Origin: Phoenix dactylifera
Lineage: Eukaryota > Streptophyta > Magnoliopsida > Arecales > Arecaceae
Length of the DNA stretch: 64,000 bases
Direction of reading: 5' to 3'
Assembly: GCF_009389715.1 (NCBI RefSeq)
Contig: NW_024068011.1
Location: forward strand, 186,001-250,000
The notes beneath the pieces were generated by a model. The model was not told the DNA's origin. It worked only from the letters and a program-made list of their open reading frames with translations, and did no database searches. Position numbers and translations under genes: made by a program. Positions 1 through 64,000 of the stretch are shown here, in pieces. The first letter of the stretch is position 1. Each line of letters starts with the position of its first letter.

Positions 1-175
1 CGAACTTGTTGTTTTACGAGCTCACAACGAACTCGGTCGGTTTTCCCAGGCTCACCGACTAGAACCAACCCCGATTGTTTTTCCGGGCTCACAATCAAAC
101 CCTTACACTCGTTGGTTTTAAACCGGCTCACCAACCAACCTTAATCCCCTTGATTCAATCCCCCGATTGAATCAA
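1..175. repeat. Array of five stem-loops with matching but different stems
   Basis: Four units spaced about 28-39 bp apart each hold a short inverted repeat around a similar loop: GTTG/CAAC (8-11 with 25-28), GTCGG/CCGAC (36-40 with 55-59), GATTG/CAATC (73-77 with 92-96) and GTTGG/CCAAC (111-115 with 131-135). The loops follow TTTT, about five variable bases, then GCTCA. A fifth hairpin (150-160 with 165-175) has an 11-bp perfect stem and a CCCC loop. The array may begin before the window. It is probably part of an LTR retrotransposon, judged only from its neighbourhood. Confidence 0.7.
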
Positions 176-590
176 GTAAATACACGAGATAGAAGAAAAC
201 AGAAAATAGCTTCTCAAAAAGCAGATTTAAAACAATATAATCGTAAAGGAGTTAGAAGCCCTCAAACGCTTTTAAGATGGTGAAGAGGTGTGGCTTCTGG
301 AACTCCGGTCTCCTCTTGAAAGAGTGATCGACTTGAAAGCAGGAGGAGGAAGCTTTGAATGCTGGAAAGATGTTGGTGGAGCAGTAAATGCAGATCTTCC
401 CTTTTTCTCGTTGAAGAGCACTTAGAGAGCTTGAAGACTTGAATGCTAGGAGTGGAATGTGTGTTCTCTACCTTGCTACAGTCTTCTGTGGCTATTTAAG
501 CCAACCCCCACGGAAACTAGCCGTTACTCTGCTTTTTCTGGCCGTTCTGCACACTCTGCGCAGCCTGACAATGTGACCGTTGGTGGGTTG

Positions 591-1416
591 GAGTCGACTC
601 GCGCGATCAGGAGTCGACTCGGCTGTAGCAGGAGTCGACTCGAGCTTTTCCGGAGTCGACTCGGCAACTGTTCCCAGTTTGAATTAAAGTTGCCGTCTTG
701 ACTGGGAGTCGACTCGTCTTGACCCGGAGTCGACTCGCCAACTTCTGGCGCTGACCTGGCAATTTTGGAGTCGGCTCATCCTCTGTAGTCCGTGGATCCA
801 AATTTGAATTTTGTCCACTCGAGTCGACTCGACTGTCCTGGGAGTCGACTCGAATCTCAGAGCCCGAACTCCCGATTCTCTGTCTTTTGGCTCATCCAGT
901 CTTGGAGTCGACTCGAACTTCCTTGGAGTCGACTCGGCTCTCAGTTTCCGAAAGTTGGTCTTCTGCCTTTTGACGTGAAGCTTGTCTTGGAGTCGACTCG
1001 AGCTGTCTGGGAGTCGACTCGAATCTCAGAGGCAGTAACATGGTCTTCTGTCTGTCGATGGTCGCACAGTCTCGGAGTCGACTCGCGTACTGCGGGAGTC
1101 GACTCGAATCTCAGAGTCCATAAAACGCTCTCTGACTTTTTCTTTGTGTACCGCTGGGAGTCGACTCGCGTTCCACTGGAGTCGACTCGAATCTCAGAGT
1201 CCATAAAACGCTCTCTGACTTTTTCTGTGTGTACCGCTGGGAGTCGACTCGCATTCCACTGGAGTCGACTCGAATCTCAGACCTGAAAAACTGCTCTTAT
1301 GTCCTTCTGTCTGTTTTCGGTCGGAGTCGACTCGTACTGATCAGGAGTCGACTCGAGCTCGTGCCAGTGACCTTGATACGCTTGGAGTCGACTCGTGAAA
1401 CTCGGGAGTCGACTCG
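591..1416. repeat. Array of 22 GAGTCGACTCG palindromes in 21-bp doublets
   Basis: The motif GAGTCGACTCG, whose first ten bases are a perfect palindrome with a SalI-type core, occurs 22 times: at 591, 611, 632, 653, 706, 727, 821, 842, 905, 926, 990, 1011, 1075, 1096, 1158, 1179, 1241, 1262, 1324, 1345, 1385 and 1406. Within a pair the spacing is 21 bp (once 20). From 821 to 1324 the pairs recur every 83-85 bp. A degenerate copy lies near 766. The two units around 1158 and 1241 are nearly identical, including the sequence between motifs. Open frames crossing this tract are by-products of the repeat. It probably belongs to an LTR retrotransposon. Confidence 0.85.
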
Positions 1417-1419
1417 TAT

Positions 1420-4400
1420 CTCAGACATTGGTTCATGCAGACTTCTTAACTTATCCAAAATGCTATGAACCAAGTCTAGAGACACTTGGACAGGATTTTC
1501 ACTGAAACACTCAATTGAATTCATTAGTAATCACAAGATATACTCAAATGCTTTGAGCTCATCAAAATCAAACGGAGTTTTAATCGATCACTCCACAGTT
1601 TCTAACGAAGGACCCACCAATGCCTAAGTCAGAATAGACAGGCAATAGAGTGGAAGAAAGAAGATTTCAGCAGAGTGTAGTACTCTATGTGAAATGAATA
1701 TCTTACCTGAGGTCTCCCAGGCCCCCCTTTATATCGGCGAGCCGGATTTGTCGTTATCTAAGCTAACGTGGCATGCACTAATAGCCAAGTAACGGCAGGT
1801 GGTGCGGCTGTAGTGTGGAATCAGTCTGTGTGGTTAGCATGTAGCATTGATCAGGTGCAGATTGTGGTGTTGCCACAACGACAGGCTGCGAGGGCTGTCG
1901 GTTGTTAGCATTATCAGTCATTGTTGACACATGTCATTTTAGACCAAATACTCGAGGTAACACGTCCCAAGTTTTAAATGTAGAACTAGGGCTCCAGCCT
2001 AGTTAGACCTCCATGCTTTCTTTCACCAGCTCCTTTGTCAAGCTTTCTAAAGTTACCTTTCCAAAGAACAATGGACCAAAAAATGCTATAACCATAGTTC
2101 AAGCCTGCTCTTTGCTCATACCTCCCATCCAACTACCGTCACTTGAGGTTCAAAGTTGGATGGCCAATAAAGCCCAATAAGTTTAATATGACCCACACAG
2201 CTCTTTGGATCTGGGTCTGTCTCGATAATGGCTTTTGGTGTGGTAAAAAAAGTGTAGGATCTGTTTTAAAGACAAGGTTGCTTGATGGAAGGGTCCAAAA
2301 TTAAAATTAATCCTAAGACTATGTCCTCCTCTCCATCCAGGATACCGTAGCCTATATAAACAGTTATTAGTAATTGTTTGCCTCATTGAAAGTTACTATA
2401 TAGAAATTGGAGAGGAGAAAATTTTTAGTCTAGATGCGTATACTCATTGATAGTAATTGTTCAGTTTATTTTCTTGACCGTGGTTACAAGCTGTCAACAA
2501 GATTTTATCAATAGCGGCCGACGATGAACAGTAAATTTTTCTATATATTTGTATGATTTTTTCGGTATTCTATTTGTCGGTACTGTGATTATAAATTTTT
2601 CTACAAAACTAACTTCTAATCTGTATGCCAAGTTTTTCTAAACTTTCTCCTCCGCTGATAAAGAAAGCACATAATTCTGGAATCCATTATATTTTTCTGA
2701 TAAGGCAACAGCCACATGGCCTTTTTAACAACGGACGGACATCAAAGGAGAGAGAACCCGGCAATCAAAACAACGACGGACAAACATCGAGGGACAGAAT
2801 GATCACCTCCCATGGAATTATCCAATGTCTAGTAGTATCCAGGGGAAACAATGAGATGAAGAGAAAGGGTAAGAAATATATTCTCATTATCAAAAAATTT
2901 TAACATTCAGTTGTTTGCACCAATTCCTTTTTGGTTAAACATTCATTATCAAATGCTAGCTCAATTTGAATTTATTCTCATTGTCCCTTTGATATCAGTT
3001 TTTTCTTAACATACATATTAAGTTCAGAAATCATATTCAAGTTATAGTATTATCTATAAAATTTTGCAAGATATTTATACACATTCCTAAACCTTATGAT
3101 AGTTTATGCTATATTAATCTCCAAGTTCAAAATTTTCAGTATTTTAATTCATGTTTACAAGCTTTATTATTTTTTATCTATTTCCTTATAGAGTTTTAAT
3201 CATCAAGAGCCAATAGTTGAAATATATTATTTATGCTTTGTTATTGATATTTAAGTTCAGATGAGGAGACAGGTTTTTTTTCTTTTAAATCCCATTACAA
3301 GGCCCCATTCCAAGCCACATACATGGAATGAATCTAGGAACACTAGCTGAAGCGGGATTGCACCATTTAACTCAATCTGTGCATTGCACACTCATGCCCA
3401 TACTTAAGAGTATGACCAAACTAAAGGCTCAAAGTCAACAATCATTCCTAGTTCATGCAAAACTTATTATTGGATATCCTAGCATCATAGTGATCGGGAT
3501 ATAGGACAAGCCTCATAGAGAGGTAAGGCCTTACCACCTAAACTATGGATTGGTTTAACAAAATTATATGCTCCTCAAGCCTCCTCCTGCCTCCCCCCTC
3601 TCTCTCACAAAGACAACCACTACAACAAAAGAGACAACATGGTTCCATCCCTGCATTACGGTATGGTACCAATGGGTGTATGGTGATGGTATCTTACCCG
3701 TATGATACTGTACAATCACCATAGAAGGAACCAGCATGGTACGGTACTTTAGTCCATATTGGATTCTATATTTAGCAAGACGTACCAGTTATCCTTAAGA
3801 GCATCAAAAGTTGAATCCCAAGCTAAATAAGATAAAAATAATATCATTCAGCATCTTGTTAAGACAAAAATGTATACATAGTTGTGAGCATGGCAAAACC
3901 TATAGGTGATCACATGTCGTGACAACCTACCTTCAGATCATCCTTTTCTAAGCTAACTATACTATTTAGCATGTATCTGTGGGCCTGCAAACTTTTCCTG
4001 CACCCACCACCGCTTGTGTTCCCATTCTATGCAACAAATTTTCAGGACTTCACAGTTGGTGGAGGCAGTTGACAGAAAATTAAGATATTCGAATTCTGGC
4101 AAAATGGAAAAAAGAAAAGGAAATAAAGGATTCCAAGAGGGGGGAGACCAAAACACAAAATTAAATTATCTAGGATTCCAGGTAGTAACTTGTTAATAAT
4201 ATATATAAAAGGCAAGTAACTATAATAGAACATCTTTTGAAAAAGTGGCGACTTTTCATTAATTGTGATTAAAACTATTTTCTTTAATCACTTCTTGATG
4301 CATGCTTTTGATAGAATTCAAATTCTACATTAGCAATTTCGATGGAAAATTCCATAAGTGTGAAAATTTGAAGAAGACAGATAAAATATATAAATATAAC

Positions 4401-4531
4401 TATCATAAAATAAGATTATAACTGCAATTTCGAATTCAAATTACACATGGGTGCATGCAGAAAATGTATTTGGCATTATTAGAATCTACACAAATAAGAA
4501 GCGCATGGAAGGATTACAAAATTACCCTGCA
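1420..4531. other. Non-coding, repeat-derived interval
   Basis: I see no gene. The part from 1420 to about 2010 continues the repeat tract and looks like diverged retrotransposon sequence. About 3640-3760 is rich in GGTACGGTAC-like motifs that resemble the tract near 15000-15270. The rest is AT-rich and unique in appearance. The short open frames here have no recognisable protein character. Confidence 0.5.
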
Positions 4532-5275
4532 CCTACGTGAGCAACTTTTTTTTTTTTTTTGCTTTAACGGGTTCTTCAGACAACGCGTGTCCGAATACAC
4601 CCAAGAAAATCAAAATACACAATCTCACGTAGTGCCAACGGCATCTCACTCTCTCCTGCCCATAGGGCGTATCCTGAATGGTGGGCCGCGTATGCAGCCA
4701 CCCAGTCAGCCGCCCCGTTGGCCTCTCTGAATACATGCTTGGCCTCAAAGGCCATGCCATCCCTCACCATCATCCCAATGTCCCGGATTAGAGGGTGGTC
4801 AGTGCTCTCACCACTCGGTCTCCGCCGAATCCATCCAATAACCGTAGCCGAATCGCCCTCCAAGATGATCGAGCTAGCCCGCAGTACCTGCCGCGCATGG
4901 CGAACACCTGCCCAGGCAGCTCGCAACTCCGCCCCTGGAACTGATATGTCGAACAACCGGCAACCGCCCGCTGCCACTACCCTGGAGTGAGGGTCCCATA
5001 TGACGAAGCCTGCCCCGCCTCGTGTACCTCCATCCAACACCGACCCGTCAAAGTTGACATTGAGAAAACTAGGGGGTGGGGGCTCCCAGGTGGAAAACAC
5101 CGTCCGAGGAGCTGCCTGAGCAGAGAAGGAACCCCAGGTGTCCCGAGCTATCAAGGGTGTGTCTGCAAGGGTGGTGAGTCTGGACTCCATTGCCAGTGCT
5201 CGAGCAGACTCCGCAACAAACCTCGGCAACATCCTACGCTCGCCGAAGGTGCGAGCGTTCCTACGTGAGCAACTT
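4532..5275 (-). mobile_element. 5'-truncated LINE insertion with 16-bp target duplication
   Basis: Identical 16-bp direct repeats CCTACGTGAGCAACTT lie at 4532-4547 and 5260-5275. Between them, on the minus strand, is a coding remnant that ends in an RNase H domain, a stop codon at 4576-4578 and then a poly(A) tract (15 T on the plus strand, 4546-4560) next to the left repeat. A long target duplication, a 3' poly(A) and a missing 5' end are the hallmarks of target-primed reverse transcription by a non-LTR retrotransposon. The insert is about 0.7 kb, so only the 3' end of the element is present. The perfect duplication suggests a fairly recent insertion. Confidence 0.88.
4576..5259 (-). pseudogene. 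RNase H (RVT_3-type) C-terminal fragment of a LINE ORF2
   Basis: The reading frame encodes a type-1 RNase H fold of the kind found at the end of plant LINE polyproteins. A WEPPPPSF lead-in is followed by the first acidic site (VNFDGS), then GGAGFVIWD, the second (AELRAAW), the third (LEGDS) and the last (REANGAADWVA). All four acidic positions are therefore kept. It ends with a tail reading YFDFLGCIRTRVV. The frame stays open upstream to 5400, but bases beyond 5259 belong to the target site and flank, so an ATG start there is accidental. No reverse transcriptase domain is present, so this is a dead-on-arrival copy. Related fragments lie at 44330-44790 and 53950-54194. Confidence 0.85.
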
Positions 5276-5719
5276 CGCCTGCAAAAAGAAAAAGGTAAAA
5301 TAGCTGTTGTCTCCTGTCCTTTTTTCCCAGAAGATTCTTTTGGTTCTTTTTTTCCTAGCTTCCTGGTGGATAGAGAAATAAAGCCCATAGACACACACAT
5401 CTTATTAATTCACACATGCTGTATTCTTAGTAAATTAGCTTCTTAATGTCAAAAGGTGGAAGGACAAACAAAAAATTTGAAATCTTTGGTAAAGTTTATA
5501 CGTTAGCAGCTCTGCATAAAATCCAACGACTTAGCATCATTCTGACATTATTATTTGTGATGCAAAAAAAAAAAAAAGACGTACGCACTGTTTTGTCGTG
5601 GAAGAAATTGGCATAATGATAATACAGTTTTGTAGATTAAATAAGAACAGGAAAAAAACCTCCATGATCTAGAGAAACTACATAAACTGTTTCAGTTAAA
5701 TTAAATGATACAATTACAT

Positions 5720-7335
5720 TCAATAACATAAATGTCATGCTCGATGACTTTTAGCATACCATATAATTGGATGAAACGTGGAGGGATGATGACTGGAGCC
5801 GTCACTGACAATAGATATATAGCAACCCTTAAAGCCCAACATCTAGAATGCCATGAGTTGCGAGCTTCTTGCAGCTCCTCAGCTCTAAGTGTAGTGACAA
5901 ACATAAATGAGAAAAATATCCGAGAATATTTGTCAAGGTTCCTAATAGATTAACTTTTCAGAAGTTTATTCCCACTGAACCATTTCTTCCACAAAATGTA
6001 GGTGTGGAATTACAGCCATGAAGGACTTTATTTGAAACAATTATTATGTCATATTCTGATAATAATGAGAATGAATAGCTATATACAAGACTTTAGCTAG
6101 AAAAAAACTGGAGGCTCACTGAATTGTCCTTATTGAAGGATATGAAGCACCCTAAGCATATACGAAGCATGCCTGCAGCATGAAAACATTCATCACCATC
6201 AATTCCACATACTGTAATATCTGGAAAGATAATTGAAGCGTAAAAACATGATTTACATGATAATAAGCTTGTAAATCGTATGGCACATCTCCTGTTTAAA
6301 GTTTCTATTTATGATCTACAATGTAATTAGGAAGTGAAGAAGTTTGTTACTGTAAATATATTGGATTAGTGCCCAATGTGAGATAGGCAGCCTAAAAATT
6401 AGAAGTGCTACTCATCCCTGATTGATTGAACTAACTGTTTTTAATAAAATAAGGAAATGGATTATAGCAGATTACAACTACAAAGATACTCTTTTCCCAA
6501 AACAAAAGAAAGGTATTTAATATGCTAGTGTAAATATATCAGGTTGCTTCCCAATGTGAGATAAGCAACCTAAAAATTAAAAATGTTATTCTTCCAAGAT
6601 TAATTGAGCTAACTATTTCTTAGTAAAATAAAGAAATGGATTATAGCAGATTACAATTACAAAGATACTCTTTTCTCAAAGGAAACTTAGAAAGGTATTT
6701 AATATACCCATGATATATCTGTAAAAACATGCATTATTCATTTTCCTTTCCAAACAAAATTATTTATTCATTGATCTAGTACTGTTGTGATAATTAAAGG
6801 AGGTTCGAGAGAAGAAAATTTTAATATTGAGGAAGTTTTGAGTACATTATAATCTGGTTATGGATAAGAAAGAATTGCAAAGGATTTATCCATTCCATAT
6901 GCAAAGTTCAGAACTATTGGTCAATAAGTAGCAGATCTGAGTATAAAGATCACAGCTTAGAGTAATTTTCATATTAGTTTTGAAGTGCATATCAAAATTA
7001 TTAACTAAAGTACGAACTTATTTAATATAGTTGTCAAATGCTCGATATGAAGAGGCATACATGATGGACTGGATAGTGACCTACAATGAAGAATATGGAG
7101 AAATTTGTGCCCGTAGTCACGAACAAACAGGCCAATAAATTTGTCAGGAAAAATATAAAACCATATATGTATTGAGCTCGCAAAGATTGTTTTCTTTTGA
7201 CCGAATATATTGCACTCTCTTGTTTTGCAAATATCAATTGTGCCCAACTCCGAATTTCCTCACTCCTGTCACCTTCTACCAGAATTTTTTCAACAGGTTC
7301 AACAGGCTTCCTCATTCTGCAAACAAACAACACAA
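5720..7335 (-). pseudogene. Decayed serine incorporator (SERINC/TMS membrane protein) gene
   Basis: Two minus-strand pieces match neighbouring parts of plant SERINC proteins, which are multi-pass membrane proteins. The first (about 7335-7040) follows a TTTGTTTGCAG acceptor and reads AKQESAIYSVKRKQSLRAQY, then YGFIFFLTNLLA. It then needs a frame change to continue as FVRDYGHKFLHILH. The second (about 5940-5720) reads FMFVTTLRAEELQEARNSWH and then PPRFIQLYG before a GTATGC donor, which matches the family's EARxxWHSGWW and PSxFIQLYG signatures. They are separated by about 1.1 kb of intron-like DNA holding a tandem duplication. I found no first exon and no later exons. The frameshift and missing parts argue for a pseudogene. 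The family call is from memory of conserved motifs. Confidence 0.6.
6369..6720. repeat. Two-copy tandem duplication, about 178 bp
   Basis: The segment starting CCCAATGTGAGATA at 6372 recurs at 6550 with moderate divergence. Both copies include the shared stretches GGATTATAGCAGATTACAA and AAAGATACTCTTTTC. It lies in the intron-like gap of the SERINC remnant. Confidence 0.75.
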
Positions 7336-7339
7336 AAGA

Positions 7340-9030
7340 TTAATGATATTTAATATTGGAATTTTTTTCTAATTATCTGAGATAATCTAGATAATTTGAG
7401 TTGGGGTCATGAAAGGAATAGAACATGGATAATAAATAAGGGGAATTCAGTGTCAAGATGTGTCCACTGGACATGCAAGTTATGGTAGGAGGCATTATAT
7501 CAATGTCTGGTGTATTGAGCCCGGAGGTAATCCTATAAAGTTGCAATACTTGGATTGTGTTTTTACTATTATTCTTTTAAATTTTAATGCAACTTGAGTA
7601 TTAATATTGGTGCATTGTAATTTTATTAAATATGATTTCTACAAAAGATTTTGAGTATGATACAACGTTCTTTCTACATTGCTCTTTATTTTTTCATTTT
7701 ATTTTTTATTAAGGAAATATGGTAGGAGTGCCACCTTCTAAGCAATGGTTGTCTTTTCGTTGGTCAAGGGCTAACTTGGATGGCTGGGGAGAAGGAATAC
7801 AAATGAGTCGAGTAGTAGTGAACTGGTAAGATGCTTAGATTTGTGCATATACATATACATACATACATATATATATATATACACACACACACATACATAC
7901 ATATGTATGTATATATACACCTATCTATCTATTTATCTATCTATCCATCTGCCTAGCTATATATATAGAAATCCAAACTTGGGTTGTTTGTTTAATTGAC
8001 TAGTATGTCATCAATCCGAGCCCAAACTTTTATTTAGTTTTTTAAGCTCAATTTTTCTTTTTAGCAAATTTTCAAGCTCAAATGGTTAAACTTTTTTCTT
8101 TTCAACAAAAAAGTGTAACTATTCATTCATTAGCAAATATCGATGCATTTCCATCACCATAGTCACGTATGACTACATAGTTGAATCTCAAACTTTAAAA
8201 CCTACATTACAAATATTATTATATTTTTGAGCAAATTAATGAAACCTATTATATTATTCTATTGATAAATAAAATGAAGTACAAATCGAAGCTAAGAAAT
8301 GAGAAAGCCAAAAAAGAAAGGAAGAAGCAAAGATAAATAGAGGAGACAAAGGGGGGACATGCGATGTCCAAGCCTAAGAAACCATACAATCCAATGCTGG
8401 TCCAATAAATAAAATCTAATCCAGCATAATTCCAAGGCATCGAGACAACAACTAGCCCAACCTAAATAGCCCACTGCAGTTTTTCCCCCGAAATTCCTCG
8501 CAAAAACATGCAAGTTCTCATATTTTCTTGGTAAACATGAGTTTCTACTTACAAGTATATTGCTCCGTGAGAAACACAATTTCTATGGTTGGCAGTGCAT
8601 ATTGTGCCACATTGACAAGATATTATTACCTACACTGCATGCACCATGGCGCACAGGCAGCCAATCACGGCCATTAATTTTTGTGGGCTTTATTCATCAA
8701 GTACGCCCATCATCATAGGAACCAACGGTTGTGACTGGCTGCCAGCATGGCCATATTAGGCAATAATTTTTTTGAATCGACCAGGTTAATAAAATGCTTG
8801 AGTATAAATTAATTCTTGTGAGAACTCAGTCAAGATAAGTCTACAATTTCCAATAATAAAAGCATGAAGGGATATCTATCTGTTAGTTGATATGAATCTA
8901 CAACATAAAGAACTTATCTGTACAACATATAAACAAGAGAATCAAGTTCTGCTAACTCTCTCGAACCCAAAAAAAGGAGATAAACTATATATTAAATGAT
9001 GGCTATTTTTGACAAAATATCTATTTTCTA
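7340..9030. other. Non-coding interval with a compound microsatellite
   Basis: I see no gene. About 7845-7965 is a compound microsatellite of ATAC, CA, ATGT and CTAT units. About 8640-8760 contains an imperfect inverted repeat around GGCCATTAATT. The rest is AT-rich without supported coding sequence. Confidence 0.5.
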
Positions 9031-12000
9031 TCATACCTTGACATGGATTAGGTGACATAACTTAATCATGTCCAAAGGTTGGGAGTTTGGTCGTGCCCCG
9101 ATGGTAGATAGCCGTTGAGATACATTTCGCATTGTTGGACGAGAATGCGGATTGTTATCCAAACACTGAAATGCTGTCATAACTACTACAACTAACTCAT
9201 TTGCAGCTTGAGTTGTAGGAGGTCGTAGTCGCGGGTCTAATATATCTTTTAGAAAGGTGTTTTCACCGACGGAAGAAGATAAAGTACAGATGAGATCTCC
9301 TGGATGCTTTCCCATTACAATCTCAAGTGCTACTACTCCAAAACTATATACATCACATTTCTCAGTAACCCTCATTGTGTATGCAAGCTCTGTAATAGAA
9401 TGGAAAAATATATAATCAAATTTTTATTGTCAACCACTTCTAATAGAGCTAGTTACGTTGATTTAATTAGCTGTAGAGTCCACTTGTAACTGCAACATAG
9501 GGTATCTGATTTAATGCAAAAAGTTCAGAGCATTCTCAATTGTGTCTGTCCCCCACAAAAGCAAGTCACCATGTAATCAATAGTTTACTATGCATTACAT
9601 AGTATAGTACAAATTATAGCTTTGAAAATGTAATAGCATTAAATGTTAAGCAAACATATCTTCATATCGACTTGGTCATATGAATGTCATGGAGAATAAC
9701 ATGTAATTAGCTAATCCTAATAAGAACAAGCAAGAAAAAAAAAACCTTTTTGAGGAAAAAAAATTACTATTTCTTCGAGGAGTACGGAAGTGTGTAATGC
9801 TGATAAGTTACCATGGTCATAGCTATGGTACCATTTTTTTCTAGAGAGATAAACCTAAAGATGCTCTTAACATATCTTAAACAATGTATTAAAAAATATA
9901 AACAAATTTGTAAGGCCATTATTTTTACGTTAGAAAAATGGAATTGCAGCATACCTGGGGCCAAATATCCTCGTGTGCCTGCAAGCATACTCCAATTAGA
10001 TGAATCAGGCTTTACAAGTCTAGCAATACCGAAGTCCGAAATACAAGCCTTGTATTCTAAATCAAGTAGAATATTATTACTTGTTATGTCTCGGTGCACT
10101 AATGGTGGAGCACAATCATGGTGCATGTATGATAGAGCATGAGCAATATGTTTTACAGCATCCACTCTCTTAGACCAATCCAATTTAGAGGCATTTTCAC
10201 TTCGGAGAATGTTTGCCAAGCTTCCTCTCTCCATATATTCACAAACAAGAAACTTATGTCGAGCACTGGAGCAAAAACCATAAAGCTTCACAATATTCCG
10301 ATGTTGGATCTGGGTCAGTGCCCGTATTTCATTCCAAAAAGTTTGCTTGCTTGGCAACTCTTCAATTTCTAATGGATGAAATTTCTTCACAGCTACCAAC
10401 TTGTCACTTGGCAGCAGTGCTTTGTAAACACTGGAAAATGCTCCAGTGCCAATGCAATACTTGGCATCAAAATTCTCTGTTGCTTGAATGATGCCATCGT
10501 ATGCGTCTTCTCCATTGAAGTTCGAAATAGAGAATCCACTTTCTTCAATACTTGCATCATTTCTCGTATATTTCTTCCTCCTCAGAATTTGCAGAGCAAA
10601 TACAACAAATAGAACTAAGAGACTAGGAACAATAATTAACAAGAGAAGTTTGTGGTGCTTATTTGAATCATCTTTGCTAGTTGTAAACAAGCCACATGAA
10701 GGCAAACCTTTCACTGCACCACACAAGCCCTTGTTGTGGCTGAACCCTTCCACTGAAACATTCTGGAAAATTTTGTTGTTGGGTAGTGGGCCTTCTAATT
10801 CATTGTATGATAAGTCTACAGATGACAAGCTCTTCATACCACTCAAAGAAGGCGGAACATGACCAGTCAGCTCATTGTGTGATAGATTCAGAACTTCTAG
10901 CTTATCCAGTTTGCCAAATTGTGGTGGTATCTCTCCAGTAAATGAGTTGTGGCTTAGATCGAGGAAGGCTTGCAGGTTTACTAGATTTCCAATTTGAAAG
11001 GGAATGCTTCCATTAAAATGATTGTTTCCAAGCTTCAGCGAATAAAGATTTATGCAGTTACCTAATTGTTCTGGTACCCTTCCCCTTAGTTGATTTGCTG
11101 ATAGATCAAGAATCTCCAAATTAGATAGTTCTCCAAATTCTGGATATACCTCTCCAACAAGTTGGTTGTTGCTCAAAGTCAAGTTATATAGATTAGTTAA
11201 CATGCTCAGATCCTTCGGCATCTCTCCTGATAGATAGTTTGAGGAAAGGTCAAGTTCTTGCAGTAGAGTCAACTTTCCAAGTTCTGCTGGTATGCTTCCT
11301 GTAACCTTGTTGTCAGAGATTCTTAAGAGCGACAAATTATGACATCCTCCCCAATTTGGTGAGAGCTTACCAGACAGCCTATTGAAGCTTAAATCGATGT
11401 ATGAGAGATGTGGATACACTCCAAGATTTTCAGATATATCCCCAGATAGTTGGTTCTGCTCAAGTCGGACTCTAACTAGGCTTGTACAGTTTTTCAAGCT
11501 TTTGGAAATCGGACCTTCAAAATGATTGTTATTCAAAGTGAGATGAAATAGAACTCCTCCTTTGCATATGTCATGTGGTAAATGGCCAGAAAAATTGTTG
11601 TTCGTCAAGTCGAGAAATTTCAAATTTGTAAAATTGTTAAATTCCTGAGGCAAAGAACCAGATAGTCGATTGTCGAATAAGCGCAAATCAGTAAGGTTGG
11701 TTAAGCTTCCAAAAGATGGAGGGATCGAGCCAGATATATGATTTTCAAAAAGGTACAAGATTTCAAGCTTAGTTAAATTTCCGATACTAGCAGGGATTGA
11801 ACCATCTAAAACGTTGTTATTGATTTCCAAATCTCTCAAGCTTACCAAGTTTCCTAATTCATGAGGAATTGATCCAGAGATCTGATTTTTAAAGAGGTAC
11901 AAGATTTCAAGCTTGGTTAAATTTTCGATACTAGCAGGGATTGAACCATCTAAAAGGTTGGTATTGATTTCCAAATCTCTCAAACTTACCAAGTTTCCTA

Positions 12001-13429
12001 ATTCAGGAGGAATTGATCTAGAGATCTGATTTTTAAAGAGGTACAAGATTTCAAGCTTGGTTAAATTTCCGATACTAGTAGGGATTGAACCATCTAAAAG
12101 GTTGGTATTGATTTCCAAATCTCTCAAGCTTACCAAGTTTCCAAATTCAGGAGGAATCGATCCAGAGATCTGATTTTTAAAGAGATACAAGATTTCAAGC
12201 TTGGTTAAATTTCCTATACTAGCAGGGATTGAACCATCTAAAAGGTTGGTATTGATTTCCAAATCTCTCAAGCTTACCAAGTTTCCTAATTCATGAGGAA
12301 TCGATCGAGAGATCTGATTTTTAAAGAAGTACAAGATTTCAAGCTTGGTTAAATTTCCTAAGCTGGTGGGGATGGAACCTGTTAAATTGTTTGCTGAGAG
12401 GTCTAGATTAGCTAACTCCATTAGATTTCCTATTTCATGAGGAATTGATCCCGAGAGATGATTGCCCCAAAGGTACATAATATTAAGCTTGGTTAAATTT
12501 CCTAAGCTGGTGGGGATGGAACCTGTTAAATTGTTTGTTGAGAGTTCTAGCATAGTTAACTCCGCTAGATTTCCTATTTCAGAAGGAATGGAGCCGAAGA
12601 GATGATTACCCCAAAGAAAGAACCAGTTAAGCTTGGTCCAGTTTCCCAAGCTAAGAGGGATGAAACCTGTCAGACTGTTATTACCCATGCCTAAATAAAC
12701 CAGGTTTATGAGATTCCCTAATTCGGGAGGCATGGAGCCAGATATCCCGTTGTGGGAGCAAAACAATAATTGAAGCCGGGTTAAATTTCCCAAAGTGGGA
12801 GGGATGGAACCTGTTATATGGTTGGTGTAGATTTTCAACTCCAAGAGATTCCCAAGCCTTCCTAATTCCTTAGGGATGGTACCTGAAAGGTTATTTTGGT
12901 ATAGGTATAAGAAGTTAAGCCTTGTCATATTACTTAGCCAAGGAGGGATGGAACCGCTTATCTGATTCTCACTAAGATTGAAAGAGTTGAGCTTTGTCAG
13001 AGAGCTGATCTGCAATGGAATTGTCCCTGCAAAGTTATTAGTGCAGAGATCAAGAGAGATGAGCTTCGAAAGAGCAGATATGGTGGGAGGGATGCTTCCA
13101 TAGAGCTGGTTGAACGTGAGGTTGAGACTGGTAAGTGATGATAGGAGGGAGAAGTTGAGAGCATTTAGCGTTCCTGCCAGACCCTTTTGGGCCAGATTCA
13201 CCTCCGTGATCACATGTCGGCCTCGACGTGTGACGTTGCATGAGATTCCAGTCCAGTTGCATGGACTAGTGTCGAGGTTCCAAGATTCAAGTGATCCTTG
13301 GCTCTGGAGGCTGACTTTCCACTGGAGGAGGGCCCTCCCTTGGGATGCAAGTGAAGCTGATGCCAAGGCAAGAAGAAATGAAAGGATTAGAAACAGAAGA
13401 AGGGTGGAGAGGAATTTTGGAGATGACAT
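9031..13429 (-). CDS. LRR receptor-like kinase, MIK2-like (LRR-XII/XI type), two exons
   Basis: The coding exons are 9955-13429 and 9031-9389. The donor CCAG|GTATG and acceptor TTACAG|AG rebuild GYLAPELAYTM and give about 1277 residues. The order is a signal peptide (about 1-28), an N-terminal LRR cap (about 29-95, with two CxxxxC-like cysteines), 33 tandem 24-residue LRRs (about 96-888), a transmembrane helix (928-946) and a kinase (about 991 onward). Lys1015 (AVKK), Glu1034, HRD1112-1114 and DFG1132-1134 are present. The third glycine of the P-loop is serine (GTGAFSSV). The family acts at the plasma membrane as pattern or peptide receptors; MIK2 itself senses SCOOP peptides and cell-wall damage in Arabidopsis, but the ligand here is unknown. 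LRRs 12-19 come from a recent internal amplification. A divergent pseudogene lies upstream. With 33 LRRs it is longer than the usual roughly 24-26. Confidence 0.93.
11777..12352 (-). repeat. 144-bp tandem repeat coding for LRR pairs 12-19
   Basis: Four near-identical 144-bp units each encode two LRRs (a [15 protein letters not shown] repeat followed by a [16 protein letters not shown] repeat). The marker GATTTCCAAATCTCTCAA on the plus strand sits at 11822, 11966, 12110 and 12254, exactly 144 bp apart. Flanking LRRs are much more diverged, so this is a recent in-frame expansion. Confidence 0.92.
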
Positions 13430-13496
13430 AGCTAAGGTTCTGATAGGCCCAAGGTGTTTTAAGGTTATTGTGGTTGTTGAGAGAGAGTTCGAGGCC

Positions 13497-13503
13497 TTTT
13501 ATA
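13497..13503 (-). promoter_or_regulatory. Probable TATA box of the LRR receptor kinase
   Basis: The minus strand reads GGCTATAAAAGGCC here, 68-74 bp upstream of the start codon. With the usual TATA-to-start distance the 5' leader would be about 35-45 nt. This is based on the motif only. Confidence 0.5.
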
Positions 13504-13557
13504 GCCACCATCTAGTTGCATATTCCTCTGCATGTCTACCGTAAGGGACGGGTGATA

Positions 13558-14990
13558 GAAATTTTTGTGATGCTTTGAATGTTTCAAGCTAAATGAGGGT
13601 CGGGGGATAGTGACTTTTCCCAAACCCTATGGAGCTGGACTGGACTTTGCTAACATGTCATGCTCTATTTCAACCAACGGGTGACTGGCTTGTTTTTGTT
13701 TTTGTTGGGCACTATGTTGCCATCCATCTACAATTCTGTCTCTTCTTCAACAAAAAGTCTTCGGTTATATCTCTCTTGAGTCTGGCCTCTACCGTCCGCT
13801 AGTGCTATGGGCTTCAAACTTATCCTTCAGTGGTTGATGTCAGCTTATAAATATCTTCGTGATTAGCATGGCGGTGAGCCACGTGGTGTGGAATATAATT
13901 TCTTCCACTGTAGTCTCTATCCCATTTGAGAAATAGATGCATCACTAAAAGCCAAAAAGAAGGGATAGCATTTGATTATTAAATTAAAATGAACGGTGGG
14001 AGCTTTATAACCTTTAAACATGTATCGTCGCGAAGAAAGAGAGCATCCTCGAAATTAAAAAATCCAAGCTTAGCCACTCATCTTACATCACACCGTGATC
14101 CTAGACAGATAGGGGATTGAGGTGATATCGCTACAGGTGATATCGCTACTGTTCCGTATAAATATCTACAGTCTCGGATCGTATCTTAATTATTGTTAGG
14201 TCCAAAGCCTTTGTTATGCATATTTTACACCGTGAAGAGCTGCATGTGAATCTATTGGACAGCCATCATCAAAAAAAATAATCATCCATCTTGAAAACAT
14301 ACGGCTATCATTCATCTCAAAAATAAAGTTTGGTGCCAAACAAAGTGGACAGAGAGATGAGCCATAGCCCTTTATTCTCGAGATGAGTGATGCAGCACCT
14401 GTCCAAGGATGCATGCTCTCTACGTTGGATGATCATTGTTCATTATTGTCAATCGTCGATGCCGAATTGGTTTATCATTATGTTTGGTCGCTCGAATGGC
14501 AAATACTTAAATGGAAGCAAGGAGAACGCCTCTTGTTTCTAAGAAACAGAAATGGGTTAATTATAATCTAGTTACATGCATCAGAGATTAATTTATTTGA
14601 AAATATATCTGATATCAATTTTGAACTCTGAATACTGCTTCCAATCACATGCTTCCATGTCAGCATGTGAAAGAAAAAAAGAGTCAAAATCAAACTTTGA
14701 ACATCAAAAAATACTTGGGGGTGTCTGATGCACGAAAAATTTTCTGGGCCTACACAATGTTGGTTTAGCAAGTCTACATTTAACCATCGCCCATGTACCG
14801 CGCCGGTATTGCCAGCTGCACAAATCCCCTCATGCCATGTCTTGCAGAAAATGTTTCTTTTGCAGAGAAAGAGTGCCAAGTCTTTGACATATATTGCATT
14901 TCAATCTTACACATCAACCTATGCTCCAATTTGGGTACATTAACAAAAAAACAACTCAATGCACAAGACTACTACCATTGCGGGGTTTAG
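13558..14990. repeat. Segmental direct duplication, copy 1
   Basis: This segment recurs in the same orientation about 1.74 kb downstream (15302-16490). Matching landmarks include TTTGAATGTTTCAAGCT (13575 and 15318 areas), CTTTTCCCAAACCCTA-like sequence, TGAGAAATAGATGCATCACT and the block around TTCTGGGCCT (14740 and 16240 areas). It lies between the divergent receptor kinase and its dead relative. I see no gene in it. Confidence 0.85.
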
Positions 14991-15290
14991 AAAGGTTAAA
15001 TATATATTGAAAAATTCGTCGTCTCGGTACCGGATCCCATATCGGTGCCATACTACCACAGTATCGGTACAGTATGGTACGATACAGAGTTTTTTTAGTA
15101 TATCGAGTGTCGGTATGCCACCTATACGGGGTACCGATACCGAATCGGTATGGTACGGTATGTCCCGTACTGTTCAGTTTAGACCGGTACGACAAACCAT
15201 GATACATGGCCTTACTCTCAGGTGCGGAGAGCTTTTTTTTCGTATTTTGAACCAATAACACGCATGCCATAACAAAACAAGTTTATCATT
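14991..15290. repeat. GGTAC-rich palindromic insertion between the duplicated segments
   Basis: The stretch is dense in CGGTACCG, CGGTATGG and GTACGGTAC motifs in both orientations and separates the two duplicate copies. Similar motifs occur near 3640-3760. It is probably a short interspersed repeat; I could not assign the family. Confidence 0.5.
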
Positions 15291-15301
15291 ATGCCAAGCA
15301 A

Positions 15302-16490
15302 TTTTTGCGATGGTTTGAATGTTTCAAGCTGAACGAGGGTTGGGGGATGGTGACTTTACCCAAACCCTACGGAACCGGACTGGACTTTACTAACATGTCC
15401 TGCTCAATTCAACCAATGGGTGACAGGCATGTAATCAATAAGTCTCCGATTATATCTCCCTCGAGTCTGGCCTCTACCATCCGCTAGTGCTATGGGCTTC
15501 AAACTTATCCTTCAATGGTTGCTGTCAGCTTATATATATCTTCCGTGATTGGAGTGGCGCACTGCCATGTTGTGCACGTGGTGTGGAATATAATTTCTTC
15601 CACTGCAGTCTCTATCCCATTTGAGAAATAGATGCATCACTAAAAGCCAAAAGAAAGAGATAGCATTTGATTCTTAAGTTAAAATGAACGGATCTTTAAA
15701 CACGTATCCTTGCAAAGAAAGAGAGCATCCTCGAAGTTAAAGAATCCAGGCTTAGCCACTCATGTTACATCACATCATGATCCTAGATAGACAGGGGATT
15801 AAGGTGATATTGCTACTGTTCCGTACGGCCTCAAATCAGATCCAAGTTATTGTTAGGTCCAAAGCCTTTGTTGCGTATATTTTACACCGTGGATCATTAG
15901 ATGGCTATTGTCAAAAAAAATAATCATTGAATAGCCACCATGTGATCCATCTTGAAAATACACGGCTATCACTCATCTCAAAAATAGAGTTTGGTGCCAA
16001 ACAAGATGGATAGTGAGATGAGCCATAGCCCTTTATCTTCGAGATGGGTGATATAGTAGCTATCTAAGGATGCATACTCTGTACCATAGAAAACAGGCAT
16101 CGTGGATGAACTCTGAATACTGCTTCCAATCACATGCTTCCATGTAAGCATGTGAAAGAAAAAAAAGAGTCAAAATCAAACTTTGAATATCAAAAAATAC
16201 TTGGGGGTGTCTGATAGTACACATGAAAAATTTTCTGGGCCTGCACAATGTTGGTTTAGCAAGTCTACATTTAACCATCGCACATGTACGGCGCCGGTAT
16301 TGCAAGCTGCACAAATCCCCTCATGCCATGTCTTGCAGAAAATATTTCTTTTGCAGAGAAAGAGTGCCATGTAGCATGATAGATATAGAATATCAAAGAG
16401 TGCAAAGCCTACGACATATATTGCATCTATGCTCCAATTTGGTTACATTAACAAAAAGACAACCCAATGCACAAGACTACTACCAATTGC
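15302..16490. repeat. Segmental direct duplication, copy 2
   Basis: Second copy of the 13558-14990 segment, with scattered substitutions and a few deletions (for example near 15800-15900). The receptor kinase pseudogene starts about 80 bp beyond its end. Confidence 0.85.
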
Positions 16491-17110
16491 TGCAAAATCA
16501 AGAAAAATTAATGATGAAACTTCATGATTTTTTTTGTAGATATGATTGTGCTGGTATTACTTTTTGATATGAAATTTGTTAGCAAACACTCTGAATGGAC
16601 GAATACCAGAACAAATTGGGGGCTGCAATAAACTCTGCCTGCTTAAGATGACTAATAATGTGTTGAATGAAACTATTCCACATCAAATTGGTAACCTGTA
16701 AGAATTAGTCGATCGAAGCAACAATTTCTTCATGGGTATAATATTCCATCACAACTAAGCAAGCTACTAATGTTAAAACACCTAAATCTCTCGCATAACA
16801 ACCCCGGAGGTTCCATTTTATCATCTCTTCGAGGCATGATTAGCTTGTCATCCATAGATTTATCATACCTCCTGGAGGGTCCTTCTTCCTGATAACCAGT
16901 TTTTCCAAAATGCTCCAAGAGAGTTGTTTGTTCATGATAAAGGCTTGTGTGGTTATGTGCACGGTTTACCTCCGTTTGACACACTTTCAACAAGAAAATG
17001 CCAAGCAACGCCATAAAGTCATGCTCTTGACAATTATATATATTCTTGGCTCGCTATTTCTTTTATTCTTGCTTCACTAGAGTTGCTATAGCCTTCTTCA
17101 AGAAGCACAA

Positions 17111-19581
17111 TCTGAGGACCCGGTCGGTTGACCGTCGCGCACTTTCCTTGGGCATGTGGGCCGACCCGAAGAGGCCAGGCCCAAAGCCCCATTGTGCTCC
17201 CTAACATGAAGCAACTGAGAAAGAAGACTCATCCTCCTCCGAATCTGGCAAGAATCAAGGACTCCCAGGGCAATCCAAGTTCGACTAGGACTCGGAGACT
17301 TTCCCTATTTAATTCCTCCTCCTCCTCCATTGAAATCCATCACCGGTTTCTCCAAGAATCGCCGCCGATCTAACGATTCTTCTCTAAATCTCCTCTCCAA
17401 TTTGTCGCTGAAAAAAGGTTGCCGGAGAGCCACTGGAGGCTTCGTTGGACCAAGGTGAGAGTTCTTCGCCTTCTTCCCTTTCTAGCTCAAGCTTCTAGCC
17501 ATTGTTCTTAGCCTTTTTGGAACCGGCAATCGCCAAATTTGCATCCGAAACATGGTACCCTTGTTTCGATTCTCTTTCTCTTCTTTTGAGTATGCTGGTG
17601 TCGTCAATGTTCATCGCCGAAGCCCACAGCTCCTTCCTTACGTCGACCTCTGGCCCGTGCCAATCCCCCAGCCGCCGGCAAGTGCACTAAGACACGAATC
17701 CACCAGCCTGTCCCACCCCTATTTTTATCATCCTTTTCTGACCGCCCTTAGCTGGTTGTCACCACCGCCGTCTGCCATCTGACCGGACCACAGCAGCCAC
17801 CAGCCATTCTCTTTCCTCCTCTATTTTACCAAGGAAGAAAGAAAAGAAGAAACAAATAAGAAAGAAAAAAAAAGAAGAGGAGAAGAAGAAGAAGAGAGAG
17901 AGTCATCCCTCTCTTATTTCTCTCTCTTGTTTCCTCTCTCCTCTCCACTTTCTCTCTCTGCTTTCTCTCTCTAGAAGGTCCAAGAAATCCAGAATTGGGT
18001 CTTGTCGACCTGATCTACGAATCCGAGTCGAGCCCTGTAAAGGCCTTGATCCGCCCTGGTGTCGGGCTGCCTGCTAGATCGATCATCATGGCCCTGTTGA
18101 ATATCCTTGAAATCTTCATTGATGAATCATATTGATTAACCTTGGCCCTGATCGAGTCCATGTCCTATGATTTATGGATCGAATCGCTTAGGCCTGACCT
18201 ACCCGGAACCGCCGAACACTGTCACCCAACCAACCATCTCCTTTCTTATTTATTCGAATGAAAATTAATCCCGCATTTAATGTTGTTAATAGGGTTGAAT
18301 TGCTTAGTAAAGTTTGACGGCTTAAGGCAAAAGAAGTAAGCAAGCCTTATACTCACCTTATACTCCTTACTAATTTTTGAACTGTAAGTAAGCCTTATAA
18401 TCCTTACTAATTTTCGAACTGTAAGCCTTATACTCCTTACTAATTTTCGAACTTGTAAGTAAATTTTGTACTCCTTCCTAGTTTTTGAACTTGCAAGTAA
18501 ATCTTGCACTCCTTACGACATATTTTCCATGCATAAAATTTGCTTGTAAAAATATCATGCTTTGCTTTAAATTATGGATCAGCATATGTATTATGAAAAT
18601 TATACTTTATTATGAAAAATAGTTCTACAAATATTTTAATAAAAATAGTTTTGTTATGAAATATAAATCTGATCATGCCATTTAGTATTTATCTATTTAT
18701 ATGTATGTTTTATAAAAAAGATATAAGCTTTCTAAAAACTCTCAGATAGCTATATATGATCCATTGCATTGAGAAAATCGACATCCGGAGCTAGCATCCA
18801 TACGAACAATAACCCCGCCAATGGGTATAGAGCTGACATACGAACATAAATCTATATCGATTACAAACACTAGCCCTGTCACGGATATAAAGTGACCAAA
18901 GCATAAATATCTGTAAGCAATATTTTTAACTATAATATGGCTAAATGGCAGAGGAATGATTTGTGTATTTATTTGAAAAAATAAATATGGAGTTATGTTA
19001 TGAATTATGAATGATTTTTGCATGCATGATTTGCTTATGACTTGTTTTATTATACTATATTATGAAATACTTATTTTAGAATGTTTGTTATTTTCTTTAA
19101 ATGATGCATTAGCATGGAAAAAACTTATACTTGATCTAGTAAGGTAGTAAAATGTTTACTTACTGAGCTATGTCGCTCATATATCTCTTTTTATTTTTCT
19201 CTCTCCAGACAAATAGGATCAATACAGATGAAGGTTGGTCCAGACTTGAAGTTCGCGCTAGCAAGCTTGGTGATCTATGTAACAGAGCAAAATTTTAGTT
19301 CTACAATTGATTATAAAATTGTAATTAGTATTTTTTGTGAATAGTAAGAATTATAGGTTTGGTATTCAAGTTTGGATTTAGATGCTCTGAACCAATATTA
19401 GTTATTATTTAATGAATAATAAAATTAGATTCCTATTGATTCTATTATATTTGAGATCGATCTAAAAGTTAAATGTAATGTTGGCTTCGTATTATCAAGG
19501 GTTTCACCCCTCGGTAGCATGGCCATGTCATGCTTTGGATCTAGGGTGCGACAAATTATGTTCCGGATCTGAGGTGTGACA
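17111..19581. mobile_element. Probable solo LTR (2.47 kb) inside the kinase pseudogene
   Basis: The insert is flanked by the 5-bp direct repeat CACAA (17106-17110 and 19582-19586). It begins TCTGAGGACCC and ends GGTGTGACA. A 5' TGTGAGG mutated to TCTGAGG would give standard TG...CA ends. There is no primer binding site and no gag-pol sequence, so it is best read as a solo LTR of a gypsy-like element. It also contains CT-rich tracts (about 17880-17975) and a minisatellite. Insertion between the LRR and kinase pieces supports the boundaries. Confidence 0.7.
18340..18520. repeat. Minisatellite of about 38-48 bp units
   Basis: Four to five imperfect units contain ACTCCTTACTAATTTT followed by GAACTTGTAAGTAA or a close variant. 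It lies inside the probable solo LTR. Confidence 0.65.
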
Positions 19582-20350
19582 CACAAAATACAATTTGAAA
19601 CAAATGTGCCCAATGGAAGTTCATTCTTGGTTTGGCATTTTGATGGGAAAGATGCATGCGAGACATCATCTTAGCCACAGAAGATTTTGATGACATATTT
19701 TTCATTGGCAAGGAGCTTGTGAGGGCTAGTGCAGGTATGTATTTAGTTCTCTATCGACTATACATTGGGTAGATCTCCGATGCTTTTACAAGGCTAAAGA
19801 ACTCAAATAACACCCTCCAGCTAACCTTTTACCTGAGATCTTGGATTGTGACAAATGATATTAAAAAAGATTCGGTCCATGATCTATGTAAGATACTGCA
19901 ACAGAGGCTCTTTTGGAGTTGACTACAGATCCATCGTGATATTTATGATTGAAATTGATTGGATTTAGACCTTTAGTCTAGCAAGGGTGCTGCAGCTTTA
20001 GACGACCCAAATTTGGCACCAGAACATTGTGATGCTTTACGGGAATTTACTCCACTACTAAATAAAAGTTTCTTGTACATTAATATATGAAAAAAAAGGA
20101 AGTTTGGCATGCATACTTTTAGAATGAGGAAGGAGCCATTGAGTGTGGCTGGGAAAAGAGACTGGATATTGTCAAGGATGTTGCTGATGTTATATTGTAT
20201 GCGCACCATGATTGCACTCCACCAATATATAGTACATGGAGACATAACAAGCAATAACATTCCACTTGATTCAAAATTTAACTCTAGCATCACAAAATAT
20301 GGTATTGTCAAATTGTTGTTGCATAACTCATCTAATTTTCATGAAACATG

Positions 20351-23048
20351 ACAAAGTAGCATGGTAGAAGAATTACAATTATTCATCACTTAATATTAGA
20401 AATTATTTATAAGACCATATTGCTAATGCTCACACTAATGAACCTATTTGATTGATTCTTCGTATATGCTATTTCCACATGTCCCCCTCAACACTCAACC
20501 CATAAATGAATTGCAAGTTCACTCCATACCACAATATAACGAAAAGATACAAAATTTGTAACTTGCCCATCAGAGCAAACACTTGTGAAAAAATATGTAA
20601 AAAGAATCACCATCTGTCTTCCACTTATCCTCATCTTATCCTATTAAGAGAAAAAAGTAGTGAATATTTCAAGGCATCTAGCCATTTAGAATTGCAGGTC
20701 ATGTTTATTTCTATGGATATTTAATTAATATCTCTCATTATCGATTTCGTATCAATAAAGCTCTAAAAAAAATCTAGACAATCTGATATAGCTTGTAATC
20801 GTCTAAGACGAACCTGTATATATGCTTGGAGGCCAACACTGCCAACTTTTCCGACAATGATTGATCTTTTTTTGCATTTTCCACACAACTTTCAAAGTAC
20901 TAAGAATATCTTTGTCCATCTGCTTGCATAAATCTGAAAAGAAACGGCTACAGCATGACCCAGACATATCCTTATTCACAAGGGCAGCCCACTGCATTTG
21001 GGGGACTAGGACGAACTCACTAAAGAAGGTCTTTTTTGTTTTTTTAATGATGAAAAAATAACATATTAAGTAATTCTGAATTTTTACTATTAAGGAATGC
21101 ATTTGTTTGATAAATAACAATATGAAAAAAACAGCCAGAGAATGATAGATTGTAGATAAAATGAAGAGATGTTGTATATATGAACACATACAAATGAAGC
21201 AACTCCTATATGTCAAAGTCAAGCAAGCCAGCCTAGCACTTAAATTTAACAAATTGTAGACCGAAAAAAAAACAACAACATCATTTAAACCTTCAAGAAA
21301 AAAGTTTGGAAATTACCAAAACCAAAAAGTAATAGAACCTCAATATTTTATTACAGAGAAAGATGATAAAAGATGCATAAGAAGACCAACTCTAAATCAA
21401 CAACTTCAGCATCTGAATGTCTGATATGCCACAAAATGAAAAACAAAAACAACAAAAGAAACTACTGAATCTGAACTTACCGCTACTACCAAGTCAAAAT
21501 AAATGAAAAATACTGAAGAAGCAGCACTAAATCACTAAATTTTGTGATTATGCTCCACAACTATGTTTTCTTCTTTCTGAAAAAATTTTAACTCTTATTG
21601 CACTTTTGCCAAGTTTCTAGATCCGCTTGACTGGAAAAGGAACATTCATTTATGAAAAGTACTCTGCAGCTCCTCCTAGCTCATTTTCATCATCAGACTT
21701 AAGATACTATTAGCAATAAAATGGTTGAACAATAGGTCCAACTGATAATTCTTTCAGAAAAATTTAGAACCTGCAAGGAATAAATTAGGATAAAGGAGGC
21801 AGTTAACCAACATATACTCCCTGACCAGCATCAGTATTGCGAATAAATCTACCTATTTTTGTGCCGTCTGCGGCTCAAGATCCATTTCGGCGTCAGATCA
21901 AAGATTCAAAGGTAACGAACTCCGAAGAGAATCAGAAATCATCAAGAAGAAAACAGTAGCGAGAGTGCGAGACGAGTCCCTTTACCTGCGAGGCAGGCGC
22001 GACGAGCACCAAGAATCCCTTTACGGTTTCAGAGTCCACTCAGCAAGCAAGAATCACGGATTCGTCTATCAGGCGGGGCCGCGCTAGGATTCCTCCCACC
22101 GCCCCCCCCCCTCCCCCCCTCCTCTTACAAGAGCGCGCGAGGAAGGAGGGATCAGAAAGAGATGGGAGGGTTTGATCACTATCAGTGACTGCGAGAGGGC
22201 GAGGGAGAGGGGAAGGAGTCCCCTGTTCTCCGGTGTTTTCTTGCAAAGAAGGGAAGGGTCCGTTGGGAGGCGGGAAGTAGGTCGGTGGCGAAGGAATAGG
22301 TTGTCGAACAGGTTCTTGCCTGCCATGGCCGATGGCGGACGGCGATTAGGTTTTCCCACGTCTTGTCGAGGTAGCCCGTAGTCAATAGCTCTACCGTGAC
22401 TCACTGTAGCTATAGGAAGTTCGGTGGGCGTGGGCCTTTCTTTGGGCTGCAACGTTATGCGACTGCCTAGGTTGGTTGGGCCGGCCCTGCTTCTTCATGC
22501 AGAAAGTATAGTCCCTGTCCTGAAACGAGAGCCTCCCGTTATGTCTAGAACCGTCTTACCGCACCACATCCCAACCCTTAAAAAAAAAAAAAAACATACA
22601 GCTGCCAAAAAAAAAAAAAGAGTTATTTAGAGAGCGGATCACAGCGCGATTGTAAGGCTGTCCACGCGTACGCGTGATTCGACAGGACACAAATTGGACG
22701 GTACAGAGTGGAGCCCTCTGGTTCCCGCGCCTTCCGGTCCCTTCGCGTCCAAAGCCAAGGCAATAATAGACCCCTCTGTTTCCCAATAACGACAGCTCCA
22801 ACTCGTCCCGCTTCCATCCCTCCCTTTTCCCGGCTTCCCCCTCCAATCATCTCCCCCACCGCCACCCCCTTCCATGAAACAAAAAATGCCAGCCAAAATG
22901 CCGGATTCGGAGCCTAGGATTCGTATCATCTCATCTCATTTGATCGAGAAAAGTCGATATTTTTGAGAGGGATTCAGGCTTTTTGATGCCGTCGGCGCTT
23001 CCTTATCTTTGAGAAAGAGGGAGGGGGGGAAGAGAGAAAAAGGGAGAA
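20351..23048. other. Interval without a supported gene; possible minus-strand 5' exon near 22080-22450
   Basis: Most of it is AT-rich and non-coding. About 21900-22450 is GC-richer and has the look of a promoter and first exon, with a minus-strand open frame holding an internal MAGKNLFDNLFLRHR. I do not recognise the product and cannot connect it to downstream exons. The stretch 22600-23048 is probably the promoter and leader of the tetraspanin gene. Confidence 0.3.
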
Positions 23049-26000
23049 ATGCGTCCTAGCTTCTGCCAGAGCTGCCTCGCCTTTTTCCTGAAGTTTCTGA
23101 ATTACCTCCAGACCTTCGTCGGCGTCTCGCTCATTCTCTATTCGGTGTGGATGCTGAAGCACTGGCACCGACACGGTCACGGCGGCAGCGGCTTTAGTTT
23201 CGATTTTGACAAGCTTCCAGTTCCTTGGTATCCTTCCTCCCACTCCCATTTTTGGCAAAATTTCATGCTTCATTGGAACCAGCGGAACTTAAATCTTGGT
23301 TCCAAATTGTTTCTTTTTTTAATGTTATATGATAGACTTTTTGTGATTGATTCTTCTGATGAAGTGGTTTGATATAACTGGTACAGGTTGGTGTGCTCGT
23401 TGATGGGCATCGGGTTCTTGGTGTGTTTAATTGCTTTCACAGGGCATGTTGCTGCCGAGGCCATTAGTGGCTGTTGCCTCTGTTTCGTATCCTACTTATG
23501 AGTCTATCTCTCTCTCCACTTATTTTGCATCAAAACATTTTAGTATCATTCACTGTGCAGAACAATTCTGTGAGCAATTTTTCATCATGTAGCCGACTAG
23601 AGATTGGTAAGTGGTGACAGATGCTACTTAGGGCTTGACTTAAAGAAAAAGTTTTGTTATATAAGCAATGTGTTCTTTGTAATACTAAATCTTGGTGATC
23701 TTGAAATGCCAGTATGTGATGTTCATAGCCTAATTCTTAGGCCCTGTTTGGGGGAGCTTTTGGAGGGCCAGAAAGCACTTTCTGGCCCTCCAAAAGTACT
23801 TTTAGATGAAAAACTGTGTTTGGTAAATTTTTCAAAAAGCTGTTTCAGCTTTTGCGGGAAGCTGAAAACAGCTTTTGGGAGGAAGCTCCAATTTGGAGCT
23901 TTTGGGAGGAAGCTGTTTCAGCTTTTTCGGAAAGCTGTATTTTTGACAAAAATGCCCATATTAAAATAACATAATTACATAGTTTGTCCCTTTATAAACC
24001 TAAAAATCTGTTGGAGCCAAGAACCCTAGCCGTCAGACTCCCTTCCGTAAGAAAAGATATTTTTCTTTTCAATTTTTGTATGCATCTCTTAAACCATATT
24101 TTAGAAGAAAAAAATTTTAATCATTTTCCATACCTTCCAAAATCAATCTATTGTTTTTTTTTTTTATCATCAACCTCGCGGCCCATGCTGAGGTCCTCCT
24201 CGAGCGTGGACCACGAAGAAGAGCCCCTGGACCGCGGAAAATTATTTTATGGGAAATTATTTTATACTAATAATTATAATATTTTATACCTTTATTTTTG
24301 TATTATACTATAAATATAATATCATATTATATTATATCATAATACATTAATATGTTATGTTAAATAATTTAATATTATGTTATATTATGAAAAATTAATT
24401 TATACTAATAATTATAATATTTTATACCTTTATTTTTGTATTATACTATAAATATAATATCATATTATATTATATCATAATACATTAATATGTTATTTTA
24501 AATAATTGAATATTATGTTATATTATGAAAAATTAATTTATAATAATAATTATAATATTTTATACCTTTATTATTGTATTATACTATAAATATTGTATTA
24601 TATTACATTACAGTATAATACATTAATATGTTATTTTAAATAATTTAATATTATGTTATATTATGAGAAATTAATTTATATTAATAATTATAATATTTTA
24701 TACTTTTATTATTGTATTATACTATAAATATAATATATATTACATTATATCATAATACATTAATATGTTATGTTAAATAATTTAATATTATGTTATATTA
24801 CCAAATATTAATTTACTCTAATAATTATATTACTATTATGCTATATTAACATAATATTATTTTATATTACAATAATATTATACTATATCGTATATTTATG
24901 TATTAATTTATGTTATGTTTTATTATGTTCTGTTGTATAATACTATGCAATGTCCTTTATGGTAATTTTGTCATACAAAAATACTTTCTCAGTTTGTTTA
25001 CCAAACACAAAACAAAGTACCACAGCACTTTACGAATGTAGTTACCAAACAGCAAACAGCTTTTTATAACAGCTCTACTTCAGACAGCTCTACTTCCAAC
25101 AGCTCTACTGCCAACAGCTCCCCCAAACAGGGCCTTAGCAACTGGCCTATGTGGAGAAAAACAAAAATACTGAATTTACTATTTTGTTCCTTTTCTTGGT
25201 TTATTTGGTGTCGGCAGAATGTTCTTGCAAGTATGCTCTGACATTTTTATGCCATCTTTTCATCATCTACTTTGTTCTCTTAGTTTAGTTTAGGTACATC
25301 TTTGATCATCTATCCTCTTGTGAATCTCCAATTCATGCTATCTACATTTTTTTCACTTATATTCACGATTGTTCTGTAACAAAATTATGGTAACATGTAA
25401 GCTGTTTACTGAAGGACATGTCTGAACTAGCATATAGATTTAATTGTTCAAATACATTCTTTAATTTTGTCTAAAGTGGCTTGGTGCCGAACAAAAAAAC
25501 AGAGAAGGTATTCTGAATTACTTAAATATAAAAAAGAGCAAAAAATATCAATATAAGCCTTTGAAAATCTGCTGAAGTTAAGAAAAAAACATGCAACAAA
25601 AGAAAAAAATGCAAGGCAAGTTTGACTACAGAATTTTTAAAGAGAAACTGCATACTCACAAAATTAGATCATAAATGCAGATCCTTGCAATGCCTTGACA
25701 AGCTTTTAATTATTGGTGAAGGTGATGGTGAACAAAAAAAATGAAAAGAAGTTGCACCCTAATTATTACCATACTAAAATGTTTCAGTTGCTAATATAAA
25801 TAAAACCTCCTCCTTTAGTCCAAGCGCAAATATTTGAGGGCACGAGCATGATATCACTTGGCGCTATATATTTTAATCATCCTAATGAAATTCTAAGCAT
25901 TAACAATCTATCATCCAAGTTCATCGCTTTTCTGATAAATTGCAGCACACCTGGTTAAAATTATCTTGCTGACCATGCTTCTGACAGTTGACGTGTATGA

Positions 26001-29000
26001 AAAGCTACATGTTGATCATTACACTATAAGTCTTTCCTCTCATCATTGTTTTGTATAGCAGTTATCTTCATTAGTTTGTCCTTCTGGATCATTTTAAACA
26101 TTTTAACACCTTTCTTTTTATTTGTTCTACAGATCTCAATGTATGTTATTTTCTGTTTCTTTTCTTTCTTTTTTTCCGACACTCAGTTTGAGCTTTCATG
26201 GTTTACTTAACTGGGTCGATCACAGTATGCAGTTTTGACCACGATTTTAATTTTACTGGAAGCTGCTTTGGTGGGTGATCTCGTATTCAACAAACACTGG
26301 GAAGAGGTAAGTTGAAAGCAGTCAAAATTTGTATGACTTCTCTAGAGGACCATGTCTACTTGCATTGGTAAACATTTATGCTGCCTTATGTCATGCCTCG
26401 CAGGATCTTCCACATGATGCTACTGGAGAATTAAAAAGGCTTCGAGCCTTTGTTGAAGCCAATATAGGTATATGTAAGTGGGTGGCCGTAACTGTATTGG
26501 TGGTTCAGGTATCCAAATACGCTTGTCCTTATTTTAAAGTATAGAATAGTCATTATGTCTTGCTGAACTGACAATAAGCATAAATGGCTGCTCATCAAAT
26601 TGACACACAATGCTCCAAAGTATTAAGCATCTATTGGTTTTTTCTTGCTTTGTTTAAGATATAATAATTATCAACGTGCTATAAACTTCAGTAAAGCTTT
26701 TAGGAGTGCAAATTGAAAGCTCAGCAGACAAATGCAGAAGGAATACAAAGCAGCATCTGATTAATGCAATAGTGCAAGCATGAAGACAATCATTCCCACA
26801 TGGTTGGTAATAGTGCACATGAAGGAAATAGAAAATAGAAAAGAGGTGAAGACTATGCAAGCTACCAAAAAAAGACAAATAAATTGTTTATGCATGCCTC
26901 TAAAACAACTGTCAAACAATAAATTATAAAAAAAATTTCCTGAGTAAATCACAGTTGTAGTGTGATTAAATTGTAGATTGACTAAGCCATTTCATTTAGA
27001 GATATAAACAATGAAAATGATGCTTCTTGTAAATATTATTTGTTCTATGATCAATATTTTTGTTCATGCCTCTAAAACAACTGTCAAACAATAAATTATA
27101 AATGTATAAACTTTTCCTTAGTAAAATCACAGTTGTAGTGTGATTAAATTGTATATTGACTATTTCATTTAGAGATATAAACAATGAATATGCTGCTTCT
27201 TTTAAATATTATTTGTTCTATGATCAATATATTGTTCATTCGGGTAATAGAATATGCTTCTTTAACAGATGTCCTCGAGCACGCATTATTAGAAACATGA
27301 AACATGTTGAATTGCTAAGACTCTCAAGTTTTGCTTTAATAAGAGCACTGCAGAGAATAAGTATAGTTTATTAGAAGACTTTTGCTTTATTTTACATCTT
27401 CTATGCAGGCACTCTCACTTCTGTTAGCAGTGATTCTGCGAGGAATGGCCTCATCGAAAACTGTGGACTATGATAGTGATGAAGAATTCTTTAATGTAAG
27501 AAAGCCTCTGCTAAATCCACAAGGTGGTCCAACTTTTGCTTCAACCTCTTTTGACAATACAGTGATTTCCTCAGACACCTGGAACTCACGAATAAAGCAG
27601 AAGGTATTTTTCTTTCATTGTTTTGTTAGGATTTTTCATCTCAAAGTATATCTATGATGATCCCAAGTAAGATTTTCATATCTAGTGGACCTCAGCTGAG
27701 TACCCAAATAGGACTGATTGTTTCATTTTATTAAGTTGGAAATTTGGCAACGTTGTTCATGTAGAGATGATCATGAATGTTTTTTGCATATGCCCGGCTA
27801 CAGTGTGTGATGTCATGTATATATAGGGGCGAAATGCAGTTTGCATGGTAAGCTGGACAGGCTATCTTTACAGTCATAGAGTTGCATTTGGTGCATTAAA
27901 CCATACCACCATGAAATAATGTGTTCTATTTTAAGGTCCTTTTCAGAGACACTGAAGAGGGCACAGCCTCAGAATATCTAGATTTTAGGACTAGCAAATC
28001 CTCCATTTAGATGGACTTCAGCAACCCAATAATCTAGAATTGCAGGAAGAGAGCTCTCCTCTGATTTTGCCCGCTTCTAAGTTTTCAATATCCCTGCCTG
28101 ATTTTTTATCCTGTTTCACATGTATGGGTAGTTGGAATCCAAACACGCACACCAAGAGTGATTTACAGACCTCTGATTCTCCCGAGTTTCCTGACTCCTT
28201 TCTCCTCTCTTAGTTAAATCAAAGGCTGCATATTATGTATCCAAACACACACCAAGGGTGATTTACAGACCTCTGATTCTACCAAGTTTCCTGACTCCTT
28301 TCTCCTCTCTTAGTTAAATGAAGGGCTGCATATTATGTATTTAACCCCATGTACAGGATATCAATACAAATAGTGCAGTTAGGCACCCAATCAACCTCAT
28401 CCCACACAGTGCACTTGATCACAAATCCTCAAGGAAATTAGTATATTGCCCAAAGCAGCCTGCATTTCAATATAGCTTCATATTTCTGCTCTTCTAACTT
28501 AAAATTCATGTGCACCAGATATTGGTGTCAATCTCCCACATCATATCATTCCTTGGAGGAAAAGAGAGCAGCATTGTTGCTGGTTCAGATGGTTTAGATT
28601 TTGGTGCATCCATCAATATACTAATTGTACTAACAGTTTTCAAATGCGTACATGATTATATTAACAAAAAAAATCGTATTGTAATGGTGCATTAAGGGTT
28701 TTAGCATTCATCTCCAAAACTCCAGATTATTTAGAAGTGTACAATGCCAGTGCCCAGTACTATTCAGGCAAATGATTATTGTTGTTCATCATAATTTTGA
28801 AACCAGTCCTAGTTAAATAACTGCATCTTAGTGCATTTTTTGATTTAACTCAAAAGCATTATGTTTCAAGGGTGATATTTTCAAGCTTTAAATTTGGAGA
28901 CATAGTCTTGTTTGAATGGGGCAGTTTTGAGTCCATTTATGAGCCTCACACATTTCTTTCTTGATCTGCAAGATTTCCCATCATTGCTGACTGAACTGTA

Positions 29001-29558
29001 TAGTGATAGTTGCAAGGAAAAGCATCCATGTGTTTGTTTTTATCGAAATACTCGACTATCATAATGGATGTTAAGTTCAGTATATTAATGCAATTAATTA
29101 TAGTCCCTTTCCCAGCTTTCAACTCACTTTTGCAAATTAATGCAATTAATAAAAACAAAGTTCAGTGTTGAATCTACATTTCCAATCTCATCTGCTTTGG
29201 TGTTTCTCGTGATTAATTATGAAATAGTGCCATCGAGTTTCATACCATTTTTAGTAGGCTTTTTTGTGCAGTCTGATGATGGTTGAAACCTGAAACATGA
29301 GCATTCCACAGGTTTGTTGGAACTGGGATGATGTGCCTGTTCTCATAATTAATTCATGCCTATCGCCCTTGCACGCACTGTGCCACCCTATTCATTTGAG
29401 AGAGTGATATGCATTTGCTTTTATTTTCTGATGCTTTTTCTTTCTCCTCTTTTTTCTTTTCTTTTTCTTTTTTTTTCAAATTGCAGTATGTTCTTGGCCA
29501 AAGCCAGCTTTCAGACAATGCCATGGATCCAAAGACATCGGGTGATCTCCACATCTAG
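23049..29558 (+). CDS. TOM2A/TET18-like tetraspanin, six exons
   Basis: The exons are 23049-23227, 23387-23486, 26226-26306, 26404-26508, 27409-27603 and 29487-29558, all with GT-AG borders and a continuous frame, giving 243 residues. Four transmembrane helices are visible: about 12-36, 60-82, 90-113 and 141-165. The N-terminus [20 protein letters not shown] and a GCC at 88-90 fit the plant TOM2A/TET18-20 group, membrane scaffold proteins of the tonoplast and other membranes. Arabidopsis TOM2A is a host factor that tobamoviruses use for RNA replication; its normal role is poorly defined. A long polar C-terminal tail contains DYDSDEEFF and RKPLLNP. Intron 2 holds a Harbinger-like element and introns 4 and 5 hold tandem duplications. 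The last exon is short, so the true C-terminus is the least certain part. Confidence 0.87.
23740..25134. mobile_element. Tourist/PIF-Harbinger-like non-autonomous element, copy A
   Basis: The ends are inverted repeats starting GGCCCTGTTTGGGGGAGCT (right end as its reverse complement with small changes), flanked by TTA at 23737-23739 and 25135-25137. A 3-bp TTA duplication and GGCCNTGTTTGG-type ends are typical of PIF/Harbinger MITEs. Just inside the left end is a perfect 19-bp hairpin (23757-23775 with 23778-23796, 2-nt loop). The core is very AT-rich and contains tandem repeats. No transposase frame is present. It sits in intron 2 of the tetraspanin gene. A second, inverted copy lies at 45612-47309. 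Confidence 0.88.
24245..24800. repeat. Four tandem units of about 138 bp inside the Harbinger-like element
   Basis: The marker TATACTAATAATTATAATAT and its variants recur at about 24263, 24401, 24540 and 24677. Each unit is almost purely A/T. The related element at 45612-47309 carries only about two such units. Confidence 0.8.
26894..27238. repeat. Two-copy tandem duplication, about 172 bp, in tetraspanin intron 4
   Basis: ATGCCTCTAAAACAACTGTC occurs at 26894 and 27066, and the similarity continues through GTTGTAGTGTGATTAAATTG and TTATTTGTTCTATGATCAAT. The copies differ by small indels. Confidence 0.85.
28139..28340. repeat. Two-copy tandem duplication, about 102 bp, in tetraspanin intron 5
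   Basis: The block from CCAAACAC through TTTACAGACCTCTGATTCT to CTGCATATTATGTAT occurs twice in direct succession with few differences. Confidence 0.85.
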
Positions 29559-30132
29559 TGGTAGCTATGAGGACCAAAGTCTATTCATTGTATTCTTCTG
29601 TAAGTAGGTAGAAACTGTGTGATGGTTTGCTAGTATTCTTCTGTATAGTTGTGGAGACTGGCTTGTATAAATCTGTTGCTGCTTCTATTATCCTTTTCTG
29701 GAACATACGGTTGGAATCATTTGAACTTTCTAAGAATGATTCAGTAATTCAGAACTATGTGATTAGTTTGTTTTGATTGTTGGATTCCTTCTTTTTTTTT
29801 TTTCCTGCCTTGGTTGTGGTAGTAATAGATGCATTTCTATGAGACCAGCATCTAAATGCATGGGACCATTAAAATTCCAATAATGGGACCATTAGTAAAG
29901 ATTCCTTGCCTCTGCCATTGAACCAAAGAATCAAATGAAACCCATGAACAATCAATACCCCATGCCTTTGGGCATAAAACTTAGGCATAGCTTGGGCCCT
30001 GGCCATGGAACGATCAATTAATTATCTCAAAGGGGTGCATGAGGGACACAGAAAGCAGGGCCCTCAAATAATTTTTGATTTATAGGTTTCTAGGGCATGT
30101 ATATAATACAATGTTTAATATGAGGATACAAG
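29559..30132. other. Tetraspanin 3' region and non-coding sequence
   Basis: The 3' untranslated region probably covers the first 200-250 bases. I see no other gene or repeat before the small LTR element. Confidence 0.4.
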
Positions 30133-30672
30133 TGTGAGACCCAATAGTCCCACATCGGAAAAACTCGTTTCAGAACCTGGGCATATAAAGCGGGTGTCTC
30201 CAAATCCTGCAGACGCGTTTTGGATGGAAAATAAAACCGGAGAGGGGTCTGAACGGTGCGTGCGGCGCGCGTGCAGGCCCTGGAACCGAACAATAGCTGG
30301 TATGGAAGCTCGCGGCCCCCCTCATGTGGCCCCCACGTAGGCACTGGGTGCCGCACGTGCCCCGCAGAGGCGGGGGCGTGACATTTGGTATCAGAGCTGA
30401 GGACAGCTCTTGTCCGATGGTGGGAAGGATATGAGGCCCAATAGTCCCACATCGGAAAGACTCGTTTCAGAGCCTGGACATATGAGACGGGTGTCTTCAA
30501 ATCCTGCAGACGCATTTTGGGTGGAAAACAAAACCAATGAGGGGTCTAAGCGGTGCGTGTGGGGCGCGTGCGGACCCCAGAACCGGACAATATCTGGCAG
30601 GAGAGCTCCATGTTCTCTCCTCATGCGGCCCCCACGTGGGCACTGGGTGCCGCACGTCGCGGGGGCGTGACA
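30133..30672 (+). mobile_element. Miniature LTR retrotransposon (TRIM-like), LTR-PBS-LTR
   Basis: Two similar LTRs (30133-30383, TGTGAGACCC...GTGACA; and 30432-30672, TGAGGCCC...GTGACA) share AGTCCCACATCGG near the start and GCACTGGGTGCCGCACGT near the end. Two bases after the first LTR is TGGTATCAGAGC (30386-30397), the standard primer binding site complementary to initiator methionine tRNA. The internal region is only about 48 bp and ends in a purine-rich GGTGGGAAGG just before the second LTR. Flanks are ACAAG and ACAAC, a one-mismatch candidate for a 5-bp target duplication. It has no coding capacity and would need proteins from another element to move. Confidence 0.87.
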
Positions 30673-32236
30673 ACAACAAAGCCATGTTAATCAAGTTCTT
30701 GCATTATATGAGCAAAAAAAAAAGATAAAATAATGATCAAACTCTACATGGCACCTGATGGGTGAACAAAAAAAACCTTGAAATCGCACATTAATGCTGG
30801 ATTAACATTGAATTTAATTAACTAGTGATAGTGATAAAAATTGAATGGCTTAAAACGATGGGAATCCGGTAAGGGAGTGAGAGATTCCACAGAAGATCCA
30901 GATTATCAGTACTAGATGGGCAGTTCATCTGCTTAGATAAGATTCCATCTCATAAGGTTGTATACAGTATATATAATTATTATAATAACAATAACAAAAC
31001 AATGACAATGATAAAACTCTAGAGCATCTCACTCTTGACAATTGCAAAAACCAAGTAGGTGACAGAAGAAACAAAATCAGCAAATCAAGAAGCAAGCAAT
31101 ACCGACACCCCAATTGTGTATCAAATATAGGGGAACACAATTGGTGCATCTTACTTATAGTTTTATATAGTTGGTGCACTTTCAAGAATAAAACTCAATT
31201 GACTGGATGAAAGAAAAGACTGATCCCTTTTACGTTAGTACCCTTACCGACAGGCCAAATCACATATAGCTCATGCGATGGCCATTTGAGATTGCCAGGC
31301 GAATGCTGTAAAACACAAGCAAGAAACACACACACCTTTATCCAACACCAAACCGAACTAATAAACTAAGAAGACTACTCTGGTGCTAACCCCACAAAAA
31401 ATTATTTATCTCAGGGACTGACCCACACCAGAGTCAATTCAATAAGTCAGTAAACCAACTTCTACTCAAATGGATATAAAATGCACCATCCCTTGTACAA
31501 ACTATAGCTATATTTCAGAGGATGTCAAAGTGTTTCAGGTTCTTTCTTTCTGCAGCCTGTGAGTTTAATAAAGACAACCTCATAATCTCATTAACAAATG
31601 TTATCAGATCTAATAGGATAAATAAAACAGTAGGGAAAAAACTGCAGTTTAATGTTTCACACCTCAATAGACAATCTGGACTGTTGCAGTCCTCCAAGAA
31701 CGAAACCACATGGGCCTTTGTTTTACCGTGGCCAGGAGGAGATTTCTCAGAGCCTGTCATTAGGACCACCCCTACCGCCCACAGCTCAGAGCTTCGGGTT
31801 TAAATCCTTCTAAGACACTGATAAGATCACGGGTGATAAAGTTGGACATATCCTTCGACAAGAAGGCATTATTGACCACACCAAGCTTTAGAGAACATAA
31901 TGATGACTTCTACTGTACTTGTCAAAGCATAAATATCATTAGCATTAGATTGTAGAAATAGATTGTAGACGACTTAGTAAATAGTGTAATAAACACAAGA
32001 TTAGCATTGTAGAAACAAGAAATGGATGGAGGGGAAAGCATTACCATTTGCCAACGGCTGTATGAACAATCATCAAACATTAGAGAATAATAAAACATTA
32101 TCACTTGTGGGAATATAGATATTTAAACAATGTAATGGCCATCATTTCTACAGTGAAAACAAGGACAGTAATTAACAGAGGCCATAAGGAAAGAAAAACG
32201 TTAAAAGAGAAGCAATGAAACTAGCTAGGCACCTCA
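30673..32236. other. Non-coding interval
   Basis: No gene or clear repeat seen. The stretch just below 32237 is probably the 3' untranslated region of the TRM/DUF4378 gene on the minus strand. Confidence 0.4.
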
Positions 32237-35200
32237 TTACAAATATGTACCAGTAAAGTCTGGCAAAGCCTCTCTGACCAAATCCTCCAAAATCTCCCTA
32301 CCAATCTCTGTACTAATTCCATCTATTTCTGACTTCATTGATTCAGCCCATCCTCTTCCTTCTACCTCCCTCCTCAAAACTCCGTCCACCACAAGAATGC
32401 TGTTGTCCTCGCCTGTCACCAGCTTCCTCTCACCTGAAAACCAATTCCTAATGAGACCCCATACTTCGACGCCATATGGAGTATCAGGTGAAGTATCCTT
32501 CTGGGGATGATGGTAAGGACCCTTCCATGGGTATGCATTCAGTAAGGTGGCCTGACCAATTTCTAACAATGCTGCATTCACCCAGTCGAACAAGAGCCTC
32601 TGATTTGATCTCCTCTCCCTGGACTTAGCCTCTTCCTCTTTCTGATCCAAGAACTTGTCGAGCAATATAGGATTTAAGGGGCTGTCCACCGAATACCATC
32701 TAGAAAAAACCATGTCAGGCTTTTCACTATCTAGGCCAGCAGATGACAATAACTTCTGGACAAACATAACTAGTTCTTGTCCTTCAACATCTGCCTTGGA
32801 CAAAGCCCTATACAGTTTTGAGGGATTTGGTGATGATGTTTCCTGGTGGACGTCATCCCATGATAATGAACGGGTGACCGACTCAATTGCTGGAGACCTA
32901 GACACTGCTTTTGAAGGAAGATGATACAGGAAAACATTAGCATTCGGAAAGAAAAGATTTGCAGAGCAAGATAAGACTGAAACTTACGTTGTTGTCCAGC
33001 ATTGGCACTATCAGATGTCTGGAGCACATCATCATTGGCATCATCTTCAAAAGGAGCATCTAGAACTGAAGTGGGGCTGGGCTGATCAGGCTTAGTATCT
33101 GAATTTTTGGAGAACCGGAACTTGTCCTGGTTCTCACTCAAATTACCAAAAGTCCTTGGTTCGTCATGAGAAATAGTAGCCTGTCAGGAACGAAAATGTT
33201 TTTTGTAAGCAACAAGTTGGAGGGAAAAATCAGTGCAATGTGAGATCAAGTTTAGCATGCATTGATTATCTATAGAGCAGCATATTTTTAAATGCAATAG
33301 TCAAAGTGAAAGAAAAAGGAGAGGCGGAGAAAAGAAGAAGATATTCCTTTCATTTTATTTACGATTATTAACAAGAAGAAATCAAAACACAACAGTTCAA
33401 AGACCCCACAATAAGGAACAAAAAATCATGCAGCATAGCTACAAGGAAAAGACTAGCATCAACCACCTTAAAAATAAAATTACTATTTTGCATAGCAATA
33501 TATAATTCATTAGAAGTAAGAATGCACATTATCCACCTTAACGAAGATAAAGTAGAAAAGATATAAACTACACATAACGAACCTTAAAAGAGAAAGAGCC
33601 TTGTTTGGATCCATTGCTGGCCGGCGTTGCTGAGGCAGAACAGGCAGATTTTTCATCTAAATTTACCGGTGGACATTCCATGAGTGATCTATTATGAACT
33701 GATTTTGATAAATCATCATTTTTATCAATGATTGTCTCAGCATCACCAGTCTGGAATATATCATCAGAGCCCACCGAGGGGGAAGGAACAGGTTTCTCTC
33801 TGCTTGCTTTCTTACTCTTAGAGAAGAAAAAACTTGAAAATTTTGCCCTGAAAGACGATTTCCCATTCTTAGGCTTTGCAACCATAGGTTTATGAATCTC
33901 AGAGTCAGAAGCTTTGACACTCAACCGGATGCTTTCATAAACTGAAGATGAGACTGGGACAGATTTTGACCTTGATAAAGTCTGGGGGGAGCACTGCCCA
34001 TCTGCAACTTTTGTCCTACCAATGGATAAGCAGGCTGCCTGTGCCCTCAATTCATCTTCTCCTCCACATGACCTGCTATTCGTAACTGTAAGCCCTCCAT
34101 CACCACCTTCTTCTTTCTTCACCCCAGGAATGGCAAGGATCTCACCCAAAGTGCTCAAGCTCCCAGACATTTGTATTTGTTCTTGACCTGTTTCATTAGA
34201 TGCCACCAAAGCCAACCTCTCTGAAAGCCGTTTCTTTGCTTCCCTAATCACCGAAGACTCAGGTGAACAGGATGCCCCCCTAAAAGATGAGGCCGAGTAA
34301 GGACTGCTAAATCTGTTAATGTAATCCCATGAATATCGTGAAGTTGGAGTCAGAGTCTCGGAGTCACTAATGCTACCACACTCATCTTCCATGTACTCAT
34401 TTTCTGATTTATAGAATGAGCTCTCGTCTCCAACATATCCATTTGAGGGAACTGAAGATAAGAAAGATTCATCCCTCCGGTGGCAACTCAGACTCTCTTG
34501 CATCTGCCAAGTGATCTCCTTGGCTACTTCTCTTGGACCTATGGCTTCATTATCCCCAAAACTTTCATAAACATCATTCTTTTGGAGCAGTTCAGTAGAA
34601 GTGATAAGGGGGTTTGCCTTCATCTTCTTGTCACGGGGCTTTCCAGGGCTAGGCTTCAAGACCACTATCCTTGTCGGCTGAGATAAGCTTTCGGTCTTTG
34701 AATTGGTGAAGCTATTGCTCGAATAAGGCTTGACTGTCTCCCATCTACCTTTGTGAACTGTTGGATATTGCTGTCTGTTCAGCAGTTTTTCACCTTTTGT
34801 CTCGACTGTTTTTGATGGCTTTAATATAGTAATGCATTTTGTCTGTGGTGCTGGAGGAACCATATACAGCTCTCTTATTTTCTTTGAGAAGAGGGAATTC
34901 GGTTCTTCAAGAAATTTGATGAATAAATCTTTGTTTGAACTCAGAACCTCAAGGGCATCTCGAAACTCCTTGGACAGAAGAAGTTCTTCATCTATAGCTA
35001 GATGTTTAGCTTCCATGAATTTCTGATGAACAAGAGCAAATCGTTTCTCATTTTGGTCTTTGTTACATCTTCCATTCTGTTGATGTTGATCCTTGATGCG
35101 GCTGGTTCTTGATGGTTGTTGCCAGACTTCGTATACATCCTTATATTCCGTCTTTCCATGGGCACTCTCACGTGGCATTGGCTTGTTAAAATAGTCATCT

Positions 35201-36340
35201 TCCAGCCGCCGGCAACCCCGAAATGATTTTGTTGAGGTAGTATTTGAATAGCCATCTTGTGAGTTCCCTTTGTTTGCAACCAATACATGTTTCTGAACTG
35301 GCAGATCATCATCAAGACCCATTAATCTAGCAACGACACTAGGTGGCTTCCGCTTCATCTCTGTTTCTTTCGACATCTCCTGTGCCATTAGCATTTTCAC
35401 AGGTGTTCCACCTGGTCTCTTGCTTGAAGAACTCTTGCTCAAATTGCTAGCTATCTGCAATGCGGTCTAGATCAGAATAGAGAAAGAGCTTCACTAGATA
35501 GGGATTACGTTTCATCCAAAGTCACACTGTCAAGATTGCTTACTTGTTTGTCATCTACATAAACTCCAGTTGAATCCATGGCTTTCTTAACATCAGATTG
35601 GTTTCTGTGAACTGGAGAACCTGCTCAATGATTTATCCATATAAATAACAGCAGGAATAATTTTAAGAATCAATCATCAAGTTGGATTGGTGTTTAGAAC
35701 CCAGAGAAAGTAAATTTCATGTATAACAAAATAAAAAATGTGATCAACAAATACATAAGGCAAATATAATCTTTTCATGCAAACAATTTTTTGCAAAGAA
35801 ACTGTATTTGGTCCAGAAAGAATATACTGATTTATCACCGTACCTATGGAGATACATAATATCCTAATTCATGAAAAAATGGCAAATCAGATTTTAACTT
35901 GAAAAAAAATATATATTTACATAACAAAACTGTAAAATAGAAACAGCTTCTGAAAAGTCCATAAATCAGAAAGCAAAAGAAAAAAGCACTGGACTGACCA
36001 TCTACAGGCAGCAATTTTGTGTGTAACCTGAGTAGTTTGAGTATCAAGGGAAAAACAAGGAGCAATCATGGATGACAACAATTAAAAAACGTTCCAATAA
36101 AGATATTTAAATAACTTTCAGAAGACCACAGATTCAAACACAACACTTTACAGGAAAATAATGAGAAATTAACAGCATCAGGAAGATGAGTCTGAAGATA
36201 CCATCTCTATGAGCTTTATCAGTTAGCAGCTTAGCCCCAGCCATGCCAGCATTCAAGTCGAACATGTTAATCATCCTTCCCATACAACCCGGGAAGGGCT
36301 TCTGACGATCCTGCACCTTCTGCTTCTGAAACCCGCTCAT
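32237..36340 (-). CDS. TON1-recruiting-motif (TRM) / DUF4378 protein, five coding exons
   Basis: The exons run 36202-36340, 35544-35620, 33583-35454, 32988-33180 and 32237-32904. Their phases agree and give about 982 residues. The N-terminus MSGFQKQKVQDRQKPFPGCM and FDLNAG are typical of this family. VARLMGLDDDLP at about 113 is the DUF3741/TRM signature, and the last exon carries DUF4378 (about 805-975), with ELVMFVQKLL, LLFDWVN and WGLIRNWF. TRM proteins bind the TON1-TRM-PP2A complex on cortical microtubules and help set division planes and cell shape. The middle is long, low-complexity, Ser/Lys rich and probably disordered. The last intron ends AAGCAG, a tandem acceptor, so isoforms differing by one residue are possible. 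A 5' leader intron ends 8 bp before the start codon. Confidence 0.88.
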
Positions 36341-37610
36341 CCGAACACCTGTAAGATTGACAAGGAGAAAGAAGATAAACCCATTAGAAAATAGTTCTTC
36401 ACCATCATTCTAATCTCAGGACTCAGTAATTTCAAATCACCTACCAGGGCTGTCAACCGGAACATTTCAGATGTATGAGATAAACAGCCCCCCCTCGAGC
36501 CTCAAGCTACAAGAGTACAAATAAACTAACATTAGGAACTACAGAATTACGCAGGATGACTGGATGAGAATGCAAAGTTGGCATATTTATAGCCAGAAAT
36601 TCCGCCTTTAAAACGTAAGAGAGATAATATTACTGCAGCAAAGGAGGACTTCTTTGGATTAATTTTACTAAACAGAGCATTACAAGACCTATAATTGACA
36701 CCCTAATCCCATTCCCTGTGCAATCTATACTTCAATAAAGATGCTACTTTTAGTTTATCTTTTTACCAAAATTGGCACAGAAACAATTAATTGTTGATAA
36801 AATTTTCGTAATAAGAACCCATAAAAAAAGGTTCTTTATAAAAGTCTCATCCTCAAAAAAGACAAGCAATGACACATGAAACCCTAGATTCGATTGGGGG
36901 GGTGGGGGAGGACGAGAGAAAGCGAATGAGAAAGGAGGAAAAAAGGAATAACCAAGGATTCAAAAAGACGGAGATACGGAAAGAAAGAAAACTGACATAG
37001 CGAATTTATAAAGACCAGTATTTTTTGAAAAAATAAACCATGATCCAAGAGAATGACGTACTCTCTGAGGGAATCTAGCTGTAAAAAGCGTACATTTTTG
37101 TCAGAAAGATAAGGAAATAAGAGAGAATAAAGAAAAAGGCACAAAATTTTATACAAAATCACTCCCAACCCCCAATTCGAATCCAAATTTCAAAGATCTG
37201 CACAATAAAACACCAGATTCCTCCCCAAAGCCAACAATATATCACCCCTACGGCCCTACCCCGGAGTACGAAGAACTGAAGCAGAAAAGGACTACAGCAA
37301 GCCATAAACCACCCCAATTGAACAAAGCTGCATTCCTCCAGAGAAAGCGATTGGGCGAGCTTCGGGAACCGAGATCAGGAATCTAAACCATCACAAAGTA
37401 GATCACCCAATAAGCTCCCATCGGTTCCCCCTCCCCCCCCCCCCCCCCCAACCTACCTTAATCCCCCAAAATGGCTCCGCCGCCAGAGGACCGCGTGATC
37501 TCTGACCCATGCTCCGGCATCCGTACAGCTTGTCGCCGGTGGCTCCGCCCCCGCGCTCTCCGGCACGATCGAGAGAGAGAGAGAGAGGTGGGCTTAGTAC
37601 GTGGCGGACA
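36341..37610 (-). promoter_or_regulatory. 5' leader and promoter region of the TRM/DUF4378 gene
   Basis: A splice acceptor (TCTTACAG on the minus strand, ending at 36349) shows that the leader is spliced. The first leader exon is probably in the GC-richer block around 37240-37560. That block contains a poly(C) run (about 37431-37450) and a GA microsatellite (about 37570-37586). I could not place the transcription start. Confidence 0.45.
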
Positions 37611-38103
37611 TGAAAGGAAGTTTCATCCGTTCTGGTAAATATACTGGATTTAAATGGTGGAGCGGTTGGAGACTAATAAATCCACGGCATTTCTAAGCAA
37701 GTGCACGCACCCTTGTATCTTAAGGGGGAGTGCACTTGTTCCCAGGCACACTGAAGAGGAGCGTGATAGGCATGAGGATACACAGTCAAGAATAATGACC
37801 AGTGCCGAAGTCACAGCTACGTGGGAGCGATCTTCTGTGCCAGGCGAGTGCTGCGCTTAATAATTGAGTGGATCCAGAATTTAGGCGATGAATTGCGGTT
37901 GCTGCAATCACATTCGTAGTCTCTTAAAAAAGTGTGTCTTCTATCGGGCTGTCCATATCTTTTATGAGATAAATAGCATGATGGATTGGATAGCATCTTT
38001 TGTGGCTTAAGATTTTATTTGAGATAACCACGTTTCGGTTCCATCTTCTGTATATTTTTTCTTCTTTCTGATTTTATGAGCTACACCCACATCCGAATCG
38101 CCC

Positions 38104-38180
<77 letters not shown>

Positions 38181-41100
38181 TTATCTAGAAATTGGACACA
38201 TACGCAAATTAATATGGAAATGCTCTGAACTCGAGTCTTTTCATTGGTATTGTGGGTCCCAGTGGAGATGGGCCCGGATGTGTCCGTGACCGCGTGCAGT
38301 TTGGGTGGTTTTTTTTTGCCGTAATAAATAAGTGCGGCTCCTTTTAGTTGAGTGATCTGGCTGTCTCTTTCTCAAAACAGTGTGCTGGGTCTCACCCGTC
38401 CTTTCTCACCTTGTCGCATTTTATTTGGATACTTCGCCCCTCAAAAAAATCTTAGTAGGAGGAGATAAAATGACAAGAGTAATGTTTGAATTGGAAAAGA
38501 AAAAATTTTATATTCTCGAATCATACCAATCACCTCATACCAATCTTATGGATCGGGTTATGACTTTCTACAGCCAAGAGAGGAAGACATACATTGCCAT
38601 ATGATCTATGCGGTGTATAATATAATTTATTTTTTTATATATTCATATTTTGGGTAAAAAAATAGAATGATATACTATTTTTTGCTTTTATGGTATATAA
38701 TTTTTTTTAAAAAAAAATTTTAACATGAATATCTTTCTAAATATCGAATTTTGTATGAATACTCTTCTAAAATTAATATTTGCATGTATACCCTACTAAA
38801 ACACGTGTTTTGCTATTCTACCATTTTTAATTCTTATTTTTGCATGTATACCCACACCATCTAACGCTGTTAAAAGATTAACGATTTCAAATTAAAATGA
38901 TTAAAATATCTTTAATTGGTAAATGTGCAAAAATAAATATTTATAAGGCGATCGCGATGAAGGACAAAAAAAAATAATTTCAAAATTTTATTTTATTTTT
39001 AATTAAAATAATATGGCTCTTATTAACGGTGTTAAAAAATCATTATATTAGAAGAATTTGTGCAAATATAGTGTTTTATAAGAGTACAAAAATAAATATA
39101 AATTTTAAGAGGGTATTCACATAAATTTAAATTTTTAGAAAAGTATCCATGCAAAAAAAATCCAAAAAAATATTATATTTATTGTTGCACGGAAGAATAA
39201 TTAATTTTTTTTTTAAATATCAACCATTAGACAGCATTTGATCGTCAAAGTACTCCAATTGTATTCGATCTCAAAAAATTAATAATAGACCACCAAAATA
39301 GACCCTCAAAATACATGGCATCATGGGTGGTGAATATGCGATGCTATCTTATGAGGTGTGTGCACAAAAACTCTCAACTAAATATAATTAATCTTGCTGT
39401 TCATGGCCCATACACATTGAATTAAATTATTTTTAAATACTATAACATGTGTCACATCCTCAACCAATAATAGGAAATGTGGGACGACAACCGCCATACA
39501 CTGGTAGAGCCCAATCCCATAAGCATGCAAGGCAATCTATTAGTAATGATTATATAAATCAAGTCCAGCAACTATCAAGCAATATACAGACAGGTAAACC
39601 TCTAATGACTTGGTATGGTCCCATGCCATTCCAAAAATATGATTAATAGCAATACGACAAGCTAAATATCAAAACATATCGTTATATGAATCATGAAAAT
39701 AACTACTCAACCACTCTTAAGATTTAAGAAGATATGCAAAAACAACATTGTTGAGGCAAAGGAGAGAAATAAACAATAAGTTCAATGTGCAGTAACTAAT
39801 CAAAAAATTTTATTAAGGAAATTAAGCATCTCCAACTAAAAAAATATTTTAATAAATTATGGATGTATAAAATAAAATAATTTTGTCAAGAAAATATATG
39901 ATTTCCACAATAAATATTTCACATATATTTCCAAAGAACAATGTAAATGGCATTTTCCAGAATATATATTTCATTTACAAATATTTTCAATAAGCAATTT
40001 ATAATCTATTATCCAAACATAGTTTTTAAGACATTAATGTAAGAGACTACAATTTTATTTATTTCTGTAACAGAGTTCAAAGCACTGCATTCAATCTTTA
40101 TAGAGAAGATCCAGTATATCAGATTTTAACCATCGCAAAACAAGTCCGATGAACTATATTTAATCTATATAAAATAGGTCTAGCATTTGGTATTTAATCT
40201 ACATGAAATAGGTCCAACAATACGATCTCTAACCCTTGGATTTGAAAGGTTGGAAATATAACCAAACTGAAAGTCTGAAGCAAGCACATAAAACTTAAAT
40301 TACTTCAGCTTCATCTCATCAAATGATGATCCAAAGAACTCTTTTCCCAGTAAGAAAATTTTAAGGAAATGAGTACTTGGTTAATTGGTCCGATTGTTCA
40401 TTCTCTCAACTCCTCCAGATGTTGTCAGCATATATAAATTATTAATGTACGAGAGAGTTAGGTATCCAAATTAACTTATTATATTTAGTAACCGAGTGCT
40501 TTAAGACTATAACTGAATGTTGAGAATCGCAGCCTCGCTCAGCTTAAGCTTGTTAAGCTGGAAAAAGTACCTCAAGATATATATAGAGATTTTAACCTAT
40601 ATTTTAGGAATCGTGATGTCAAAAATATTTAAGTAATCTAATTTAATTGTCATTTTAAACTGTTTTTAAAATATTTTTTTATATGTTTTTGATGTAAAAA
40701 TATTTTTTTAACATTGTAAATTTATTCCAGATGATAACTTGAAATATTTTAAGCTACGTCAACCAAGATAATAAGGGTACGTTTTTGTTTGCCCAGCTCT
40801 CCGGTAATCGCGAGAACAGCCTGACCCCAGTGTTTGAAGACTTGTCGGCAAGGAATGCAAGACGACGGGAAGGGAAACTGCAATGCTAGCTTCAAAATTC
40901 TAAACTGGGCGGGACAATCTTATGAGCAAGGCCATTTGAACCCATAAGTCACGTACGTACGTACGTAGAAGGTTCTCACACCAATGCTACTACTCTCGTG
41001 CGGTACATCATGATTGGACCATCTCCTCGTGAATGGTAGCCATCCCCACGAGCCATTCTCGCACGAGGAAACTCATGGCATATATGAGTGCAATTCCCTT

Positions 41101-42040
41101 TTATTGCTGTATATCAGTCGGATGACCCATAAGGATCGATGGAGAAAATACAAATAGTTTGGTGAGATTTACTAAATACACGTGGCATGGAGCAGTAATA
41201 TTCAAGAGGGATTATATCTTGCTTGGTATCTGGATCTGCTTAATGAACAGGTCGAATCAGATTTGGACCGGATTCGTCTTTGATCTAGCCTGGTCTTCAT
41301 ATCTGCTTTTCAAGCTCGAGCCTGCACTTATCAGGCTTCGTACTTTCGGGCTAAGACTCATGCTTTCTGGACTTTTTATGCAAGATCATCAATGAAAGAC
41401 ATCCAGATTCATCCGCAAAAAAATCGCAGCCAAATCATCATCTAATACATGATAATAATTTATGGAGCAGTACATTTCCAGCAAAACCGTGGTCATCAAG
41501 CATTAGGCAATGTTTTATTTAAAGAATCAAAAAGAAAAATCTAAGAAAAAGGAAGGGCCGAAAAATGGATGGGAAGGGAGAGGGCTCGACAAAAAGAGCA
41601 ATAAGGCAAGGCTTAGAGTTGGCCTCGACATTCTCCAACAGTTAGGATCGGCCCAACCCTTAGGCGACTTAGGCGGTCGCCTAAGGCCCTGGCACAAAAA
41701 AGGCCCACCGCAGGAAAGGCCTCAAGACAAAATGGAAAGAAAAGATGCCCTTCTGTAAGTTCGCCCACTGCAGGGAAGGCCTCAAAAAGACAAAACGGCC
41801 TTAGGCCCCCAAATACATTGGGCCGCTCTCGGCAACAATAGCGGCGCTTTCTCGACCTCCTCCTTCTTTCTCTTCTATCATAATTCTCCTCACCGCTGCC
41901 ACCGCCAAGACCACCGTTCTTCTCCACTTCTTTTAGCGTATAGAGAAATGCCGCATTTCTCTCAAGAAGTAGGGGCATCTTGCAAGTCCTCAAACAATAG
42001 ATGAATAGAACCAAGCTCGGGCTATGAGCGTGGATATCCA
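37611..42040. other. Repeat-rich interval without a supported gene
   Basis: It includes an (AAT)n microsatellite at about 38107-38179. A TGTCACATCC stretch near 39450 could be an LTR end. A GC-rich block at about 41640-41830 has two diverged copies of a CCACYGCAGGRAAGGCCTCAA-like repeat and a CTTAGGCGGTCGCCTAAG near-palindrome. The rest is AT-rich. No protein family is recognisable. Confidence 0.45.
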
Positions 42041-44118
42041 ACACTATCCCCAACCACCCACCACATCCAATGATATCCACCACCAACCACCATAATCGAT
42101 AATCTTCACTACCATCACAGTAGATAACAATCTCCACCACCACCTTTGCCAATGATCTTCCTCACCTATCACCAACAATCAACACTACCATCCATTACCT
42201 CCTATAATCTCTACCATCATCCACCATTGTGAATAATTTCTACCACCTACACCATCATCGACGATCTCCATCACTAAATACCACCGTCGATGATCTTTAG
42301 CATTACCCACCATCATCGATGTTTCCATCAACTACCACTGCCAATCTCTATCGCCATCCATTACTTCTACAACCTCCGTTGTCACTCATCATAATTGATG
42401 ATCTCTACCATCCCTCTCCAATGTTGATGATCTTCACCACCATCCACCACCTTCTACAATCTAGACCACCGCTCATCAACACTTATTTTCTACTATCACC
42501 CTGCACCGCATACCATCTTTACTATATCCCATTATTGTCAACAATCTCCATCACCACTATCCACCTCTTACAATCTCTACGTACAATTCCCACCTCCATG
42601 ATGTACTATCTTCATCATCCCACAATTGATGATGATCTGCACTGCTGCCCACAACAATTGATAGTGGTAGTGGTTGCTAATGCTCAAGTTTAGAAAGGCG
42701 ATGTAGACAATGGACAACAACTAATGCACATGTTTCAAATTGGTGATGCAGATATATTAAGTAGCTAATGCACGAGAATCTGATGTAAACTTTTTCATTA
42801 GGAGATATAGTACATGTGTCAAATTTGAAATGGATAATGCATATATACCCAAATTTTCTATAAGATTTATTTTTATTTATTATATTTAACATTATGCAAG
42901 CAATCTCGGCCTCTATCAAAATGTGTGCACCGGCAGGTAAGCATATGTAAATCATCTATTTCATGTGCATTGACGATTTATAATGAATGTTAAAATATGC
43001 ACATCACTAATTTGAAATTGGTGCATCGGTTATCATTTGATGAGTGCATTGCCTGTTTGAAACATAAGAATCACTTGTTTAAAGTGTAGCAATAAAGCAT
43101 GTGTGATCGCTTATTTCAGTAATATACATCAGAAGCATGATGTATGCATAATCTTTCTAAAACTTGTAAATAACATTTATGTGTACCACCTCTTCAAAAT
43201 GTGTACTTGTAATAATTTAATATCTTATAATGTATGGATCAATAATCATCTAATAAGTGCATTACTTATTTATGTGCATTACTTGTTTAAAATGTGTATA
43301 TTGGTATATGAGTAATTGTGTGTGTGGATTGCTTATACTTATTCAAAATGTGTATATTGGTATATCAGTAATTATGTATGTGTGGCTTGCCTATTTCAAA
43401 TATGTGGATCGGTAATTTATAATGTGCATTTCCTTCTTAGATATGGGCATCAAATTCCTTTGAATCAGTTATTATCTAAATGGGTGCATCATCTGTTTTA
43501 AACATATGGATCATCTGCTTAAAATACATGCACTAGCAATTCTAACGATTGAGCATGTGTAAATCACCTATTTTTGCATCAACAATTTATAATATATGAA
43601 TCATCTTTTCAAAATGTATGCATCAATGCTTTGACGCACTTCATCTTTTTAAAATGCATGTATCATCATTTTGAAATGCATGTGCATCGTCTTTTTAAAA
43701 TATTCGTATCAACAATCTCCACCACCATCATCTTTTTAAAATATTCGTTTCAACAATCTCCACCACCACTATCAATGATTGTGAGCAGTGTTGCAGAATG
43801 TCAGAAATGGTGAATGGTGGTGGAGATCATCGATGATAATGGATAGTGGTAGAGATTGTTGATAGTGATGGTTGGTGGTAAAGATTGTTGATGGTGATGG
43901 ATGTTAATGAAAAACGGTGGAAATCAATGATAATCATGGTCAGTGGTGATGGAGATCTATAGCAATAATAGGTTGTGGTGGAGGCCAATGATGATGGTGA
44001 TGGATAGTAGTTGGTAGTCCACCATCATTGTTGAATGGTTGTGCATGGTGGTGGAGATGGTAGATAATGTGTTGGGTGTTTGTGGATAGTGATAGAGATC
44101 ATTGACAATAGTATATAG
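42040..44118. repeat. Fold-back minisatellite: CCACCATC arm, AT-rich centre, GATGGTGG arm
   Basis: From 42040 to about 42660 the plus strand is packed with ATCTCCACCACC and CACCATCAT-type units. From about 43785 to 44118 it is packed with the reverse complement (GGTGGTGGAGAT, GATGGTGATGG). The roughly 1.1 kb between them has its own imperfect repeats, such as AAAATGTGTATATTGGTATAT (twice, about 43278-43370) and TGTGCATCA-type words. The arms could pair into a large stem. I see no transposase and no target duplication. Confidence 0.6.
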
Positions 44119-44329
44119 TGTCGTCCATACCCTAAACTATTTAGAAGAACATTTATATATATATGAATTTGTATTGCTTGTGAACCGAAAAATGTGTATT
44201 CATTTGAGAGCAGAGGACATCATAGTGTAAATTCAAAGCATACTCATTGAAGAAAAGAAATACCTACTTTCCAAATACAAAAATAAAGTAGTTTTTTTTC
44301 TTTTTGAAAAATCTTTGAAATGATTCATT

Positions 44330-44790
44330 TCTTTTGGGAGCCACTATCTTCTGTTTTCTCAAGATCAACTTTGACGATAGCATTCAAAATAGAGGTGCTT
44401 ATGGCAGTTCAAATTTTGTTATCAGGTGCTCCAAAGATTTTTTTTATAACTACAGGTGGAGTTCAGATTTTTGATACTACAATCTCGATGACAGAACTGC
44501 GAGCAGCATGGAAAAGTTTAACATATGCTATAATAGTTTTAAGAGCCCCAAATATTATTTTAGAGGGAGATTCTTTGATAGTTGTTAGATGGCAATTGGC
44601 TTCATGACCTCTAGAGGGTTCAAATTCATAAGCAAAAAGGTTATACTCATATTCTTGAAAGAACGGACTAACAGGGTCAGCTACCTAGCCAACTTTCATA
44701 ATTAAATGCCACCACTGTATGGATAACTCTTATTGTGAAAAGAATTTGAAGTATCATTTCTTATTCGATCCTTTTGAATTCCATATTCGA
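44330..44790 (+). pseudogene. RNase H fragment of a LINE, frameshifted
   Basis: Pieces match the domain at 4576-5259 in order: FLKINFDDS and GAYGSSNFVI in one frame, then TELRAAW and NIILEGDS in another, followed by a degraded NRVSYLANF. Three of the acidic sites can be recognised (the D of FDDS, the E of TELRAAW and the D of EGDS), but frameshifts and stops break the frame. No reverse transcriptase is seen. Confidence 0.75.
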
Positions 44791-45611
44791 AATTGCAATC
44801 GGCTCTACTCATTAAAAAGAATTGATGTCCTCGTCAGGAAGCATCCCGGTCGACCCGTGGTCAGTCCCAATCCATATTGTAGTATCTCCTAATCTACATA
44901 GGTTATGGGTCAAATCTACTTTGATATCATTTATAACAATCTAAAATCTCATCCAAAAAGATAGCGATAAACTGTTATTTAGATTTTTTGATTCTGCCAA
45001 AGATCTACCCAGAATAACCGATGTGGGACTAAACAGACGTTCCGGGTCCTCGCGGGAGAAGAATTGGAATTCATGGACGCAGGCAGCGTGGCACGATCCA
45101 TTGTTGTTTCACGCGGGTAGCACGAGGTTGCCACTGGAGACCACCTCTGGTCCCCCAAGGTCAGTCCTTTTTCGCCCAATGAAACGCTTCTCTGCTCTTC
45201 TTTTGATTGAAATTGGATTAAATCTATTATTTTTTGTTCCTATCTGGTTGTTCTTTGTTGCAGGTTGGATTGGGTTTAATTTTAAAATCATGGAATTTCG
45301 CTTGACTAGCATTTATATGTTTACTGTATGAAACTTTGATTTACAGGGGATTTGGGATCGAGGTTTTCTGTATTGTATGGAAGTAGAACATCTTCATTTT
45401 GTGTAATTGGCTAAAATTGGATGCAAAGGTTTTGATTGTGATGTTAGTTGGTGAATTTTTAGGTTGTATGCTGTGGAGATTTGGTTTGTCGATTCCTTTC
45501 CCCTTTATTTGGTTGAAATCATGGGTTCAATTTGGAACCTGCGAGGAATCCGTGAGTTGTAAAAAAGTTTGTACTGACATAGAAGCTGCCTAGTATTGCT
45601 CATACGAATTA
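44791..45611. other. Interval with a possible LTR remnant and a GC-rich, exon-like block
   Basis: CCGATGTGGGACT (about 45018) is the reverse complement of the AGTCCCACATCGG motif found in the TRIM LTRs, so an old minus-strand relative may lie here. The block 45030-45160 is GC-richer and ends AAG|GTCAGT like a first exon. I cannot recognise any protein. Confidence 0.3.
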
Positions 45612-47309
45612 GGCCCTGTTTGGGGGAGCTGTTGGCAGTAGAGCTGTTGGAAGTAGAGCTGTCTGAAGTAGAGCTGTTATAAAAAGCTGTTTGCTGTTTA
45701 GTAACTACATTCGTCAAGTGCTATGGTAATTTGTTTTGTGTTTTGGTAAACAAACTGAGAAAGTACTTTTGTATGACAAAATTACCATAAAGGACATTGC
45801 ATAGTATTATACAACAGAACATAATAAAACATAACATATATTAGTACATAAATATACGATATAGTATAATATTATTGTAATATAAAATAATATTATTATA
45901 ATATAGCATAATAGTAATATAATTATTAGAGTAAATTAATATTTGGTAATATAACATAATATTAAATTATTTAACATAACATATTAATGTATTATGATAT
46001 AATGTAATATATATTATATTTATAGTATAATACAATAGTAAAGGTATAAAATATTATAATTATTAGTATAAATTAATTTTCATAATCTAACATAATATTA
46101 AATTATTTAAAATAACATATTAATGTATTATAATGTAATGTAATATAATATAATATTTATAGTATAATACAATAATAAAGGTATAAAATATTATAATTAT
46201 TAGTGTAAATAATTAATAATATTGAAATATACTTATTTATTCATTCATTCATTCATTTATATAAATATTTATTTATTTATTTATTTATTATTTTTTAAAT
46301 TTTCTTTTCTTCTCTTTTTCTTTCTTTTTCTTCTTTTTTTTCCTTTTCTTTTTCTTCTTTTTTTTCCTTTTTTTTCTTTTCTTTTTTTCTTCTCTTCTTC
46401 TCCTTCCTTCATCTCCCCCGTTCTTCTTTCTTCTCCTCCCACGCGGCCGGCGGCGCCGGAAGGGGGCTAGGCCGCCGCGGCCGTGGGAGGGGGCCGGGCC
46501 GTGGCCGGCGGCGCCCGCGGCAGTCTCGGCGGCCGCGGCTGGCCCCGTAAGAAGTGCCCTCCTCCCGCGAGGCCGTCAGCGCCGAGCCTGGCCGTGGCGG
46601 ATGCGGAAGGGGGGCGGGGTCATGACCGCCGGCGGCCGTAGGAACCCCCTTATTCTTCCCTGTTCTTCGGCCCCCTCCCCACCGTGAGACCTCCTTCTTC
46701 TTCGGCCCCCTTCTTCTTCCTGTTCTTCGGCACCGCCCCTTTTCATGACGAGTCGTCGCCGGCGGTGGCCGCGGGAAGGGGAAGACGACCTGTCTTCCTC
46801 TTCTTCGGCACCTCCCCACCATGGGGGCGGGGGAGAGGGAGGGGGTGCGACGGCGGGGCAGAGGGAGAGGGTGCAGCGGCGGGGGAGAGGGAGTGGGGTT
46901 GGGTGGGAGAGGAAGAGACGGTGAGAGAGAGGTTTTTGGGAGGAAATTTTTTTTAAATGGGGGTATTTTGGTTAAAAATACAGCTTTCCGAAAAAGCTGA
47001 AAACAACATTTTTGGAAAGCTCCAATTTTTGGGAAGCTCCAATTCAGGTTTTTGGGAGGAAATTTTTTTAAATGGAGGTATTTTGGTTAAAAATACAGCT
47101 TTCCGAAAAAGCTGAAAACAACATTTTTGGAAAGCTCCAATTTTTGGAAAGCTCCAAATTGGAGCTTCCCCCCAAAAGCTATTTTCAGCTTCCCGCAAAA
47201 GCTGAAACAGTTTTTCGGAAAATTTACCAGACACTCTTTTTTAGCTAAAAGTATTTTTGGAGGGCCAGAAAGTGCTTTTTGACCCTCCAAAAGCTCCCCA
47301 AACAGGGCC
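45612..47309. mobile_element. Tourist/PIF-Harbinger-like element, copy B, inverted and enlarged
   Basis: It has the same ends (GGCCCTGTTTGGGGGAGCT; right end ...CCCCAAACAGGGCC) and the same TTA duplication (45609-45611 and 47310-47312) as copy A, but the inside is in the opposite orientation. The left part is the AT-rich tandem core with about two units (45960-46210). It also has a pyrimidine tract (46290-46435), a very GC-rich block (46436-46925) and a 116-bp tandem duplication (46931-47046 and 47047-47162). The right end keeps a weakened form of the subterminal hairpin. No transposase frame is present. Confidence 0.87.
46436..46925. other. GC-rich insert within Harbinger-like copy B
   Basis: About 490 bp of CGGCGGC- and CTTCTTCGGCCCC-type sequence is absent from copy A and differs sharply in base composition from the AT-rich core next to it. 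It may be a captured genomic fragment, such as a 5' gene end, or a simple-sequence expansion. Open frames on both strands are low complexity and I do not call a gene. Confidence 0.5.
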
Positions 47310-47312
47310 TTA

Positions 47313-50300
47313 GTCAGGAAAAGGCTTGATGGTTATGGTTCTTCTCAGCTGTTTCTCATAATTTGGTTTTCCTTTTTCCTTTTTTTTGTTTGTGCATGGT
47401 TTTTTTTTTCATGTATTGAAATTTCACAGATGTTGCATTTTTTTAGAGAACAAACATATGTTATAAAAATGTCCTGTTTTTGAGTTTTGTAGCCTACTCA
47501 TGTATTTGCTGTTTAATTTTTCTGTTTGGTATGCTTTCTCTGTATCTAATCTCTCATTTATTTGGTGTTGACATTAAGCTAGCATTCATGGGTATTTGCT
47601 GAATATCACTAACTATTTTATTTTCCAATGGTGATAATTCGAATTTTCTTTTTTCCTTTTTTATTTTTGTGTGCGCATGTAACTTATTTTTGGTTTGGTG
47701 TATATTAGTTTCCTCTTGTTCCATATTCTGTTATATGATCATTTTTTCCTGCATTTTTTTTTCTGGTGCCATTTCCCTTCAAAGAGTTTGTTTGATCAGG
47801 ATATTCCAATTTTGGATGTTTGTCCTTAGTTCGTAATGATTTGCTCTACAATTTGCAAGTCTTACGGGTCTAGCTTGAGTCCTTATGTGAGTGCTTTCTC
47901 TGAATCTGATACCCACCTTTTTAATTACTGATTAGCTAGAATTTTGGTTGAAATTTTGTTTGCTATCTCTTCAGCTTCAATCAGTTTATATGCTTGGAAT
48001 GAAGATACCTTTCCAATACTACATCTTCCCAATGACAGCCTACAATGGAAACTTGTAAAAAGGGAATCAGAAATGTAGGTATGTGAAACTTTTTTTATTG
48101 AATAATGAAAAAACTAAACATGAGGGTTGAATGAAAGCAACTCAATATTATTTAGTTTGGTTATATGACTATGAGTCTAAGATCCACTTTTGTGAGGTTT
48201 CAATGATCCATATGCTTTTCCATTGGGATTTATGTGGATCACATCCCTTGTTGCTTCTCCTACAGATATCTATGCAATTTTTTTGTCAAAACCATGGTTA
48301 TCCTACATGCAGGGGGAAAAAACGAAGGGCAATACTGAAACTAATACTTTTGGTGTCCAACATTAAGGTAAGATTTTCTCTCTGTAGACGAAATCAATTG
48401 ATCAGGACCATGAACCAAAGAATATTAATTAAACTAGGAAGGTTCTCACAGGCAAACAATCTCCACCAAGAAAGTTCTTGAACTGTATTGTTTGTCATTA
48501 CAAAATCAGCTTTCTTCAGTAGGTATGCAAAATTTTATCGTTACAAATGAGAATTTTTAGGGAAGCACTAAATCAGTTAGAATATAGAGATTCTGCTGTA
48601 TCTTCTATTTCACTAAGGCATCATGAGTAAGCTTAGAAAACCATTTTAATTGTCTATGCAGCTTTTCTTTCTTTTTTTGTGTAAGAAGATCTGAGAGGGA
48701 TTAAAATCTTGATTTAGATGGACCAGCCTGTTTGCTATTATGTAAAGGTCATCTGGATATAATAGTCTATATTTAGGAGTTCAAATGAGAAAACTTCTGA
48801 GTATATATATTTGTTTCCTCCTCAAGTTTATCATTCCCCAACTTCTCATTCAAATTTTAGATTGATGCAGTCAAATGTTGAAATACATTGGCATCATGCT
48901 TTGTATTAGCTATACAAAATAATCTTTTTTGTAAGCAGATATTTGTGCAACATAGTGGCAGGCTATATACTTTCTGATAAACAGATCATTTTTCCCCAGT
49001 CTGGAAATTTTGTAACATTAAATTATGAATATTAAATTTTTATTTATTCTGTGTTTATCTAGTAGGTTTGTTTCAAGAAATTTTGCTTAAATCCTGTTTC
49101 TGTTTCAGTGCAAGGAATTGTGGAAGGAGAAGGTGCACATTCCTCACATATCAAAGGTGTGAGGAGCTTCAAAGCACGCAACTTATTTTTTGTCCATCAT
49201 GATGGCAAACGAGTAAGAGACAGCCTTATGTTAAATAACATGTTAATGTTTGCTTATTTCTTCTTTCATTTCTGCATTCAGTTTTATAATGCATTTTTCC
49301 CCCCTAGGGATGATTTAGATTAGCCTTCTTTTAGACCATACATTCATGTTTGCAATTATTGTGATTTGGTCGTGCATCCTCAATATGCGTGTATGTGTGT
49401 GAGCCTTGGTGCAATGATAAGGTTATTCAATTATGATATGAAGATCACGGGCTTGAAATATGGGAACATCTCTGTAAAGGCTACATACATCTGACCCTCC
49501 CAAACTCACCGTGCTAGTATTTTTTTTCTTCCCCTTCCCTGACCATTCTTGTGCTATTAAACATAGGGAATGCCTTTTTTTTCTCTCCATGACTTTGATG
49601 GCATTGTTAGAAATGCTGATTGTATCTAAATAGATTAAATATGGTTATATATGGTTTCTTGCTGTAATATATGCAAATCTTTAAGTTTATATGCGGGGCT
49701 CTTGGCCTGTGTAAGTGGTATCGTGTTGCATTATCTCCAACAGCTGGTGGCTTTAGCTTTGTGGCCTCTACTTATCCATATAGTCATCATAGCCAGAGAT
49801 TGATATCCACTTGCAGTTTATATTAATCAAACAAGGTCATAAAGGTTGCTATCCACTTACAATTTTTATTAGACAACAGGACTGTAAAGGTTTCTCGTGA
49901 CCATGTCAGTAGTTACTTGCATTAAAACAAGTTAGAAGCATTTATTAAGATGCTAATAACCACTTTGGATCAGCTTTTGCACTTTGTGGAATAACGATTG
50001 TAATTGTCACATGTCTGAGAGTTTCAAAACATACATAGTTACAGTTATAACATGGTGGACCATGGGGTAGCATTCTTTCTACATATTCCTGTAGAAATAA
50101 TAAGTTCAATGGAGTTTGGATCCAAACCCTACTTATTAGTAATGATTTATTTGTTCAATTTGATCCACTGGTTTCAGCCTACATGTACATTATGCAGAGT
50201 CTACTTTTTATGAAAACCAAAAGTCCATTTGTATGGATATAGTTCAGAATTAGTTCCACCATGATATAGACTCTTTGGGCTAGCAGACGGAGATGAAATT

Positions 50301-50918
50301 ACTGGTTTTATTTATCCAAATCTTGCAGAACTTAAAGATTTTTTCTCACATTCTTATAGTTATCGCATCAGAAAATTACTAATTGTATCATTAAACTGAC
50401 ATTAAAATCTATGATTTGATATGCAGACTCACCAGTGTTTTTTTTTTGTTGAAAACAAAAAAATGCAACGATTCTTGTAGTGATGATTGGATTCACAATT
50501 TATACTCATATAGATGTTTGATAATTCTCCCTCCTTTTTTTTAAGGGCTTTAACTGCTGTAAAATATGGTGCAATTGCCACCATTTTTGACTTCCAGAAT
50601 TTCCCTTAATATATTTTCTGCTTCCCATTCAGCCTGCATCAGACATGAACGTAGAGAACTAGGCCAAAAGGACAAAAGCAATAAATAAAGCACAATAGAA
50701 TAGAGAAGGGAAAAAAAAATAACAATATAATTCTTTTATGCCAGGAAGTTTTGGTTATTAATGCAATATAGAAAGGTAGAAGGCAAGCAGTTATAATAAT
50801 GGACAATCTAGTGAAATTGGATCATACATGCACTATGACACTCAGTTCATTTACTCATAGATAAAGGTGCACATAGGACTGTTATTATACAAACTTCAAA
50901 ATTGGTACATGACTGACC
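47313..50918. other. Interval without a recognised gene; possible unassigned transcript
   Basis: Short exon-like pieces with plausible splice borders occur at about 47950-48060, 48264-48367 (ending AAG|GTAAGA) and 49111-49212 (ending CGA|GTAAGA). They do not form a shared long frame and I recognise no product. They could be a non-coding transcript together with 45030-45160. One SINE remnant lies within. Confidence 0.3.
49400..49540 (+). mobile_element. Diverged Au-type SINE remnant
   Basis: The sequence starts GAGCCTTGGTGCAATGATAA, continues with GATCACGGGCTTGAAATATGG (tRNA-derived B box region), then GGCTACATACATCTGACCCTCC and a T-rich end. The order and wording match the consensus of the Au SINE family, tRNA-related elements spread through many flowering plants. 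Many substitutions mark it as old. Confidence 0.7.
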
Positions 50919-51660
50919 TCATTTCACTTCCTGGATCTCACCCAGAGCAAATTTATTTGTAGGCACACCTGCATAATTTACTTTGTTGAATCGAACAACA
51001 ACAAGATAGTGAGTCTTTGGGTCCTGGATAACAGAATATGCCATTAAAAATGTGTGTGCGTGTGTGTGTGTGAGAGAGAGAGAGAGAACCTGAACATCAA
51101 TAAGACTCCTTCCTAAGGATCTTCACCTGAGCAGAGAAACAGATGAAGCATGGACAAACTAGATCTGATATAAAACTTAATCTACAGCAAATAGTAGAAC
51201 TCCTAAACATTACAAAGCTATTCACCCCTCCTAAAAGAAGCATACCTTTGCGCCCCTCTTTGGTCCATTCTCCTTGGGTCCATTTAGTATTGCAGAAGGA
51301 GGCTTCTCAGGTCCATTTACTTTTCCGGGAGCGGGCTTCTCGGGTCCATTTATTTTTCCAGGAGCGGGTTCTCGGGTCCATTTACTTTTCCGGGAGCGGG
51401 CTTCTCGGTCCATTTATTTTTCCTGGATCAGGCTTCTCGGGTCCGTTTACTTTTCCAGGATCAGGCTTCTCGGGTCCATTTACTTTTCCAGGAGGCGGTG
51501 GCGGTGGCGCCGCCGCCGCCTCTAAAGCTCGAACCACAAATCTTCTGCTGGGCTTGTAGAAGGTGATGGAGTCGGAACGTGGTGAAGAGCCGGTGGCGGT
51601 GGAACGGTTGGACGTGAACACAAAGCTTGAGGCCGCTGCGGCCATGCTTGAGCTTGCCAT
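50919..51660 (-). pseudogene. PSAE: psaE (photosystem I subunit IV) pseudogene
   Basis: Exon 1 (51246-51660) encodes a PsaE-like chloroplast transit peptide beginning MASSSMAAAASSF, then a Pro-rich linker and the GPKRGAK start of the mature fold. After an intron, 51090-51126 gives VKILRKESY and then TGA where the family has Trp. A roughly 50-bp (TC)n(AC)n tract follows, then [20 protein letters not shown] and EIQEVK with a stop at 50919-50921. PsaE is a stromal photosystem I subunit that helps dock ferredoxin. The nonsense codon, two 1-bp losses in the linker repeats and the disrupted GVGSVVAVDQ region show decay. The kept intron points to a DNA-level duplicate rather than a retrocopy. Confidence 0.85.
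51278..51494 (-). repeat. 33-bp repeats in the psaE linker
   Basis: Six to seven 33-bp units encode PGKVNGPEKP plus one residue. Two units (near 51365 and 51404) have each lost one base, which shifts the frame. The repeats lie between the transit peptide and the conserved PsaE fold. Confidence 0.82.
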
Positions 51661-51699
51661 AATTTGAGTACTCCTCTTTTCCTGCACTCCTCCCTCTCT

Positions 51700-53835
51700 C
51701 TCTCTCTCTCCCCCCCTCCCCCCTCCCCCAAACCAAACTTTTGGAAGCTTAAGGTTCTCTGTGGTGTGGCGTTAGGGAAGTAATTAAGGTGGAGTGACGC
51801 ACGGAGGAATCTAATGGTCGCCAATAAAGTCAAAATATCTCCACCAACTTTGAGAAAGATTTCATTTCCCACCGTTGAGGTCGGGACAGGTAACATCTTA
51901 TCCACTGGATGCGGAGAACGACGTTTTCTGAATTCTTACGTTGCTCCAGAGATTTATTTCAGGTTTATGTGGCTCCAGCACGCAACTTGAGAGTTCAATA
52001 ATTCAACGTTGTCGTTATCAATCATAGGCATGAGTTTGGAATTTGGAGTGACTTGTTTAGGGGGGCAAAGATTAGGAATTCGGTGGGAATGGTATTTATT
52101 GAAAATTGGAAAGAACTGGGATGATTAAAAGATAAATAAAAAATGATAAGGTTAAAGTATTTTGCATTCATAAAAATACAAGCATGAAATAAGAAAATCA
52201 GTAACAATTAATGAACAATAGTGGCTACACCATCAGATCAACTATATTATGCATCTAACACTAATTTTTTTTCACAATATAAAGATCATTGATAAAATGC
52301 ATGAATATTTTTAAGAATATTTTTAGAATTCTGGTGATTGTATGATATGTGCTTAGGCTAATTTATCTTCTACATTAAACAAAAAAAATAAGAGAAAGAA
52401 AAAAGAACTTGAGGCAAATGCAAAGCCCCACCCCCATTAGTATAGCGGATGAGGGATTAAACCCAAGTTGTCGGTAACAACTTTCAATGACTTTACCAAC
52501 TCTACTATTAGTACCTTCACCTACTTCAAAATATTTTTGAGTTATTTTTTTTACTATAGTTAATTTTATCACTATAAAATAATTTGATGTTATAAAAATT
52601 AGATATATTACTAAAATCATAAAAACAAATTTATGATAATATAATTATGATTATTATTATTGCACTATATATCATAATAAGAATCATCGTGATACAATAA
52701 TAATTTAATAACTGTATTATGTTTATAATAATAGTTATATTTTTCAAAATTTTGACAATAAGTATAATAATAATAATATAATATTATAAAATTTATTTGA
52801 TATTATGATAGTGATATATATTGTTAGAAAAATAAATTTATATGTTACAGTATAATAGTTATAATAATTAATATATTTAATATGTTAAAAATTATAATAT
52901 TAATTTTTAATGCTTAGAGACTGATGAGAGGACTTTTCTTACAGTTGCTTTCAATTGCAATGAATATTGTAACTAGAACTACTGCTAATTTTGCATGCAA
53001 TTGTAGTTACAGGTTTTTGGTCCTTTTTCGCAATTCAAGTACAGCTTCCCGTTGTGATTGCAAGTATTCAAACAGCTCTTTTGGATGCTTGCAATTCAGT
53101 TCTAATAGTTGCAATTGCAACTTGCCTGATTATAGAGGAAAAAAACAAAACCCTTAATGAATTGTTCTAAGAGAATAGATGTGTTCTAAGTTTCTAACAC
53201 ATTAAATATTGCTATGTGCTTAGTACCTTGATACTGACCTGAAGTGTGCTTGATCTAAAAACTTCGAGCGAGTAAGAAATAGTCCTAAAATATTTGAAAC
53301 CAAACCTTAGTGTTGGTGATGATAGGTTGGGCCAGGTTATGTGAGATTTGTATCGGTGCCAAGTAGATTAATATATAAAACCCAAATTCATGCCCGACCT
53401 GATCTGACATTGAGTCCATAACTCTAGACCCAAACCGATCTATGAGTCTCTTCAGATCACTCATTGGACCCTAACATTATCTTTTTGTAAGACTCAAACC
53501 CTAATAGACCTAATCTAATTTATCAAAATTTATCTTTACAATTCTTTGTGGCTAATTGTTGAAATAATTTAAATAAACATTGCTTAGAGAAAGATCAATC
53601 AATTTTATTCAAGGTCATGATTTGGTCAAATCTAAATTTTATGGATGCAAATAGAACTTCATGCTCATAATCCAAGTGAGTCAAATCTCTAAAATTTTGG
53701 ATCAAAAAATTTGACCTGTATTCAACCCTTACCGAAAGACTCCTGACCCAAATCTTTTTGTCTCCCAAACTTTAGAACTGAATGCATTTTATAATATCTC
53801 AAGTTCTCAAACTCGAAATTAATGCAATCATTGGA

Positions 53836-53837
<2 letters not shown>
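51700..53837. other. AT-rich interval without a gene
   Basis: The start is CT-rich and probably the former leader and promoter of the psaE copy. From about 52200 to 52920 it is nearly all A/T. No protein family is recognisable up to the AT microsatellite at 53838-53886. Confidence 0.5.
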
Positions 53838-53889
<52 letters not shown>

Positions 53890-53960
53890 CTAAGGTGGGT
53901 GAATCATACCTGATGTGTATATATATATATATAATATATATATATTTGCTAAGGTGGGTG
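53838..53960. repeat. (AT)n microsatellite with a duplicated flank
   Basis: An (AT)n run (53838-53886) is followed by TTTGCTAAGGTGGGTGAATC, then a second AT-rich run and the same flank again from about 53945. The duplication includes both the microsatellite and its border. Confidence 0.8.
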
Positions 53961-54194
53961 AATCATACCTGACGTGTACGGATATACCCAATAAAATCAA
54001 AAAAACAAAATATCTCGAAGTACTACAAGCAGCTCTCTATCTTCAGCCCATAGGGTACTGCTATAGTGATTGGCTACACAATCAGCCATCCAGTCCGTAA
54101 TCTCATTGGCTTCATCCTCATCAATGCCTAGATGTCTCGGAGCATATGATTTCAATAAAATTTTTTGACCTGAGCTGCTTATAGGTCCAAACAA
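53950..54194 (-). pseudogene. RNase H C-terminal fragment of a LINE
   Basis: The minus strand reads DEANEITDWMADCVANHYS, then LWAEDRELLVVLRDILFF, a stop, and a degraded tail. This aligns with the end of the domain at 4576-5259 (EANGAADWVAAYAAHHSG, ALREIVYFDFLG). It carries only the last acidic site and lies about 170 bp upstream of the PTAC3 start codon. Confidence 0.7.
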
Positions 54195-54367
54195 GAACTA
54201 GACTTGACCCAAGCTCGTTAATAAGTTCAAGGCGCCAGGCCTGCCTTCCATCCACAAACCCAGCCCCTAAACACCCTCCCAGTCCCAAACCCCCTTTCCC
54301 CCTTATCCGTTTCCATTCCTTCCATAGAAGAAAAGGAACCGGAAGAAGAAGAAGGAGGAAAGAAACG

Positions 54368-56078
54368 ATGGCGCGTCCCCTGCCCTCAGCCTCTCCATTC
54401 CCTCCCTCTTCCCCTTTCCCCTTCGCTCCGAGATGCCGAGCCTTCCCCGTATTCTGCGCCATCTCCACGGTTGAGAGGAAAGGCCGGAGGAAGAAGGATT
54501 CCTCCTCCTCCTCTCCCTCTTCGTCTACTTTTGGAGTCTCGGTGTCTGCTGTCGAGCGAGGCCTCAGGCTCACCTTCATGCAGGAGCTCATGGAGCGCGC
54601 CCGGCGGCGCGACCCCGTCGGCGTGTCGGACGTCATATACGACATGATCGCCGCCGGGCTTACCCCCGGCCCCCGCTCCTTCCACGGGCTCATCGTCTCC
54701 CACACACTCTCCGGTGACGAGGAGGGCGCGGTATTCTCCTTCCTATACTCCCAAGTTTCTTTCTTTCTTTCTTTTTCGCCTTTTATTTCCTTATATCTTG
54801 TTCTTGACTTGCTATATTTTTCATCTGGATTGGTGTTTCTGTTTTTATATGCTTAGAATTTATAATGAGAAAAATGAGACATTTATGATAAAACATTGTG
54901 GTACCGTGAGAAATTCAAGTGGTGCTGGCTTCTACATTGTTCAAGAAAACGGTTTTTGGAGGAAGGTACTCTCGAGTGTGCATCATTAGTCGGAAGTGTG
55001 GGGATTTTGAAGGAGCACTGGTTGAGTGCCTAGCATCTGGTTTGTTTTATATGGTGTTGGGAATGGCGAAAGATGAATGGTTTGCTCCCGTAGTGTGCTG
55101 TTGCATTGGGTCTAGGTGATGATGAAAATTAGTAGGGAGAAATAGGTAAAGTCGAAAAATATATTCAGACGAACAATTGATGACTCAGCTTGAATCCGAG
55201 GTGTGAGTCCACCGTGATGATTGAATTTGAAGACTGCTTGGTGTGACTCCATGATTGGATCTGAGGACTGCTCGAAACACTAGGCAATGATGATCCCTAG
55301 GTCTTTTTTGGTGATTCTCTTACATCTCTATTTCTGTTTTTTTTTTAATTCTTAATGGTCCACTTAGTTTTTCTTTTTCAGTTTTATGTTCATTTGCACA
55401 TATCTTCATAGTTGAACTGATCATGGGCCGGGCCTATGTAAAATTTGACATTTTTTGTGCCCAAGCCTGGCCCGTGATCAGCTTTAACTTCATAGGGCCT
55501 CATTTTGGCCCCTCATTATGGTTCAATTTCTGAAGACCTTGGACTTTATGTTCTGTCCAATAAGCCAATGAGCATTGAAAGTTTTCAAACCATTTGATTT
55601 CCTACCTTTGGTCCACATCATAAATCCTAGCTAGATGTTGTTGAGTCTTATAACCTAGGGGTGCTATTGGGTTGGGCTGTGTCTAGGTATACTTAATTTA
55701 GACCTATACCCATTAGGGGACCGTGTCTAAATTTTGACACAAAACATACCCCTTCGATCAATTGTGTTGGATCTAGGTCTAGGTAGGTATAAATTTTTAA
55801 GAATCATTAGATTCATCGCTTGGGTACGGATCGAGTCTAGGTCTCGGTCCCAAATGGGTACATGTGAAACGGTAGAGAAAATAGAAAAAATATATATGAT
55901 GATGATGATAATGTATGATGGCCAAAGGTGGGGTACTAGTGATGGGGGCCATTAGGTGGAAGGTGACAAGATAGGCCAAGGGGTGGTGGAGGGAGGCAAA
56001 TGTAAGATTTATTTAATATACCCTATAAGAAAAGCTAAACATTAGTAGAATTATAAAATATACTTATATATATATATA

Positions 56079-56139
<61 letters not shown>

Positions 56140-56957
56140 AATCATTAGGTACACTGATGCAATTGATCCTAGATTGAGTCAGGTACTTTTTCACTGACCT
56201 AGACCTATTCCCAAAATTCTTTATGGGTCTATCTTTGGGCTCATACCTCATCAACGAGTCTACATTCCAGGTTGGATGCAGGTCAGTTTGGGCCTATGTG
56301 CTGAGGTGAGCATGCTATTCTACCCTAAGGAATAGATGTTCCAACACTTTGTTCATGGATAGCTTGGAAATCCTTTTCCATCTTTCCTTATTAATGAAGC
56401 CAAGCTCCTCATTGAGAAAATATTTGATTACTTCTCCAAAACTCCTCTGACCTGTCTAGGTGATCCATTGATTTGGTTGTGACTGACATTGAAGTGGAGT
56501 CTGCATCTTGTGCTTGACAGAGAAAGCCAATCTTATTATATAGCACTTCATGATTAATTTATAACATGGATTTAAATATTGGTCGGTGTACGTTTATACC
56601 AATTGCATGTACTGCTACCAGCCACAGCTGACCTAGTATTTTCCGTTGGTTCAATGGCAAAACCAGCTTGTCCATGCTGACTGAAAAAAATGGCTTGTGA
56701 ATTGGTGGTATCAACTAGTTCGACTGGATTTGGATAGGTGATGAATAATTCAGCTTATTTGGCAATTTGATGGCCGCATCAAGCTGTTATGTGTATTCTT
56801 TAGACGCTGAAATGATTTCTGGAGCAGCATATATTTTATGCTTTTCATCCCAGATAAGAGAAGAAGGAAGAGAAAATGAGAAGAGAAAAGAAAAGAAAGA
56901 AAGAGCTTTTGGTATGCAAAGATTAATTTCTTCATAGCTTGAGTTACCAAGTATATG

Positions 56958-56991
<34 letters not shown>

Positions 56992-59900
56992 CGTATATAT
57001 ATACACGTATATATACACACGTGTATATACACACGTGTATATACACACGTGTATATATATATATACGTACGTATATATACACGTGTATATATATATACGT
57101 ACGTATATATACACGTGTATATATATATATACGTACGTATATATACACGTGTATATATATACGTACGTATATATACGTGTATATATATACAGACGTATAT
57201 ATATACGTGTATATATATACGTGTATATATATATACGTGTATATATATATGTATATATATATATATGTATATACAATAAACAAATGTATACAAAAACTTT
57301 AGATTACCTAATTTTATGATGATGCTAAGCGGGCTATATATGTGGTCGCCTAATGCTAAGTAGCTGCCTTTGTGGGCCATCTGCATGCAGTTACTGCATA
57401 TGCATCCAGGTGATCCAAGTGATTGCATCCACATATGAGCCACATACACCAATTTTTAAGATACTGTTACTATTCAAACCATTTTTCTATAGCATAGTTT
57501 GTTAATTTTGGAGGATCTCACTTTAAATATCATTCTTTACTATTCAGCCCCGCAAGATAAGAATAAAGAATCAGTTCCAGAATAACTTTATGCGATACTG
57601 TTTTCATCAAAATAGACTGTCATTTGGTCCATTTATTTTTCCTATTTTTAGCATGTTATCTGGATTTATAAGTTATAATTTTTCTATAGTCTATCATTGG
57701 CATTTCATTCTTATATGTTAATTTCGAGTACACTTATGCTGGATTACTAGTGGATCTGTTGCAGATGCAGTCATTGAGAAGGGAGTTGAGTGCAGGCTTA
57801 CGCCCTCTACAAGAAACATTTGTTGCTTTGATTCGTTTGTTTGGCTCCAAAGGTCATGCGACAAGAGGTTTAGAAATTCTTGCAGCAATGGAAAAATTAA
57901 AGTTCGACATTCGCAAGGCTTGGCTAGTTCTTGTTGGTTCGTCACTTACATATTTAGGTGCTTTCGGAACATTTCACTTACTTCCGGTTGAGTTTGATTC
58001 CTCTCTCTCTCTACGTGCAGAGGAGCTAGTTAAAAACTATCATCTGGATGATGCTAATATGGTATTTCTGAAAGGAGCTAAAGGAGGATTAAGAGCTACT
58101 GATGAACTTTATGATCTTTTAATAGAAGAAGACTGTAAAGCTGGAGACCATTCAAATGCTCTGACCATTGCATATGAAATGGAGGCTGCTGGAAGAATGG
58201 CAACAACATTTCATTTTAACTGTCTTCTTAGTGTTCAGGTAATACTTAATGGTTCATGCTTTTGGCCGATTAGTTTCATAACTTGGAAATGAATTTTGTT
58301 GAATGTGGTTCTTTGGTTTAGAAGGACAAAGTGTTATGATGCAGTGTGTTCCCAGTGGCAACAATTCTTGTTGATGTTTAACACTAACATTTTTGATCTG
58401 TTAATGCCACACTTGTATGACATTGGTTCTCTCTATGATGATTATCTTGCATATGTGATTCAATTTAATGTCCAAATGCCTTGTGTCCTGCGCTAGGAAA
58501 AATGTGTCATGTTAATATGAAGGTTTGAAATGCACTGATGTTTGGTTTTCATTTTTTGGCTTTCTCTTCTTTTGATCTTTCTTGACAATAAAATGTATTG
58601 TTGTGTAAAAAGATGTCATAAAAAAAATTTTCGAAAGCAATCAATTGGTAAAATTATCTCAGTAGTAGGGAACACATGTATGCATGGCTTGCCGAACCGA
58701 CCCCAAATAGGTGTTATGGACCATACTGAACCGAATCAAGTCGGAATGGTTCAGTCAGGTTGGCTCGGTTATAACACCCCCCCTCCCGACTCTCGAGGGT
58801 TTCGACGGCCACCAGTAAGTTCCTCTCTCTCTTCCTCCGCCCCTGTTTCTCTCTCTCTCTGAGGGTTATGGTTGGAGTTTCCCTCGGCCCTCCTTTCCCT
58901 CTTGCTCTGAGGGTTAGGGTTAGGGCTTCCCTTGGCCCTCTCCTCCCTCCCTCCCTCTCTCTCTCTCTCTCTCTTGCTCTCTCCTTTTCTCCCTCTTCCC
59001 CTCCCTTTCCGGCTCTCCCTATTTCGGTGTGCCCCGGAATGGCATGATACAGACCCATACCTTGCTGAACCGGTCGTTGGCTGATACGCCTTCTGGTGCC
59101 TATTCAGCAAACCTTGAATGTATGTCTTGTTACAGAATATTTCTTATACTATGCTGTCAATGGATTAGACTTCTTCATGTGTCTTGGAACAGTTGCAGCC
59201 TACGGTTTTTGTTTTATTATATTTGGTGGCCATAATACTATAAAGTACCTACAATCTTGTTTGGCAAGTCCGAAGTGATAATCATTACCCTGGAACTTTG
59301 TTATTTCCATGCTTATCCTTAGCTACAGGTCTTAGCAAACTGATTATATCTTGACCTTCTTATGCAGGCTACTTGTGGAATACCGGAAGTAGCTTTTGCG
59401 ACATTTGAAAACATGGAATATGGAGGTGAAGGTATGAAATCTATTTAGAGGTTGTTTATCTATTTCATTCTAAATAATGCTTTTTTTAGCTTTAAATTCC
59501 TTGGTAACATTAATTTGATGAGTATCTGCTTCTTAATTTTGATATGCGCCATTAGCAAGAGAACATGTATCTCTTTATGAGTTCTTGAAATTCAATTCAG
59601 AATGAGACTTTTCATTGAAAAGGTTTCATTTTAAGGCCTACCCCACTGAAATAACCATGTGCCTTTTTGCAGCATGTTTTCTCCCTATGATGCCACCTTG
59701 ATTTTGCTTGGATATGTCGAAATGGACTTGTTCTGTAGTTGATATTTGGTCATAACTTGCACATATTCTTAGTTGCTGTCCATAGTTTCCTATCTTTAAC
59801 TTGCTAGTTAATTAATTTAGTTTTCATTTTGACAAATCATTTTTTTTGAAATATTCATCTTCATTACAAATGATCATGAAATACTAGACATGCTTCTAAA

Positions 59901-62900
59901 GTGTCACAATACTGACTACAAGAGTACGAATACAATTTGGAAGATGTTTTGAAATTCCTTATGGTGCTTATGAACTTATCTATAAATATTATGTTTAGGT
60001 TTTCTTTTCTAATTCTACAACAATCATCAATCCTTGTCCAAACATTTTTTTATAGTTTTCTTTTTTTCATAAATCATCGCTTCCAGTTTTGTCCATTTCT
60101 CTCTGAAACCATCTTACCAAAAGGTGACACTGGAAAATTTCACCTTGAACTGTACTGAAGTGCTTTGTAAAACAGTAATCTGGAATCTCTTTTATATGAA
60201 CTAGCATAATTACACAAACTTGTCTATTTAATGTTACTAGTAAAAGTACAAGTGCAAATACATGTGGGGCCAATAGATTGCAGTAAAAAGTGTATCAGAG
60301 ATTCAGAATGATTCCTTTTCTTCCTTTCAAGGTCATTTCTTTTATGCTATGAAGACTTGCTAATAAAAATGATATAGTAATCCGCTTTTGAAATGAATGT
60401 CCTAATGAAAGTCAACTTAGAATCACTTTCATACACCATGAATTTTATAGCAAAGATGACAGGCATGTTGGGCACATAAGGTGCTAGGTGAAATTGAGCT
60501 AGGTTGATTTTACTAAAGCTCTAGTATGAGGTCGATATTTATGAGCTCAAGAAGGGACATTTGATCTCTCAATAAGTATCTGCGGTCTCCTTAGAAGTCA
60601 AAGATAAAAGGAGTAGATTTGGAGTTGGAAGAGTAGACAATGTTTCATATGGAATCCTTTAACGAAACATCTACAATCTAGTGGTTGTACCCTTAATTGA
60701 TTTGGGAGAAGGTTACGGGTTCAAGCCTTTGTATTTCTTTTCTCCAAGTGTTTGACCTAGGTAATTCTAATTTTGTGGAGCTCCCACCATTGAGAGAATG
60801 AATCATTTTTTCCTCTCTTTTTTTGAGGGGGAGGGGGCTAAACCAAAGGAATTGGGATTCGAGACACTTACCTCTTGGAATCTTGAGTTGCTTGCAATAG
60901 GACTTCTATGTTAATCACAAAAAGGGATCACTGTGTTCAACAAATTTGCACTAAGATTTATTTATTTATTTATTTTTTGGATATAAAAGGTCATTACAGA
61001 TCACTTAGGCTCTCCACATAAGCACCAGATTCATCAAAGAAAGTTGTTTAACTACACAAGCTTTAAGATGATTATATACCATTGCTGGCACTATGTTAAA
61101 GCTCATGTGATTTTGCTTCTCGTTATTGTTTGAAATTTATTTTTGAGCATTCCCTTGGTATGCTACTAAAAACAATTTAGGAGCTTTAGTTGAACGGTTA
61201 CCATATTTGCATTACCAAGTCTAGCGAGGGCAACAATCTATGTTAGGAGAAAATATGTATGTGCATGAGTGTGTATCAGTATATCATGTGTCTATTTGAT
61301 GTGTGCATGGATATGTGTGCTGCATAGCTCAATGTGTGCACAAATATGTTTATGCTATCAGCCAATTCTTATCATTTGCTTTCGCCTCAGGCTTGACTGA
61401 ATATTTAGCTGAATCCATCTAGAAGTGCAACTTTGGCCAAAACATGACCCTAATCCTCAATTGCATTTAGTTGGAATAATACTTATTTAACTTGAGTTGA
61501 GTCATGACAGCAAAAGTTACACTAATTCGAATTCAAATTGGGTTTAAGTTGAAGTGTTGACCCTCCATAGAAAAGGGTTGATAACAACATGTTATGTGTT
61601 AGATATAAAACAGATGCAGCTTACCTTTGGGGATTTTGAACACACACTTGAAAGCAGAAAGAGAATAGAGCATAAAAAAAAAAGTAATGGAAAGAAAATC
61701 AAGTCCATCTTTTTTGCTAGAAAATAAAAAAAAAGATATTTATTACATTTTAGCTTAATTCTACCATAGAAAGAGGTGCTGTGTAATCATAGGAAGGAGG
61801 GTTTTTCTAATTAGGTTAGGATTTAATTCTTTTCTTCATCAACTATTTAGCAAGGAAGGTTTACTCAGAAGAGGTTTAATAGCTTCAATCACTTTTATAT
61901 CTCTATGAACTTGAAAGAGCTTCAATTAAGATTCTATCTATATGCGCTGTAGTCTGCCAACATATTGGTAGACTTTTAAGATTCTCTCTATGAAGTTTGT
62001 AACTACCGCTGTGCAACATATTGGTAAAACTCCTTCCTTCCAATGAAACTTGCAATAGAAAATTCAAGTCAAAAAATACAATTAACATTTTGCTTTAAAA
62101 AAATACAGAAAAGAAATATATGGAAATTATACCATCTTATTCCTTTTTTACATAGAGATGCTGACTAATTGGTAGCTTGTCCTCTTCCAAATAGCAATAT
62201 TTGCCCTAGCTGAACCTTTTGAGGATCATGAAGAGGTGGCAAATTCTCCAGACTTTTCTTCAGGCTCTAAGGAGGCATGGAAGGGGTCCTTTCAAACATG
62301 GAAAAAGTGCAAAAGATTGAGAGGGTTCATTTTTGAACCGAGATTGGTTTTCCTTGTTGGGAAGCTCAATTAAATTGATGATGTATTGTAATTGTTTCGA
62401 AGTGGAAGAATGTTTCTATGATCAAGATTGTTTAAATATTTCCAATGAATGAGATTCCTTCTGGACAAAAATGTAGTATGTCGATTATTTTTACTTTTTA
62501 TGGCTTACTTGTACTTGAAAACTAAATTAAGAGAAACCCTTTTCATATGACGTCCTTTGGTTACTGGAACACTGTTATTCAATTAATCAAGAATGTCAAA
62601 CTAGTAAGCAGTCACTCTTGAAGTTGATAAAGTCCACATAATTTGTAGCTTGTGCAATTTTGCTTGCAATCTTAATATGTCTGATGGTGTGCATATGGCG
62701 CTGTCTGTTGTTGTTCTCAAGTATTAAGTGCTAGTGCTTTTAGGCATGCTGGCCCTTTTGGCATGGCACAGCACAGTTGGCATGGGGCAGCATCTGCACT
62801 TAGTTTTTGTTTTTTCCCCTTAAATGGACTTTCTTTGCTGTATTGACATTGTTTAATTGCTACTGGATGAGATTGGAAGTAATGCTCCTGTTTATTTTAA

Positions 62901-64000
62901 TACCATGCAAGTAAAATCATAACAATTATAATTAAATCATTGAGGTGGTTGTTGTCTGGCCATGGTTTCCTTGGATATTTGAAAGAAAATACCTTTGCAA
63001 CTGATATTAATTTAAATTCTGCTTGAACTAATTATGTCCTTATGTTGCAGAATACATGAAACCTGATACTGAGACATATAATTGGGTGATCCAGGCATAT
63101 ACTAGGGCTGAATCCTATGATAGGTAAAATTTATAGACTTGGGATGTTGATCACAATTTCCTTTTACCCTGGCTATCTTATTTTTTAAATTTTTAATGCA
63201 ATTATCTCTACGTTTAATATACAACCTATATGGAAGGACAACACTTTACATAGAAATAATGCATCACTGGACAATTTCGAGTGCTGATGAATCAACTGTA
63301 GCCTTTAGAATCAATTTTTGCGAAACTCTGTTTTTCTGTTGTTCTGATTTAACAAATACTTATGCTCAGCACAAAACATCTTCAAAAGACATTTTACTGT
63401 ATTTCTCATCAGGAAGAGTATCATGTTGAAAATTGTTGCATTTCTCTCATTTCTGTAACTTTCATAAGCTTCTAATGCAATTTGTGCTTCTTAAAAGAAA
63501 TTGGCATTCATTTGACATATCCTTTGCTCCTTAATCATAAACATAAAGAACTATTTTCATTTATTACCTTCAATTTTCATTTGTAATCGTTAATGGTTTT
63601 TTATGGCCAAAAAGATACAAGTTCAATATCATATGCAATAACAAAAGCTTCCCTGCCTCCTCGTAACACCAAGTCATAGGTAAGTTGATAGACTTTTGTT
63701 GGGATGAATAGGACCAAGGAGTCCTAGGTTCATAATTAGTTGCCACGGGTCCTTCTAAGACTACAAAGTGTTAATTTAGGCTTGTTTTGGTTTGTTAGCC
63801 TGTGGCTTGTTATAGGATATGATGCATTCTTATGAATTCTTTTTCGGTGGATTCTGCATCTCTTGTATCTCTTCATTTGCTTTCTTTATGTAATTGCTCT
63901 GCCCTTGTAATGATATGATGGATTAGGTGCTTCACTCACTTCTCATGCCTGTGATTGAAATCATGTGCGTTTCCTCTACGGGTTTCTGCATGCTCAAGAC
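54368..64000 (+). CDS. PTAC3: Plastid transcriptionally active chromosome protein 3 (pTAC3), 5' part
   Basis: Five coding exons are visible: 54368-54730, 57765-57936, 58021-58238, 59368-59431 and 63051-63123, all with GT-AG borders and matching phases. The gene continues past the window. The N-terminus [20 protein letters not shown] is Ser/Pro rich as in a chloroplast transit peptide. [31 protein letters not shown] and [21 protein letters not shown], then [34 protein letters not shown] and [20 protein letters not shown] match pTAC3 and include PPR-like helical repeats. pTAC3 binds plastid DNA as part of the plastid-encoded RNA polymerase complex and is needed for chloroplast development. The SAP domain expected further on is not in view. 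Introns 1 and 4 each exceed 3 kb. Confidence 0.85.
56065..56134. repeat. (AT)n microsatellite in PTAC3 intron 1
   Basis: About 70 bp of TA/AT repeats with one short interruption. Confidence 0.9.
56955..57275. repeat. 320-bp alternating purine-pyrimidine tract in PTAC3 intron 1
   Basis: The tract mixes TATATA, ACACGTGT and ACGTACGT words, nearly all self-complementary, and alternates pyrimidine and purine almost without a break (one break near TACAGACG, about 57189). Long open frames on both strands are simple translations of this repeat and are not genes. Confidence 0.88.
58690..59095. mobile_element. Unclassified insertion in PTAC3 intron 3
   Basis: The block differs sharply from the AT-rich intron around it. 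It starts near GGCTTGCCGAACCGACC and ends near TTGCTGAACCGGTCG, with GGACCATACTGAACCG inside the left part and ATGATACAGACCCATACC near the right end. The centre is CT-rich with two GAGGGTTAGGG-type words. It is probably a short interspersed repeat; I could not define exact ends or family. Confidence 0.45.

Follow-up and report, generated by a model that had tools for sequence, protein, structure and literature searches.

Why would a series of small hairpins have stems of different sequence that still pair, around loops that are alike? This question is raised by the first 176 nucleotides of the DNA analysed here, a stretch of 64,000 nucleotides (C364:186001-250000) which we call the window and which comes from a plant, judging from the genes in it. 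The array, whose sense strand is the minus strand, is made up of four small hairpins plus a perfect hairpin of 12 bp:

8..28, minus strand: unit U1, GTTGU-GAGCUCGUAAA-ACAAC, from the sequence
36..59, minus strand: unit U2, GTCGGU-GAGCCUGGGAAA-ACCGAC, from the sequence
73..96, minus strand: unit U3, GATTGU-GAGCCCGGAAAA-ACAATC, from the sequence
111..135, minus strand: unit U4, GTTGGU-GAGCCGGUUUAAA-ACCAAC, from the sequence
149..176, minus strand: perfect 12-bp hairpin with the sense-strand loop GGGG, from the sequence and the family comparison

The first-pass annotation had described four of these stems (GTTG/CAAC, GTCGG/CCGAC, GATTG/CAATC and GTTGG/CCAAC), and all four are present, in U1 to U4 respectively; the fifth hairpin, for which an 11-bp stem had been given, actually has 12 bp. 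The TTTT and GCTCA that it found in all four loops are indeed shared, and on the sense strand they also give the closing U-A pair. Each unit follows on that strand the pattern arm-U-GAGC(C/T)...AAA-A-arm', with a constant closing U-A pair, stems of 5-6 bp and loops of 11-13 nt.

Regarding the pairing within this copy, six pairs in each of the four units give 24 cells, of which 23 are Watson-Crick and one is C.A, and a two-sided change is seen at three of the pairs. Further out, the next three pairs contain 2 Watson-Crick and 7 G.U cells out of 12. The true pairing of arms was the best of 24 pairings and its score was reached by 162 of 200,000 column shuffles. Other places in the window with TTTT-N0-10-GCTCA have at most one flanking pair at the same offset. 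Bare hairpins, counted without the loop anchor, are modestly unusual: their number was reached by 24 of 3000 shuffles for 4-bp stems and by 5 of 3000 for 5-bp stems, and by 78 and 32 of 1064 window slides, respectively. No Rfam 15 family reached its gathering score in the window or in the loci L268, which holds the window element, and L385. The array is cut by the window edge, and a further unit is found directly outside. In the same copy, two more possible hairpins precede the primer binding site (PBS), namely CTGTAA...TTATAG and GTGG-ACGTA-inner stem-GAA-CCAC.

In order to know what carries the array, we examined its neighbourhood, where the following features were found:

1..1607, minus strand: 5' LTR of a Sirevirus-type Ty1/copia element, recognised by RM palindromes and a TATA-like box, with the polyC signal, PBS junction and gag downstream; its start, judged from the sequence, is probably near 1607
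491..500 (about), minus strand: TATA-like box (sense CTTAAATAGC), from the sequence and placed as in PMC2829016
590..1416, no strand assigned: GGAGTCGACTCG, an LTR palindrome present in 21 exact copies and a Sirevirus-like repeated motif (RM), from a sequence count

The LTR reaches its 3' end at C364:185711, which is 290 bases ahead of position 1; the PBS too falls outside the window. Following the sense strand past the array, one more unit, a C-rich tract, the PBS junction and a gag frame come in this order. According to the part of PMC2829016 available to us, the 5' LTR end and PBS of Sireviruses form the junction CA/A(T or G)TGG/TATCAGAGC; the window element has CA/AGTGG/TATCAGAGC just outside the window, and the polyC-rich integrase signal ACCCCCCCCTCTTGGG, another Sirevirus character of that source, is found shortly before the LTR end. 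The same source describes palindromic RM boxes that occur in high copy number before the TATA box, which are present, and a CpG island at the RM cluster, with which the simple CpG observed/expected ratio agrees (1.2 at 580-1430 and 0.56 in the whole window). This ratio shows depletion at 200-580 (0.52) and is 1.25 at 1-200, where the array lies. The CGG-CCG core that it gives for Sirevirus RMs is absent from GGAGTCGACTCG; it is likewise absent from Tnd-1 (Table 3 of that paper), and some Sireviruses have no RM. Furthermore, Retrotran_gag_2, gag_pre-integrs, rve and RVT_2 were matched on unjoined pieces of L268 and L307, that is, a copia gag and an integrase placed before a copia-type reverse transcriptase, which is the Ty1/copia arrangement. 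Because the neighbours of the array are Sirevirus LTR hallmarks together with copia gag, integrase and reverse transcriptase, we place it in the 5' LTR, within its R-U5 half. The suspicion that it belongs to a retroelement has therefore held.

Some other observations were made around this element. Ten protein frames of the window were scanned in search of the host element, and what they matched (LRR kinase, DUF3741, DUF4378, RNase H-like) is not part of it. Downstream of the reverse transcriptase frame, a frame of 537 aa at L307:539-2152 (minus strand) matches PF20167, a putative plant transposon protein, and sits where Sireviruses may carry an envelope-like gene. At 11718-12670 the window contains 144-base tandem repeats within a 1220-aa LRR receptor kinase-like frame. 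An inverted pair of 606 bases with 96.7% identity, partly an AT-rich tandem repeat, is found at 24531-25135 and 45611-46214, and may represent the arms of a larger element.

The LTR itself offers one explanation for the hairpins, namely palindromes acting as DNA to control transcription or methylation, like the RM boxes with which they share the LTR. The 21 RM palindromes point in this direction, as does the CpG ratio, which is as high in the array as in the RM region, and the RM boxes of Sireviruses have palindromic sequences that are not the same from one element to the next (PMC2829016, Table 3, from the part available). However, the 21 RM copies are identical, whereas the arms of the array vary and its loop ends are constant. 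Furthermore, the array is situated about 315 nt downstream of the TATA-like box, and a protein-binding site would be expected to conserve its arms from unit to unit. We therefore regard this explanation as very unlikely.

The array is not limited to the window. The genome searched has 773 Mb. Positions 1-185 gave 1985 first-look candidates in it, and 36 of the 40 with the best scores, the window's own among them, match all 185 bases with 100% identity; the family has therefore been recently active. Anchors (TGAGC...A-run) were picked irrespective of pairing within 420 nt upstream of a landmark in U5. In 71 loci, 299 of 321 anchored units pair over four positions, compared with 0 of 195 for anchors in other parts of these loci; this count is uncollapsed and includes 30 near-identical copies from the genome match search, and the window array twice (L268 and L329). 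The claim that the stems differ and the pairing is kept is borne out. For the later comparisons identical arrays were collapsed, leaving 82 distinct arrays with 307 units. Set A holds mostly arrays of C1 and the window family, plus a few of other families (e.g. L261, L269, L278, L308), and set B, which is older, includes three A-like arrays (L366, L370, L371). The duplicates L300-L305 and L329 were left out, as were L306 and L307 (no array), L378 (overlapping L366) and L359 (no units). In set A, 181 of 207 units have nothing but Watson-Crick or G.U at all five pairs, as do 66 of 100 units in set B; strictly Watson-Crick over the five pairs are 170 and 19 units, respectively. A third set, mostly of family C, showed five Watson-Crick pairs at 67 of 76 anchors; it was drawn from 24 loci, of which L274 and L275, lacking the exact landmark, gave no units and L269 gave one array per family.

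Genome-wide counts of exact patterns at stem position 3 were 25,153 for T-A, 9,699 for C-G, 219 for G.U and 133 for C.A, with 0 for the reversed-pattern controls. One-sided hybrids therefore amount to 352 of 35,204, a figure in which the copies are related, many of them are young and the events are not independent. This scarcity speaks, with the same reservation, against a frozen history, by which we mean an ancient array copied with its units already diverged, whose pairing would reflect shared descent plus neutral decay. The number of anchored units also varies, from 1 to 8 per sampled copy, which speaks for template switching: in reverse transcription or replication, one arm would be copied onto its partner, so that a stem changes on both sides at once and stays perfect without any selection. 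This mechanism has been described for RNA genes (PMC8794818, as far as the accessible text goes).

Both of these explanations have to be weighed at hairpins that can be matched between copies. Three of them differ on both sides between subfamilies. Pair 4 of the last unit before the U5 landmark was scored in 68 distinct copies, of which 45 have G-C, 22 have A-T and 1 has G.T; two arrays 3.5% apart (L366 and L370) have G-C and A-T there. The second is the U5 hairpin, GTGG-AYGTA-GG(A/T)GC...GC(T/A)CC-GAA-CCAC, whose inner pair 3 is T-A in 44, A-T in 25 and C.A in 1 of 70 copies, and whose pair 5 is C-G in 60, T-A in 6, T.G in 3 and T.T in 1. The outer stem GTGG/CCAC was found in 66 of the 70 copies and the internal loop (ACGTA/GAA or ATGTA/GAA) in 65, the copies having been selected for likeness to these parts. 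The differences at pair 4 of the last unit and at pair 3 of the U5 hairpin partition the families differently. The window element has a one-sided G.U form of the inner stem (GGAGC/GCTTC). The third is the long hairpin upstream of the units, which is perfect as CTTGATTCAATC-N4-GATTGAATCAAG in 37 of 62 rows of set A and as TTGTTGAATC-N4-GATTCAACAA in 19 of 38 rows of set B. Long hairpins were picked by best pairing; scored by alignment column, which dropped 2 of the 62 A rows for gaps, the 12-bp hairpins of A and B differ on both sides at three pairs. The two hairpins probably correspond, considering their position and shared inner bases.

The U5 hairpin (GTGG-AYGTA-inner stem-GAA-CCAC) is an observation in its own right: it lies between the array and the PBS, at L268:3895-3928 on the minus strand and at C1 places. 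Its landmark has 10,320 exact copies genome-wide against 0 of the reversed pattern, and the inner stems GGAGC/GCTCC and GGTGC/GCACC are both among the matches listed. Counted over the genome, the four forms of the inner stem together number 9,413 and GGAGC/GCTCC numbers 5,879.

These matched differences, although each of them may be one single event, count against a frozen array. As regards template switching, they speak for it where no single G.U step would bridge them (T-A to A-T, C-G to G-C). Against it stands the stem found most often in set B, with 13 of 100 units: this is the wobble form GTTGG/CCGAC, as expected of a stepwise intermediate.

The rates of change add to this picture. On 41 minimum-spanning edges below 3%, all 7 arm changes were one-sided, which counts against template switching and is what neutral decay of dead copies would give. 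Over 97 edges, 5 double changes led from Watson-Crick to Watson-Crick and 9 were of other kinds, and in 40 cases a one-sided change turned a Watson-Crick pair into one of the other mismatches. Nevertheless, the arms are slower than control sites, yet not frozen, in all three classes of rising divergence (0.0036 and 0.0073, 0.048 and 0.096, 0.129 and 0.161 for arms and controls, respectively), which a frozen history does not explain. One-sided changes on the sense strand gave 78 G.U against 34 A.C in a raw count. In the trees of set B this lean was 18:7 on internal branches (p 0.04) and 28:13 on tips (p 0.03), or 27:13 with another root (p 0.07); in those of set A it was 14:8 on tips, which is not significant, and 0:1 on internal branches. 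The cells of the long hairpin gave 22:6 in set A and 10:9 in set B. Neither a G.U lean nor slower arms are predicted by template switching, which we consider unlikely as the whole explanation.

A tree-based null, which scatters the same substitutions, gave no excess of pairing in set B, since 238 of 400 simulations reached the observed value for pairs 1-4 and 275 of 400 for pairs 1-5. The pairing of set A exceeds all 400 simulations, but its columns mix unit types. On the internal branches of set A, changes per site were 0.57 in arms, 0.50 in loop ends, 1.02 and 2.71 in the flanks, 1.29 in spacers and 1.27 in the long 12-bp hairpin, which is no slower than flank3. Only 2 arm columns of set B passed the filter, with 2.0 changes per site, above the B flanks. 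The null result and these two columns, which are not slow, agree with a frozen history, as do the small number of position-matched double changes and the one-sided decay of the closest copies. Taking into account the slower arms and the matched differences, we nevertheless hold it to be quite unlikely.

The idea of a constant loop on a free stem can now be divided. The loop ends are constant indeed; the stems are not free, because array positions keep their own stems, which are common to most sampled copies of the family, and in copies less than 10% apart the arms evolve roughly half as fast as the flanks. The first-pass annotation had also named the pattern that would speak against it, stems mutating on one side only at the rate of the flanks. 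The outcome is mixed. The closest copies do show changes on one side only (7 one-sided and 0 two-sided changes), but the arm rate is below that of the flanks, there is a mild G.U lean, and two-sided differences separate subfamilies at matched hairpins.

When the naked sense RNA of the window copy is folded, pairing between units wins over the four small hairpins, whose mean pair probability stays below 0.01 in 1-200; U2 reaches 0.17 in 1-470. The five local hairpins give -29.8 kcal/mol, compared with -63.2 kcal/mol for the minimum free energy structure, and the fold z-score is -1.93 once the 12-bp hairpin is removed. Of the local array pairs of set A, RNAalifold kept 6 of 30, and 0 of 30 when the span was limited to 60 nt; for set B it kept 12 of 24 and, under the same limit, 6 of 24. 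The set B structure, with no span limit, consists of five consecutive local hairpins with loops of 11-12 nt; 2 of the 5 helices match the anchor-defined pairs and 3 of the 5 survive the 60-nt limit. Hairpins of this kind could also be a source of small RNAs, seen by the host in silencing and of no use to the element, and in the copia LTRs of maize the hairpin regions are richer in small RNAs (PMC10760457, in the part of it available). This would leave the constant loop ends and the slower arms unexplained, and we find it highly improbable.

We therefore prefer to see the array as a structured RNA element that belongs to the leader (R-U5) of a Sirevirus-type retrotransposon, perhaps read by Gag or used in reverse transcription, a reading that we judge to be probable by a narrow measure. 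The array would be transcribed and would fold in the cell, and a variable number of small hairpins would present similar GAGC...AAA loops on paired stems specific to their positions. The loop would be the recognised part and the stem its support, and selection during replication would preserve pairing as well as loop ends. Being repeated, the loops would most likely make up a multivalent docking site for the element's own Gag/nucleocapsid in packaging. Alternatively, the array may help strand transfer, which we propose because part of it may lie in R. Template switching may supply the double changes, and selection would explain the constant loop ends and the slower arms. A kissing loop through GAGCUC in U1 was considered as a candidate. 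Another candidate idea that we considered is that GAGCC loops may pair to the initiator tRNA.

A broader proposal, which we put forward tentatively and hold to be possible rather than probable, is that Sireviruses carry a modular hairpin array, variable in copy number and with conserved loop ends, together with a bipartite U5 hairpin made of a steady outer stem, an internal loop and a flipping inner stem. Both would form one multivalent leader signal for Gag or reverse transcription, which would evolve as whole hairpin modules are gained and lost and as stems change on both sides. If true, plant retroelements would have a class of RNA signal that has not been described before; a structured retroelement leader is an already known kind, of which the hairpin array would be a variant. 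To our knowledge, little is known about how the RNA of plant LTR retrotransposons is picked out to be packaged and reverse-transcribed. The hairpin signal recurs, can be counted and has thousands of natural variants within a single genome, in families with recent copies among them, which makes this choice directly testable and allows selection on RNA structure to be told apart from template-switch mutation.

We also looked for relatives elsewhere. Going by titles and the openings of abstracts, no report of such an array was found in the literature. No relative was found in IMG/VR and GTDB contigs, where 257 loci were checked for three clustered GAG...AA hairpins. Two loci with a similar hairpin (L258 and L259) were discarded, their sequence being read as phage. 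A locus filed under a Trichormus MAG (L257) has by reading a copia-like element and a PBS junction, and the hairpin script found no array in it. Copia-like sequence with a Sirevirus-like PBS junction is thus present in a Trichormus-filed MAG (L249 and L257), and it is perhaps fern-host DNA in the bin.

Retroviruses and Ty1 carry packaging and dimerisation hairpins in their 5' leaders. The array resembles these leaders in having several hairpins between the transcription start and gag. It differs in that one kind of hairpin with similar loops is repeated, 1 to 8 times as anchored units per sampled copy. The barley element BARE (PMC3735527, seen in part) is a plant LTR element for which dimerisation and packaging signals are mentioned; the text available gives no hairpin array. 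The hairpins produced by template switching (PMC8794818, likewise in part) share the perfect stems and the predicted two-sided changes; however, they represent a mutation mechanism and not a functional element. Finally, the array and the Sirevirus RM boxes are both clustered symmetric motifs of Sirevirus LTRs, and the window LTR has both. The part of PMC2829016 available to us contains no mention of hairpins of the array type, and it describes RM boxes as one repeated sequence lying mainly upstream of the TATA box, whereas the hairpins of the array lie downstream of it and combine constant loop ends with differing stems.
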